This document shows, in pieces, positions 1-64,000 of a DNA stretch of 64,000 nt. This stretch comes from Moesziomyces globuligerus (lineage: Eukaryota > Basidiomycota > Ustilaginomycetes > Ustilaginales > Ustilaginaceae), in the NCBI GenBank assembly GCA_030849465.1, contig JARVLF010000013.1, positions 868,001 to 932,000 on the forward strand, read 5' to 3'. The number at the start of each line of letters is the position of its first letter. Within the stretch, counting starts at the first letter, position 1. Below the pieces are notes generated by a model. That model was not told the origin of the DNA. It made no database searches and saw nothing but the letters and a program-made list of their open reading frames with translations. The position numbers and the translations under genes are program-made.

Positions 1-421
1 CACTTGTGACACAGTAAGGATGAGAAGGTTGAGGATGTGAATGATGGCTGTGTCGGAGTCGTGGAGCTGCACCCTGTGGCATGTGCACAACCTCCACGCA
101 GCGGGAGCGTGCCGAAGCCTGAGCGCGTGCCAAATTTCAATCCGTGCGAGAAAAGCCAAGCGGAGGGCTCGGAGGCGATCAACGGGAATTCGAGCCTCAT
201 GCACGCCCGAAGCGCGAGCTTGTTCATCTCCACTGCTCATCGCTATCGCGCCTCCCACCTGACCCTTGACCTCGCCATCGTCCACGACACATCGACACGT
301 ACGTTCGTCATTGCATTACGATTCCAGCCGCCACGATTGAGCGGTGATCGCACGCCGAAAGGACCCCTAGCATCGTCGAGACTGACTTGATCCGCTGCTG
401 CGTTGCACCTGCAATCACAGA
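1..421. other. Upstream region of the NDUFA6-type gene
   Basis: No coding region is supported here; the overlapping short reading frames resemble no known protein. It presumably holds the promoter and leader of the complex I subunit gene starting at 422. No clear TATA box or repeat is visible. Confidence 0.5.
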
Positions 422-1051
422 ATGACCACGATTCCTAGCCGTCTGGCCCAGACCACATACATCTCGAAGAGTCTCGAGGAGGCGCGCAGGCGCTCCACTG
501 CGCTCTACCGCAACTTCTACCGATCTGTGAGTGGCCTGTACCTGTTCAGCGCTATGATCTCGCTCTACAAGAGTTGCTAACCTGTCCGAGCGATGTTGCT
601 GCCCGCCTTGGAACCTGCAGGCCCCCGAGATCTGCGCACTCTACGCGCTGGACGTGCCGCCTTCGACGCTGCGCGCCAAGTTCCGCACACAATTCGAGAA
701 GAGCAAGATGATCAAGGATGTGGCGGTGCTCGACGTGATGCTGCTCAAGGCGCAGCAGGAGTACCAGGAGACGATGAACGGCTGGAAGACGTTGCCTCAC
801 GTCATGAAGTGGTTCGCCGAGGAGGAGGTAAGTGTGCCCAATCCAACGTCGGCTTGGCATGGCTTCGGGCCCGTGACTCGGCGTTACGCCCGGCGTCACG
901 GACCACTGTGGTGGCTACGGAGACGAGAAGCTGACACGAGCTTTCAAACTGCGCTTTGTTCTCACAGGCACCCGCGACACCGGAGGGCTTCTTGGAAAAG
1001 TTCTACGCTTCTCGAGACGAGGGACGTGGACCCATCGGCACCGGCATCTAA
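422..1051 (+). CDS. NDUFA6: NADH:ubiquinone oxidoreductase LYR subunit (NDUFA6/B14 type)
   Basis: Accessory subunit of mitochondrial complex I. It belongs to the LYR-motif family, whose members bind the mitochondrial acyl carrier protein at the matrix arm. Exons are 422..526, 621..827 and 968..1051, all joined in phase 0, with donors GTGAGT and GTAAGT and acceptors CAG. The product is 131 aa, close to the usual length of about 125-130. Residues 28-30 are L-Y-R inside ALYRNFYR. The middle part (APEICALYALDVP, then MIKDVAVLDVML) and the C-terminal GFLEKFY match the fungal 14.8-kDa subunit pattern. The family is recognised from these motifs; exon borders are inferred from splice consensus and frame. 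Confidence 0.88.
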
Positions 1052-2932
1052 GCCATCGCACAGGTCTCGCTCAGTCTGCTTATGCTCGAGCCCGCACCAA
1101 TCCAAATCTACCATCCATCAAGTTTGAGCATGGCAGTGCACGCGGACGATCACGGGAGCACGAATGAGGGCGCTCTGCTACGATGGGTATCATTGGAAGC
1201 GCGTTGAGGGTGGACGGACCGGCGCGTCGTCGAAATGCGGGCTCGCAAGTATTGGTTGATTGGACGGAGGTTGGTGACCCAAAACCCACGCTGGAACCGC
1301 TGACACCGCAGGGCATTGCAAGTCCCTGGGCGGGCGGGCGCAGAATTGAAGGTGGGTCCATGCAGGCCAATATGTTTGCCGTGTCGTCACTGGTGGTGGC
1401 GCTTCGATGCGGCTCAGCAGGAGAACAATGGCCTACCGACCACAGACGCCTGCAGGGTCGGGTCTGTTGGAAGACGGAGGACGGCGGGATTGCAACTCTG
1501 TCCAACGCCCGTCTGCTCCTGGCAAGTCGAAATCACCGGTGAAGCAGTGGGTTCGAGGCTACGCTTGCGAGATGCGCCCGAGCTTGGCTGAGATGCTCAG
1601 ACCGACGGCCGATTCTTGGCTTGCCCAGCTCGGTGGGCGTCTCTTTGCGCGTCGTCGCATAGTCCCGCCAAGAGGTGCATTTCACACTTGTCACGGCCTC
1701 ATCACACCTCTCCAAATAGGTTCTTGGCTTCGAGCCAGTTTGTGTATCAGGCCGAGCGCGCCACCCCCTTTCCGGTTGAGCCGAAGGCGCGCGCTCTTCG
1801 CTACTCATACGCGCATACGTCCAAGGATGCTGCGTTTGCTGCGACGCCCTTTCGGAACTGCTTCGGCTTGACAGATGGTCATCGGCTTCATCGCCGTCGA
1901 CTTTGCAGCTCTCCCGCCGAGTACTTGCAGAAATGCAAACAAGCCATAACGACCATTCGAACGTGGAGATTGGGAAGAGGCGACTACGGTAGAGAGTGTC
2001 ATGCATGTATCACTGACGGACATGCCAAACAGCTCATCCGGATCCATCGAGCCTCTGTGTGCAAGTGGCTACAACGCCACTCCGATAGGTGGGCGGACGG
2101 AACTGCGCTCTGTGCTTGCAGGAATGAAGCTGTCAAATCCATGATCATGCCCAGGTGCAGTGATTGGGCTTAGGCGCATTTACCGCACCCGCCTGGAATT
2201 CGGCCCCAAATTCGCCCAATTCGGGAGGCGCGAGCGTGCTTTTGCCAACTGCTCAGCGCTTCGAAGTGCTCGTAAAAGGGCCCGATGCGAGGCGACTCGT
2301 CCAGTCGCAGCGGCGTGTGGCAGTTGAGTGGCAGCCGAGTGGCCGCGCTCAGCATCTTTGGAGCGTCGCAAGAGGCCGCGCTCCCTACAACGGTGGGTGT
2401 GTTCCGACCAGGTCATACACTTACCAGGTGAATGGAGCAGCGGCACAGGGTTGTCAGGATGTGGAAAAGCGAGAGGCGCGCAACCTGCGCGATCCCACTC
2501 GTCCCTGAGCTTTGCCCATTTGCTTCGCTGATGAAGCTTGTATGCCATGATGAGCCCGTCGACACATGGGGCCCAGCAGCCCACCGCGACTTTGGCAGCC
2601 AAAGTGGATCAACATTGCAGCCTGCAGCCAACAAGCTTCATCACGTCGGCGTGTTGAAACCGACACCTGTCACTGCTCTCATCAAACCTCACTGAGCTGC
2701 GTTCCGCGGCGGTCTGCCCGCTACAGTCGGCCGTCGGTTGCTGTCGACCAGCTTGTATGCGATGCATATAATCCCAAGAAAGATGTTGCCCCCATATGCT
2801 CCGGTATCGTGACCCCGCCTTTGCTGCTCCCTAAGCTATACGCATACACACACGTCGACGACCAACCCTCTTCGCTTGTCTGCTACACCACCTCTCCTCT
2901 CTCGTAGCTTCCAACCTCACCCAGCCTCTACC
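1052..2932. other. Intergenic region, 1.9 kb, no gene seen
   Basis: Only short overlapping frames with biased, non-protein-like composition occur on both strands. The right end is probably the promoter of the Clp1-like gene: a TATA-like CATATAATC sits at about 2764-2772, roughly 165 bp before its ATG, followed by a pyrimidine-rich stretch. No RNA gene or mobile element is recognised. Confidence 0.5.
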
Positions 2933-4297
2933 ATGATCATGACTCCGTCTAGCCAGCCTGGGCTGTTCGAGGCTTTCCTATCGCCCTCTGCCTCTGGCCG
3001 TTGTTTCCCCCGCGGCGTCAACGATGTTCCGAGTCCTTCCAAGTCCGGGATCGTCGCTGCGAGTCGAATCGACAAGCTCACTTCGCCACCTTCCGCTGTT
3101 CAGGAGGCGATCAAGCTTCTCGGGCCAAGCCAGTCGTCCTCCATGCCTTCGCCACGCCCGCTTCAGCCCGTCGATGTGAATCTGTCCAAGGCCGTCCGAC
3201 ACCATGCTTCGACCGGTCGCTCAAGTCCACCAGGCTCATCCATGAAGCGCCCTGTGTCGCCGAAAAAGATGCGCTCACCGTCGAGTCTTGGCTTCGCCGC
3301 CCGCTCTCGGTCGTCGGTGAAGCTGCACAAGTCTGCAATGCACTCTTCCGTCTCGGCAGCGCTCACTTTTAAGGGCGACAGGATTAGGGTCAAAGTTCCG
3401 CAGAAGCTGCCCACGCCGCAGCTCACGCCACGCTCCTCTCCCTACGAGGACCTCGTCTCGCACCTCGCGCGCCATAACCTCATCGAAGAGTCACATCAGG
3501 TGGAACAACACTCTATCCCACCCGACTTTCTCCTGCAGCAGTACCTCAACCTCGCCCACTTGGGCAAGTGCAGCTTGTACCATCAGACGCGCAGCTTCCT
3601 GTTTGCGAACCGCGACACCATCACCAAGCACGTGGTGCCTGGCGAGACGCTTCCAGCGAGCGTGCCTCTTGACGTGACCTCGCTGGTGACCGAGCTGCAG
3701 GTGCCGCCAACACATCTGCTCGCCGTGCATTCGGACCGCGAGGCAGCCACGCTGTATGCGGTGCACGGCGTCGTCCTTGCGCTTCAGTGCGTCTCGATCC
3801 CCTTCCTCCCCGCATCTCGGGACACGAACGAGGCCGGCAAGGTCACCAAACACATGCCGGTGCTCGCACTCAAGATGCCCGCGCCGCAGCACTTCGACAC
3901 CACACTGCGCTGGCTCTACACGCAGTCGGCAACGTCGCTGCTGCAGGAGCTGCTGCCGCTCAAGCACATTCTCGCAGTGCTCGCCAAGCGCCGCCCATCC
4001 GGTGTCCCCGTGCAGGATACTTGCCAAGAAGTAGCTGCACTGTCGCCTGCGGATCTGGTGCAGGCCATGTCGACGCTGTCCATGCGCAGCTTTCTCGAGC
4101 ACCTCCAGGCGATCCAGGCCGTGTGGAAGAACGGCGTCGCACTCGGCATCGTCGCCTGGAACTTTTGGGCTCAGCTCGACCAAGCCTGGAATCTCATCGT
4201 CGTCGCCATGGTCGCTTCCAAGCGCAGCGCCCAGCGCAAAAACCTCGCCGCCGCCTCCGAGCTCACGGCCAAACTCGAATCCACCCGTCTCGAGTGA
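2933..4297 (+). CDS. Clp1 (clampless)-like basidiomycete protein
   Basis: Single-exon gene, 454 aa. The start is the first ATG (context CTACCATGATC); the frame extends 5' only through non-ATG codons. Residues 1-150 are Ser/Pro-rich and probably disordered. Residues about 155-440 form a globular helical part with QQYLNLAHLGKCSLYHQTRSF, a segment where LLQELLPLKHIL follows a WLYTQS, and a C-terminal FLEHLQAIQAVWKNGVALG leading into an FWAQLDQAWNLIVVAM helix. This layout resembles basidiomycete Clp1-like proteins. In smuts Clp1 acts in dikaryon proliferation and clamp-like cell formation. The assignment rests on remembered family character, not an alignment, and could be a paralogue. It is convergent with REI1, with 191 bp between stop codons. 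Confidence 0.5.
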   Translation: MIMTPSSQPGLFEAFLSPSASGRCFPRGVNDVPSPSKSGIVAASRIDKLTSPPSAVQEAIKLLGPSQSSSMPSPRPLQPVDVNLSKAVRHHASTGRSSPPGSSMKRPVSPKKMRSPSSLGFAARSRSSVKLHKSAMHSSVSAALTFKGDRIRVKVPQKLPTPQLTPRSSPYEDLVSHLARHNLIEESHQVEQHSIPPDFLLQQYLNLAHLGKCSLYHQTRSFLFANRDTITKHVVPGETLPASVPLDVTSLVTELQVPPTHLLAVHSDREAATLYAVHGVVLALQCVSIPFLPASRDTNEAGKVTKHMPVLALKMPAPQHFDTTLRWLYTQSATSLLQELLPLKHILAVLAKRRPSGVPVQDTCQEVAALSPADLVQAMSTLSMRSFLEHLQAIQAVWKNGVALGIVAWNFWAQLDQAWNLIVVAMVASKRSAQRKNLAAASELTAKLESTRLE

Positions 4298-4488
4298 TCC
4301 GACTCCTTTCCCCTTCTTCGCTTTCTTCGATATACCCCGCGCCAAACCACCTGGTGTCGTTGTCATTTTGTAGTCTCGTCTAGCCCGTTTGGTGAAGTCT
4401 AATCTCAGCTGCTGTTGTGCACATACGTCTTGGATGCGGTGAAGCAAAAGGTGGCGATTGCGAGGATATCCTGGAGGTGCGGGTAGAA

Positions 4489-5997
4489 CTACTGGAGGAG
4501 AGGATCGCGGAAGTGCTTCTGGTTGTTGTTCCTGAAGCCGATCCTGGTCTTGTACTGTTCCCTCCTGTTCCTGTCGCGGAACTCGGTGATGTGCTTCTTG
4601 GCCTCTCTGGCCTCACCTCGGTTCCTCGCCTTGATGACCTGACCGCCCCTACCGGTGACGAGCGTGCCATCGCCGTCGTGGTGACCCATACCGCTCTCTG
4701 CAATGAGCCTCCTCGCCAGAGCGCCACCGCCGCCATATCGGCGCGAGAGATCGTCCTCGTTGCGTCCCGAGCCCATGGGCGTCTCGCGCAGCGACTGCTG
4801 GTAGTATCTTCGCAGCGACCTGTGTCCCAGCCTCGCGCCCGAAGGCAGCACGAGCTCCAACTCGGAATCGCCGTAGCGGATCTGGTCGTCCATCTCCTCC
4901 TCCGAAGCCGCCTTCTTCTTGCTATCCTTGGTGGTCAGATCCGTCACCTGGTCCTCGCCATCCACCTCCATCTCCTCGTCCTCGACCTCCTCGCCATCCG
5001 CGTCCTCCCACTCCTCATCCTCCTCGGCAGGATACGAGCTGGTGAAGTCGTAAAAGTCGCCGAGCTCCAGCTGGTCCTCTGGGTCGGAGTAGGCGATCTT
5101 GCAGTGGAACTTGTCGAGCATGTGATTGCGCACCGACTCGGCATTGTGGAAACCTTTTCCGCGTCCGTTGCAGTACAGGCAGATGTTGCCGATGCTGATC
5201 TTGTCGGCCAGATACGAAATGAGCCCGGGAAGGTCGACGAGGTACTCCGACTCAGGAACGAAGAAGCCGTGCGCCTTGGACATGTGTGCGAGCGTGTCCT
5301 TGAGCTCGGTGAATCCGGACTTGGCACAGAAGATGCACTCGTGGTTGGGGTCCACGCGCCGAGACGAAGCGACCTTGGCGTCGATGGCGGCCTGGATCTG
5401 CTCTTCCGTGGCGTTCTCGGAGACCATCAGCGCCTCGCGAGCGTTGTTCTTCTTCTCTGCGGTGACGACGGCTGCATCGACCTCGGGCGTGGATGCTGCC
5501 TCGGTGGAGGTGGCGTCGGTAGCACTCGGCTTCGGAACTCGGAAGACCAAAGGCACCTGTTCGGCGTCAGCATCGCTGGCGACAGCAGACGAAGGTCCAG
5601 CCTGCGAGGCCCTCTTCTTCTCGAGCTTGGCAGCGTTTTCCTTGTGCTTCTTCGAGTTGAGGTGGTCGCGGTATGCATTCTGCGAGGCGAACTTCTTGTC
5701 GCATGCCTCGCACTTGTCGGGTGTCACGGTAGTCTGGGCCTCTTGTGCCAGGGCCGCACGCCTCTCGAGGATCTTGGCGTTGAAGACGTCGGCCTTGACA
5801 GGTGGCAGGTTGGCGACGCGACGCTTCATGTTGTAGCGGTGCAGGTCCGAGCGGTAGTGCGTTCGCTGGTCTTCGGGGTTGGGAAAGGCGATGCTGCACG
5901 AGAGGCAGGTGAAGAGCGGCGTGTCATCGTCATAGCCCTGCTCGTACTGCGGCGCAGACGACGGCTCGCCGTTGGAAACGCCCACGATGGTAGCCAT
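4489..5997 (-). CDS. REI1: REI1/ZNF622-type cytoplasmic pre-60S factor
   Basis: Cytoplasmic 60S maturation factor. In yeast Rei1 works with Jjj1 to release and recycle Arx1/Alb1 from pre-60S particles. The gene is one exon encoding 502 aa. Four C2H2-type fingers are visible: residues about 30-53 (CLSCSIAF through HYRSDLH), 96-118 (CEACDKKF through HLNSKKH), 221-241 (CIFCAKSG through HMSKAH) and 274-296 (CLYCNGRG through HMLDKFH). An acidic block follows at about 315-350. The family signature ends the protein: RTRIGFRNNNQKHFRD-like, here IGFRNNNQKHFRDPLLQ. The start ATG is the first in frame. It shares a putative divergent promoter region with ubiquitin-L40 downstream of 6000. Confidence 0.95.
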   Translation of the reverse strand: MATIVGVSNGEPSSAPQYEQGYDDDTPLFTCLSCSIAFPNPEDQRTHYRSDLHRYNMKRRVANLPPVKADVFNAKILERRAALAQEAQTTVTPDKCEACDKKFASQNAYRDHLNSKKHKENAAKLEKKRASQAGPSSAVASDADAEQVPLVFRVPKPSATDATSTEAASTPEVDAAVVTAEKKNNAREALMVSENATEEQIQAAIDAKVASSRRVDPNHECIFCAKSGFTELKDTLAHMSKAHGFFVPESEYLVDLPGLISYLADKISIGNICLYCNGRGKGFHNAESVRNHMLDKFHCKIAYSDPEDQLELGDFYDFTSSYPAEEDEEWEDADGEEVEDEEMEVDGEDQVTDLTTKDSKKKAASEEEMDDQIRYGDSELELVLPSGARLGHRSLRRYYQQSLRETPMGSGRNEDDLSRRYGGGGALARRLIAESGMGHHDGDGTLVTGRGGQVIKARNRGEAREAKKHITEFRDRNRREQYKTRIGFRNNNQKHFRDPLLQ

Positions 5998-7304
5998 GGT
6001 CGGAAGATGCGCGATGGATGTCGTGTGGGTCGGTTGCGGTGATTCCGCTGAAATGTGTCCGGGACAGCGTGCGCTTCCAAGACAGTGAGAAGGCGTCTAC
6101 AGTATCTGTTAACGCAGGGGTGAGGTAGGAAAGGAAGCTAGAAGCTGTTGATGATGCTCAGTACGGCCTTGAACTGGCGGAGTGTGGGGATTAGCAAGAA
6201 AGCTCAGTTCGACGGGTCTTCCTGCGTGCCAAATGCAAAGCGCAGCCGAAAATTTCAGCCCGACCTGAGCAGAACCGCCACCTGCGGGCAAGAAGGTGGA
6301 GGCCACACGCGGATTTTCTTAGCTCCGAAATGTTAGCCGATAGGTGTCTCCCGATTCAGCTCGATCGTAGATGAGACCAAAAATAAATTTCACATAAATG
6401 GCGCAGTCTAACATGGTGTCACCATGATTTTTGGCGAGCTCGCACCGACGGCGGATGGTAAACCTCGGCCGAGGTCATACAGTTTTGATGCAGCGCCTCC
6501 TTGCTTCGCCGTCACAGCCCCATATCGCCGAATTTGGCCTTGTACACACTAGGTAGTATCTCATGGCGGGCTTCAGCCTCATTGAGCAATGACGCATGGA
6601 GTTTCGGCGTGGGATACAAGCGTCAAAGCTGCGTACGATGGAAGGGGCGATAGCATGACGAGGGGAGGTTGTGGTGGCTGCGGTCGGGCAGCGCGTGTCA
6701 CGTGCAGAGAGCTGAGAGACTGGGCTGGAGGCGAAATTGCTCAGCTGGGCCCGAGGACGTAAGTCGTGTGCGGCCAAAGACTGGGCTGAGCGGTAGGGGC
6801 AATTTCGGATGAGGCAAGAGACTGCTGAGCAAGCCCGTTTGGCAGAGGCGCGCGAAGGCGGCTGGCCAGCAGCAATGAGCAGTGGCTCGACGAGTCCTTC
6901 GGTCAGCTGCCTCGCGGGGCGGTCGGCAGGCCGTGGACCTAGTCGTGCTAGTTGGCTCAGCTCATCTTAACGATCTCCGTCATCGTCCACCACACTAGAT
7001 CCATCAAGCAAGGTAAGCATCTCGTCCAGCAGCTTGGCATCCGGCACACTCGACCATTCGCAGCAGCACATTGCACCCGCACGACCGTCGACATCTAGGT
7101 GCAGGGAGGAATCCACGAAAGGTTCGCACGACAGATTCGACCGCACTTTTCTCGTCCATCCGACAACAACTCGCCGATCCACATCACTTCGCATCCAGGA
7201 TCAGCTGTATCCGCTTCACTTCCTCCGACCATCTTGCTGATTCGGCTCGCCATCATCTTCACCTTCCACGCAATCCGACGCACCAACGCGCTTCATCCAC
7301 ACAG
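5998..7304. other. Divergent intergenic region between REI1 and ubiquitin-L40
   Basis: About 1.3 kb with no convincing coding frame. It must contain promoters for two translation-related genes transcribed away from each other. AT-richer tracts occur near 6375-6400. The stretch just before the ubiquitin ATG (about 7140-7300) is C/T-rich with many CATC/CACC runs, typical of highly expressed basidiomycete leaders. Confidence 0.5.
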
Positions 7305-8230
<926 letters not shown>

Positions 8231-8598
8231 ACGTATCGTGGCTTCCTCCACTGCGTTTCCTTCTCTCTCTTCTCTCGTCTGCAACGTCACACTCCGCCAT
8301 CTCTCCACACATACATCCGTTTCCCGGTCCACGCTGCTGCACGTAGCTGCGTGCGGCCTGGGCTGTAGTTATGCACGCTGCTGCAGCACGGGGGTCGACT
8401 CCCGTGCTGTGGCTCATTACTGCGCGCTCTACGCGGCGTCAGTTGTTCCACCAACTCTCACTTTCTCTCACACTTGCCAGTGCTGTTGTCGTCTCGAGGG
8501 CAGTTGCTGGTGACGTGCAAAAAATGCATCCGCTTTCTCCTCGATCTTTTGTTTTGGATGTGTGATTCTTGATTCTCAGTTTGGGAGGGGGTGGGGGT
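8231..8598. other. Convergent spacer between ubiquitin-L40 and the cyclic phosphodiesterase gene
   Basis: 368 bp holding the 3' ends of two convergent genes. The sequence is T/C-rich after the ubiquitin-L40 stop. No gene, repeat or RNA is seen. Confidence 0.5.
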
Positions 8599-9359
8599 TT
8601 AGAGAGGGATGCTGTAGAGGGTGTGCCAGTCTTGGGGTGGGCCGGTGTAGTTGACGATGTCGAGGGAAGCGAAGGTGGTTTGGGTGAAGCCTTTGAAATG
8701 GATGCCTTGGGTGTTGGGGGTGTGGGTGAAGATGGCTTTGTCGTGCATGGTGTTGATTTGCGCTTGGGCTTGCGAGGTTGAGAGGGGAGCGTAGAGGAGT
8801 GAGATGTGGGGAAAGTACTCTTGTGCTTTCGTCGATTGGGTGGATGGGGGAAAGTGTTGGTCGACTGCACTCTTGCAGGTTCTGTACAGTTCCAGTAGGT
8901 CCGGCTCTGGGATCAACGAGACGACAATGCACTGTACAGGCAAGTGGGTCAGAACTTAGTCTAGTAGCTGTTTTGGATCGAGGTGGACTTACTTGGAAGT
9001 ACGAGCCTCTTGTTTCGACGTCTTTGAGCTTGACGTTTAAGCCGTGTTTGTCTGTTTTCCAGTTGTGCACCACCTGCTTTGCGACGTCGTGCAGGGTATC
9101 CGGGTCGATGCTACGATCGCCTAGACCGGCAAGCAGCGTAGCGTGGAGAGCGAACTCGGCAGAACACGACGGATTCGCCTTGCGCAGCCTCTCCACCTCG
9201 CCAGAGAGCGCAGTCGTCAAGCCTCCAGCTGCAGGCACAAGCCAAAGAGCATAGCCTGAAAACACCCCAACCATAACCACCGAAATAGACCAACGTCCAG
9301 GCCTGAAACCGAATGAGCACAAAGGTCAAAGACAAACGACTTCACCCCAACTTACCCAT
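8599..9359 (-). CDS. CPD1: 2H-superfamily cyclic phosphodiesterase (CPD1-like)
   Basis: Predicted to open ADP-ribose 1'',2''-cyclic phosphate, a by-product of tRNA splicing. Exons in transcript order are 9356..9359, 8993..9255 and 8599..8931. The first exon contributes only ATGG. Joining it to the next gives MGYALWLVPA, which matches the family N-terminus, whereas the genomic frame alone has no ATG at that place. The product is 199 aa. Both catalytic H-x-S/T motifs are present: H39-A-T41 in FALHATLLAGL and H131-I-S133 in YFPHISLLY. Introns are 100 and 61 nt, with donors GTAAGT and acceptors TTTTCAG and CTGTACAG. The tiny first exon is inferred from splice consensus and homology; an RNA read would settle it. 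Confidence 0.82.
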
Positions 9360-9622
9360 CGTGAGTGATTGCAGGGAGCGACCGCGATCAGACCCTGTCA
9401 CCGCACGAGCAACACGTTCGCCTCCACACCGCATGCTCGCCGCATAAAAAAGTAACACCTTGTTAAATCTCTCCTGTACGCTCAACATACCACTCGTTCG
9501 TGCCCTCCATCTTCTCACCCGCACAATCCGAACACAAATGAGAGTCAAGGCGAATAGGACCATGAAATTTTGTCAAGCAACAAGACGAATCTGAAGCAAA
9601 CATCGCTGGAGCGCGAGCATGT

Positions 9623-11260
9623 TTACTTCATGATCTTGCCGTCGGCGAAGGCCTTGCCATCGACGGTGGCCTCCCAGGCCATCATGTCCTCGAAGAACTT
9701 CTTGTCCTCGGGCTTGGTGATGTCGAGGGGGGTGATGGTGTACGAGTCGACATCGGGGGCGACCTCGAGGACGCTCTTGGGGTCCTTGCCGCGGCAGATC
9801 ATGACGCCGGTGATGAGGTTGTTGTTGTTCTCGCCAAAGACGCCGACGGAGCCCATGGTGTACTTGCGCGAAGCCTCGAGACGGGCAAAGAAGCCGCCGA
9901 TGAGGTTGTTCGACTGGAAGACGGCCTGCAGCTCGTCGTTGTACTTGTAGTCGAGCTTGACGATCGAGTAGCCCTCGTTGTCAAAGTGCTCAAAGAACCA
10001 GGGCAGCGCCTTCTCGCGCGTGTCCTCGTTCGAGTAGGTGCGCTTCCACTCGTCCAGGTTGAACGACGACTTGGGCAGGTCGTCCAGGGGGTTCCTGGGC
10101 TTGGGGGCCGGCGCGGGCTCGTCGTCCTCGTCGTCCTTGGGCGCAGCCTTGGGCTTCTCGGCCTTGGGCGCAGGGGCAGCCTTGGGCTTCTCCTCCTTCT
10201 TGGGCGCAACAAACTTGATGTTGTCCTCGGTGGGCTGGAAGTCCTTGTAGATGGGGACGCGCTGGCCATTGACGGTGTTGAAGTAGCGCACGACGTTGGG
10301 GTACTTGGAGCGGAAGTTGACACCGCCAAGGCGGCCGAAGACCATGCCGATGGCAGTAGCGACGTGGATGTCGGCGAGGGTGACACGGTGGTTCACGAGG
10401 AAGGTCTTGGTCTTGAGCTGGGCCTCGAGGAAGGCAAAGGCACGGTCGATGGTCTCCCACAGGCGCTGCTCCGAGGCCTTGTTGTAGGGAACCTTGTTGA
10501 GGCAGAGCAGGTAGAGCTGCACACCACGGTTGAGGATCTCCTCGTCGGCGAACGAGATCCACTGGTTGACGAGGGCGGCCGACTTGGCGTCAGTGCCGAG
10601 CAGCTTGGAGTTGTCAGAGAGACCGGCGACTGCGAGAGGGCGCAAGAGAAGGAACGGGAAGGTCAGTCAGAGGTGAACTGTGCCCTACACGTGGTAGCTC
10701 TGCGCTGCCTGCTTTGCCTGACCCGTGCCAAGTGCGCGAGGCGCTGCAACGGTGGGGATCAGGGCATTATGCTGAAAGAAGTATCCTCGACATGGATGAT
10801 TCGGACAGGGATAACTGTAAAAGATAATCTCATCATATAAGGCGTAGGCGGAGACGCCGGCGGCAAGGGCGGGGCGGGATGCAGCAGACGGGCGGCAAAG
10901 CAAGCAGGCGGAAGTAGAGCCGAGAGGGTGATTTGATACGTACCATAGCGGGTGATGGCGTTGCCCTCGAAGAGCGTGAAGCCGTCGGTGCCCTTGAAGC
11001 CGGGGATCTTGCCGTAGGGGAAGTTGGCAAGGTACTCGGGCTTCTGGGTGTCGCCCTTCATGGCCTGGGTCTCAACGACCTCGAGCTCGAGGCCATTGTA
11101 GGCAGCGGCGGCGATAGCCTGTGGGTCAAAGGAGTGGTATAAATCGAGCGGGTCAGTTGATGCATCCCTTGAAGTGGCGGTGAAGAGAGTGGACAAGGAA
11201 ACGTACCGCGTTGGTCTTGGGGTGGCCGACGTAGCCGAAGATCTGACCGATGGGAGCCAT
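9623..11260 (-). CDS. TEF4: Translation elongation factor eEF1B gamma subunit
   Basis: Subunit of the eEF1B exchange complex that recharges eEF1A with GTP. Exons in transcript order are 11207..11260, 10944..11118 and 9623..10629, giving 411 aa, the normal family length. Residues 1-200 form a glutathione-transferase-like domain. A Lys/Ala/Pro linker covers about 210-255 (EEKPKAAPAPKAEKP). The conserved C-terminal domain, about 258-411, begins PLDDLPKSSFNLDEWKR and contains ALPWFFEHFD. Donors are GTACGT in both introns. Intron 1 is 88 nt; intron 2 is 314 nt and hosts a predicted C/D snoRNA (see 10755-10841). In yeast the paralogue TEF4 hosts snR38 in its intron, so the host-guest pairing supports both calls. 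Confidence 0.97.
10755..10841 (-). ncRNA. snR38: C/D-box snoRNA, snR38-like, in eEF1B-gamma intron 2
   Basis: On the coding strand of the host intron there is a perfect C box ATGATGA (10830..10836). A D box CTGA lies at 10759..10762, so C-to-D length is 78 nt, normal for the class. Between them CAGTTATCCCTGT is complementary over 13 nt to the conserved large-subunit rRNA segment ACAGGGAUAACUG. It is followed directly by CCGA, which can serve as a degenerate D' box. Counting five nucleotides from D' selects the middle G of GGG. In E. coli numbering this is 2446, which corresponds to yeast 25S G2815, the known site of yeast snR38, itself encoded in the TEF4 intron. No strong terminal stem is visible, and the ends are set about 4-5 nt outside the boxes. 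Confidence 0.85.
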
Positions 11261-11935
11261 TGTGGTATATGTGAGGGGATGACGGATACGAAGGGTATGG
11301 TGAAGAGGGAAGGCAAGAGTGATGTGGGCACCAGTGGCGATTAGGCGCACGCCGGCCGCGAGCACGTTGGCTTGGGTTTGTGCGTATTGCTTCTGCTGCT
11401 GTTGCTGTGTGGCCCCGGCTGGCCTCGCTCAGGCGGAAAAGCTTCTTCTTCCAGCTTCTACCATTTTTGGCCACTGGCTGCTGGGTTCAGAAAATCTTTT
11501 CCTCCCTGGGCCGTCTGCCCTGTTGGCGAGATTTTGGCGCTCCTGTGGTTGGTGCGCTGTGGCCAGAGTTGAGCCACGGAAAACACGCTGCCGAAAATCG
11601 CGCGGGTTGCACGGCATTCTTCCCGCACCCGTTCCCCGTCGAACGGCACATTTTATCAGTTTGTTTCGTAGTCTGTCTTAACACTGATTAGAAATCACCG
11701 GTCTGTGCGAACGGTGACATGAAACCAACACACACCACACACTTTTGCCTCTTGCAGATGATGCCAGCAAGCGTGTTCTCGTGACTTTTTGCACAGACAA
11801 GTCAGCACAGATAGATAAAGCAATGATCATGGCAGCCACGAGATAGATTGCACGACCACGGGCGAACCGGCTGTGAGCCGATGCCAGCGAGCCTTACATC
11901 AGGACGAAAGCTTTTCGAGGATAAGCGTAGGGCGA
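11261..11935. other. Spacer between the PDI 3' end and the eEF1B-gamma promoter
   Basis: 675 bp, no gene supported. The part next to 11260 should be the eEF1B-gamma promoter and leader; the part near 11936 is the 3' region of the disulfide isomerase gene on the same strand. A short GCT/GTT-rich stretch lies near 11388-11406. Confidence 0.5.
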
Positions 11936-13540
11936 TCAGAGCTCCTCGTGGTGGCGGGGCTCCTCCTGGGCCGGGGCGGCGTCCTCGGTGCCAGTGGCGT
12001 TGATGGGGTCGAGGTCGACCGAGACCTTGTGCTTGCCGTTGAGCGCGATGAAGTCGACAAAGCCCTCGAGCGAGCGGTCGCCGGTGAACTCGATCCAGTC
12101 GGCGCTGCCGGCGGCCTTGAACTTGATGGTGGGGAACGACTGCACCTGGAAACCAGCCGAGGGCGGAATGTCGTTGGCGGTAGCGTCCATCTTGGCGATG
12201 AGCACCTTGTCCTTGTGCGCCTTGTACTTCTCACCGAGCGTGTCGTAGGTGGGCGCAAGCTTCTTGCAATGGCCGCACCAGGGGGCGTAGAACTCGACGA
12301 GCTTGTCCTTCGAGTCGTCGCCGATGATGGCGTCAAACTCGTCGGCGACGAGCACGTGCACGGGGCCGTCCTGGTCCTTGGGCACGGGCTCCGACTTGAC
12401 CGAAGGCTTGAGCGAGCCCGAGCTGTACTTGGTGACAAAGTCCGAGACCTTGGCCACGAGGTCGCCCGAGAGGTCCTCGAGCGGGTACTTGAGGTTCTGC
12501 TCAATGTCCTGCACCGCAAACGCGGGCCAGGTCTCGCCCTGGATGTTGAGCGACTTGGCGTGCGCAGAGTACTTGACGGCGTCGATCCAGACAAAGTTGA
12601 GCTTGCCCTTGTTCGCCTTGGCGAGCGGCTTGAGCGAGTCGACCTGGGCCTGGAGGTCCTTGGCCTCGGGGTCGGCAAACAGGTACGCGAGCGGCAGGCC
12701 AGCCTCGGCGTAGTTCATGAAGTTCTCGGCGCTGAGCTCGTCAATGAGCGGGATCGACTGCGCCTTGAGGAACGAGGTGATCTCCTCCTCGGAGAGCGCC
12801 TTGGCGTCGAGCTTGACCTCGGGCTCGTCGAACTGGCGGTAGATGACAAAGGCGGGAGCGGTAACGCCGGCCTCCTTGGCGACGGCGGCGTCGTTGACGA
12901 CACCGAAGAGGTAGTTGTCGCGGAGCTTGTTGGCGACGGCGGTGACGGCAGCGAGGTTCTTGGCGTCCGAGGCGTCGAGGTAGGCGACGGCAACGACGCG
13001 GTCCTTGGTCTTGAAGTCGGCAAACAAGTCGGCGGTGACGGTGGAGAGCGCAGGGAGGGCCTGCTTCTTCATGTACGAGACGATGCCGTCAGCCTTGCGG
13101 TTGCCGTTGTAGTCGGTCGGGGTGCCGTCGCGGAAGACCTTGAGGGTGGGGAAGCCCTCGATGCCGTGCTGAGCACACAGCTCGTTCTCCTCGGTGCAGT
13201 CGACCTTGGCGAGCTTGATGCCGTCCGAGACGAGCTCGGTGGACGCCTTCTCGTACTCGGGAGCGAGCTGCTTGCAGTGGCCACACCACGGGGCGTAGAA
13301 CTCGACGAGCATCAGGTTCTATTTGTCGGAGGGAAGTGGAAGCAAGGGGTCAGCATCCGTTCGCGACGAGTCATCCGAGCAGATGAAGCCATCATGACAA
13401 CGTACCTCTGGCTGGACGGTGGCGGTGAAGTTGTCCTTGCCAAGCACAAGGACGTCGGACGACGACGACGAGGCGTCGGCGGCCATGAAAGTGGCGGCGG
13501 TGGCGAGACCGGCCGCGATGGCGGAGCGGGAGAAACGCAT
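11936..13540 (-). CDS. PDI1: Protein disulfide isomerase
   Basis: Endoplasmic reticulum oxidoreductase that forms and isomerises disulfides. Exons in transcript order are 13406..13540 and 11936..13318 (intron 87 nt, donor GTACGT), giving 505 aa. Residues 1-23 look like a signal peptide (Ala-rich hydrophobic stretch after MRFSRS). The domain order is a-b-b'-a', with CGHC active sites at residues 57-60 and 393-396, both in YAPWCGHCK. The b-b' region is unremarkable. The C-terminus is HEEL, an H/KDEL-type ER retrieval signal with Glu in place of the usual Asp. The intron falls just before the first active site. A long open frame on the opposite strand is a codon-bias shadow. Confidence 0.96.
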
Positions 13541-14278
13541 CTTGAAGCTGACCGTGTGGACGACGGAGGTGAGATGATGGTGAGAGGGGAAAGGGTAAGC
13601 TATTCGAGGCCAAGATATGTCAGTGCAAGCGAGTGTCGAGCACGCAGACACAGTGCAACCAAGGCGAGCCGTGCGCTAGGACGTGCCTTGGCGGAGGCGA
13701 CGGCTGGCACGAGTGCAAGTGCGAGTGCAGCTGCGAGAGCCAGAGCCGGAGCAAGCGACGCCTACGTGGCACTCTTGGCCTCTGAGAAGAATCGCGCCCA
13801 CCCCTTCTGCTGAGCGCTCTGGCGCGTGCCGGATCGCCACCTGTCGCGGTGGGCGCGCCCTTGGAGGAAAATTAAAGCCGAGAGTGGGCTCGTGCTCAGT
13901 AGCGCCGCCTGGTGCGGTGATTTTGGAATTTCGGAATTTAGCCCTTCTCTGCAGCTCAGGCTGTGGCGCACATACCTTCCAGCTCATCGTGTTGCGTTGG
14001 CCCTGCCGCGCCAGACACGCAACCCACAGCTTTCGGCCTCATTTCTCAGACACCAACACTTTTTGCCGCCTCGCGCACGCACCCGCTCGCGCCGACCCCA
14101 CATACCTCATTCGGCCACCTCTTCCGTCCGGCTTCGGGAATGCATTCTGCACCGCGCAAGCCGTTCACCGTCATTCGTCCCGTCCCGATTTCTTACATGT
14201 AGTCACGAGAATGCACCCAACATCATCCACAGAGCCAATTGAATCTTGATTCGCTCCGAGCACGTGAACGCTGCTGCT
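13541..14278. other. Spacer between APC1 3' end and PDI promoter
   Basis: 738 bp without a supported gene. The region adjoining 13540 should carry the PDI promoter; no unfolded-protein-response element was recognised with confidence. Short alternating purine-rich repeats (GCAAGTGCGAGTGCAGCTGCGAG-like) occur around 13710-13735. Confidence 0.45.
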
Positions 14279-17200
14279 TTACGATGCCGCGTCGCTGCCT
14301 GCCAGCTCCGCAATCAGCTGGTCTAGTATGAACGTCGTCCATGGCGCCTGAGCGGCTCCTCCAAATGCCGAGTCCGCTACCATGCGCAAACTGGCCCGCG
14401 CCCGTGCCTCCCTCTCCGCTTCATCGCCTGATGTCGCCATGAGCCGTGAGCTGTTCAGGAACTCGCGCATGTTGCCGTACAGGACCCTGACCTCCTCCGC
14501 GTCGGGGACCTCACTCGCCAACAGCGTGAGCCAGAAGTCGTCGTTGTTGATCCGGCGGAATCGAGCTGAGCCACTCTCGCCTCCGTCCTGCTGGCTGGTC
14601 AGGTGGTGGAGGATGGCCTGTGCCAGCGATGTGTCATGCTCAAAGAGCCATTGTGCATGCTGCTGCCCGCGACGGCGCAAGCTGCTCAGTAAGCAAGGCT
14701 GCACGAGTGCGACTGACTCGCCGGCCTCGCCCCACGCGTGGCTGCCGAAGAGCCGGCCGTGATGGTAGCGATAGAAGTCGTCTGCCAGCTGGAGATCCCG
14801 ATAATGCTTGCGCCATGCCGGTGTGTCGACCTGCTCGGGGCGTCCAAGCTGTATCACGGTCACGTAGAGCGGCAGCATGTACATCTTGTCCTGTGTCAGA
14901 CACTCCATCACCACCGACCGCATCAGCCATGCCGCTGACGAGCTCTTGTAGCCGCCTTCATCGCCATCGGCCGCCAACGACGCCTGCGACAAGCTACGCA
15001 CCAGCTCCTGATCCCGCCCAGCTGTGGCAAAGCCTTGCAGCGCTTCACGCAGCTCCGAAGACGTCGAACCAATTAGCTCGATCGCATCAGCAGATACGTC
15101 TATCGCGCACTTGTCTGCATCCGCTGACGTTAGACTCCGGCTGCCATGCGGATCCGCCAGAAAGTCGAGATGCGCCGTCTTGCGCTTCACGTACAGGATC
15201 TGGGAGCTGGACAGCAACGACGCTCCGGCCACAGCAGCTGCCGACGCCGATGCTCCGCCACGCCTCTCAACCGCCTTGCTATCGATGCTCGTGGGCCAGT
15301 ACCGAGTCGTGGCAGTCTGAATGGCCCCAGCTTGACGTGCGTTCGGCAGGAGCAGCGGCGTAAACGGATTAGCCTGCGTCGATTCGCCTGCACCGCCCGT
15401 CATCTTGACCGGAAGGCTGACCAGCTGGTTCGTATCGATGTCCGTGGCAATGAGCAGCCTCGGTTCGATCGCCAGGTACCATAGATGCCGGAACGCCTGC
15501 AAATGCGCTCGATTGTCGTTGCTCGACCGTGGGAAAGGCGGCAGGAACGCCACCAGCAGCGCCGCGACGCCCAGATCCGACGTGCCGAGCGTGTACCGAC
15601 CACCGCCGAGGAAGAGCAAGCCCAGCGCCATGTGAGTGGCCATGTGGCTTCCGTAGCACGTCTCGCCCTCGACCTCGCCGTGCGCACGCCGCAAATGGCG
15701 CAGCACCGCCACGTCGCCGCTTCCCGCGAGCACCATGCCGAGCGAGATCCTCACCTGGTCCAGCGCCGCGCGGATCGCCGACTTGCGGATCTTGCTGAAG
15801 AACGACACCGTCGACGCGCCCGCGTGTTGCTCGAGCTTCTCAGACTCTTCCCATAGGCAGCGACGCGCCTGCACATCTTTCGACCCGGCGTACTTGAGGC
15901 CGATTGCGAAACACGCGCCGGCTTGCATGTTGATCTGAGCCAGCTGGGCTGCTTCGGACAGCGGCCTGCCTGCTGCGATGCGCTGCTGCATCCAGGCTGG
16001 CAAGACGCCTTGGATCCATCCCTTGGTGGGCTCGATCGCATCCCACAAGATGAGCGAACGAGACAAGACGTGACTGAACAACACGTCTGGTCGGAGCTGA
16101 TCCAGTTCAGCCCGTGTCTGCGGAGGTGCCATGACGTCTGCGACTGCGCGGTTTCCGGACCGGAGGTAGACCAGACCGAGGGCTAGCGCAGCCGGACCTG
16201 AGGTCAGGTTGAGCTCAGGCATCTTACCGACGCCGACATCCCCTCGCTGGGCTTCTGCTAGCGAGAGACTCGCCACAGTATCCTCTCCGCCCCTTACGAG
16301 CTGAACCAGGCGCGAGACGATGCGTTTGTCCGGCAGGCTCTTCATGCCATCGCTCCGACCCTTGCCAAGGTAGACAAGACCGAGACTCAGTCCGGCCGAC
16401 ATCGAATAGGCCTCGCGATGCTGCGGCTGAATGTTGGCCGTCGGCGATTCCGGGGCACCGATCTGCTCCAGCATGCGCTTGGCCGTCCACCGGTGATTGC
16501 TGCCAAGGAACACCAGCCCCATTGCGAGCAGCCCGGCCGTTTGCGTGATGATGGACAGATTGAGGGGCGCAGAGCCCGAAGGTAGAAATGCGGTGAGCTG
16601 CATCCCGATCAAATGTCTTGCGGTAGGATCGGCGGTGCCCACGGTCGAGACGGCCATGCCCAGCAAAAAGCCGATGGTCAAGAGGTTGTTGCGCATCTTA
16701 AGGTATCGGAAAACGTGGACGGGAGTCAGAGACGGCAGCTGCCTCATCAGCCCCAGGCCATACAGGAAGCCAGCATGGCGCGCCGTCACCTGCTCGCCCA
16801 GATGAGCAAAAATCCACTTGGAGTCAACTTTGACGTCAGCCGTCACGTTGAGCTCCAACACCGAAGCTACGCCATTGTGGAACTCGGGCCAATCGAGGCC
16901 AGCCGCGTCCGCCTTGATGTCCGGCTCGATCGTTGTGCCGCGCGGCCTGACTTTGACTGCGAGGCAGATGGAAGGGATTCGCCACCGATGAGTGGGGAGG
17001 AAAGGGCGCGAGGTCATGAAGAGCATGGCTCTGCCGAGGGGCAGCGCCTTGGTGCGCTCCCCAGTCGCAGCCACGGCAGCAGAGTGCTGCTCATTGATTG
17101 ATGCCTCGGTCTGGTTCTCGTTCTCCGCAACGTAGACAGAGTTGACCGAGTCAGTCTGCAGTAACGCAACCACATCCCGTAGTCGAAAGTCCCTGCTGAA

Positions 17201-20200
17201 CAGCTGGGCACAGATGGGGTCGAGAGGAGCGCCCTCTGGCAGCGTTCGAATGAGTTGGGCCGGGATGCGCCGCGCGCTGCTGTCGCCGAGAGCACCTTGC
17301 TGAGGCGCAGCATTGAGAACCATCTCGGCGCGCTGAATGGTCTCGTAGAACTCGGCGCTCTTACCGCTCGGAGGATGGAGCTGACAGTGGCGGATCGCCT
17401 GGTACAGGGGCAGTGCAAGTCCGAATGGCAGTCTCCTTAGTCTTTCTAGATCGAGCTTGTGTGTAAGCATTGCTTCGACCACAGAGGTCGAGAGATCCGA
17501 GCCTTTCTGCTGTCGTTGAGCGAAGACTGCGTACGTTGCGAACACTGCATGAAGCAACGGGAACGTCTTTGTGGCCTCCTCGATCTCTGACTCCGTAGCG
17601 ATCCAAGTCGAGAGCGAGACGGCAGTGGTCGAATTGCCAGATAGCATGTTGAGAACCACTTGGTACAGATCCTTTGGCGGCGCTCCGCTTCCAGCTTCGC
17701 CTGATGCTGCATCCGTAGCATTCTGCGAGGCACGCGTGGGATCAGAGTCTGTGCCGACGTTTCGAAGCATGAATCGGCGGCACAATGCCTCGGTCCAGGC
17801 TGATGCACCAAGACTATCGGCCAGGGCAGCAGCGAGGCTAGCAATCTCGTCCAATTCAATGGAGCTTCTTGATGTGTCGAGGCGCGTCTCTTCGGCGAGA
17901 AGGTAGAGGACCAGCATCGTCTGGTGGGCTTCTGCGACGCCGAGCTGGGCTGGCATGCTCCTTGCAACGCTTTCCGCTTGATCGGCCTTGGAGCACAGAG
18001 GAGCGAGAGATGACAAAAGTGGATCTTCGCCAAACATGCGGTGCGCTGTCGAGTGAGAGGTGTCTTTCTGCGATGAAGACGATCCGAAGCTACTGAGGAT
18101 TGCCGACCAATCATCCTCCGCAGCAGCGAGCCCGCTCTTCTGCGGCAAATGTGTAGCAGAAAGGAAGCGCTGCTGGATCCACTCGCCGGCGATTTTGGTC
18201 GCGATAGGGCTTGGGAGCGTCCGGAAGAAGGTGGCAAGTACTCGAGCCGCGATGGCGCAGCGCGGTCGCAGATCCAAGCTAGCGAGGACGACCTGCTGGT
18301 CGTCATTGCAATTTGGGCCAAGGAGCAGGCTGCCACTTTCGTCCTTGCTACTGTTGGATGCCCGAAAAGACAGTGAGGAGATAAGGCCGTCGCATCGCTT
18401 CAAGGCCGAGGCAAGAGAGCCTAAGGCGGTGACGTCCAGCGGTGGTCGTGTGGGTGAAGGGGGCCCAAAATGCAGCTCGACTTTCCCCGTCGGGCTGATT
18501 GTAAGCACCTCGACAGACTCGGAGGAAACCGCCTGAACCGGCGTCACGGCAGAGCTGGGTACCACCGCAGCCGCTTGTAGCTTGCTCGGAACTTTGCAGA
18601 AGGGCAGATTGCGAGCGCGGTCCGCCTGGCCCAGTCTTTGGAAGCCAAGTTTGCGACAGAAGGTCTGGTTTGTAGCCGGTACGGATAAGAAGCAGAAGGC
18701 AGCGCTGGAGTCGAGCCGTTCAAAGACGGCACTGTGCACTTTGATTCGCTCAGCGTCAGGAGCAGCAGCAAGGCCGGGCACCTTGATCTCGTCGAGCAGG
18801 CAGACGCTTGCAAAGCCACGCGCAAAGCTGTCGATGTCGGCGATGCGCGCCAGATCGACGTCGTCAACCTCGACAAGTGCCGCATCTGCATCCGCCGCGT
18901 CGACTCGCATGCCGTCGGGAACGCCTGTTCCAAACGTGGACGTCATCCGGCCTGTATCCAAGCTTGAGTCCAAGCGGGATAGGTTCATGGAGGGTCTCGA
19001 TTTGATGGCGGCGGACGAGGTGCGATTCGAGGTGCGGGGACCGTTGTACGGAGTACGCGCAGCCGTCTGGGAGCTGCGGCGGATGCGAGCTGCCGAGGCC
19101 TGCGAGCCTGTGATACGCATGCTGGTGCCAGTATTGCCGAGCTCTTCGAGCATTGCTTCGCGTTGGTATGCTTGGGACTGGAGACGAAGCCCGTCTGCGG
19201 TGTGAGAGATGTTGGCGAGGGTGCGGTCGCGCGCTTGGGAGGTAGGGTCCTCCTTGCGGCCGTTGGATCTGCGGTCGGGGACGCCAGGCTGCATGGCGCT
19301 GATCCGGCGGCTTCTTCCGCTTGGATCCCTTCCCATACCTGCTGAAGCAAGGCCGCTGGTACGCCTCTCCAAATCGATCCGGGCACTGCGTCTGAGTGTA
19401 GAAGGAAGACCTCTGCCCAGCGATTTGGTTGCCGGTGTATCGGAGCGTGGAGGTTTCGAAGGGCCTTGTTGCATGTCGTCCTGGTCTGGCAGAGCGTACA
19501 TATGCGTGCTTGTGGAATTCGGCCTATCGTTGGAAGCCGCAGGTGCGGATGCAGAGGCAAGGGACGAAGGGATGCGCGGGGCCGAGAGTAGCGTCGCTGT
19601 GGCCTCGAAAGCATGGTGGCGAGCGGCGAAAGCGTATATGCGAATGACCGAGGTGCGTTGACTCGTGGTGACGATGAAGGCGGGAAAGCGGTCGTCGCCG
19701 AGGGATGAGACGAAGGCGATGGTCTCGTCGATCTCACCGAAGGGCGAAGCAGGCCCATGCGCAACGGGTCGCGGATCGTTTGTAGGCGAGAGGCCGAACG
19801 AAAGCTGAGGGAATAGATCGACCGGAACAAGATCGTCGTGGCATCTCGAGAGGTAGAAGACCATAGGAAGGAGACGAGTAGCATCTGCGTGGAGCTGGAA
19901 GGTGGAAGCGTAGTCGGAGTCATCGAGCATCTGGGAGATGCTGTAGCTAGAGTTCGAAGAGGAGGTGAGGTCTGGGAAAGGGTAGCCCATTGTGTTCGTG
20001 GCGTCAGCCTGCGATGAGAGAGTGGGGCGCTGGAGTTGAGAAGCGATGCGTTCGTCCTCGGACTCGATCTGGCGCTGGATGAGGAAGCCCAATGGTGCCG
20101 GAAACGCCTTGGCAAAGCGGAAGGGTAGATCCATGTCGAGCTGCTCACCAAGAGCGGGAAAGTGGATGTGCAATGCCTGCTCGAAGAAGATGCATAGCGC

Positions 20201-20620
20201 CCTGGCGGGTTGACTGGCTCCTCGGTCTGGGATGGTCCTGCCTGGTGCGGCCTCGATGTCGTCTGGGGAGCTCACGTGGAAGAGAGTCCAAAAAGCCTGG
20301 AGAATGGGACTGGGGAAGGTGAGCGTACGCACGAGCGCACTTCCCCTCGTCCAAGTGAGGAGGTTGTTCTTCCAGTGAAGCTCGTCGTGAGCGCCGCAGC
20401 TGCCATCGCTCTCGTAGTTCCGTTTGCCGGACGGCTGCGATGGAAGGTGTTGTGTCGTCGGAATGAATGTCCCCTCTGTGGTAGGCGTTGAGCGTGAGCG
20501 GATCTTCTTGAGACGAGCTAGCAGTTCGGATGTGGCGCCCGCCAGCTCTGGATCCCAGGCGACCGAAGGCGGGCGGGAGGTCGCCTGCACACGCTGGCTG
20601 ATGCGATGCGCGGCAGACAT
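14279..20620 (-). CDS. APC1: Anaphase-promoting complex subunit 1
   Basis: Largest scaffold subunit of the APC/C ubiquitin ligase (BimE/TSG24 family), acting at metaphase-anaphase. It is a single uninterrupted exon of 2113 aa; metazoan and fungal APC1 are usually 1,400-2,100 aa. The N-terminal half has WD40-like and long disordered Ser/Arg-rich stretches (about 370-560), likely phospho-regulated. Residues about 1300-1690 hold the PC-repeat solenoid. Examples are LLTIGFLLGMAVSTVG, LLAMGLVFLGSNHRW, SAGLSLGLVYLGKG, ALALGLVYLRSGN and MALGLLFLGGGRYTLG. The motif HLIGMQLTAFLP and the segment with LFSHVLSRSLILWDAIEPTKGW are typical of the family. It is divergent from the E2 gene across an 854-bp shared promoter region. 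Confidence 0.95.
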   Translation of the reverse strand: MSAAHRISQRVQATSRPPSVAWDPELAGATSELLARLKKIRSRSTPTTEGTFIPTTQHLPSQPSGKRNYESDGSCGAHDELHWKNNLLTWTRGSALVRTLTFPSPILQAFWTLFHVSSPDDIEAAPGRTIPDRGASQPARALCIFFEQALHIHFPALGEQLDMDLPFRFAKAFPAPLGFLIQRQIESEDERIASQLQRPTLSSQADATNTMGYPFPDLTSSSNSSYSISQMLDDSDYASTFQLHADATRLLPMVFYLSRCHDDLVPVDLFPQLSFGLSPTNDPRPVAHGPASPFGEIDETIAFVSSLGDDRFPAFIVTTSQRTSVIRIYAFAARHHAFEATATLLSAPRIPSSLASASAPAASNDRPNSTSTHMYALPDQDDMQQGPSKPPRSDTPATKSLGRGLPSTLRRSARIDLERRTSGLASAGMGRDPSGRSRRISAMQPGVPDRRSNGRKEDPTSQARDRTLANISHTADGLRLQSQAYQREAMLEELGNTGTSMRITGSQASAARIRRSSQTAARTPYNGPRTSNRTSSAAIKSRPSMNLSRLDSSLDTGRMTSTFGTGVPDGMRVDAADADAALVEVDDVDLARIADIDSFARGFASVCLLDEIKVPGLAAAPDAERIKVHSAVFERLDSSAAFCFLSVPATNQTFCRKLGFQRLGQADRARNLPFCKVPSKLQAAAVVPSSAVTPVQAVSSESVEVLTISPTGKVELHFGPPSPTRPPLDVTALGSLASALKRCDGLISSLSFRASNSSKDESGSLLLGPNCNDDQQVVLASLDLRPRCAIAARVLATFFRTLPSPIATKIAGEWIQQRFLSATHLPQKSGLAAAEDDWSAILSSFGSSSSQKDTSHSTAHRMFGEDPLLSSLAPLCSKADQAESVARSMPAQLGVAEAHQTMLVLYLLAEETRLDTSRSSIELDEIASLAAALADSLGASAWTEALCRRFMLRNVGTDSDPTRASQNATDAASGEAGSGAPPKDLYQVVLNMLSGNSTTAVSLSTWIATESEIEEATKTFPLLHAVFATYAVFAQRQQKGSDLSTSVVEAMLTHKLDLERLRRLPFGLALPLYQAIRHCQLHPPSGKSAEFYETIQRAEMVLNAAPQQGALGDSSARRIPAQLIRTLPEGAPLDPICAQLFSRDFRLRDVVALLQTDSVNSVYVAENENQTEASINEQHSAAVAATGERTKALPLGRAMLFMTSRPFLPTHRWRIPSICLAVKVRPRGTTIEPDIKADAAGLDWPEFHNGVASVLELNVTADVKVDSKWIFAHLGEQVTARHAGFLYGLGLMRQLPSLTPVHVFRYLKMRNNLLTIGFLLGMAVSTVGTADPTARHLIGMQLTAFLPSGSAPLNLSIITQTAGLLAMGLVFLGSNHRWTAKRMLEQIGAPESPTANIQPQHREAYSMSAGLSLGLVYLGKGRSDGMKSLPDKRIVSRLVQLVRGGEDTVASLSLAEAQRGDVGVGKMPELNLTSGPAALALGLVYLRSGNRAVADVMAPPQTRAELDQLRPDVLFSHVLSRSLILWDAIEPTKGWIQGVLPAWMQQRIAAGRPLSEAAQLAQINMQAGACFAIGLKYAGSKDVQARRCLWEESEKLEQHAGASTVSFFSKIRKSAIRAALDQVRISLGMVLAGSGDVAVLRHLRRAHGEVEGETCYGSHMATHMALGLLFLGGGRYTLGTSDLGVAALLVAFLPPFPRSSNDNRAHLQAFRHLWYLAIEPRLLIATDIDTNQLVSLPVKMTGGAGESTQANPFTPLLLPNARQAGAIQTATTRYWPTSIDSKAVERRGGASASAAAVAGASLLSSSQILYVKRKTAHLDFLADPHGSRSLTSADADKCAIDVSADAIELIGSTSSELREALQGFATAGRDQELVRSLSQASLAADGDEGGYKSSSAAWLMRSVVMECLTQDKMYMLPLYVTVIQLGRPEQVDTPAWRKHYRDLQLADDFYRYHHGRLFGSHAWGEAGESVALVQPCLLSSLRRRGQQHAQWLFEHDTSLAQAILHHLTSQQDGGESGSARFRRINNDDFWLTLLASEVPDAEEVRVLYGNMREFLNSSRLMATSGDEAEREARARASLRMVADSAFGGAAQAPWTTFILDQLIAELAGSDAAS

Positions 20621-21474
20621 GATGGTGTTGCACGCAGAGAGGCGCCTTCGGTCCGGCTGAAGTTGTGCCTCAAGACAGCATCCTCGCGATAATCGTCAGC
20701 CGCTCCTTCTTGGCCAGATAGGCGTGGGAATACGCAGTGCAGAGGGAAAGGAAAGAGGGTGAAAGGTGGTTGGTTGTCGGTCGGCTGGTCCGAATGCTTG
20801 TCTCGGCCAGCTTCGAATGTGTCACTTCTGCCGCTCGAGCCCAGCAGACAGCGACGCGACCCTGAACCCGTCACGTCTCGCATCCTCCACCTTTCTTGAG
20901 TTTTCGCCAGGCTGAGCAGACGCAGACGACGGCCTAACAGACCCGTCTTTTCGGCTTGATCCCGCACGCGCACAAGCCTGTCGAATGGAGCTAGAGCTCC
21001 TCCGGCACTTGGACGTGAGCGGCCACAGAAGAGTGGGATTGCAACCTCGATTTTTCGGATGGCTGCGGACCAGCACGCCAGGGTCGACACCCGAGCGCAA
21101 AGCAACGCTTCATTCACCCGCTCCTTCCTCCACCTTCCCTCCGCAGCCCGCGACTTGGACCAACTCGTATCCGCTCGCCACATCTCCTTCTTCTTCGCCA
21201 CGCTCGCCTACAAAGGACATCGCCGCACCGCGCTCGAGCTTACACCGATCTTTGCCGAAAGAGACGTGTCACAGAGCTTCTTTCTTCCGCCGTTCAACAC
21301 TCTCGCCACCGGCTCGAACAGCGTCTGCTGTGCCCGCACTTGGTACTCTACCACGCGATCTCACGCGGCTTTCGCCCTCAGCACCTCGCTGCGCGCCACC
21401 TCTCGCGTCGACATCCCAGTTGTGACCGATCACACCACGAGCGCTGCTATTCATCGCGCCTGTGTACCGCCAAG
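20621..21474. other. Bidirectional promoter region between APC1 and the UBE2G1-type E2
   Basis: 854 bp between divergent starts. No independent gene is supported. The side next to the E2 gene is strongly C/T-rich (about 21110-21470), like other leaders in this window. Confidence 0.5.
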
Positions 21475-22183
21475 ATGACCTCGTCACCATCCGGCAACAC
21501 CTTGTTGCTCAAGCGTCAGCTCACCGAGCTCCGCAAGCGCCCCGTCGATGGCTTCAGCGCCGGCCTCAAGGACGAGAGCAACCTCTTCGAGTGGGAGATC
21601 ATGATCATCGGCCCCAACGACACCCTCTACGAAGGCGGCTTCCTCCGCGCCGAGTTGATATTCCCGCCAGAGTACCCGCTTCTCCCGCCCAAGATGAAGT
21701 TCATCACCCCCATGTGGCATCCCAACATCTACCCGGACGGCACCGTCTGCATCTCCATCCTGCATGCACCCGGAAAGGACGAGTACGGTTACGAGGACGC
21801 CAGCGAGCGTTGGCTCCCCGTCCACACCGTCGAGTCGATCGTAAGTTTGCGCTGCCTCGCTGTGCCGGCCTCATAACCTTGGCTCCTCTCGCTGACATTT
21901 TGACAATTCGACATCGCACAGCTCATCTCGGTCATCAGTCTGCTCTCGGCCGACGTGCCCAACACTGACTCGCCAGCGAACATCGACGCCGCCAAGCAGG
22001 TCCGAGAAGACATTGCAGCATACAAGAAGAAGGTACGTGATCTTGCACGGCCACTTCGGCACCAGCACACAGCGATCTTTCCGTGACGGCATTGCTGACC
22101 TCTCGATTCGGCCCTCTCCTGTGTCCACCCATTTACAGGTTCGAAGGCTGGTCAGGCAGTCGGCAGAGGAAGCCTTCGACTAA
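21475..22183 (+). CDS. UBE2G1: Ubiquitin-conjugating enzyme E2, UBE2G1/Ubc7 class
   Basis: Carries activated ubiquitin on a cysteine for transfer by E3 ligases; this E2 class serves ER-associated and cullin-linked degradation. Exons are 21475..21840, 21922..22032 and 22139..22183, all phase 0, giving 173 aa. The HPN motif is at 82-84 and the catalytic cysteine is C92 (DGTVCISIL). The class-defining acidic-loop insertion follows (HAPGKDEYGYEDASERW). The line VEGFSAGL-like (VDGFSAGL, residues 24-31), TLYEGGF and the end QSAEEAFD resemble UBE2G1 more than yeast Ubc7. Introns are 81 and 106 nt. The choice of orthologue name (S. pombe Ubc15 or Ubc7) is an inference. Confidence 0.93.
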
Positions 22184-22558
22184 AGCATGGCCCGTACCCA
22201 ACGGTCTCTCGCTGCCTCGATCCGACTAGAGCAATCTCGAGGCTCGTGCATCGCCTAATGTCCTCTTCGCCCGTTTACCTGTACTACCAGCATATCCACG
22301 CTCGCGATCTGTTTCCATTCATACTTTGTCGATCTCCTGCTCGATGGGTCATCGAGGCTGTCTTTGATTGAGCACAGCAGGTTGATCACGCGTGACGAGA
22401 ATCATTGGAGATGGAGCTTCTCCGCTCATTTCACGCAAGACACGACGAAACATGAGATGATAGCAGAACTAGGCGTGCGTGTTGGTACAGAATAGTGATA
22501 CAAGAGACAGTTCAGGGTGTTGCAGAGGTGTGCAAGGAAAGCTGGGTGAAGTTGGGTC
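22184..22558. other. Convergent spacer between the E2 gene and CAF1
   Basis: 375 bp containing 3' regions of both genes. Nothing else is seen. Confidence 0.5.
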
Positions 22559-23710
22559 TCAACGCTCGGTGGAGGTTCCTAGACTCGACTTGAACGGGCT
22601 GCCGAAGTTGGAGCCGTAGCCACCTGCTGCTGCGTAACCGCCCGAGACCGAGCGCGGGATGGAGGAAGCATCATGGAAGCTCTGGACCGAGACGGGTCTT
22701 CCTTGCGTGTAGTGCACCATGCCATTGGCATGCGAGGAGCTCGACGAGAATCCGTACAGACATCCGAGGTACTTGGAGTCATCGATCGCGCCGTCAAAGT
22801 ACTTTTGTCGCATCTTGAAGAACGTCGTCGCCGTGAGCAGACTATCGCTGCCCGCCTGGTGCTGCTGTCCGATACGGCTCACTTGAAGGTCGTCGGCCAC
22901 GTCCTGCAGCCCGCCCTTGAGCGTCTTGCAGCTGCGCATGAGGAACTTGATGTCGTAGATGCACGGGAACCACACGCGCAGCAGCGCAAAGAAGTCCGCC
23001 TCTTGTGCAGGCAGCGGACTACATGTCACCACTTTCAGCAGGTAGCCAAAATCGTAGCCACTGTTGCGATAGCGACCAGCAAAGTAGATGGAGAAGGTCA
23101 GCCTCGTGCGGTCGGCCTACGGCGCAAGCTAGCATGGGCCGTGTACAGAAGGAAAGCAAGGCTACATACCTGTGGAACGAGACCCACTTGACATCGTCGA
23201 AGAGAGCAAGACCGGATGTGATGAGCAGCTCGCCGAAGTGCTCTACGTCGATGCCCATCCTCTCGTGTCGGTCGAAATCGAGCCCGGCCTTGGTCAGCAA
23301 GTCGAGCGAGTCAGGTGCACACATGTCCTCGCTGTAGAATGTGGTTGGCAAGAAGACAGCACAGTTGGTCAGCAGGGACATCCTATCTAGCTAGCAAGCT
23401 CGGACAAAGAAGCAACGTACTTGATGCTGAATCGGAAGTTGAACTGCCATGTGCAGACGTCGGGGGGCAGATTGCCGTTCTCGTCGCAAAGAGTGATGCC
23501 GAGCTGGATGAGCTTGAGCAGATCCACATTACACCGCAGCGTCTGGTAGTGGTAGTCTGACGAGCCCTTGAATGTGCCTATTGGCCGTGCGACAATGCCA
23601 GGAAACTCGGTGTCCATGGCGACGTACGGGTACTTTTCGATCGTCTCGCGCAGCAGCGCCATTTCGATCTCCAAGTTCTCCGCCCATACTTCCCGTATTC
23701 TTCCCGCCAT
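22559..23710 (-). CDS. CAF1: CCR4-NOT deadenylase CAF1/POP2
   Basis: DEDD-family 3'-5' exonuclease that shortens mRNA poly(A) tails within CCR4-NOT. Exons in transcript order are 23421..23710, 23170..23331 and 22559..23060, giving 317 aa. Catalytic residues visible are D33 and E35 in AMDTEFPG, the [12 protein letters not shown] segment carrying the second-motif Asp, and the [10 protein letters not shown] segment carrying the last Asp. Both introns (89 and 109 nt) are phase 2; the first junction gives FSINEDMCAP and the second WVSFHSGYDFGY, both of which restore the family sequence. The last 60 residues are Ser/Gly/Tyr-rich and are a lineage extension. It is divergent from RPN10. Confidence 0.96.
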
Positions 23711-24471
23711 CGTCGACAGTGTCTCGCGTCGAGCGTGCAGCAGCTGCAGAGGATGTTTCGTAGTATGTCGAGGGGCGACCGTGCGTAGACTGCTGCTCTG
23801 CTCGTCTGGTCGGAGGCACCACTATTGGTGCTGCACGTGCACGGCCTGCGTCGTCGGTGAAGCGACTGCGGTAAGCGAACGTATCGAAAGGGATGTGATG
23901 GCCTGTCAGATAGGCGTGTGTCGTGCGTGATGATGCCGATGCAATGCTGAGAGTTAGATGTACATGTGGTATCGAGAACAGTGGCAGGTGTCGGGGAAGC
24001 GGCTGCAGCCCGGCAGCCTGCGAGCCAACCAGCGTGCTAACAGCGGTGATCGGGTGCGCCCCGCCTAGCGTGGCTGGCTCTCGCTGCCAGTCCCGTCTTC
24101 CGAGAATATGCTGTGGGCGTGTGCGGCTTGGCTGCGCTGCGCTCAGGCGCTGCACCAGATCCGGCGCGTCGCACTCCACTTCGTCTGGCGGAGAGACACG
24201 CAAGCGCTCGACACCAACAGCTTTCGGATTTCCATCTGGTTGCAAGCCTTGCAGTCACACTTCTCCACCCGACACCTGCACGTTTACTCTTCCACCTCTC
24301 TATCGCACAAAGTATTCTATCGTCGCGCTTCCGCACCTGCTGCAATCACAGCACGGAAGCCCTTGAGCAGTCACTCGGCCCAAAGCTCGACCCTGCATCC
24401 AAAACCTTCGTCTCGCTACACCTTACCTCTGGCCGGCCAGCGATCCAGCCAGCCGTATTTCAGCCGTCAAG
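23711..24471. other. Bidirectional promoter region between CAF1 and RPN10
   Basis: 761 bp between divergent starts, no gene supported. A GTGATGA near 23928 resembles a C box, but no D box or rRNA complement is spaced appropriately. C/T-rich leader sequence lies at about 24240-24460 before RPN10. Confidence 0.45.
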
Positions 24472-25712
24472 ATGGTGCTCGAAGCGACGATGCTCGTACT
24501 CGACAACTCCGAGTGGATGCGCAATGGAGACTACACACCAACCCGCTGGGAAGCCCAGGCGGATGCCGTGAGCATGATCTTTGACGCAAAGACCAACTCG
24601 AATCCCGAGAGCGAGGTCGGCCTCATGACCATGGCCGGCAAGAGCCCCGAGGTGCTCGTCACTCTCACGCAGGACATTGGCAAGGTCCTTGGCGCGCTGC
24701 ATCGCTCCAAGATCGTCGGCAACGCCGATCTTGCCACCGGCATCAACGTTGCCTCGCTGGCGCTCAAGCATCGCCAGAACAAGAACCAGAGGCAGAGGGT
24801 GATCGTATTCATCGGATCGCCCGTCCAGCAAACCGAAGAGGACCTGGTCAAACTCGGAAAGAAGCTCAAGAAGAATAACATCGCCGTCGACATTGTCAGC
24901 TTCGGCGAAGACGCCGAGAACGAGGACAAGCTTGCCAAGTTCATTGAGTCGGTCAACAGTGGCGAGAACAGGTACGTCTCACTCATAATCATTGCTGCGG
25001 ATTCTTGTGCCGGTGCAGCCGACACTGACGCTGAACATTGCCGCTCTCGCCTCTCCTTGTGGCTTCGTGCTTTCGCTACAGTCACCTGCTCAGCGTTCCG
25101 GCGGGCCCTCAACTCCTCTCGGACATCATCCTGACCTCGCCTGTACTTCAAGAGGAGGGTGGTGACTCAGGCGCCGGGCCATCCGGCAGTGGCGGTGGAT
25201 CCAACCAGTTCGAGTTCGGCGTCGACCCGAGCATGGATCCAGAGCTGGCCATGGCGCTGCGACTTTCACTCGAGGAGGAGCAAGCGAGGCAGCGAGCAGC
25301 AGAGGGTGCGTCGGGCTCGCAAGCACCCTCGCTTCCCACAGTCTCGGAAGGCGCCGAAACTAGCGCACCGGCTGTGGCAGCAGCCTCGGCTGCGGCGCCG
25401 ACCGCAGGCTTGGCAGGTAGCGGATCCATGGTGCCAAGAGGTGCCGAGGCTATCACCGGCGAGGGCCACAATGCCGACGATGAGTCGGAAGAAGCCATGC
25501 TGCAAAAGGCGATTGCTCTCTCGCAGGGCGGCGGCTCCGCTACCAACGACGAGGACGTCGACATGGCCTCCACGGAAGCGACCGCATCACGCAGGGCCGT
25601 CGTCGCGGGTCAAGAGGGCGAGGAGGACGAGGAGATGGACGAAGACGAGGCCATCGCGAGAGCTATTCAGATGAGCTTGCAGGAAGGCGATGGCCAAGGA
25701 GAGAGCAAGTAG
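24472..25712 (+). CDS. RPN10: 26S proteasome ubiquitin receptor RPN10
   Basis: Regulatory-particle subunit that holds the lid-base joint through its VWA domain and binds ubiquitin chains through UIMs. Exons are 24472..24971 and 25082..25712 (phase 2, intron 110 nt, donor GTACGT), giving 376 aa. The VWA domain spans about 1-190, starting [20 protein letters not shown]. Three UIM-like helices follow: near residue 217 ([13 protein letters not shown]), near 302 ([13 protein letters not shown]) and near 355 ([14 protein letters not shown]). Yeast Rpn10 has one UIM and the human protein two, so three is notable. Ala/Ser-rich linkers separate the UIMs. Confidence 0.96.
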
Positions 25713-27016
25713 CGCAGGCGCACATCTCCGTCCGCATGCATCTGGGCGCTCTGCTCTGGAACACGTCCAGATCGAAGTACGCCTCCTGACGCTATGTCCT
25801 CACGCACCGTGCAGTAAATCAAACATTCATACAGAACCTGCGCCAATTGTGACGTTTATTGCTGCTTCTCTCGAGATCGACGGTCGGACGCGTGTCGACA
25901 AGACGCGAGGCCCTGCCTGCGGCGAAGGGGGCCGATCCGCTCAACAGGACCACCGTCTGAAGCGACCTTCCAACCTGCGGGGGCTAATGAAGCGCTAGCA
26001 CCCCTCAGCGGCGTTTTGTTCGCGATCCTGACGTGAGGATGGACTCGAGCCCTTTCGCGTGTGCACGCACCCTGATCAGGGCGCCGCTTTTGATTGATTT
26101 GTCTGCACAAGGCCCTCGGCTTCCGAATCGTGGAATCCGAACAGAGCACAGACGGCGAAATCTTGTGATGCGTCCGAGACCTGGACAATCGATTGTTGCT
26201 GCAGTGGCAGGCTGTAGACAAGCTCATTCACCCAAAATTCCCGTCGCTCTGTGACTGCTCGATGTTTCCACAGATATCCACTTCAAACGAAACGTTGGCG
26301 TGAGAAAGTGGGCCTGCACGGAAGCGGTGAGTTTGCTCCGTCGGTCCGCCTCCGATACTGCCCGGAGCGCGACCTTGGGGAGGGCTTTATGCAAAGATAG
26401 AGTTTGTGAGAGAGACTGAGCCTCCTTGAGCCTCTTTGCTCCCTGGCCATGTCGTCGCCAAAGTCTTCGGAACAGCCGTGACGGGTGACTGGCTAGTCCG
26501 GCACAGACCCGCGCCATGCCCCGTGCGCCCCGCGAGCCGCTCCTCTCCTTGCCCCTCAATTGCCGGACTTGGCAACGTCCGTTTCTCATTAACATCACCC
26601 AGCGGCCAGAGCGGCAGCCTGGCAAACCTTGTTGGCTAGCTGTCCCGGCCTCAAATGGCCGCCCTCTGAGCAGGCGAAGCAAGTCGCGACGAGCAGAGGA
26701 AATGCAAGAGACCCACCAGGCGGAGCTAGTTTCATTTAAAGGAAGCGCCTGCTCGCGGCCCCTTCTCTTGAGGGCCCCTCGTTTCACTTGTGCTGGACGG
26801 AGCTTCTTTTCCATCGCCTTGATCGCTTCATAAGGCCGTTGCATGCCTCCTCTTCTGCTGCATCGCCTCTCTGCTGCCACCGCTGCAACTCAGCCCTAAA
26901 GATTGCGTTGCCCCGTGCGGGCCTGGTCGACCTTTGTCCCGATACGTCCCCACACGTCTTTGTCCACCATCGTCCCTTCTCTCCTTCTCAGCGCACTCTG
27001 AGGTCCTCGTCCAGGG
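25713..27016. other. Intergenic region, 1.3 kb, before the RanBP2-finger gene
   Basis: No gene is supported on either strand. The last 250 bp is C/T-rich and probably the transcribed leader of the downstream gene. No repeat of note. Confidence 0.5.
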
Positions 27017-29246
27017 ATGTCCACCAAGACGCAAGGACCAAGGCATTCCCTTCCCCCCAAGGTAAGTTTGACGTTCCGACCTGTGGCGATTCGAGATAGT
27101 CGGCGGCGGGTCTGTTCAATGAAAGATTGCCGCTGACGAGACGACTGCTGCCTTGACTCTTTGGATCCGTCGGTCCTTTCCAGCCCATGGTCTCTGCCAC
27201 GCCACCCATCTATGGTCCGATGAGCGGACTCTATGGCGATCAGGCTGCGGCTGCTTCTCGAGATCGTTGCCACATAGATGCAGCTCACACTGCCCTCCAT
27301 GCCGTTCCCATGAGGCAAAGGAGAGGCTATGAGTGGGCTGCGACACCACCCTTCCCTACGCCGGCACTCACCACGAGCTCGCTCTCGTCATCATCCATGT
27401 TTGGAGAGCACTCGCCCGTTCTCACAACTCCGACAGGTGGGCATATGATGCAGAGGTCCCTCGATCTCGGGAGCCCGCCCCTCATGCAGCCTGCCGATAG
27501 GTTTGACACTAGAAGCTCGCTCACTTCGCCGTCCAAGCAGATCAGTGGCTTCGATCTGCATCCCAGCCATCATCAGGGCAATGTCATCGATCTCGCGAGG
27601 TCTCTAGCTGGAATCAACATGCACGATCAGCAGCGTCATCTCGACAGCTACCATGTTTCCTCGTTTGCCGAGCCTCAGCCACCCGGTCCTCTGCTCATCC
27701 CCATGCAGCCAACTGGCGCTGGTGTGCCGCTCACTTCCGTGGTGGAGACCCTCGCTTCGAAGGGATCCAAAGCCGCAGCTGAGGATCCCGAGACTGTTGC
27801 GGCGGCGTACAAGCTCAGTCAGTGGGGGATCGGGTAAGTCGACACGCGTCCCTTTTAGCGCATACATCATTTATCAGACCTTCCCGTATACTGACCAGTC
27901 GCTCTTTTCCTCATTCCTTCTCGACATTGCGCCCTTGATCCTCAGCATTGGTCCAGGCATCAACCCTAAGGTGACATCCAGTCGCAGCGGCGCCAACAGT
28001 AGAGGTCGCTTGCCGGCAAGTGAGCCCCCGATCGTCAACACGGGAAACTCTGGCCCCATGTGTGTCCAGCCTGGAGATTGGATCTGCACCAGCTGTGGCT
28101 TCGTGGTAAGTACACTTTGATATTGTTTCGGCTCCTCTGAAGTACGCACCCAGCCATGACCGCGGTGCGTGGCACGAGCGAGCAGGAGCTGCATAAGAAT
28201 GTTGCGCTAATCTAGCTTCGTGTCCGATCTCTTCCTTCGGCCTCTGATACGCACGTTCACAGAACTGGCGGCGTCGCGAGGTCTGCATGCGCTGCTTCCC
28301 TCACGCTGAAGGCAACGATATCGGACGCGGTATCCAGGGAGGCGAAATGCTGGCGAAAAGGCTGGCCGCTGGTCTCGACCCCGATACGGAGGAGTACCGT
28401 CAGTCAGTGCAAGCCTTGTGCCCAGACAAGGTGAAGCGAGGCTTGGAGTCCTACTCTCAGAGAATGGCGTCCAACACTTCTCGAGCCACTTACCCACCGG
28501 GCCTTGGTGGAACTGTTCCATATCTCGGAGCTCAGGCATCAGCACAGGACTTCGGGGGTAGCGCTCCCAATTATCTTGGCGTTCACCTTGGCCCACAGGT
28601 CCAACAACAGTGGAGGCAGCCGATGGACTTCTCTAACCAGCACATGGAGGTGCGAAGCCCTGATCACTACGGTCGGTCGCAGAGCACGCCTTCGTCACTC
28701 GATGCGCACCTCTCGTCTCAACAAAGCTACGCGATCTACGATGCCAACAGGGGTGAAAGCAGCCCCTACAAGACATACTACCCCGACATGAGCTGCGGTG
28801 TTGGTGCACGCACGATCCCGGGAGCGGCTGGCTTTGCAGCGCAGCCAGAGCAGGCCTCTGAGCAGAGCTCACCGCATTCGTCCGCCTCGAAGGAGGAGAC
28901 AGCTTCGAGAGCGGTGCTCACTCGCTCCTCGACATTTCCCAGCCGGGGCGAGCACGAGGATGAGGAGCGCTTTCGAGGCGCGGCCGGCCAAGCGAACAGC
29001 CCATACGGCACTGGCTCAATGACATGGACGTACGCTTCGCCCGAGTCGACGCCTGGGCTGCCGAAAGACATCTGGGCTCCTGCTCCCAAGCGGCCGACCC
29101 TGGTGCTCACGGATCCCGAGGACATCGCGCGCGAGAAGCGCGCCAAGCCCCAGCCGATCGGAACGCGTTGGGCAGCCCCGGCCAGCACGCGGAATGGCGA
29201 GGCCGGCAGCGGGCCGGCACGCCACGCATCTCTGGAAACCGCTTGA
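27017..29246 (+). CDS. RanBP2-type zinc-finger protein, probably RNA-binding
   Basis: Exons are 27017..27061, 27184..27833, 27946..28105 and 28263..29246, giving 612 aa. Only one folded domain is evident, a RanBP2 zinc finger at about 257-283. It reads GDWICTSCGFV then NWRRREVCMRC, with spacing W-x-C-x2-C-x3-N-x6-C-x2-C. Such fingers commonly bind single-stranded GGU-type RNA; here the Asn and the two Arg are kept. The rest is Ser/Pro/Gln/His-rich and probably disordered. A short C-terminal motif PKRPTLVLTDPEDIAREKRAK looks conserved-like. The third intron splits the finger exactly between its two Cys pairs; retention would stop translation four codons later. No RRM is seen. Function beyond RNA binding is unknown. 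Confidence 0.82.
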
Positions 29247-29807
29247 AGGAAGGACCTCTGCAAGAAAATCTCGGCTCTGATACTCTTTGACTCGTGTCGA
29301 CTGGACCTCGCTTTTTGGACGCTACGTACGGCGCTAGCGCTGCCCTCAAGGGCAGCTTCGTGATGCTTCTCTTTCCCCCTCTCTCTTGCCCTACTCTCTC
29401 TCACATCTCATCTGGCTAGTTCAGCTCGCTCTCCGATCTGCTGTCCGCTCTGTCTGCCCATGCACTCTCACTCTGTGACTCAACCACGCCCTGTCTCTCC
29501 CGTCCTTGTCTGTCGCCGTCTCGTCGTGAGTCCTTGCACGCGCGCACGTGGGAAGCGGCTGCGTCTTGTGCTGGCGTTTGAGGCTTTGGAGGAGAGACTG
29601 CGTGTGCGCGAGAGGAGATTCTGGCGAGAAGGACACGCGTGCTGAGGGACTAGATCGAAAAAAGTGCGAGATCAGATTGCATGGCACGATGGGGTTTGGC
29701 TAAAGATACAAATACAGAAATGGGGAGGTGGGAATTGCGACCCCTGTGGGGGTCGATGAAGCTTTGCGTGACTTGTGAAACGAGCACGATTCAGCATCCA
29801 CGCTCTT
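29247..29807. other. Convergent spacer between the RanBP2-finger gene and CDC24
   Basis: 561 bp holding both 3' ends; CT-rich tracts around 29370-29420. No gene or RNA is seen. Confidence 0.5.
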
Positions 29808-32800
29808 CTACGCAGGAGGGGTAGCAGTGACGAGGAGTTCAACATGGCCAGTTCTTCTGGCGCCCTCGAAGGCCATCTGGACATCATCGTCGTCGGACAT
29901 GAGGACGGTATCTCCATCCTCGTCGATGTAGCGCATGCGCAAGGAGCCCTCGAGCGCCTTGCCCGAACACACCCTCACCTTCTTGGCCACCTTGTCCGCG
30001 AGCGCGCCAAATCCGATCGTGGTGAGCACGACGACGACAAACTTGTCGTCGCCAAAGTTGACAATCAGCTTGACCGCGTTCGAGTTGGTCGCTACCGCCT
30101 GCTGCTGCTGCTGTTGCTGTTGATGCTGCTGCTGAGCGGGTCGACCATTCGACGAGAGATTGCTCGTCCTCAGCATGGTCGACGAGGCACTCGACCCCGT
30201 CGAGTTGGTCACATTCACCGGAGACGAGGCGGCAGTCGACGATTGCGGCCTCGACTGCCCCGACTGCGCCGACTCGGAGGTGGCAATGGACGAGCTGGAG
30301 AACCGCTTATCTCCCGTCGTCTGCACAGCAGGCGCCGGCGCCGCACTGGCGCCCGCTCCATTGACCGCGTTGCCGCTCTTAACGTGCTCGCCCATGTTGG
30401 CGCCGAGCGGGACCTTGGGCATGGGCGGTGGCGGACCCTGCATGTGCGGCGGCAGAGCATACATCTGCGGATTCGACGCCGACCTCGAGCGACTGTGCAC
30501 GGCGCCCGAGTCCGACGTGGTGCGCGACATATTGGACGCCACCGAGTCGCCGCGCGGCCGGGCGTACTTGAAGTCGCTGCCCGCCGAATCCGACGAGCCG
30601 TCGAGATACTCGACCGCGCCGCCATCGACGCCGCCCGCGCGCGGCGTGCGCGCATACCCTGCTTGGACGCCGTTGACCTGGCGCAGCTGCCGCGACGAGC
30701 TCGCCTTGCGCAGCGCATGCTGGTGCTGGTCGGCTCCGGACGAGTAGCTCAGCCCGCGCGGCATGGGCGGCGGCACCGCAGGTGAATGCGACCGCCACTG
30801 AGCCATCACGCTCGAGTCCTGGTCCTCCGTCCTGGCGCGCGGCCGCAGATCCGAGCTCGCCAACGAGTTTTGCCTCTCCCTCGCCTCGGACCCGGGCTGC
30901 GAAAACCTCCCCTGCGCCGGCGTCGCCCGCCCCGAGTTCGACTCGTAGTAGCTCTGGCCTTCGGAATCCTCGTCGTCGTACCGGTACGAACTCGCCTGGC
31001 TCTGCGTGCGCGACAGGCCCGACGGCGGCAAGGCCGAAAACGGATTGACGGGCGCCATCTCGGAGAGCGGCGTCTGCGGAAAGTGGGAGCTGGTCTGCGT
31101 GATGCGTCGGTTGCCCAGCGCGCCGGCGCCAGCCATGTTGATGCTCTGCTGCTGCGAGTAGTGCTGCGCGGCCGCCTGCTGACGGCGCATGTTGACCTCG
31201 TCGATGAGCTTGTTGATCGCCGCCTGCCAGAGCTTGAGCTGCTCCTCGTTCTTGCACTTGAGCGCAAACGACTCGTGGTCGACGTCGCCGCGCCACCACA
31301 CCTGCAGCGCGTGCTGGCCGCTGGGCGCACCGAGGATGCTGCTCATCTTGGAGTTGGCAAAGGCGCCGGTGACGTTGTTGATGAAGATGCGTCCCTTGAG
31401 CTGGAGCGTCGTCTTGACCTTCTTTCCCGCGGCGCCGCCGGCAGCCGAGCTGCCCTTCTGCTTGAGGAGCGAGTTGTTCTTTGCGCCCTTCTTCTGCGCT
31501 GCAGGGGCGAGCTCCTTGCAGCACAGCAGGATCTTTTCAAAGAGGTAGACGTGGTACTCGCGCTCGGTGTCGCTCTTTGCGACCATGAAGACGTCCGAGA
31601 GCAGCAACAGACCGAAGGTCTTGATGTTGTGTCCCTTCCAGTCCTCGACGCGCCATTCGAGCTCCTTGACCAGCTGGGCGTTCTCCTGCAGTCTGCTGGT
31701 CTCGTTGACCTTGTCGGTGGTGCGGCGCATGACCTCGAGGCCGTCCTGGAGCTCCTGGTAGCGCGGCGCATCCTCGTGGGTCTTCTTGAGCAGCTGCTCG
31801 AGCAGCAGCGGATACTTGCAGATGCGCTGCACGGGCTTGATCATAAAGGTGGGCAGCTCGTAGGCCGGATCGAGGTAGCAGCCCTGGGCGGCGGGCATGC
31901 CCTTGAGACGCACAAGATTGTGGGCCTCGTGGTTGATGAGGTCGAGGGCCAGGTTGTAGTTTGCGCAGAACGGCTCGTAGACGGCAAAGTCGTCCTCCAT
32001 GGTCATGAAGACGTGGCCAAAGTGCTGCTCGTCGGGCGGGCGGCGCACGTTCTCCTCGACACAGATGAGGAATCGACGCTGGACGTCGACGAGCTTGTTG
32101 AGGTTGCCGAAGAGGTTGTGGAGCGTATCCGGGGGCAGGATGTCGTACTGGGCGAGGGCACGAGCATAGTTCTGGAGCACCTCGAGGTCCTGTACGTACT
32201 TGCGCTCGGTGGTGAGGAGCTCGCGGATGACCTTTGCGCGGTCGTCGGAAGGGTGGTCGAGGTCATCGTTGTCCGACTTGCGGTTTGTCTCGATGAGGAG
32301 GCCTCGCTCCTCGAGCACATCGAGCAGACGGTTGATGGTGCGGACGACCTTGACGAAGCCGTTGGTGTCATTGAGGTAGAGCTGGGAGACGGTGAAGATG
32401 TCATCGGGGTCCCATCCGAGCTTCTCCTTGAGGGCGATGATGAACTTCATGACCTGTGCCTTGCACGCGTTGGCATTGGAGCGATTCGCGTCTGGGTTGA
32501 CGGGGAGCTCTACTTCGGGGTTCAAGGTGTTGAAGAGGGCGCAGAGGGGCGAGCCGAGGCGGAAGCACTGCCAGAGCTGCGTGACGGGGTCGCTGCTGGA
32601 CTTGCGAGCAGGCGGTGTGTCTGGCGATGTGGGGCTGCTTGCGACGTTTGGGCTGAGCGGGTCGGAGGGGGTGGTGGGAGAGATGGCGGATGTGGCGGTC
32701 ATCTCGTCGAGATAGGCCTCGCCGAAGCCGGGGACGCAGTATAGGCGGTCGCGAAGATTGAGGCAGGCCTGGTAGAGCGAGGAGCCTGCGACGGCCTGCT

Positions 32801-33062
32801 TGTTGGCGATGGTGTTGGCGGCAGCGGGCGCGCCGGCCATGAGTGCAGCGCCGCCGGGACCGATGAGGGAAGAGCCGATGCCGCCATCTGCCGACGAGCT
32901 TGCGACGGAGGAGGCTGTGGATGCGTTCATGCCGGGCAGAGGCGAAGGGGAGAGGGGCATGGACGCGGCGGATATTGTGGTCGGGTCGAAGGCGGGCGAT
33001 GAGGAAGAGGAGATGGACTGCTTTCGCACTGATCTGAATGCCAGTGATGCGGACGCGGCCAT
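29808..33062 (-). CDS. CDC24: CDC24-type Rho guanine nucleotide exchange factor
   Basis: Activates Cdc42/Rac-type GTPases for polarised growth. It is one exon with 1084 aa from the first in-frame ATG; upstream sense codons lack an ATG. Domain order: a disordered Ser-rich N-terminus (1-95); a Cdc24-type CH-like domain (about 97-255, SLYQACLNLRDRLYCVPGFG); a DH domain (about 275-455, VIRELLTTERKYVQDLEVLQ, with the terminal KPVQRICKYPLLLEQLL); a PH domain (about 475-625); a long Ser/Pro-rich linker with a poly-Gln run; and a C-terminal PB1 domain (about 1000-1080) with an OPCA-like acidic motif, YIDEDGDTVLMSDDDD. PB1 would bind a Bem1-type scaffold. The leader carries a triplicated 10-bp unit ending at the ATG. 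Confidence 0.96.
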   Translation of the reverse strand: MAASASLAFRSVRKQSISSSSSPAFDPTTISAASMPLSPSPLPGMNASTASSVASSSADGGIGSSLIGPGGAALMAGAPAAANTIANKQAVAGSSLYQACLNLRDRLYCVPGFGEAYLDEMTATSAISPTTPSDPLSPNVASSPTSPDTPPARKSSSDPVTQLWQCFRLGSPLCALFNTLNPEVELPVNPDANRSNANACKAQVMKFIIALKEKLGWDPDDIFTVSQLYLNDTNGFVKVVRTINRLLDVLEERGLLIETNRKSDNDDLDHPSDDRAKVIRELLTTERKYVQDLEVLQNYARALAQYDILPPDTLHNLFGNLNKLVDVQRRFLICVEENVRRPPDEQHFGHVFMTMEDDFAVYEPFCANYNLALDLINHEAHNLVRLKGMPAAQGCYLDPAYELPTFMIKPVQRICKYPLLLEQLLKKTHEDAPRYQELQDGLEVMRRTTDKVNETSRLQENAQLVKELEWRVEDWKGHNIKTFGLLLLSDVFMVAKSDTEREYHVYLFEKILLCCKELAPAAQKKGAKNNSLLKQKGSSAAGGAAGKKVKTTLQLKGRIFINNVTGAFANSKMSSILGAPSGQHALQVWWRGDVDHESFALKCKNEEQLKLWQAAINKLIDEVNMRRQQAAAQHYSQQQSINMAGAGALGNRRITQTSSHFPQTPLSEMAPVNPFSALPPSGLSRTQSQASSYRYDDEDSEGQSYYESNSGRATPAQGRFSQPGSEARERQNSLASSDLRPRARTEDQDSSVMAQWRSHSPAVPPPMPRGLSYSSGADQHQHALRKASSSRQLRQVNGVQAGYARTPRAGGVDGGAVEYLDGSSDSAGSDFKYARPRGDSVASNMSRTTSDSGAVHSRSRSASNPQMYALPPHMQGPPPPMPKVPLGANMGEHVKSGNAVNGAGASAAPAPAVQTTGDKRFSSSSIATSESAQSGQSRPQSSTAASSPVNVTNSTGSSASSTMLRTSNLSSNGRPAQQQHQQQQQQQQAVATNSNAVKLIVNFGDDKFVVVVLTTIGFGALADKVAKKVRVCSGKALEGSLRMRYIDEDGDTVLMSDDDDVQMAFEGARRTGHVELLVTATPPA
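30100..30136 (-). repeat. CAG/CAA trinucleotide run encoding poly-Gln in CDC24
   Basis: The linker before the PB1 domain has about 11 Gln with one His (QQQHQQQQQQQQ). It is encoded by mixed CAG and CAA codons, so slippage is limited by interruptions. Length variation among isolates would be expected. Confidence 0.8.
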
Positions 33063-33090
33063 GGTGCGGGGTGGTGCGGGGTGGTGCGGG
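33061..33090. repeat. 10-bp tandem triplication at the CDC24 start codon
   Basis: GTGGTGCGGG repeated three times on the + strand (first copy with one change) lies immediately before and overlapping the CDC24 ATG. In the transcript it is CCCGCACCAC-type units whose last copy supplies the CACCATGG start context. Confidence 0.85.
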
Positions 33091-35263
33091 GTGCTCGATG
33101 CGATGAGCACAGGGATGCGGCGCAACGGGGAATCAGGGAGGGTGAGACTGCGCAGAGCTGCGAGTTGTCGATGAGTTTGAGCGGCAGCGAGCTGTGTGTT
33201 GCGCGGGACCGAGAAGGGAGCAAAGTCTAAGATGGATTGTAGGCGACAGATGCAGTTACGAGATGGGACCAAGGACCGAGTGGACGACGAAGGAAGCGAG
33301 GAAGCACGGTCGGGAGTGCATAGATCGAAATGCGAACGATGAGCAGACGAAGACGGAGAAGCGAAGGGGAGAAGGTTGGGTTGTGGTGGCTAGTAGTTCC
33401 GCCACAGCATGGGCGAGTCAAGCGAGGCGCGTGCCGATAGACCGTCGTTGTGGACGTGTGCACGTGTGCGTATGTGGCCTTGGTGGATTGGTGGAGGGTG
33501 CAGACCACGTCGTCGTGTACAGAGAGAGGGTGGACGTGGGGACGGACGCGAGGGGGCCAGAGGTTGGTGAGGGAGGGGGAGAGCAAGTGATGGAAAAAGG
33601 CGGGCGTCGGGTGCAGATCCGATATGGGGATGGGGATGGGGATGGTGGAGAGTCGCTGGTCGAGCGAGTCGAGCGAGTCGAGCGAGGGTCGCGCAGGAGA
33701 GAGAGAGAGGAGCTGCGTGTGTGTATGTCTGTGTGTGTTGGAGCGGATGGATGGGGCGCTCACGTCTTGCTGCGCGGCTCGACTGGCGCAGTGCTGTCGG
33801 TCTGTGGTGGGGGGTTTGACTGGTGGGCGAAAGGTGAATTTAGAGTGGTTGGATGCGTGCCTAAATCGAAAATCGGTGTGCAGCGCAGAGGGCGGGAGGG
33901 CGCCAACGCGGCGTGACAGCGCACACACACACACAGGCAACCCCTCGACCAGGGGTGTCTCCTTCAAGCCCCCAGGGCGAGCGGGGTTGGGCGGCGGCGC
34001 CCACTGCGCTCGCCCGCGCTAAAATGAGACACCAAAAAGGGCGGGCGCACCAAACACCCACCACATGCAGCAGCGGCGACGATGCGCTTGCCCTTGGCTC
34101 TCCCCCCTCTCGTTTGTTTTGCCGTCAGCATCGGTTAGTGTGGCACGGGGCGTCGGACGCATTTTCTTCATTGACATCTGCAGGTGCGGAGCGTGCGCTG
34201 AGCGCTTCGACTCGGAGGAGCCAGCTGCGCCCAAGTTAAAAGCCAACCGCGGGTCAAGGCGCTGATACTCTGAGATTCGGGCAGATCTGCGCTGCTCCCG
34301 TCAGAGCGAGGCGAGGCGAGGTGAGGCGAGGTGAGGGCGCACGAGACATCGACCCCTCTCTTTCGCCCTTTGGGCTCTAAGCGCGCACGCGTGGGTGCCG
34401 CTTGTTTTTGGCTGTAACTTGGCGTGCTGGAGCGCCTCCGAGCAGCCGAGGAAACTCCAGCGACTCGCCAGGGTTCACCCCTCCAAGCCCAAGAGATGGG
34501 CGCTGGAGAAAAGGCGATCAACAAAACAAAGCCTGGAAATTCGGTCGCGTCGGCCATCCTTGCGCCTTGGCTCGCCCCAAATGCTCGCCGCAAATTGGGG
34601 TCGGAAAAATCAACACCTAATCTCGCCATGCCCTCGCAGCCTGCAAGCTAGCAGCGCTCCGCACCGACTAAGGTTGCGCAGAGCGCAGAGCGCAGCGTGC
34701 AGTGCGCAGCAGGTTTGCAACGTTGGACGCACCACTGCTTCCAAGCCGTCGGAACGCCTCCGCGTGCCCCGATGCTCCTAAAGTAATTGCTCCTGTACAG
34801 CAACACAGACGCGTTCAATGTGAAAGCACGCATCCCCTCATCCGCGCTCCGACCTTCGACCCGCGGGAGAGCAAGTCGGCGACACGGCAACTTACGCCCA
34901 CCCAACCGTGTCGCCGTGACCCGCCAACCGCGTGCCGCATGGGACGATCCATCTTCCCGCCCTCCGGGCCGTACCATGGCTCTGGGCGATTCGCATGCAA
35001 GCCACGCTGTCGATCTAGCCAGCGCTCGCTAAATTTCCGCGCATCGCCAGAGATTTCGTGCGCGACCGCTTCTCATCGGCCTCGCTTCCTTCCGATCGGC
35101 TTCGCTTAGCCTCGCGTCCTCACATGCAGCCACACTCGATGCAGACGAGCTGCAGTCCTTGGCTCGATGGGCGAGTCGGGCCGTCCCCGTCAATCGATCC
35201 ACACGACGTCTTTCGCGGTTGCAAGTAGAGTATTCTCTGTAGTGGTAGCAATGCGTGCGCACA
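33063..35263. other. CDC24 upstream region, 2.2 kb, repeat-rich, no gene seen
   Basis: Lies between the CDC24 start and the PEX6 stop, both on the minus strand. Long open frames exist on both strands but are low-complexity (Cys/Val/Gly or Ser/Thr/Pro/His rich) and fit no family. Several short tandem repeats occur: a hexamer GGGGAT array (33626-33643), a 9-mer array (33661-33687), ACs at about 33922-33936, and GGCGAGGTGA-like units (34307-34337). It probably contains a long leader and promoter for CDC24. Confidence 0.5.
33661..33687. repeat. Three tandem copies of a 9-bp unit (CGAGCGAGT)
   Basis: 27 bp made of three 9-mers, the third with one change at the last base. It lies 600 bp upstream of the CDC24 ATG. 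Confidence 0.85.
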
Positions 35264-38200
35264 TCAGATAGCGCGTCCTTTGCCCTTGGCCTCGCGTCGA
35301 GCCTGCACCTCGTCTGCATCCTCACCAGCTCTCCCCACGCCATCCTGCATCTCGGCAGAAGCACCGTCTGCTCCCGTCCCATTGGCGTGCGCACGCGCGG
35401 CCTGAATGGCTGCCAGCAGCTGCTGCTCATCCACCCCGTCCACCGCCTGCGCCCGTCCCGGCTGGGCGTCGCCTTCGCTAGCTTCGGGTTTGGGAGCCGA
35501 GAACTTGGCCTGGACTTCGCGGTAGTGCTGCATCTCCTGCTCGCTCACCGAAGGCGTCAGCTCCTTGAGCGCCAGTTCAAAGTCGCGCCGATTGACGCGC
35601 ACCTCGATCTCCTCGGGCTCGGCCATCTCGGCCAGATAGTACTGCGCCGTGAGAGGATGCGGATGCGTCTTCTTGCCCCCGGTCGCGTTGATCGCCGCGA
35701 TGCGCTCGTCCACCTCGCCCGCCTTGCGCGTCATGGCCTTGAGCATCGCATCCGAACACAGCGCGTAGAAGTCGGCGCCCGTCAGGTTGAAGGGACACTG
35801 CTCCGCGATGCAGCCCAGATCGCCCACATCCGCGTCCAGCTTGAACTTGCGCGTCAGCGCCTGCAGAATGTTGAGCTGCGCAGCGTGCGTCTCCGAGACC
35901 GACAGATACAGCATCCGGTCGAAGCGTCCCGGTCGCAGCAGTGCCGGATCCAGCAGATCGGGCCGATTCGTAGCGCCGATCACAAACACGTCGGTGCCTT
36001 CCGATGAGCCCGCCATGCCGTCCAGCTCGGCCAGAAGCTGCGACACGATCCGGTCCATCACTCCGCCGCTGTCGCCCTGGTTGCCACGCTTCGGAGCCAC
36101 CGAGTCCAGCTCGTCGAAGAAGATCACGCACGGCTTGGCGTCGCGCGCACGCTGGAAGACGCGGCGCACGTTCGCCTCCGACTCGCCAATGTACATGTTG
36201 AGCAGCTCGGGCCCCTTGACCGAGAAGAAGTTGAGCGAACACGACGTCGCCACCGCCTTGGCCAGCAGCGTCTTGCCCGTACCCGGCGGACCATAGAGCA
36301 ATATGCCCGAGCGCTTCTTGAGTCCATCGCTGAACAGCTCCGGATGCTCCAGTGGCAGCTGGATCGTATCGAGGATGTCCGACTTGACCGACGCCAAGCC
36401 GCCCACGTCGTCCCACGTCACGTTCGGGATCTTGGGCGCTCCGATCGACTCCGAGTAGCTCGACCTCGCCTTGTTCAGCGCAGAGTCCACATCCGCTCCC
36501 GTGATGGCCAGCCCCGCAAGCAGCAGATCGCGCTCCGAGACCGAACCCGCCGAGCTCGGCAGCGTCTTGCGCACTCGGTGCACCGACATCAGCCTCGACC
36601 TCGACGCCAGATTCACCAGGTCCGCCGCCACCAGCGCCGCCGTCTGCGTCGCCAGATTCTTCAGGTCAACGTCCGGGCCCAGCACCGTGTCCGCCAGCGT
36701 GAGCTCGAGCATCGCCCGTCGCTCGGCTTCGTTCGGCGCATTGAAGCTCACCTCGTGCTTGAAGCACCCCAGCACACCCGACGGACACTTGTCCGCATCG
36801 CTCGTCGTGCCGAATACCGCCACGGGCTTGCCCTCCGACGCAGTCCACAGCTCCTCGAAGCACTTCTGCAGCGCCGTCGCCAGCGCGGGTTCCTGCCCCG
36901 TCTCTAAAGCCTGGCTCTTGCGCGCCAGCGCCTCAATGTTGCGCAGCAGGAAGATGCACGGAGCACACTCGGCCGCCTTCTGGAAGCGCGCGCGCAGGAT
37001 GCCCTCGGTCCGCACGTCCGTGTCCGACACCACGTCGAAGCAGTCCAGCTCCACCAGCTGCACGCCCGCCGCCTTGGCCACCCAGCGTGCCACCGTACGC
37101 TTTCCGCACCCGCGCGCGCCCTTGAGCAGCACGCTCAAATGCAGCCCAAAGCGTCCGGCTCCCGGCTGCAGCGTCGCCGCCAGCAGCGACGATAGACCGG
37201 CGTACGCACTCGACGCACCCACTAGAGGTGCTACGAGCTTGCCCAGCTCCGTCGAGACTTCGGTCGGAAGACTCGGCGTGTCGCCCACAATGCCGAGCCA
37301 ACGGTCGCAGTCCACCACCCGGCAGTGCTCCACGCCCGTCTGAACCATCTTGGTCACGTTGGGGTCGACGATGCATCCCAACTCGCCCGTCTGCGCGCGC
37401 AGTGCCAGCCCACGCAGCGCTTCGTCCTGCAGCCGCGCCACTGCAGCCTGATCCGGCGCAACGAGTTCGGCGCGGACGTCGGTGACGCGGAAATACACCG
37501 TAGCGGTCCGCGCGGCGTGAGCAGCCGAGGGCAGACGCAAGTCGTGAATGTCGTCGGGCGCCGAGTCGGTCGTAGCGTCCGGATCGGCGTCGCGTGCGAC
37601 GAAGCGCGCCTTGCTGGCCTCGATGGCGACGGCGATGATGTCGCCGCTGCGGCAGATGCGTCGGCGGTCCTCGAAGAACGTGCGCAGCGCCTCGAGGAAC
37701 AGACCCTGGTAGGCGCGGTCGACGCTCAGCGGGCCCGCAACGCGTGCGATCCGCAACGACTCGGCAAAGGGGACCGCCACAGGACACGTACGCACCAGCG
37801 CCGACACGTCCGGCTGCTGCTCCGCCGGCCGCGAGCCGAGCACGCGCAGTATCACGCTGGCCGATACAGTGCTGAATACATCGTCGCCGAGAATGTTCTG
37901 CGCCAGCACGGGCGACATCCACACGGTAGGCGACGCGGCGTCGGAGGCAGGCAATTCCTTGGACGTCAACAGTCGCACGAGCCGCGTGCGCCCAGTGCTG
38001 CCTGCCGCGCTCGCCGCGATCCAATCGCCGTTGAACGCGCCAAGTGCCGCCATGTCGCGCTCGCTGGCCAGCACGACGTTTTCTTCATCGAGGCTGTCAG
38101 CTGCTCCCTTCGTCGTCGCAGCATCAGAAGACGCCGCCTGTGTGTGCCAGTGTGATATGGCGGCAGCTAGCGCAGCCGGGTCCTGCAGCTGCCGCAGCGC

Positions 38201-39133
38201 ACACGACCGAGCTCGGCTCGCCTGAGTCGTAGTGCTCTTGCGGCTTCGTGCGTTCGATGCATCCAGGACGTGTGAGGCTGCGGGCTCGACCGAGATGTCT
38301 AGGTTGGAGAAGTCTTGGAGCACCGTCTGTGCGAGGAAGCGCTCGTCGATCTCAAGGTCCTCGTCGTCTTCGTCATCATCATCGCCGTCCTGGAGCTCAC
38401 CGTCGCTATGGCTCGCATCGTACACGCCATTGGCACCGTCGCTGGGCGCGAACGAGTACGAGTCCTCAGACACGCTGGAAAGCATGGACGCTTCGAGCTG
38501 GTCATTGTCCGCCGCATCCGGATGCAGCGTGAGGAGCACCTCGGTTGCGTCGCCAGCAAAGACGCCTTGAAGCAGCGGCTCAAGCATGACCACGCGCAGC
38601 GGCGCATCAATTCCGGTCAGCTGCGGACGGATGAGCTGGCCCTGACGCAGGATGCGGCGGTCGAGCTGGCGCACCAGCTCATCTTGGTTGGCGACGGTTA
38701 CATCGTACGTCGCGGACGACGTCGCCTGCAGGTAGACGAGCGAGGCATCGAGCAGCGAATGCAGCTCGACGTGCACCCGCCGCGGCTGCTGGCTGCGTGC
38801 GGGGCGAGACGACACGCCGAGCGCCGCGATGATGGTCCTGGAGGCTTGCAGCCACAGTCCTGGCGTGTCCTGCGCGCTCTCGACGGCGTAGACGGTGAGG
38901 GCAGGGATGCCAGCGAGGCGTGGACGGCGTCCCGACGACGAACGCAAGCTCACGGTGATCGCGCCGGAGGGAGAGGCTTTGGAGGAGGAGGCTGCCGGCG
39001 ACTGCGAAGCGGAAGCATTGAGTGTGTTCCAGAGCGCCGGCGAGAGCGCCACGGTCTGGTCCGAGGAGGCATCGTGCTCGTCGACCACAAGGTCGACTTC
39101 GAGCTCGCGCATGGACAGCGTTGGCACCGTCAT
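35264..39133 (-). CDS. PEX6: Peroxisomal AAA+ ATPase PEX6
   Basis: With PEX1 forms the hexamer that pulls ubiquitinated PEX5 from the peroxisomal membrane. It is one exon with 1289 aa from the first ATG; an alternative ATG lies seven codons downstream. The N-terminal half is divergent with an acidic stretch. The D1 module (about 665-800) has a modified P-loop GARGCGKRT, and a Walker B degenerated to FLLRNIE, as is usual for Pex6 D1. The D2 module (about 890-1150) is canonical: GPPGTGKT near 948, FFDELDS near 1003, and the sensor/Arg-finger segment ATNRPDLLDPALLRPGRFDR. The phrase NVTWDDVGGLASVKSDILDTIQ and GDSGGVMDRIVSQLLAELDG distinguish Pex6 from Cdc48 and Pex1. Confidence 0.96.
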   Translation of the reverse strand: MTVPTLSMRELEVDLVVDEHDASSDQTVALSPALWNTLNASASQSPAASSSKASPSGAITVSLRSSSGRRPRLAGIPALTVYAVESAQDTPGLWLQASRTIIAALGVSSRPARSQQPRRVHVELHSLLDASLVYLQATSSATYDVTVANQDELVRQLDRRILRQGQLIRPQLTGIDAPLRVVMLEPLLQGVFAGDATEVLLTLHPDAADNDQLEASMLSSVSEDSYSFAPSDGANGVYDASHSDGELQDGDDDDEDDEDLEIDERFLAQTVLQDFSNLDISVEPAASHVLDASNARSRKSTTTQASRARSCALRQLQDPAALAAAISHWHTQAASSDAATTKGAADSLDEENVVLASERDMAALGAFNGDWIAASAAGSTGRTRLVRLLTSKELPASDAASPTVWMSPVLAQNILGDDVFSTVSASVILRVLGSRPAEQQPDVSALVRTCPVAVPFAESLRIARVAGPLSVDRAYQGLFLEALRTFFEDRRRICRSGDIIAVAIEASKARFVARDADPDATTDSAPDDIHDLRLPSAAHAARTATVYFRVTDVRAELVAPDQAAVARLQDEALRGLALRAQTGELGCIVDPNVTKMVQTGVEHCRVVDCDRWLGIVGDTPSLPTEVSTELGKLVAPLVGASSAYAGLSSLLAATLQPGAGRFGLHLSVLLKGARGCGKRTVARWVAKAAGVQLVELDCFDVVSDTDVRTEGILRARFQKAAECAPCIFLLRNIEALARKSQALETGQEPALATALQKCFEELWTASEGKPVAVFGTTSDADKCPSGVLGCFKHEVSFNAPNEAERRAMLELTLADTVLGPDVDLKNLATQTAALVAADLVNLASRSRLMSVHRVRKTLPSSAGSVSERDLLLAGLAITGADVDSALNKARSSYSESIGAPKIPNVTWDDVGGLASVKSDILDTIQLPLEHPELFSDGLKKRSGILLYGPPGTGKTLLAKAVATSCSLNFFSVKGPELLNMYIGESEANVRRVFQRARDAKPCVIFFDELDSVAPKRGNQGDSGGVMDRIVSQLLAELDGMAGSSEGTDVFVIGATNRPDLLDPALLRPGRFDRMLYLSVSETHAAQLNILQALTRKFKLDADVGDLGCIAEQCPFNLTGADFYALCSDAMLKAMTRKAGEVDERIAAINATGGKKTHPHPLTAQYYLAEMAEPEEIEVRVNRRDFELALKELTPSVSEQEMQHYREVQAKFSAPKPEASEGDAQPGRAQAVDGVDEQQLLAAIQAARAHANGTGADGASAEMQDGVGRAGEDADEVQARREAKGKGRAI

Positions 39134-39694
39134 TGGCGCGAGGGTTGTCCGTGGTCGTATGTTGTTTGCGTGGGTGATGCGGCGAGGAAGGTGATGGGAG
39201 GAAAGCGAGGCCAAGGGGCCAATGCGCTACCGGAAGCATTTAAGGCCGTGCCACCCAATCACGAAGCCGAACCAAAGAGCTGTCAGGGTCGGTCGGTCGG
39301 ACGTGTGGAGAAGGACAAGGTTGAGGCTCGCTTCCCTCGCCTCCTCGCCTCTCAAGTGGCGCGTGAACGGGCACAACCACGCCAACACGCACACTGCTGC
39401 CTCTGCGCCAGTCACAAGTTCCAACCGGGCCGGAAGCACCGGCACACCAAATTCGGCCATTTCCACCGGCCCTTTTTCAGGTATGCTTCTACTTCGCGTC
39501 CTTCACTCGGCCGTCAGGATCGTCGAAAGCTAGCCAGCTGCACGTGACGGGAGCTCAGGCCCGCAGAAATTACAAATGGACGCTTGGACGGCCGCCCAGC
39601 CCGCTCCCACCGTTCAGGGTCTGCAGCTGCGCGCCCTTGCTCCACCTTCCCGCTCGTCTCTTACAGGCTCAAGCGCAGCAAGCTTCGATACATC
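39134..39694. other. Bidirectional promoter region between PEX6 and the HRP1-like gene
   Basis: 561 bp between divergent starts. A C/T-rich stretch precedes the HRP1-like ATG. No additional gene is seen. Confidence 0.5.
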
Positions 39695-42304
39695 ATGGCG
39701 AGCCTCGAGGATACAGACGATCTCTATGCCGATCTCTATGGCGAGGCTGAGGGCGGCGTCGGCGACGCGATTGACCTTGGAGGCGACGACAAGGATCGTG
39801 CCAACGATGAGCAGGACCTCATCGGCTACGAGGACGACGACCCGGCTCGCAAGGGCGCGGGAGACAGCCGCGATGATGGCAAGGACGGCGCAGCAGCGAC
39901 CAGCGCATCGTCCTTCATCCCTCCGGCTTCGTCGACACAGCAGCAGCAGCAGTCCGACGGTGGACTCCAGATCAAGGGTAGCTTCATCCCGCCGCCAGAG
40001 CAGCACCCCTATGCTTCTTCGTCACAGGCACACGGCGATGTTAGAGACCTTACGCCAGCATCGCGCAACGACGGCCCAGGCGCTGCGAACGAGGCGCAGG
40101 GCGGCGCGTACGGGGACGCCAGGAACGGTCACGATGGCGCTGCAGATGCAGACCGCAACGGCAACCGCAACGTACTGCCTCATGAGATGCCAGAGGAGGG
40201 GTGAGTATCATGTTTCTCTGCACTTGCGTTGAGTGCATAGCAGTCGATGCCATTGGCCTGCCGGGCGCAATGGATTTGGCCTACAACGCTGCGTGCAGGC
40301 TGCACCTGATCACGCCCCATCCCGCAGAACAACCGTTGACCACTTGCACTCTTCCGCTCCTTATCCACTCTCCCGCTTCTTATACCCGCACGATCTTTAT
40401 CCTGCTTGCCTGCATCGTCTCGATCTTGTCATCAACACCTCGCTGCCGAACCCTCGTCATTGCTTTCATCGTCTCTTCTTACCTTTATTTTCGTGATCAC
40501 CTTGCTCGCATCCATCACCACTGTCGCTATTCTCGTCACCATCACCGTCACCATCATCGTCATCATCTATCATAATCGTCGCCATTACCGTACTTATCAC
40601 CGTCACCGTCAACGCCACCGTTTCTATCGTCACCGTGGCTCGCAACATATGCACACGCACTCCGTCTTGCTCCATCGCGCACTGCACCAACTGCACATCA
40701 TTGCCTGATGGAATGCCAATCCCGTTGCACATGTGCACCGTCTTGCCATTCGGGCGCCGTCTTGACGCGCCACTGACTCTTCTGCTGTCGTTGCGGCGTG
40801 TCATGAACAGCAAAATGTTTGTCGGAGGTCTCAATTGGGACACCACCGAAGGTAGATATCTCGCTCTCTCACCCGTGCTTTACGGCGTGGTATTGGTCAT
40901 CGCCTTGTTCTTGCTGCTGACTGGAATCCGTTCTTGCTCGTCGCTTGTGCGGTAGACTCGTTGCGGCGCTACTTTTCGCAGTTCGGCGAGGTGGGGCATT
41001 GCACCGTGATGCGCGACAATGCCACGGGCCGCTCGCGCGGCTTTGCCTTCCTCAACTTTGTCGATCCCAAGGCGGTCAACACGGTCATGGTGCGCGAGCA
41101 CTATCTCGATGGCAAAGTCGTAAGTTTCGCCTCTTCTCGCTTCATCTTTGGCCGTCTTTCCCCTCTCTACCGATATACTGACGCTTGGTTGTGGCGGGTT
41201 GGCTAGATCGATCCTAAGCGTGCGATTCCGCGACCGCAGCAGGGCGGACACGTCATGGGTGGTGGAGGTGGTGGTGGTTATTCTGCGGGGATGCCAGCTG
41301 CGAACCAGAAGCTCTTCGTGGGTGGTCTGCCGGCGAGCGTCTCGCCCGAGTCGTTCCGACGCTTCTTTGAGCAGTTTGGCACGCTCGCCGAATGCACGTG
41401 CATGATGGATCGCGAAACCGGCCGACCGCGCGGATTCGGCTTCCTGACCTACGCGGACGACGCCTCGCTCGAGCGAATCCTCAACACGCACCCGATCCTG
41501 TTCGACGGCAAGGAGGTCGACGTCAAGCGCGCCCAGTCCAAGAACGATCCGCAATCGCTGCAGATTCGTCGTCAGCAGCGCCTGGAAAACCCGGACCAGG
41601 GCATGGGTATGGGCATGGGCATGGGTATGGGTGCGGGCGGTCGCATGCAGGGCAGCCGTTTTGCCACGGGCAGCAACAGCTACGCTGGCAACACGGGCGG
41701 TCAGGGATGGGGCATGAACCCGATGATGAACATGATGGGTCAGGGCGGTGGAGGATACGATGCGAACGCGATGGCGCAGATGTACCAGAGCATGGGATGG
41801 AATCCGCAGATGGCGTGGCAGCAGATGATGGCGAGTATGTCGCAAGCCGGCGGCGGCGCGGCGGGCGGGATGGATATGAACGCCATGATGGGTGGGATGG
41901 GCATGATGGGCGGGATGGGTAGCATGAGTCCGCCCAATGTGGGTGGAATGAGCCCAACCATGGCCGCTGGAAGCACGGGCGGGGACGGGCGTGCTTCGAG
42001 CAGTGGACCAGGCGAGGATCGTCACGACCGTTCGGGTCGATATCAGCGCGGCGGCAGCCACAGCGGCTCAGGAGGATCCAGGGCGGGCCTACCGTCCAAG
42101 CCCGCGTACGAAGCTTCGCGCGACGAGCGCGAACGCTCGCCCGTCCGCGGTGGCGGCGGCGGTGGACGCGACGACCGAAACTACCGTCGCGAACGTAGCC
42201 CTCGTCGTGACGACCGTCGAGACGACCGCCGTGATGATCATCGCCGTGACGAACGCCGTGATGATTCGCGCCGCTACGACAACGGACATCGAAACCGATA
42301 CTAG
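39695..42304 (+). CDS. HRP1: HRP1/Nab4-like protein with two RRMs
   Basis: Likely a nuclear shuttling hnRNP of cleavage factor IB type that recognises polyadenylation enhancer elements. Exons are 39695..40200, 40811..40851, 40956..41119 and 41207..42304, giving 602 aa. Residues 1-168 are acidic and disordered. RRM1 starts at about 170 (KMFVGGLNWDTTED, RNP1 RSRGFAFLNF). RRM2 starts at about 262 (KLFVGGLPASVSPE, RNP1 RPRGFGFLTY). The C-terminus has Met-Gly repeats (GMGMGMGMGM), Asn/Met-rich low complexity and an Arg/Asp tail (RRDDRRDDRRDD). Introns are 610, 104 and 87 nt; the second donor is GTAGAT, off consensus. Musashi-type proteins are the alternative, but KMFVGGLNWDTTE and the second RRM fit HRP1 best. 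Confidence 0.88.
40505..40640. repeat. CAC/CAT-rich low-complexity tract in HRP1-like intron 1
   Basis: About 135 bp of degenerate trinucleotide repeats (ATCACC, GTCACC, CATCGT units) inside the 610-nt first intron. It is too degenerate for a simple microsatellite but clearly repetitive, and the reverse strand is GTGATG-rich. Confidence 0.75.
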
Positions 42305-42374
42305 TCCTCTCCTCTGCACAGAGCCATCACGTCTAATGTCATTCCGAAGTTCAGCTGCATTGCGTACGAAGAAT

Positions 42375-43493
42375 CTACTTTGCTTCCGACTTGGCTCGCG
42401 AGAGTTGGAGAGCCTCGTCGATCTGTTTCTCGATCTCGAGGCCGATGAGTACATCGAGCGTCCTGACGAACCACCACCTGCCGCATTCGGCCTCCTCATT
42501 GTCCTCGCGTGCCTCGTCAAAGGCAAAGCCGACATGCTCAGCCACGAGCCTCGCGAGCCTCTCGGCCGCCGCGGCAGTGCCTTTGTCGAGGTCCTTCTGT
42601 TCGATCAGTCCGAACTTGACCGCTGCCTGGAGCGCGCGCTCGTCGGCAAAGGGAAACACCGCCGGCCACTGCACCTGCATCTTGCGCAGGAAGATCGCCA
42701 CACCCCCCGGACCCAAGCCGTTGACCTTTGCGGTGAGCACCTTCTCCACCTGCTTCGCTACCTCCTGCGAATCCCCATCCTTTGCACCTTCCAGTGCCTG
42801 GTCTAGAATCGGCTGGAGCGTGTCGGCGGCATCCTTCTGCTTGGCGTCGCTGCAGAGCTCCTGGATTCCCTCGGCGAGGCTTCCGAGCTGGGTGGCCGTC
42901 TTCTCCTTGTGCTGGGTGCGTGCATCCCAGAGCGCAGCCCTCCTGCCCTCGTTGCCTGCATCGAGCAGATCCTGTGCGGTGCGCAGGTAGTAGGGCTCGT
43001 TGAGCAGCGTGTCGATGGCACGGAGCCCGAGGCGGTGCGAGATGGGCTTGCTGAGCAGCATGGCGCACAGCAGCGTCTGGAAGCCACTCAGGTCCGAGTT
43101 CGGGTAGGACAGATGCCCACCCTCGCTAGCGGACTTGCGTGGATTGGAGTAGGGGGCGGGAGCAGGGCGTGCCGTGTCACCGCCGTCGTTGGCTGTATCC
43201 TGCTCTCCGTGACCCGAGGGGATGTCCGGGTGGGCGAGTGTCCAAGCAGCGTCAGAGTGGAGCCAGGAGAGCGCGTCGCCGTGCGAGGCGAGCTCCGACT
43301 GCTGCGAATCCAGGATCGAGCTCGAGGTCTTGGTGCGCTTCGAGGCGGGAGCCGAGTCGGCCGTATCGCTAGAGGGGTTGCTTCGCTTGTCTCCGTGCTC
43401 GGGCTTGGTGTCCTGCTCGTCGTCTTGCTCTTGCTTGCGCTCGTGCTTGGTGGGCTTGTCGTCCGCAGACGCCTGGCTGCGTGTAGCTACCAT
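42375..43493 (-). CDS. Conserved fungal protein, possible degenerate HhH-GPD fold
   Basis: Single exon, 372 aa from the first ATG (MVATRSQAS). Residues 1-125 are Asp/Ser/Lys-rich and disordered. The rest is helical. A segment near 135-160 reads SDLSGFQTLLCAMLLSKPISHRLG. Later, at about 265-300, there is a helix-hairpin-helix-like NGLGPGGVAIFLRKMQ followed by WPAVFPFADERALQAA. These resemble the fold and hairpin of HhH-GPD DNA glycosylases, but I see no Fe-S cysteine cluster and no clear catalytic Lys/Asp pair. It may therefore be a non-enzymatic relative. The function is unknown. It is convergent with the HRP1-like gene, with 70 bp between stops. Confidence 0.7.
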   Translation of the reverse strand: MVATRSQASADDKPTKHERKQEQDDEQDTKPEHGDKRSNPSSDTADSAPASKRTKTSSSILDSQQSELASHGDALSWLHSDAAWTLAHPDIPSGHGEQDTANDGGDTARPAPAPYSNPRKSASEGGHLSYPNSDLSGFQTLLCAMLLSKPISHRLGLRAIDTLLNEPYYLRTAQDLLDAGNEGRRAALWDARTQHKEKTATQLGSLAEGIQELCSDAKQKDAADTLQPILDQALEGAKDGDSQEVAKQVEKVLTAKVNGLGPGGVAIFLRKMQVQWPAVFPFADERALQAAVKFGLIEQKDLDKGTAAAAERLARLVAEHVGFAFDEAREDNEEAECGRWWFVRTLDVLIGLEIEKQIDEALQLSRAKSEAK

Positions 43494-44884
43494 GATCAAC
43501 GATACCGTGGAGAGGATGAATGGTGGATGGGAGACACGATGAGCGGGCGCAGTATCGGAATGGCTGGAGTGGGCCAAGAGCGCATGGCCTGTGGCCTAGA
43601 CGACGATGACGCTGGAGCCTTACTCATCCCCGTTTCGGCTGCGAAGAAGCGCACTGACATGCAGCTGTCAGCTTAGGCATGCCGATCCAGTGTGGAGGCA
43701 GGAGGAAAATGGTAAGGGATGTTAGACTGGTATACACAACATAAGTACTTCTTTTTCGGAAGCGCATGTACGGCAACGCAGTGTCGATCCTCCGCAAGCA
43801 TGTGAGACACGCACAGGGGCTGCGGCGGAAGCGCGGCGACAGTGTACTGTAACTTGCTGTACAGTAGAAGCATCGCTGCAGACGGGACGAATCGATGCAA
43901 CCCCCTGTCGGAAAGCAGGCATGCAGACGCGAGCTGTCTCGACTGAGCACACGGGTAAGGAGACCTGTCCGGATATGGGGGAGCGCCTGGAAGCGGGACA
44001 AAGGGGGGCGGCGCAGGGTCGGCGAGGTCAGTCAGATGGTTTGGTAGAGTGCGTCTTTGAACCTGCACGCTGCAAGACGCGCACTGCAGCCTCGCCTAGG
44101 CTGGGCCGAGCTGTCATGGCTGCCCGCGCCGCCTTGTTGCTTTCTTCCTATGCTCCGACCTTGTCGACGTCCGAGGTCGTCGGCTCGTCGAAGCGACATC
44201 TCAGACGAAGCTTTAGACTTGCCCGCTCTGGCCGCTCTGGCGGTGACGAGTGGCTCTCGGGACACGTCACATTCATCTTCTGCAGGGTTTCCCGCGCTGC
44301 CGAGCTCTGCGACCCTGTGGAGGACCCTGTCATCTGCCCCATGCGGCGCTGGCGATGCCGAGTGGCGATGACCCGATGGTTGGCATGGTTGGCTGGCTGA
44401 GCGATACTATTTCGGACGCTGCTCAGGGGCTGGTGGGAGTCGGGAGCTCTGGGCCGGATCGGATGACCGGCGAGCAGGATTTCGAAACCCACAGCGGCAC
44501 GGCGCCCCTTTCTTTTTTTTTCTTTCGTTTTCCCCTGAGCGAGCTGAGCGACAGTAGAGTAGAGCACACCGAACGCGTGCGTGTTGATGTGCTCACAGCG
44601 AAATTTGGTACAGAGGGGCGCAGCAGGTGCAGCTCATGTAGTGTTGCATAGACGCGCATCCTCAGCTCAGCCAGCGCGCGTCGGCTCGAACTGCATCGGC
44701 GCCGCTCGGCAGCGGTCTAAGCAGGCTAGGCCCTGGCTTTGGCTTGGCTTGGGCCCACGACACCGTAGACCAACACTTGGCAAATGTCCACATCCACCCT
44801 CACACTGTCACACCGCCCGCCCAATTTTGGCACTGCACTCACTGCCACTTCTCTCTTTGTATGCTCGGCCGACCCGCTTGCCTC

Positions 44885-44919
<35 letters not shown>

Positions 44920-45294
44920 ACTCCTCCATCATCTCTGCTCCATACATCCTTACCATCTGCATCGCGTCCCTCTTCGTCGCACGCGCATCCACGATTCCCG
45001 CATCGATACCCTGCAAACCGGCTCTCACAGCGCAACGCGACACACCGCACCGCACCGCAACGCAACCCAGCACAGCACAGCAAAGACAACCCGCTCCCGG
45101 CCTCTGTTCAGCCAACCAGCCAACCATTTGCATCCACGTTTTGGCTCTTCCCAATCAAGGTCTCGCCATGAGCAAGCAGCTGTACACCTTGACTCCCCCT
45201 TCCAGCCTCTAATCCCAACCTCCAAGCACATCTCCCTGGCGTGCTTCGATCGCCACTAGCACCACCGTCCCGAGCGGGCCTGCAAACCGCCAAG
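43494..45294. other. Intergenic region, 1.8 kb, between divergent genes
   Basis: No gene is supported. A short inverted repeat TACTGTA/TACAGTA lies at about 43844-43866. A T-rich run occurs at 44511-44530. The last 500 bp before the FYVE GEF is C-rich leader-like sequence including a TCCTCG hexamer array. Confidence 0.5.
44881..44922. repeat. TCCTCG hexamer array in the FYVE-GEF leader
   Basis: Five to six near-perfect copies of a CTCGTC/TCCTCG hexamer within a pyrimidine-rich stretch, about 370 bp before the ATG. Confidence 0.8.
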
Positions 45295-48200
45295 ATGGAG
45301 TCCAGATCTGCAAGCGATTCCTCCATAATCTCTTTCCCCACACTGCCCGCCTCTCCCACCAGGCCTTCGGCTCACGCACAGCTCCCCACCTTCTCCACCT
45401 CACAATGCCTCGATTCATACTCTCACCCGCATGCCATGCCGCCCCCGGGCGTGACCATCGCTGCCGGCCATGCAAAGAGCTTCGATGACCCACCACAATC
45501 TGCTCAGCTTCAAAGACACTCCATCGCCTCCGACGACTCCTCGGCCGCCTCCTCAGCCGACTACTTTGGCGCAAGTGTGCCCATCAGCAGACCCATCTCC
45601 GCCACCACCCTCGCTTCCTCCCGCCCTTCGTCCGTCGTATCCAATGCCTCCTCCGGCAGCCACGTCCACGGTCAGCTCACCTCCTGCGCTGACCTCCTCA
45701 GTCCCGGTCTCGCATCCGCCCTCGGCCTCATTCCCATCGCAACCACCAACGCCGCGGCTCAGCTCAACTTTCCCGCATCCGCTCGCCCCTCCACCTCGGC
45801 TTCCGCAGATGCCGGCTCCTCCAATCCGCCCCGCCGCAGGGTCAGGGCGCAGAGCGCTCACAGCGGCGCCTTGGCTGCAAGACGTCCCTCTCTGCCCACC
45901 GTGCCCACCATCAACCCGCGCTTCAGCGTCGCCAGCGTCTCCAGCTTCGAAAGCCTCCCCGAGGACGAGATGGTCCACGGCTTCCTAGCACCCTCCTCTT
46001 CGCTCGCAAAGTCGCGCTCCTCCAACTACGATCGCATCCCGCGCATCCCTGCCAATGCCGTCCTACCCATCGCCGCTCATTCAACCTCCTCAACTTCGCT
46101 CGCCAGCTCTTCAGCCGCATCCATCACCGACAGCTCCCAGCACACCGACGACGCTCGTGACGATACCCCTTCCGTCCCCTCCTCCTCCGCATCGTCTTCG
46201 GCTCATGGTACCGCTCCGAGCTCCGAAAGTCAGACCTCCACCATCTCGGCCAGCTCATCCCGCCCCAGCGCCTTCCTCCGTAGAGCTGCAACCGCCCCCA
46301 TCCACCCCACCGACTCCTCCCTCCTCATGGCTCACCGACAGCGAAGCGCACGCGAGCTCCTCGACACGGAGAGGTCCTTCGTAGCCAGTCTCTCCCTCAT
46401 CGACCAGGAGTACTACCAGCCACTCATGGCAAGTCTCACAAAGAGCAAATCCTCCGCTTCCCCCGCCCAGCAGAATGCCGGACATCCCGCCACCGCCACC
46501 CCTATCCTCTCGCGCAAGTCCATCAGCGACATCTTCTCCAACTTCTACGACATTCTCCAGCTCAGCAGAGAGCTCCTGAGCCAACTCGAGGAGCGCTTCC
46601 ACGGCTCCAGTCCCTCGGCCGGCTCCGCTCCCGCACACGTCGACGTGCACTCGGCGGGTACCATGGCCTGGAATGCATCCACCGACTGCGTCGGCGACAT
46701 CCTCGCCACGCTCGCTCCCTTCCTCAAGATGTACTCGCTCTTTGTCAAGAACTTCAGCAGCGCCCTCCAGCGCATCGAGCACGAGCAAAGGAACAACGAG
46801 CCCTTTGCACGCTTCCTCAAGGACACAGACCAGAAGCGCGCCGCCAAGGAGAAGGTCTCCACCACTTCGGGCGGCGTGCGCCACGCCTTCGGCTACGGCC
46901 TCGGCTTCCAGGCGCACTTGTTGACCATCGTGCAAAGGATTCCGCGCTACAAGTTGCTCGTCGACGACTTGGTCAAGTCTACCCCAGAGTCGCATCCGGA
47001 CTGCGCCGACATCCGACGCGCCAGCCGCATGATTGAGCAGGTCGCCTCGTACATCAACGAAAATGTTCGTCAGCACGAGATGGTGCTCACCATGCTCGGT
47101 CTGCAGAAGAGCCTCCAGGGCCTTACCGAGCCTCTTGTTGCCCCAGGTAGGGCACTCATCAAGCGCGGAACCCTCATGAAGACCTGCCGCCGCAACATCC
47201 AGCCGCGCGAGTTCTTCCTCTTCACCGACTGCCTCATCTATGCCAGCCCCATCTCTGGCGGCATCGAGTCGGCTTCTGCCGCTTGGACGATGTTCGCACA
47301 ACGTGGTGGCCTCTACGCGTCCCCTGTGGAGCATCCGCAGTCGCCGGCGATGGCCTCGCCCTCGAGCTCAGCCGCATCTCCGATCGAATCCGTCCTGACT
47401 AACCCAGGCGTTGCCGGCCCATCCAACTCGCGCGCGCGGCTGATGTCCATGCCCGAACCCTATACCCCTCTGGCCGGTGCCATCTTTTCTCTGGCAGGCC
47501 ACCAGCTGCAGTTCCGAGACAAGTTTGGGCTGCGCGACTGCACCGTGGTGAGCGTAGAGGACAAAGCCAACGAGGGGCTCCGCCATCGCTTCGAGATCCG
47601 CACGCCCGAAAAGTCGTTCGCCGTCTACGCAGAGAGCCAGGCGAGCAAAGAGGCGTGGGTCAATTGCATCCGCGAGGCGCGCGCCGACCACATGTCGGCG
47701 CGTCGAACGCTCAAAGCCGACGAAGACAGCATCGAGGCCAAGCGCGAAAGGAGGCGTTCGCTCTACAAGAGCGAGGCGGCCAAGGCCAACAATCGACGTC
47801 TGAGCACGCAGAGCCTAGGCGCCTACTTGGCCAGCACCAACCTCATCGGCCAGGACAAGATCGCTGCTGCGGCAGAGGAGCCAAGCCAGACCAGCGCTCC
47901 GAGGTCACTCTCGCGCGAACGCGAGCCAGCACAGAGACGGTCCCGCGTCGACTCGCTGCCCAACCTGCTCATGCGCCCGCCTTCGTTCCCGTCGTTCCCG
48001 ACCACGGGCGCCAATCTGTCGCTTGCCAACTTGCTCGCCTCGAACACGTCGAACGCAGCAGCGGCGCCGCTGCGTGTGCTCGAAGACTACAATGCTCCTG
48101 TGTGGGTGCCAGACAACCGCGCGGACAAGTGCTGCAACTGTCAAGAGGCGTTTGGCATGTGGCGTCGCAAGCACCACTGCCGGCTGTGCGGGCAGGTGGT

Positions 48201-49410
48201 GTGCTGGACCTGCTCGCAGCGATCCTTCTTGATTCCGAGCTATCACGACGGCGAGCCGGATCGGCCGGCACGCGCATGCGACCGGTGCTACGACAGCGTC
48301 TTCCCAGCCGAAGCGGCCGAGGAGGGGGACGCAGCGACAGACGCCTACGCTGCGCCGGAAAGCGCAGAGATGTCGTCGGTGCCAAGCACGAGTACGGACG
48401 AGAGTGTAGCGAATGCCCTCGGCGCGTATCGGCTGACGTCGGATGTCGACACGGATGCCGAGGGGAGCTACTCTGACTCGCCTGTCACGCCTCCTGTGGG
48501 ACGCGACTCTCCCGCGGCGCACACCGAGATGGACATGCCGGCGATCACGATGGGCGGCTCGGCCGAAGCGCCGCCGATCGGCAAGTCTGCGCTTGCCAAG
48601 AAGGGCGGGGCGGGCGCGCGGCCCAAGTCGCTGCGGTTCGAGGCGCTGCCTCCGGCCGAGATGGCTCTGGATGCGCCCACGCGGCACGGCGGCGAGGTGT
48701 CGCCGAGCACGCCTGCGAGCCCGACTGAGACGGTAGCTTCGGCCATGGCCACGATCAAGGCGGAGGAGGCGCCCGTGCGACGAGGAAGCGCGAGCGCGCA
48801 CACGTCGCCGATGCGCTCCGGCCAGGTGCCGGTGCTACCGACGCGATCCAAGTCACTGGTGGGGCCGCTCGCGTCAGCCTCTCCGCGCATGCTGTCGTCC
48901 GAGGCGAGGCAGAACCGAGCCTCGGCGCTGGAGGCGCATCATCTGTTTGCGAACCACCGCACGCCGCAGATCCAGGCGGCCACGTCCGGGTCCGGTACGT
49001 TTAGGTTGGTGACGCCGCGCCTGACGACGCCCGAGGCCGAGCTGCCGCCCGGGCTGGGCAAGAGGAGCGCGCATGGGCCGAGCAGCATCATGGACGCGGG
49101 CTACTTTGGCAGCGCGGCGGGCGCGATCCAAGAGGATGCTGAGGATCAGGTCGAGGCGGGGCTGGGGGCGAGCCCGGCCAAGGCGTCCGAGCCGTTCCGG
49201 CCTTGGATGATGCATGCCATGTCGCCGGCTGGCAGTGCGCATCCGAGACCGGCGCGCAAGAGGCCGCTCAGCGCAGCGGCGAGGCTGAGTCGAGTGTACG
49301 GTCCGCTCCTCGCCAGCAGTGCGGGTGCGTCGGTGGCGGCTGCGCAGGGCGCGGCTTCCACTTCGACCGACTCGCTCAGTCTGGCCGGTGTCGATCTGAA
49401 CAAGGCCTAG
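45295..49410 (+). CDS. RhoGEF with DH, PH and FYVE domains (FGD/Don1-like)
   Basis: Single exon, 1371 aa, starting at the first ATG (AAGATGGAG). Residues 1-340 are Ser/Pro-rich. The DH domain runs about 350-600 (RSARELLDTERSFVASLSLI, and RIPRYKLLVDDLVK near its end). The PH domain is about 620-800, carrying a Ser/Pro insertion between strands (LIKRGTLMKTCRRNIQPREFFLFTD, then SKEAWVNCIREARAD). The FYVE finger is about 936-1005: WVPDNRADKCCNC, the RRKHHCRLCG ligand loop, and CDRCYD. It binds PI3P on endosomes by family precedent. Domain order equals FGD1 and Ustilago Don1, a Cdc42 GEF needed for cell separation. Orthology to Don1 is plausible, not proven. Confidence 0.93.
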   Translation: MESRSASDSSIISFPTLPASPTRPSAHAQLPTFSTSQCLDSYSHPHAMPPPGVTIAAGHAKSFDDPPQSAQLQRHSIASDDSSAASSADYFGASVPISRPISATTLASSRPSSVVSNASSGSHVHGQLTSCADLLSPGLASALGLIPIATTNAAAQLNFPASARPSTSASADAGSSNPPRRRVRAQSAHSGALAARRPSLPTVPTINPRFSVASVSSFESLPEDEMVHGFLAPSSSLAKSRSSNYDRIPRIPANAVLPIAAHSTSSTSLASSSAASITDSSQHTDDARDDTPSVPSSSASSSAHGTAPSSESQTSTISASSSRPSAFLRRAATAPIHPTDSSLLMAHRQRSARELLDTERSFVASLSLIDQEYYQPLMASLTKSKSSASPAQQNAGHPATATPILSRKSISDIFSNFYDILQLSRELLSQLEERFHGSSPSAGSAPAHVDVHSAGTMAWNASTDCVGDILATLAPFLKMYSLFVKNFSSALQRIEHEQRNNEPFARFLKDTDQKRAAKEKVSTTSGGVRHAFGYGLGFQAHLLTIVQRIPRYKLLVDDLVKSTPESHPDCADIRRASRMIEQVASYINENVRQHEMVLTMLGLQKSLQGLTEPLVAPGRALIKRGTLMKTCRRNIQPREFFLFTDCLIYASPISGGIESASAAWTMFAQRGGLYASPVEHPQSPAMASPSSSAASPIESVLTNPGVAGPSNSRARLMSMPEPYTPLAGAIFSLAGHQLQFRDKFGLRDCTVVSVEDKANEGLRHRFEIRTPEKSFAVYAESQASKEAWVNCIREARADHMSARRTLKADEDSIEAKRERRRSLYKSEAAKANNRRLSTQSLGAYLASTNLIGQDKIAAAAEEPSQTSAPRSLSREREPAQRRSRVDSLPNLLMRPPSFPSFPTTGANLSLANLLASNTSNAAAAPLRVLEDYNAPVWVPDNRADKCCNCQEAFGMWRRKHHCRLCGQVVCWTCSQRSFLIPSYHDGEPDRPARACDRCYDSVFPAEAAEEGDAATDAYAAPESAEMSSVPSTSTDESVANALGAYRLTSDVDTDAEGSYSDSPVTPPVGRDSPAAHTEMDMPAITMGGSAEAPPIGKSALAKKGGAGARPKSLRFEALPPAEMALDAPTRHGGEVSPSTPASPTETVASAMATIKAEEAPVRRGSASAHTSPMRSGQVPVLPTRSKSLVGPLASASPRMLSSEARQNRASALEAHHLFANHRTPQIQAATSGSGTFRLVTPRLTTPEAELPPGLGKRSAHGPSSIMDAGYFGSAAGAIQEDAEDQVEAGLGASPAKASEPFRPWMMHAMSPAGSAHPRPARKRPLSAAARLSRVYGPLLASSAGASVAAAQGAASTSTDSLSLAGVDLNKA

Positions 49411-49949
49411 ACCGAATTTTTTTATGTGCAGAGCAATGATACCCGTTTCGTACATCAGGTTGGGGAGGTGCGTGTCACCGGAGTTGCGCCTCGGTTCACG
49501 AGAGGAGGAGTTGTGGCAGGGGGAAAGAGACGTGCTTGTGGATTGGGAGGGAAGCGGGCTCGGGTGGGTGCTGAACGTCGCTCTCTGCGCAGACACTCTT
49601 GCACAAACGCTCGCATCTAGACTACGATCGCCCTGCGTCCTGCGTCCTGTGTCGCACACCAGTGCTGGCGCGGTGAGTGAGAGAAGTCGAACAGCACGTT
49701 TGTATGCCGCGCACGCTAGCCCTTACGATGCTGATAGGGTGCAGGTATCAGCTCGAGGTCAAATGTTCACCACGTCATCTACTGCGCTCGCTCGCGATTC
49801 AGTGGACACACGCTTGATTGTTCACTCGGGAAACGATAAGGGAAAAAGATCAGGTCCATGGATTAGTGGTATAGGCTGTAGGAGGAATGGTATCTACGCT
49901 AGCTCGGGGGGGGGGGGGGGCTACATGGGAAGATGGGATTGGTTTGGGC
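49411..49949. other. Convergent spacer containing a G15 homopolymer
   Basis: 539 bp of 3' sequence from two convergent genes. A run of 15 G lies at 49906-49920, 30 bp beyond the coiled-coil gene stop. No gene is supported. Confidence 0.55.
49906..49920. repeat. Poly-G tract (15 nt)
   Basis: Fifteen consecutive G on the + strand, i.e. poly-C in the transcript 3' end of the coiled-coil gene. It is a likely site of sequencing or assembly length error. Confidence 0.9.
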
Positions 49950-50540
49950 TTAGTGAGCGCCGACGGCGGGGGCGTTGTAGGTGTTGGTGGTCTGGGGGTA
50001 GGCAGCGGTCTGAGAGGGGTAAGCGTTGTTGGTAGGGTAGGCCGAGGCGGGAGCGATGGGCTGAGAGGTCTGGGTAGCGGGGACGGCGGTGTTGTTGGCT
50101 ACGGGGGCCGAGGTCACGGGAGTCGTGGTGGCAGGGACGGTGTTGTCGGTGTGGATGGCCTCCTTGTGACGGTGACGCTCGGTCTCACCCACCGCCTTGT
50201 GGTGCTGAGCGGAAGCAAGGTTCTGCTCCGTGTTCTGCAGCTTGCCGCGGTGCTCGTTGAGAGACTTGTTGATGTTGTCGACCTTCATCTTCTTCTCCTC
50301 GAGCGTGCGGACCGCCTCGTTGTACTTGGCCTGCTGCTTCTCCAGCTTGGCCTGCAGCTTGTGCTCCTTCTTGATCGCCTTCTGGTGCTCCTTCTCCGCC
50401 TTGGCATGCTGCTTGAGCAGCTTAGCATCGCGCTTCTTCTCCTTCTCGAACGTCTTCTGAGCCGACTTGAGCTGCTTGTCGTCAGCTTTGGCCTCCTTGG
50501 CCAGAACCTTCTCCTCGCGCTTGATCTGCTTGGCGTCCAT
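49950..50540 (-). CDS. Small coiled-coil protein (Ncp1-like)
   Basis: Single exon, 196 aa from ATG at 50540 (MDAKQIKREEKVLAKEAK). Residues 1-120 are almost entirely Lys/Glu/Ala/Gln heptads, a long charged coiled coil. Residues 120-145 are His/Gln-rich. The last 60 are Ala/Pro/Thr/Tyr-rich with repeated YP and NTY. It resembles small basidiomycete proteins sometimes labelled DNA-binding protein Ncp1, but the label is from memory and the function is unknown. Codon use is strongly biased (GAG, AAG, CTC), suggesting high expression. It has a TATA box 91 bp upstream and a double ATF/CREB palindrome 178 bp upstream, suggesting inducible transcription. Confidence 0.8.
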   Translation of the reverse strand: MDAKQIKREEKVLAKEAKADDKQLKSAQKTFEKEKKRDAKLLKQHAKAEKEHQKAIKKEHKLQAKLEKQQAKYNEAVRTLEEKKMKVDNINKSLNEHRGKLQNTEQNLASAQHHKAVGETERHRHKEAIHTDNTVPATTTPVTSAPVANNTAVPATQTSQPIAPASAYPTNNAYPSQTAAYPQTTNTYNAPAVGAH

Positions 50541-50630
50541 GATTGATGTGTGTGTGTGTGTGAAGTGCCTGTGGTGTGTACGAGGTTGAGGATGGGTGAT
50601 GGTAACTGAGAGTTCCGGTGGAATCGATGC

Positions 50631-50642
50631 ACATATATATGT
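50631..50642 (-). promoter_or_regulatory. TATA box of the coiled-coil gene
   Basis: The palindrome ACATATATATGT lies 91 bp upstream of the ATG at 50540. It is the clearest TATA element in the window, and placement fits a core promoter with a short leader. Confidence 0.7.
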
Positions 50643-50717
50643 TCGAGAGCTGTGTCTTGGCGTGGCCAAGTAGGACACGGGACGTGGATGTAGCGAGACC
50701 GTGTAGCGTGAGGTGGG

Positions 50718-50743
50718 CGCTATGACGTCATGACGTCATAGCG
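50718..50743. promoter_or_regulatory. 26-bp perfect palindrome with two abutting ATF/CREB sites
   Basis: Two TGACGTCA octamers directly abut (TGACGTCA TGACGTCA, 50723-50738). The symmetry extends outward through CGCTA/TAGCG, so all 26 bp equal their own reverse complement. TGACGTCA is the established site for ATF/CREB bZIP dimers. It lies 178 bp upstream of the coiled-coil gene and 1.2 kb from ASF1. Confidence 0.8.
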
Positions 50744-51661
50744 TGACTAGGGCGCCAAAGCAGCGCGTGAGTCTTCTTTTTTTAGAGCTTTCCACTCGCG
50801 TCTGGATTTAGAGCGTGGCCGTCTGCAGAACCCACGTCACGTTGCTACGGGCCCTTCGCCGCTCCCAGCGGCAGTTGCAACGCCCAGCTTTGGTGTTCGC
50901 CGTCAATGACGCATCCAAACCATAACACTCCTCCCTCCACCGTCACGCGTCACTTCACGTCCGTAAGCATGCTCGGTCACGGCCGGCCATGACGTTGGAG
51001 TTCCGAACCAACAGCCACCGCCAACAGCCACCGTACGCAGGTTGAATTGTTTGGCTGTGCATGTTACGTCGCACCCGTGCTGCCAAAAACAGCAACCCAC
51101 GCATATAGCCGCCAGGGTTCTTCGCCACACTTTGACGCTAGGCTCCTTCCTCTCGGCATCAGCTGAACCAGTGGATGCTCGGCAGGAGGCAATGAAAGTC
51201 CGCCGATGTGCGCGCAATGTGACGTCTGCCCAGAGGCTGTGCATCGCCCTCGGCGTCCTGTCCATGACGGCTTCCAGCGTCACAGCCACGGCTCTTTCGT
51301 CGTTTGGGGAGCAGCCTGATTCGAGGCCAGCGCAGGGGGTCCAGCATGACGACGATTCTTCCCGCTGCACCGCCGGTCGAAGAAGCTCGAATGTCTCGCC
51401 AAGAGCTCGCAGCGACTCGGCGTGGCAAATCAGCCACCAGCCCCGCAATCCTATCCTGCGTCGTCATAGCGAACTGGGGCTGCGGGGACAAGTGGTAGCC
51501 TTGAAGATGAGCAATTTAACGCAACTTCAGGTGTTAGGGCACTCACACGTACAAACAATTGCGCAAAGTAGTGTTGGTTGTCGACGCGCGCGTCGCGCAT
51601 CGCTGTGCACTTAACCTGGCGCAGACGTGCAATTTACACGACCCGCAGCACACGCGAAGCC

Positions 51662-51688
51662 CTGAAAGGGCTGAAAGGGCTGAAAGGG
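51662..51688. repeat. Three perfect tandem copies of CTGAAAGGG
   Basis: 27 bp, three identical 9-mers, 240 bp upstream of the ASF1 ATG. Confidence 0.9.
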
Positions 51689-51927
51689 AGCAAATTGTGG
51701 CTGGCTTCGCTTGCAGTCTGTGGGCCCCAACTCTACTTGCGATCCGCATCTTCCTTCCTCGTCGCACACACAAACACACACCGGCACGCGCTCACACATA
51801 TACCCACACCACTGTCCTCATTCCGTGCTTGGACGTCAAGAAGCGTCACCACACATACGCCACCCAGCTTCTCGATACACGTACATACAGCAGCAGCAAC
51901 AAACGGAGAGCCGAACACAAGACCACC

Positions 51928-52514
51928 ATGTCGATCGTGCACTTGCAGAGCGTCGAGATCCTCAACGCCGAGGCGCGCTTCGAGGACGCCTACATCTTCA
52001 AGATCACCTTCGAGTGCATCTCGCCGTTGCAGGACGACATCGAGTGGCGTCTCGTCTACGTCGGCTCGGCAGGCGACGAAAAGTACGATCAGGAACTCGA
52101 CAATTGCATGGTTGGACCCGTCCCAGTCGGTAAGTCACTCTCATCCCTTCATCCTTGATCTTCTTGCATCCGGACTGGACTGACAGATGCTTTGCATCGC
52201 TAGGCGTCAATTCGTTCGAGTTCGAGGCAGCTGCTCCGTCGCCGGACAAGATTCCGCCCGAGGACCTCTTGGGCGTCACCGTCATCCTGCTCACCGCCTC
52301 GTATCGCGATCAGGAGTTCATCCGCGTCGGCTACTACGTCAACAACGCCTACGAATCCGAAGAGCTGCGCGAAAACCCGCCCGACAAGGTCGACCTCACC
52401 AAGGTCCGTCGCGAGGTCCTCGTCACCAAACCTCGCGTCACCCGCTTCAACATCAAGTGGGACGACCAAGCCTCCCAACCAGTCCAATCCTCGGATCCAA
52501 TGCCTGTACAGTAA
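51928..52514 (+). CDS. ASF1: Histone H3-H4 chaperone ASF1
   Basis: Binds H3-H4 dimers and hands them to CAF-1 or HIRA during replication-coupled and independent nucleosome assembly. Exons are 51928..52129 and 52204..52514 (phase 1, intron 74 nt, GTAAGT/CTAG), giving 170 aa. The conserved immunoglobulin-like core fills residues 1-155: MSIVHLQSVEILNAEA, SPLQDDIEWRLVYVGSA, the junction GPVPVGVNSFEFEA, and TYRDQEF-like SYRDQEFIRVGYYVNNAY. The yeast-type long acidic tail is absent; the protein ends soon after RFNIKWD, with a short Gln/Ser tail. Its 3' end faces DUS4. Confidence 0.97.
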
Positions 52515-52644
52515 CCTCTCTTGCAACACATCCTTCAAGCCAGCTTTCGCCACAGACAGGACCGTTGTGATCTCGAGTCCAGCCGCAAGTACGGAGGAGA
52601 TGGGATGAATTGCGATGCGAGAGGGATGGGTATCGACAGGGCCG

Positions 52645-54027
52645 TCAGAGGCCTGTTCCAGCAAGGACGTCGGCTAGGGGCCAGACACGATGCGGTCCTA
52701 CCCGTGCGTCCTTGAGCGGTGTTGCGGGGAGTGCGAATCCAAAGCGCGCTGCGAGCGGGTCGGCATGCACGCTGCGCGTAGAGAGGAGGCCCTGGTCAGC
52801 GAGATAGTCGGTCAGTGACGCGACGCCGCTGAGCGAGTTAAAGTAGATGGCCTCTTGACGGCTGTGGAACGACGACTCGAGCATGTACGCCAGATGGCGG
52901 TGGATCAGCGCCGTGTGGAGCCCCCACGACGTAGCCAGGGAGTGGAACAGATCCACCGCCTCGTTTGGTGTATGGTCGTACCCCGCAAACAGCGCCGGAT
53001 TGGCCAGCAGGCCTCTTGCGCTCATGGCGCCTTTGCAGCCTGTATGGCTTCGATGCTGAATCGCATCGTCGAGCGTCCACACATCGCCATTCGCCACACA
53101 CGGCACCAGACCACCGCTTCCTCCATCCGCGAACTGCGCCGCCGCTCCGCCGCGCGACCCCCAGGCGGTCCGGAATCCGCAGGCGTTGGCCGATTCCACG
53201 GCGAACCTGATCGCGTCCAGGTCGACCGGATGCCCCGCGGACGACTGCCAGCGCGTGCGGCCGTGGATCTGCAGCACGGACGCACCGGCATGCAGCGCAT
53301 TGCGCACCAGCGCATCCGTCAGACTCAGGTCCGGATCGACGCGGATCTTGACGCTGACGCAAAAGTCTTCGCCCATGCGCGCCTTGACCGCGCGCACCAT
53401 ATCGCGCACCGTCTCGGGCTGGCGCAGCAGGTACGAGCCGAGCTCCTCCTCATATGCCCATGGCTGCGGGCAGCCGCAGTTGAGATCGACGCCGTCGACA
53501 AAGCGTCCAATGAGCTCGGAGGCGTCGGCGAACGCTCCTGGCTCGCTCGAGGCGAACTGAGCCACGAGAGCACCTCGTACCCGTACGCTCTGCTTCCCGC
53601 GCCGTTCGACCCGCCCTGCCTCTTCCCTCCCCGCTTCCCCCACTGTCTCGTCTTGGGATTTATTCTTGCCCTTGATGTCGGACAGTCGACGCTGCGCACT
53701 GTCGGAAGCCTCGGCTACGCCCGGGAGAAGCGAATACGTGCCGCGCTCGTATTGGTTGGTGGAGAACTCCGAGTTGCGCGCCGCCTCGGTGCGGCTGAAC
53801 TCGCGCGCGAGGATCATGGGTGTCGTCGTGATATGCGTATCGTAGCGTGATACGAGGGTGCGGAAGGCCAGCTTCGAATAGCGCACCATGGGCGCACACA
53901 CGTTGAGCCCGTGGAACGCATCGAGGAGGAGGTGCGGCGGAAGCTGCACTGCCTCCGCATCGTAGCCCGAGCAGCCTTCCTGTACGTCGGCGCTATCCGA
54001 ATTGCTGATGCCGTTGACGCCTGGCAT
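52645..54027 (-). CDS. DUS4: tRNA-dihydrouridine synthase, DUS4 type
   Basis: FMN enzyme reducing uridines 20a/20b in the tRNA D loop. It is one exon with 460 aa from the first in-frame ATG (MPGVNGISNSD). Motifs in order: NVCAPMVRYSKLAFRTLV; TPMILAREFSRTEAARNSEFSTN; DGVDLNCGCPQPWA, with catalytic C186; SVLQIHGRTRWQSS; PCVANGDVW; and AMSARGLLANPALFAGYDHTPN. MILAREF, the STN and the ARGLL(A/S)NPALFAGY string match Dus4 rather than Dus1-3. Compared with yeast Dus4 there is an insertion of about 60 residues of charged low complexity (about 108-165, including SDIKGKNKSQDETVGEAG) between the STN motif and the strand ALVAQF. It is convergent with ASF1. Confidence 0.94.
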   Translation of the reverse strand: MPGVNGISNSDSADVQEGCSGYDAEAVQLPPHLLLDAFHGLNVCAPMVRYSKLAFRTLVSRYDTHITTTPMILAREFSRTEAARNSEFSTNQYERGTYSLLPGVAEASDSAQRRLSDIKGKNKSQDETVGEAGREEAGRVERRGKQSVRVRGALVAQFASSEPGAFADASELIGRFVDGVDLNCGCPQPWAYEEELGSYLLRQPETVRDMVRAVKARMGEDFCVSVKIRVDPDLSLTDALVRNALHAGASVLQIHGRTRWQSSAGHPVDLDAIRFAVESANACGFRTAWGSRGGAAAQFADGGSGGLVPCVANGDVWTLDDAIQHRSHTGCKGAMSARGLLANPALFAGYDHTPNEAVDLFHSLATSWGLHTALIHRHLAYMLESSFHSRQEAIYFNSLSGVASLTDYLADQGLLSTRSVHADPLAARFGFALPATPLKDARVGPHRVWPLADVLAGTGL

Positions 54028-57000
54028 GACTGTGTTCGCGACTACTCGCTTGGTCACCCGGCCTTGGTGGGCTTCGTTCGTCGTAAACACTGCAGGAAGT
54101 CCTTGCCACGCAGAGGAAGAAAGGATGGCGGCGAGCAAAATCTCGAACCACCAGTGCCGAGTTCCGAATCTCAGCCCGATGTCCCGATCTTAAAATGGTT
54201 GGTGCGCTCCACCGCCTTAACATGAAGAAGGGCAAAAAAAGTTCAGGAGGTCTTGACGTCGCCGGGTTTGGCGGGAAGGTGCCGCAGATGACACTACGTT
54301 GCCGCCACTACCGTTGGAGCACGACGGAGTCCCGCGCTTCTTCGATGGCAGTCGTCAGGCGTGCGAGGATCGAGTCGCACACCCAGTTGCTAAGCATCTT
54401 CCCTGCCAGCATCTAGACCAGGCCGACTGCTGAGCACTGCTGCTCGGTCGATCTCCCTCGGCTCCACAGGCGATAACGGGGACGGTATGGGTCGCTGGCA
54501 AACGGGCCCGCACGGGAGTGTGCGAATGGGACGCCACGTGGAAGCCTCGTTGACCTCGTCGACGTGATCGCAGCCGTGCCCATGCCGGTCAAGGTGGTGT
54601 GACCCTCGGGAGCGGGGTTCTAAACCGAGTCGCAGCTTTGACGGGAGTCGGGTACCGCGGATGAGGTGGTAACCCATGCTCCAAGCGCGCGCACTGCCCC
54701 AACACTGACTCCAAGATGTCGACGAACATGGATGATGCTGTGCATGCCAGGCTGATGCCAGGCTGGTGAGCTCACAGGCTCGCCCGGCTTTTGGTTGGTC
54801 GTTGGCGAGCCGAGGTCTCAGATATCGTTCAGGGTTCATGGTGACGCGCTCATGCGCGTGGTCGACCCCGAAAAAGGACAGTGCGAGCAGAGATAGGGCC
54901 AAGAAACGGTATGGTAAGATGAGCTGGTCGAGGCGTAAGCGAGACCCTTGCCTGGACTCGCAGTCCATCAGTGGCCAATGCTAGCGCCTTTGCTGGCTGC
55001 ATGAACGCAACGTGTGCTTGGTCAGGGCCCTGATCGATGACGCCACAGCCACTTTACACCTGTAATCGAGCTTGACGGGAGATCTGGTATGATCCCAGTA
55101 CGATACCTCTGTGTCAATCATCTCGTCCATGGCAGAGCCTGTTGTATCGTATTGGCTGGTGGAGGCGCGACAAAGGCGCCAAGATTCCCACGAGCATGTC
55201 GACGACGGCTGGTGTTGCCAAGGGCATGGCGGCCGAGGGCCAACTTTGAGTCAGTTGGCACGTTTGGAGCTCAGCTTGAGCCCCGCTGGCTCTTGTATTG
55301 ACACGCGCATAAATGTCTCTGCTTTGGCTCAGCAAGCCATGGCCAAGGGTACACTGCCGAAAAATGTCGGAGGCAGTCCGACAAAATAAAGCATGCCCAA
55401 GAAAAAGAGTGGAAAAAAATGGGTGGGAAAATCAGATGGTCCAGATTGCAGCTTTTTGGCTCAAACGCACCCCAGCACCATTGTGATTGTTCTCAGTCGT
55501 CGGAAATTGGTGACGGGCATTCCCGTGATACCTGAAAGATGAGGTGCGATATCGATCGATCAGAGTCTCACATATGCGCCTGAAAAGGGGGGAGACGAGG
55601 AGTTGGACGAAGCCATGATGCGTTCGGAAATGCGCAACTCGAGGAGCACGGTGAGGCGAAAGCGCGGGGAGGGGGGGGGAAGGTCGATAGGGGAGCCTCG
55701 GAAGTATGGCTGGAAATGCAGCTGCGCAGAACATGTGCTGCTCAAGTGCATGTGTAGCCGGTGGTGCATGCCATGGGCGTCGGAGCTTAAACGCGCGCTT
55801 GCATCTTGCCCCAAAATCAGCTCACAGCCGAAAAGCGGAAAAGCTGCGAATTTGGCAGCGTCGATCACAATCCTCCACCAGCCAAGAGCGCGGCGGTCTA
55901 GACCGGAGTCCATGCGTCGCTCCGAGAACCATCCGAAAGCCAGCTCGCATTCCGCTCTTTTCATGCACCACCGTTGCACATTCAACTCGTAGCGCGGCTC
56001 CCACATCGCATTCCCATCGTCTACCTCGGTCTAGCCATCACGACGATGCGCTCGGGCCTCCGATCTCCCCGAGCCGCTTGAGTCTCGATCAAAGTCGCAT
56101 CTACAGCTGCAAGCGCACAGACGTCAAGCTCTTCACGCCTAGGTGGACGCGCTGCACGAGCAGGTGCATTCCGCCCCTGTGTTGCGCAGTCGGAAGGTGG
56201 CCGAGTCTGTCCCCAGGAGCTTATAGGCTTCGAGGAGGTCCCGAATGAAGTTCGGCCAGACGCGTCGGTGCTGCGCCGAAGCGTCTGTCGGCAGAAGCCT
56301 CGCATCGAGCGGAAATTTCTCCGGGGCTGCGGGGAGGATCACATCACAGGGTTGGCTCAGTGCGGACTAGGAGCAAGCCAACTCGCATGAGTGCTGGCTC
56401 AATGCAAGTCGAAGCTGCCTGGAACTCCCTCGGGAGTTCGTCTGGTTCGAATGGGAGCGGTTTGGACGTAGTAGCCGCGGTACAGTACAGCGTGCATGGG
56501 AAAAGCTCGAGCGCCGTGTCGGAGCGTTCTGCACTCTGGTGCACCTAGCGTTCGGGAGACGGCCAACGGGCCTCCTTCATCTCCGCTTTTTGTCCGCGAC
56601 TTTGCCCCGCTGGCAGCTGGCCTCCCCGAGATCGTTGCTCCGGAGTCCGCACAGTCACACGAAAGCCCCGCACCGAGGTGTCATGCTGTTCGGTGGTCTT
56701 TTGTGAACGTGAGGAGCGATCTCCTCTTCCCATCACCATCTTGTTCTGGGCGTATTTACAAGATGAACACCCATGTTCCCCGTGCGTTCCCTGTCGTATT
56801 AAATTGTGCAGGGAAAAACATTTTAGGCTATTCTACTGCAAGCCGCTGTTCATCGTCTGCGTCTCGCATGCCTGTTCTTGGCCCAAATACGCGCGACGGT
56901 CTGGACCGTGTTCGATCAAGCCGCCAGCGAGCGACCCTGATCCTCCTCAATGCAGAGCTTTGTCACCTGATCGACGGTGGCGGTGTGGCCATGATCGAGG

Positions 57001-57490
57001 GACCTGGCTCAAGATGGCTCCTGACAAAGCGACCATTGCTCTCCACGATCGGATCTTGCGCTCACGATTGCGCTTTGCCATGTACCAAAGCTTGGCGTGG
57101 GCTTCTTGGAGTGAGTGTACCTCATGTGGACCGAGAGCCCTGACGCCAGAGCAAACAAAGACGTCGCTGGTTTTTAACTGGTCAGCAGATCGAAAGGGTA
57201 GCACCCGATGGCTTCTGCCTCTTCGACACAATTATGCCTTCCAGCTGGAAGGGTTTGAGTCAGACCAACTGGAGAGGCATGGTTCCTTCCACCTTGTGAC
57301 AGATCAGCCCACTGCAGGTTGTTCTGTTGATTGGTGGTTCAATGCAAAGGGGAGTCGCTCGGTGGGGTGGTTAGCTCTGCCAGGTCGGAGCTGCAGCTGA
57401 GCTTCATGCGTGCCTGAGCAGCGTCGAGGTCGGATCGGAACGTGAGTCATGTGCGCCTTTGGCTTTCAGCGCGCGCTCTTTTTCTTCAAT

Positions 57491-57530
57491 CCTCGACGCG
57501 CTTCGACGCGCTGCCACGCGCTGCCACCAC
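57491..57530. repeat. Degenerate 10-bp tandem repeat
   Basis: Four successive 10-mers of the type CTTCGACGCG/CTGCCACGCG (2-4 mismatches between units) in the gene-poor region. Confidence 0.7.
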
Positions 57531-59221
57531 GACTCGTCTGCTGAAGATCGGCCAGTCCCGGATGAGCAAAGCATCCATCGGAGCCTGCCGTACGTACCCG
57601 ACGCCACACGGCCAAGCTGCATGGGCGCTGGACCGGATCGAGCCTTGGAATCCCATGCAAGTCGCAATGTCGGGGCTAACCCCGCACGCTGACATGAGGG
57701 GCTACCCGCTCGTACGATCACGCAGGGGAATACGGTTCAAAAGCCGATGATGAGCAGTGATCTGGCACGTCCATCCTGCGCTACGGTCTCACCGGGCGTC
57801 GATGCAAGAAAAAAGGGGCGGGGTATGAGCTCAGGGCGGCACGTTACGATGTGCTGCAGACGATAAGAGACATGATTTCGAAGTCAGTGGATGCCAGTCT
57901 GGGGGACAGCCATCTGCAGGTCTCAGCGCAGGCGGCTATCACCACCACCACCACCCTCACCTCCACCCACGCGGCTCGGCTAGGCGGCGAGTCGCACTTC
58001 GCCTAGAGTGCGACAGCTGCAAGAGCTCGGCTAAGGTCGAGCGAGTGAAAACGATTTGCAACTCGACATTTTTTCTGTTTTCAACTCAGGGCGGTAAGCC
58101 ACGCACGCTGCAGCACTCAAGGTAAAGCTAGCTTGCCCGACATCGCCGCCAGCGAAGCGCTAGCGCCGGTCTCCCGTCTCGAGTCTCAAGCCACGCTCCC
58201 TCCAAGAGCGACGGAGGAGATCGGGAATCAGCGCCATGGATTCATCGCTGCAGTCGGTTCTCCGTGCATCCCTCCTATTCCCAATACGGGTTCCCGACAC
58301 CACGTCTGCACGCCCAACGGCTCTGCCGCAGCTACCCCATCGGGAGTTTAGGATCAGGTTCGGCCTCGCTTTCGGTTTCGGGTTCTCGCTTACGTCGCTC
58401 CTCCTGACGGATGCCAACGTCGAAGGCCTAGGATCGACGTGCGAAGACTCGATACGCGAGGGTCCGAACACGGCGGCGCTCGGCCTTGTTGACCGGCCCG
58501 TCTGTACTCATTCGTCCTCAGCACGCAATAAACGGTCCAGAACGATTCGCCGAGGTGAGAAGCGACAGCTTGAGTCGCAGTATGTCGATCGACGTTGAGT
58601 CAGTGTGATGGCATGCATGGCTTCGCTCGACTCACAGCCATGCCGAGTCGGGGTGATGTCGTGTGTTTGGAATCGCAAGCTTCATCCGTGCTGCACACAG
58701 AGACACACGTTGGTTCACAGGCATGCAGCAACTGGAAGGCGCTGGGAACAAGAACGATCTCGAGCCAAAGTAAGCGCTGGTCAAGGTCAGCTGAAAATAT
58801 TGCTGTGAGGATCGCTGCGAATAGCCACAAGAGGAGCAGCAGAGGTGCGGTGCAGTGGGTCTCAGCCGGATATGCCGACTCTGGTGGCAGCTGACAGTTG
58901 GCACTCTAATTGTCAAAAAAAAGAGCGCGGGCCCAGATTTCCTTTTCGAGACAAAGCAGCTGTGCTTAGCGAGCGCAGTCAGTGAGTGCGGGTACCAGTG
59001 TCCAGATTTTCGTGTCCATTCACAGCGCAATCAACTCCGCTGCCAAGCCTACAGTACAGTATGCCTGGGTGGAGAGAACGCGGGTCTGGATTTTGTTCCA
59101 CTCGCTCGCTCGGCTAGCTCGGCGCCCGCAGCTGCCCAGCCAGCTCTTGGCTCCTTTATCGGCTCCCATCCGATTGTCCATTGCGCAATACAACATTGGC
59201 GGTGCGTCGCAAGCCCAGCAG

Positions 59222-59248
59222 CTGCACTCTCTGCACTCTCTGCACTCT
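59222..59248. repeat. Three perfect tandem copies of CTGCACTCT
   Basis: 27 bp, three identical 9-mers, about 1.5 kb upstream of the Zn2Cys6 factor. Confidence 0.9.
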
Positions 59249-59828
59249 CACCCGGCTCGAGAGTCGACCTGCAGCGCACGGTGAGCAGCAGTAGCTGCAT
59301 CCCTGCATCCACCTGAGACTCGTGGCTGAGCAGCAGCCGCCGTCGTGCATTCGCTATGCTACGCTTTCAGATGTCGCGCGGCAGCCAACAGCTTCCCTGC
59401 AGAACTGCCCACGGGGCCGATAGCATTCCACAGCACCATTCCGCCTTGCCACGTTCCACTGACAGCGCGCATCTGCACCAACCCAACATGCGCCCATGTC
59501 ACCATCTCACAGTATCAAAGCACCACACTCTGTGGGAAGCGCGCTGTTGGTGGCTCCCGGACCTTTTTCAATCCATGATTTTTCTTTCTGGACATCGAAG
59601 CCTCCCTTTTCGTCTGCACGATGGGGCCTCGGCCACCTGTTCCCAAAATAAGGCTTGTGGCGCGCAAGATGCGGCCGAAGGCACGGCAGTACTCAGTACC
59701 CGGTCGGACAGCCTGGAGACAAAGGCAGGCGAGGATCATCAAAGCTGAGACGCGCGCGAGCCCCGAAGTGCGGAAAAATAGACATTTAATTTAATGCCGC
59801 AAGTCGTTGGCATGTCGGACCGCGGCTT

Positions 59829-59852
59829 GGCTTTGGCTTTGGCTTTGGCTTT
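59829..59852. repeat. Four tandem copies of GGCTTT
   Basis: Perfect hexamer array of 24 bp, with partial units on both sides. Confidence 0.9.
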
Positions 59853-60633
59853 GGCTGCTGGGTGGAAAGAGACACAAGCAATTCACTGCCGCACGGCGAG
59901 AGCGGCAACACCTCTGTCTGATCGAGTGTACCACCCCTGCGTCGGTGGGCACGAGACTCGCTTGGGAACGCTTGATACTCCGCCATGCTCGTCACTCCTC
60001 ACGTCGAGCCCCTCTGACCGACCCTGTTTGGCACTCAGCGTGCCTTTTGACATCCCAGGACCGGAGCAAGATACTTGGGTGCGCCCTCGCCTCCTCCCCG
60101 TCTGCATCCCTAGCCGCCCATACGCATCTGCACCGTCGCTCTCCCTTGCCGAGCACCTTCCTGCACCGCCATTTTTGGGTGCCCGTTCTGGCCTCCTCCT
60201 CATCCTCGCTGGCTGGCGGCTGAGCGCCGCTGGGTGGGCGTGTTTTCTCCTGACTCCGTCGCCTCGTGTGCTTGTCGTCCCTGCATCCGCTGGGCGCCGC
60301 AAGACTGTCGTGCTGCCTTTCATGCATCACACCCAGCGTGCTTCTGTGCAACGCAATTCTCCGCCATGCCCCTCCTCCTCCTACGCCTCCTCCCAGCGCA
60401 GCGGTTCATGGCTCCCCACCGTGTGTACTTAAAGAGGGCCCCCCAACCGTGACCTGACTTCCATCGTCTCCGCATCGAACTCCCTTCGTCCCTTCCCCAC
60501 GTCGACCTGTCCCTCCTCTGCCTTGCTCAGCCCAGGCTCATCCACGCCCTACCTGCGCTCCCGTCGATCTGCCTGACCATCTCTGTCACGCTCGCCATCG
60601 ACCAACTCTCCCCGACTCCGATCTACTCTCCGG

Positions 60634-60675
60634 ATGCTACCCGAGCACAGCAGAACTATCGCTCGTATACGGTGA
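60634..60675 (+). promoter_or_regulatory. Upstream ORF before the Zn2Cys6 factor
   Basis: ATG at 60634 opens a 13-codon frame (MLPEHSRTIARIR) that stops at 60675, 39 nt before the main ATG. A TTAAAG TATA-like element at about 60429 and the C/T-rich tract downstream suggest transcription starts before it, so it would be in the leader. Its effect on translation is inferred. Confidence 0.5.
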
Positions 60676-60714
60676 CCGCGACTCCAACTCAATCAACATC
60701 TGCACTGCACTAAC

Positions 60715-62128
60715 ATGTCGTCGCTTCCGACTCAGCACGGCTGGATGGGCGAGACGTTCAACTATGCCTACGACCACTCGCAGCTCGCGACACGCGACGT
60801 GTACGGCGCTTCGACCTCGCAGCCCCAGACGCACTCGCGTGCCGTCTCGCGCCCGCGCGTCAACATGGCGTGCAAACACTGCCGTCAGAGGTGAGTAGCG
60901 AGCCGCTCGCACGCGCGTCGCCACGGATGGCAGGATGACTGACGCGATTTTTTTCTTGTTGGCTCTTTTCTCTCTTTTTCCCGGGCCGAGCAGGAAGGTA
61001 CGCTGCGACGGTAAGAAGCCCAAGTGCAGCCTGTGCACGCGTCTCAACCGACCGTGCGACTACGTCAAGGTGACCGAGGAGGAGAACGCGGTGCTGCGCG
61101 ACAAGAAGCGCCGATCCAAGCAGCGCAAGACGGCCGAGCAGGAGGCTGCGCGCGCCAGCCTCTCGAAGCACGATGCTTTCCCGGCCTACCATCCGTACCG
61201 TGGCGCCGTCGCTACCTCGCACACAGGCAGCAGCAGCTTTGGTGCCGATGTGCCGCGCTCGGACGAGCAGAGGATCGGGCTGCATGCTCCGCCGCTTCCC
61301 TCGGTGGGCGCCTCGACGTTCGCCGCCACGCATCCCTACGGCTACGACGGACGGTACCCTTCGACGAGCACGGCGGCGAACGCGCTGTTCGATGTGGGTG
61401 CGGGTCTGACCGGATCGAGGCGAGCGTCGCAGACGACGCTCCTGGGTCCGCGAGCGGCCGGACACGCATACAGCCGCAAGCAGGGCGGAGAATATGTGCG
61501 CAGCGGCGAGCCGAGGCCGCGGGCGTACGATCCGGTGGTGGGAGTCTTGGCCGAAACCTCGTCGTTCGCCGCAGGTCTCGGACTCAACATGATGCACGCA
61601 GGAGCGGGAGGCGTGGGGATCGACAGCCACGAATACGCCGCCTCGGGTCCATCCGCATACGGCTCGTTTCGCGCGCTTGGAAGCGAGTCCGACGCGAACG
61701 ACCGACTGGCGCCACGCTACACCGCCCCGTTTGGACACGAGGCCCCTAGCCCGTATGCACATCAGCCCGTCGACCTCCGCTCCACGCCCGCCCCGTTTGA
61801 ATCCGCCGTAAGCGTCTCGCCTACCATCGCGAGCCCCTGCTTTGCAGGAGGCGTGCCTGCACTCGAACGCGCACCCTCGAGCACTGGCTCGGGCGCCTCG
61901 GCCTCTCCCGCAAGCCACGAAACCGAATTCACCCCAGCCCAGGAACTCGCTTCGCTCTGGTCAGAACCCAGACAGGCTCCCTACGTTGAGGAGCCTTTCC
62001 GAAACCCCTACGACGCCTCGTCGATGTATGCGGACCATCACACTGTCGCCGCCCACGGTCACAACGACTGGGCCGCTCACAAAAAGTGGGACCCCTCCCT
62101 CACGCTCTACGTCCACCCCGCCGTCTGA
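60715..62128 (+). CDS. Zn2Cys6 fungal transcription factor
   Basis: Exons are 60715..60890 and 60994..62128 (phase 2, intron 103 nt, GTGAGT/GCAG), giving 436 aa. The binuclear cluster spans residues about 52-79: ACKHCRQR joined across the intron to KVRCDGKKPKCSLC, then TRLNRPCDY. Spacing is C-x2-C-x6-C-x6-C-x2-C-x6-C. A basic stretch RDKKRRSKQRKTAEQE follows at 90-106 and may extend the DNA contact or form a short coiled coil. The remainder is Ser/Ala/Gly/Tyr/Pro-rich with no fungal_trans middle homology region, so this is a short activator-like member. The target genes are unknown. It is preceded by 6.7 kb without genes, which fits a highly regulated factor. Confidence 0.93.
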
Positions 62129-63175
62129 GCATCCGCTCATCTCGCCCTCTCGCTTGTCATATCCACCTTTGCTTTTGGATCCCTTCTCCTGTCTTAGTCG
62201 TCTAGTCATTGTTAGCATAGTCGCGTCGCTCCGCTTGCAGTTATCCATGTCCTGTTTCCGTTTCCGCCTCCGTCTCGGTCTGCAGTGTGATGTTGATTTG
62301 TGTTGTGATGCTGATGGGATTCTTTACGGGCTGCTAGGAGATTCTTTGTGGAAGGAAGGCGGATGGGATCAGTCACTGGGCGGCTCGACTTGACTGTATG
62401 CGTCGTATTTTTGGCTGCGATTGCATGGGGGAAGGGGCTTGGGGGGGAGGGTGAGTTTGTAAGGGGCATTGAGCTTGTACGGCTGGCGTGCTGGGGAATG
62501 CAAGTGCGCTGCTGGCTTTCAAGCCCTTCTTGCTCTTTTGAAGAGACGGTTGATCCGACGGTGGTGATGGTGTCTGCGTGTATGCGCTTGTGCATCTGGC
62601 GGAGGCGGTGGCTTGGATGGATGCAGATCGACAACTTTCCACCCCCGAGTCTGAAAGATCGAGACTGGTTCGCCGAGTCGGTGGCTTGTAGCTACCAGAT
62701 CTGGATCCGACTGTCTCAGCAGTCCCCAATCCGACCGTCGGAACTTCCACACTGCATCATAACCCCACTGACCTTCCCCCCCATCAACACGAGTTCTTGC
62801 CCTCACTTCCTCGAAGCCTCGAGCAAACCTCCGACCATCCACCACGTTCATCTCGAGCAACCTCGCCAACCCCCCCGAGACTACAACTTCATAGCCATCG
62901 GTCCACACGTGCCCTTATTGCACCAACTTCCCTAGCAGAAGCAGAAGTCTTGCATCGACAAGATCTCTTTCTCTCATCCAATTCTCTCAGATCCTCTCTG
63001 TCGTTCACTCTGTGGATGTCGCTCGGTCCAAGCCACGAATGGGTGTAGGATTGCGATGGGACGCTAAAAGTCAAAGGAGGATAAGAGACGATGCAGGTCG
63101 GTGGGAGCCTGCAGGCAGTGCCGGGCTGCCGACCGCGTTGCATGCTACAGCGCAATGACGTTTTGGAGGAGGAGC
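62129..63175. other. Convergent spacer between the Zn2Cys6 factor and eIF5A
   Basis: 1.05 kb holding two 3' ends. Frames at 62348-62935 and opposite are low-complexity and unsupported. No RNA gene is seen. Confidence 0.5.
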
Positions 63176-63975
63176 TTACTTGCCCTGGGGAGCGTCCTTG
63201 AACGAGAGGCAGTGCTCCTCGCCCATGGCGGAGACGATGGTGACCATGAGGTCCTTGCCGTCGTCGAAGGCGGCCTGGATCTGGTCGCCGAGCTCACCGT
63301 CGGGGACGCGGACGTCGTCCTTGGTGTCACCGTCGTTGGTCATGAGGTTGAGGTAGCCGTCGTCAATGTTGACGAGCTGGAACTCGTTACGGGCGACGTT
63401 GGGGACGTCCATGTTGTGGGTCGAGGGCGAGATGTCCTCGTACTTCTTCGAGGTGAAGATGTCGACGGCGACAAGGTGGACCTTGGCGTGACCGTGCTTG
63501 CCGGTCTTGGAGGTGGACATGTCGACGATCTGCAAAGTGGTCCACAGCCAATGCGAGTTAAGTCAGTTGGACAATTCTCGAGCGGGTGCGGAGTGGTCAC
63601 GAAATGGCGTTACGGAACGAGGCGATGCTGTGCCATGCCATCGCGAGCTCCTTGGCTTGCATCCCTCGCTGGGGCATCCAGATGCAAGGGGAGGAGGCGA
63701 TTGATGCCAACTGCGGTCTCGACGAGGACTCGTGAAGCCGACATCGCTTCCGAGCTTCGAGATGCGAGTGCCGCGGCCCAATTGAGTGGGATGGTTGCAC
63801 CTCGGATCCGATGATTGGTGGGGGAATGCAAGAAGGAACTTACCTTGCACGGGCGGCCCTTGATGACGACGTGACCGTTCTTACGCAGAGCAGAGCACTG
63901 CATAGGGAAGGTCAGCGAGGAGCCGGCATCGGCGGACTCGAAGGTGGCGTTGTGCTGCTCGTCGTCGGAGGCGGA
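63176..63975 (-). CDS. eIF5A: Translation factor eIF5A (5' end outside the window)
   Basis: Hypusinated factor that relieves ribosome stalling and helps termination. Visible exons in transcript order are 63844..63975 and 63176..63529, phase 0, separated by a 314-nt intron. The first visible exon begins after a CATCAG acceptor with [13 protein letters not shown], so the start codon must lie in an exon beyond position 64000. The visible part is 161 aa, nearly the whole protein (about 157-165). The hypusine loop [12 protein letters not shown] is intact, with its modified Lys in TGKHG, preceded by [13 protein letters not shown]. The C-terminal OB domain ends [10 protein letters not shown]. Codon bias is strong. 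Confidence 0.96.
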
Positions 63976-64000
63976 CTGATGTGTGGCAAGGGGAGAAGCG

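Follow-up and report, generated by a model that had tools for sequence, protein, structure and literature searches.

The second intron of the eEF1B-gamma gene of the smut fungus Moesziomyces globuligerus carries a box C/D snoRNA that belongs with snR38/snoR38 and appears to have been kept in this place since the ancestor shared with Saccharomyces, a reading to which we give a probability of roughly 0.93. The element was studied in a window of 64,000 nt, that is, the whole stretch of DNA that was analysed (contig JARVLF010000013.1, positions 868,001 to 932,000), within an assembly of 18.5 Mb in 24 contigs. Unless a contig or locus is named, all positions given refer to this window.

The host gene occupies positions 9623..11260 on the minus strand, with its ATG at 11260, its stop codon at 9623-9625 and three exons coding for 411 aa. 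When the spliced product was compared with Pfam, the EF1G domain was detected with 155.4 bits, together with GST_N and GST_C, which places the protein in the eEF1B-gamma family. Among the best 120 of 1281 matches, the named top relatives were EF1-gamma proteins of smut fungi with 75-82% identity (Ustilago hordei 82%, Pseudozyma hubeiensis 80%, Kalmanozyma brasiliensis 80% and Sporisorium reilianum 75%). The spliced reading gave 88 nt for intron 1 (11206-11119, minus strand) and 314 nt for intron 2 (10630..10943, minus strand), the same lengths as reported in the earlier note on this DNA. Intron 2 lies in phase 1 after Tyr76 (TAT G/GTACGT ... CAG/TC GCC), with GTACGT and CAG at its ends, and a CTGAC about 35 nt before its end resembles a fungal branch site. 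A compatible junction was recognized in 16 of the 120 relatives listed (best 120 of 1281 matches), in which the protein either starts at Val77 or reads into it, 14 of them by the start of the alignment and P0008 and P0013 by eye.

Within this intron, the core of the snoRNA spans 78 nt from the C box to the D box (10759..10836, minus strand, as are all the elements that follow). The C box ATGATGA (10830..10836) and the D box CTGA (10759..10762) conform to RUGAUGA and CUGA, and both are compatible with four relatives, in which the C box is read as Met-Met and the D box fits either the stop that ends three ORFs at ...MP or the residues NALI of the fourth protein, P0013. The 13-nt guide CAGTTATCCCTGT (10805..10817), antisense to the segment ACAGGGAUAACUG of LSU rRNA and compatible at all its positions in the four relatives, directly precedes a D'-like CCGA (10801..10804), in the register of the RF00213 consensus and as is expected of a D' guide. 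These elements and the 78-nt span were found just as the earlier note had described them, whereas the C'-like box TGTCGA (10787..10792), which Rfam aligns to the C' region of RF00213, was absent from it. Both D' and C' are non-canonical. In the former, the U of CUGA is changed to C, and at this second place U is excluded in all four relatives too (Arg in three of them, Pro in P0013). The stretch that runs from D' past C' (10804-10779), read as VRIIHVED in three relatives and as PNHPCRG in P0013, was found to be conserved like the guide; the D'/C' motif accounts for part of this conservation, and extra pairing with rRNA is possible.

The covariance search suggested in the earlier note did detect the intron, yet below the curated threshold of the family. 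At 10843-10764, RF00213 (snoR38) scored 41.5 bits (an E-value of 1.2e-5 in the search of the intron region), covering positions 1-91 of the 91 of the model with gaps of 1, 5 and 6 positions, but its curated cut-off of 45 bits was not reached, and Rfam at the gathering threshold gave no match on the whole window. The element is thus snR38-like by its guide, register and host, which support the identity originally proposed, and stands below gathering-level membership of RF00213. In the genome-wide search, in which 62 of 242 first-look candidates were scored, intron 2 was the best of those scored (E 1.4e-4) and the next one reached 21.4 bits; as a control, the RF00213 search at E 10 also gave matches in 9/14 prokaryote genomes, none of them above the cut-off. 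Weaker matches at the same place were obtained with other C/D families, namely Afu_294 (24.2 bits), snR61 (22 bits) and Afu_328 of Aspergillus fumigatus (RF02403), in which the guide AGUUAUCCCUG is aligned and the D box falls on the same CTGA, with a score of 28.8 bits that is far below the 70-bit cut-off of that family.

The guide, in the form ACAGUUAUCCCUGUC, is identical to the RF00213 consensus, whereas the D box of the model falls on a degenerate CAGC in the smut intron, accompanied by a 7-nt terminal stem. This placement was rejected, as the relatives fit better the CTGA given in the earlier note, which is compatible in all four of them. The 5' arm of the Rfam stem, compared through the two residues that precede Met-Met, differs in 3/3 readable relatives (PY here versus ST in P0121, TQ in P0122 and TP in P0128), and its 3' arm is changed in one of the three, P0121 (SKMP for SIMP). 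Beside the intact CTGA, no terminal stem was found.

Across the 18.5 Mb of the assembly, the guide CAGTTATCCCTGT is matched exactly at a single place. For the C box and guide combined, the chance expectation is 0.0034 in 18.5 Mb on both strands, before any requirement for an intron or for a strand. When the pattern TGATGA N8-32 CAGTTATCCCTGT was sought in a 257-Gb prokaryote collection, 50 stretches were found versus 46.7 expected by arithmetic, some of the 50 being plainly related to each other (for instance, several records of the Shewanella/Colwellia type that share their spacing). Five stretches with the pattern were found in viral contigs. In 8 of the 50 chance loci, each searched whole, no match to RF00213 was listed up to E 10.

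With respect to the target, the fifth guide base from D' faces the second G of ACAGGGAUAACUG. This base is assigned to yeast G2815 through the correspondence of E. coli and yeast LSU numbering that we presume to hold (A2451 = A2820). The register claimed in the earlier note, with the target at the fifth nucleotide from D', agrees with a table in PMC8307265, in which 25S Gm2815, at the peptidyl-transferase centre, is listed with snR38. In a table of Hoeppner and Poole (PMC3511168), the relatives in RF00213 are grouped as one site, Gm2805 in Arabidopsis, Gm4362 in human and, in the numbering used there, Gm2812 in yeast. The guide RNA very probably marks the catalytic centre of the ribosome. A search for the exact 25S target segment in the 18.5-Mb assembly matched only the snoRNA itself, and the eukaryotic LSU segment was found in none of the viral contigs.

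Conservation was followed in protein-database ORFs that run through introns, so the relatives were compared as translations, in which the bases are partly ambiguous. A query made of the exon-2 read-through of the window itself (120 aa) retrieved 11 proteins. In 11/11, homology stops at Tyr76, and the residues that follow are compatible with a phase-1 GT splice site, as at the junction of intron 2. Three of them, P0121, P0122 and P0128, continue across the snoRNA up to a final ...MP, the point at which the window has its stop, formed by the TGA within the D box. Between the C and D boxes, 20/25, 24/25 and 25/25 of their residues, respectively, are identical to the window, compared to 11/41, 15/48 and 11/49 in the intron flank and to 30, 31 and 30 of the 38 residues that close exon 2. 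At the nucleotide level, 72/78, 77/78 and 78/78 positions from C to D are compatible, the same base being forced at 45, 46 and 45 of them. The fourth relative, P0013, comes from the exon-3 side with its C box 70 codons before the junction and reads the snoRNA in another frame, with 80/81 positions compatible when one inserted base, whose position was set to give the best fit, is counted as free. As two reading frames are used, one by P0013 and one by the other three, it is therefore the nucleotides and not a peptide that are conserved. The expectation of the earlier note that boxes and guide would be kept while the flanks drift was borne out, for the former in the four relatives and for the latter in three.

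The other eight exon-2 read-throughs (8/11) contain no snoRNA residues and end 5-53 residues into the intron. As the C box is met after 36-45 residues in the window and in the three positive proteins, most of them end too early, whereas three (44, 51 and 53 residues) reach within or beyond this range, and in these a snoRNA could follow downstream or be read in a different frame. In four of the eight the last residue is Lys, as a C box AAATGATGA would give in the stop frame, which is only suggestive. When further read-throughs were sought with the leader of P0013, only P0013 itself was recovered. Database entries of this type (P0121, P0122, P0128 and P0013), which read through an exon end, are usable as comparative intron data.

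These translations also bear on whether the conserved stretch could be a short coding sequence, retained with the intron or acting as a micro-ORF that ends at the D box, instead of a guide RNA. The window does have an open frame, MMRLSFTVIPVRIIHVEDTSFSIMP-stop, which three relatives preserve with 0-5 changes, but P0013 has compatible nucleotides in another frame (YSYPCPNHPCRG...). Moreover, the conserved stretch coincides with the segment from C box to D box, the guide is exactly antisense to rRNA and RF00213 scores at this place, so that a coding origin is hardly credible. A decayed snR38 pseudogene, with the working copy elsewhere in the genome, would account for the degenerate D' and C', for the lack of a terminal stem and for the RF00213 score below the cut-off, and the assembly may be incomplete. 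Nevertheless, neither a second exact guide nor, among the 62 of 242 candidates scored, a second strong RF00213 match was found in the assembly, and the change in D' is common to all four relatives. In addition, the C-to-D segment is conserved above exon 2 in 2/3 relatives and equally in the third (80% vs 79%). Decay is therefore very improbable, and a guide RNA of the snR38 kind is preferred.

In yeast, snR38 resides in the TEF4 intron and snR18 in TEF5(EFB1), according to PMC2705663, in agreement with the host named in the earlier note, which is eEF1B-gamma here and TEF4 there. The intron-deletion primers for TEF4 and EFB1 are also published in that source. The ends of the TEF4 primers translate to ALAIQFY/VANQVA, and the junction here reads AITRY/VAGL, which places both introns at the same codon; the yeast paralog in PDB (1nhy) aligns at the same junction motif. 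The smut intron is in phase 1, and the primers are compatible with phase 0 or 1 in yeast, between which they do not distinguish. The snR38 of Saccharomyces cerevisiae in TEF4 has the same target (Gm2815, PMC8307265), the same host gene and an intron at the homologous codon. In contrast, the smut element has CCGA as its D' and lacks a terminal stem beside the D box, and its likeness to snR38 comes from guide, register and host. A further relative is CD23 of Neurospora crassa, an intronic D' guide for 26S Gm2773 that the passage describing it lists with snR38.

Four further intron/snoRNA pairs of the yeast type were found in the genome. The EFB1 intron (473 nt) contains a U18-like C/D snoRNA (G000:C16:1119816-1119884, or 878-946 of locus L059), detected by RF00093 (SNORD18) with 26.2 bits compared to a cut-off of 41; it is the best match of the genome (E 0.089, the next being 19.8, with 59 of 919 candidates scored), and Rfam at the gathering threshold gave no match on this locus. 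The D' of this U18-like snoRNA also reads CCGA. From the published primers, the yeast junction reads KSYIEG/TAVSQA and the smut one KSYIDG/HSPSQAD, at the same codon and both in phase 2. The RACK1/ASC1 intron (379 nt) holds a U24-like C/D snoRNA (G000:C13:776627-776702, or 2190-2265 of L063), for which RF00069 (SNORD24) gave 32.1 bits (cut-off 41) and its best match in the genome (E 0.013; next 22.7; 59 of 1657 scored). The Rfam alignment of this RNA skips the C box, and GCGATGAAG stands just upstream. In yeast, U24 has ASC1 as its host.

The RPL7 intron (392 nt) contains on the minus strand an snR39/snR59-like snoRNA (G000:C12:595984-596074, or 1900-1810 of L060), which, with 32.7 bits (cut-off 55), was the sole match of RF00134 (snoZ196, R39/R59) in the genome up to E 10 (E 0.03; 55 of 1628 scored). 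Finally, an snR191-like H/ACA snoRNA was detected in the NOG2 intron (487 nt; 2324-2622 of L062, on G000:C16) by RF01263 with 25.0 bits (cut-off 46; E 0.025 within the 12.9 kb searched). All four score under the curated cut-offs. As the prokaryote controls at E 10 also gave matches (11/14 for SNORD24, 10/14 for SNORD18 and 8/14 for snoZ196, none over the cut-off), the evidence for these four pairs is their placement in the expected introns and not their score. All five yeast pairs checked agree (snR38/TEF4, U18/EFB1, U24/ASC1, snR39-59/RPL7 and snR191/NOG2); other yeast pairs, outside these five, are RPS22B/snR44 and IMD4/snR54. The length of intron 2 is plausibly explained by its snoRNA cargo, because the other four snoRNA-bearing introns measure 379-487 nt.

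A real snoRNA could also have been acquired by the eEF1B-gamma intron on two separate occasions, once in yeasts and once in smuts; the common host would then reflect a tendency of mobile snoRNAs to settle in highly expressed translation genes. In favour of this, the lineages compared are the smut side and yeast with none in between, and human snR38A has a host that we take to be a different gene. The human RNA is tabulated with its target Gm4362 in PMC3511168, and snoRNAs are described as mobile in the title of that source and in PMC8476143 and PMC12508059. However, the intron occupies the homologous codon in yeast TEF4, the EFB1/U18 intron shares both codon and phase 2 between yeast and smut, the RPL7 and NOG2 intron positions are common to yeast and two smuts according to PMC8476143, and five of the five pairs checked agree. 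Separate entry is thus unlikely, and the best reading of these sequences is that the snR38/eEF1B-gamma pair would have been inherited from the ancestor of Ascomycota and Basidiomycota. Such a shared ancestral pair, as claimed in the earlier note, is supported by the position of the TEF4 intron, by the four relatives and by the four further pairs in the genome.

In the proposed route, splicing of the eEF1B-gamma pre-mRNA, together with debranching, would set intron 2 free, and a snoRNP would form on its two boxes, C and D. Trimmed back to its bound ends, the RNA would be some 80-90 nt long, and its 13-nt element beside D' would then pair with ACAGGGAUAACUG, close to the peptidyl-transferase centre, to direct 2'-O-methylation of the G equal to yeast 25S G2815. 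Many yeast intronic snoRNAs depend on Dbr1, and in Fusarium graminearum five drop without it, including SnR38, a putative intronic snoRNA that is significantly decreased on Dbr1 deletion, according to PMC9606315. An RNase III step may be possible too, because an effect of Nop1 on the cleavage of SNR18 and SNR38 is mentioned in PMC13183374 where Rnt1 is discussed.

With no terminal stem beside the D box, a role is proposed for a candidate helix at the intron flanks, which may bring the boxes together or release the RNA. Its 5' arm CTGCTTGCTTTGCC (10894..10907, minus strand) would pair with the 3' arm GGCAAAGCAGGCAG (10705..10718, minus strand) over 14 bp with one G-U. The 14-bp helix was equalled by 2/1000 shuffles, its duplex energy by 12/1000 and its 9-bp Watson-Crick run by 68/1000. 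The external stem is only suggestive, because the fold of intron 2 as a whole does not stand out from that of shuffled sequences (z -1.22; 14/100 shuffles as good). In vertebrates, snoRNAs of this type can be served by external stems, a subject on which Darzacq and Kiss reportedly wrote in 2000. An example given in PMC12205218 is U74, in which such a stem can serve.

The RNA family and its yeast host were already known, and the smut element is a well-supported addition to them; added here are the homologous intron, an independent test of conservation and a wider set of pairs. A literature search, which covered mostly titles, beginnings of abstracts and passages, returned no statement on the snR38/eEF1B-gamma pair in Basidiomycota, although the pair may already stand in surveys such as 'The fungal snoRNAome' or Ooi 1998.

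The presence of an snR38-like RNA in one and the same intron of this gene in a smut and in baker's yeast, together with the four other pairs, provides a concrete case of certain introns being kept for their RNA cargo. It is reasonably probable that the five pairs (snR38/eEF1B-gamma, U18/eEF1B-alpha, U24/RACK1, snR39-59/RPL7 and snR191/NOG2) have stayed frozen in homologous introns from the common ancestor of Ascomycota and Basidiomycota onwards, their introns having outlasted massive loss in two lineages as the guest RNA was indispensable. That introns are kept for a snoRNA cargo has been argued in PMC8476143, where RPL7 and NOG2 of intron-poor fungi are the examples. With the present data the argument also applies to eEF1B-gamma and, probably, to eEF1B-alpha and RACK1, and the idea is directly testable across published fungal genomes.
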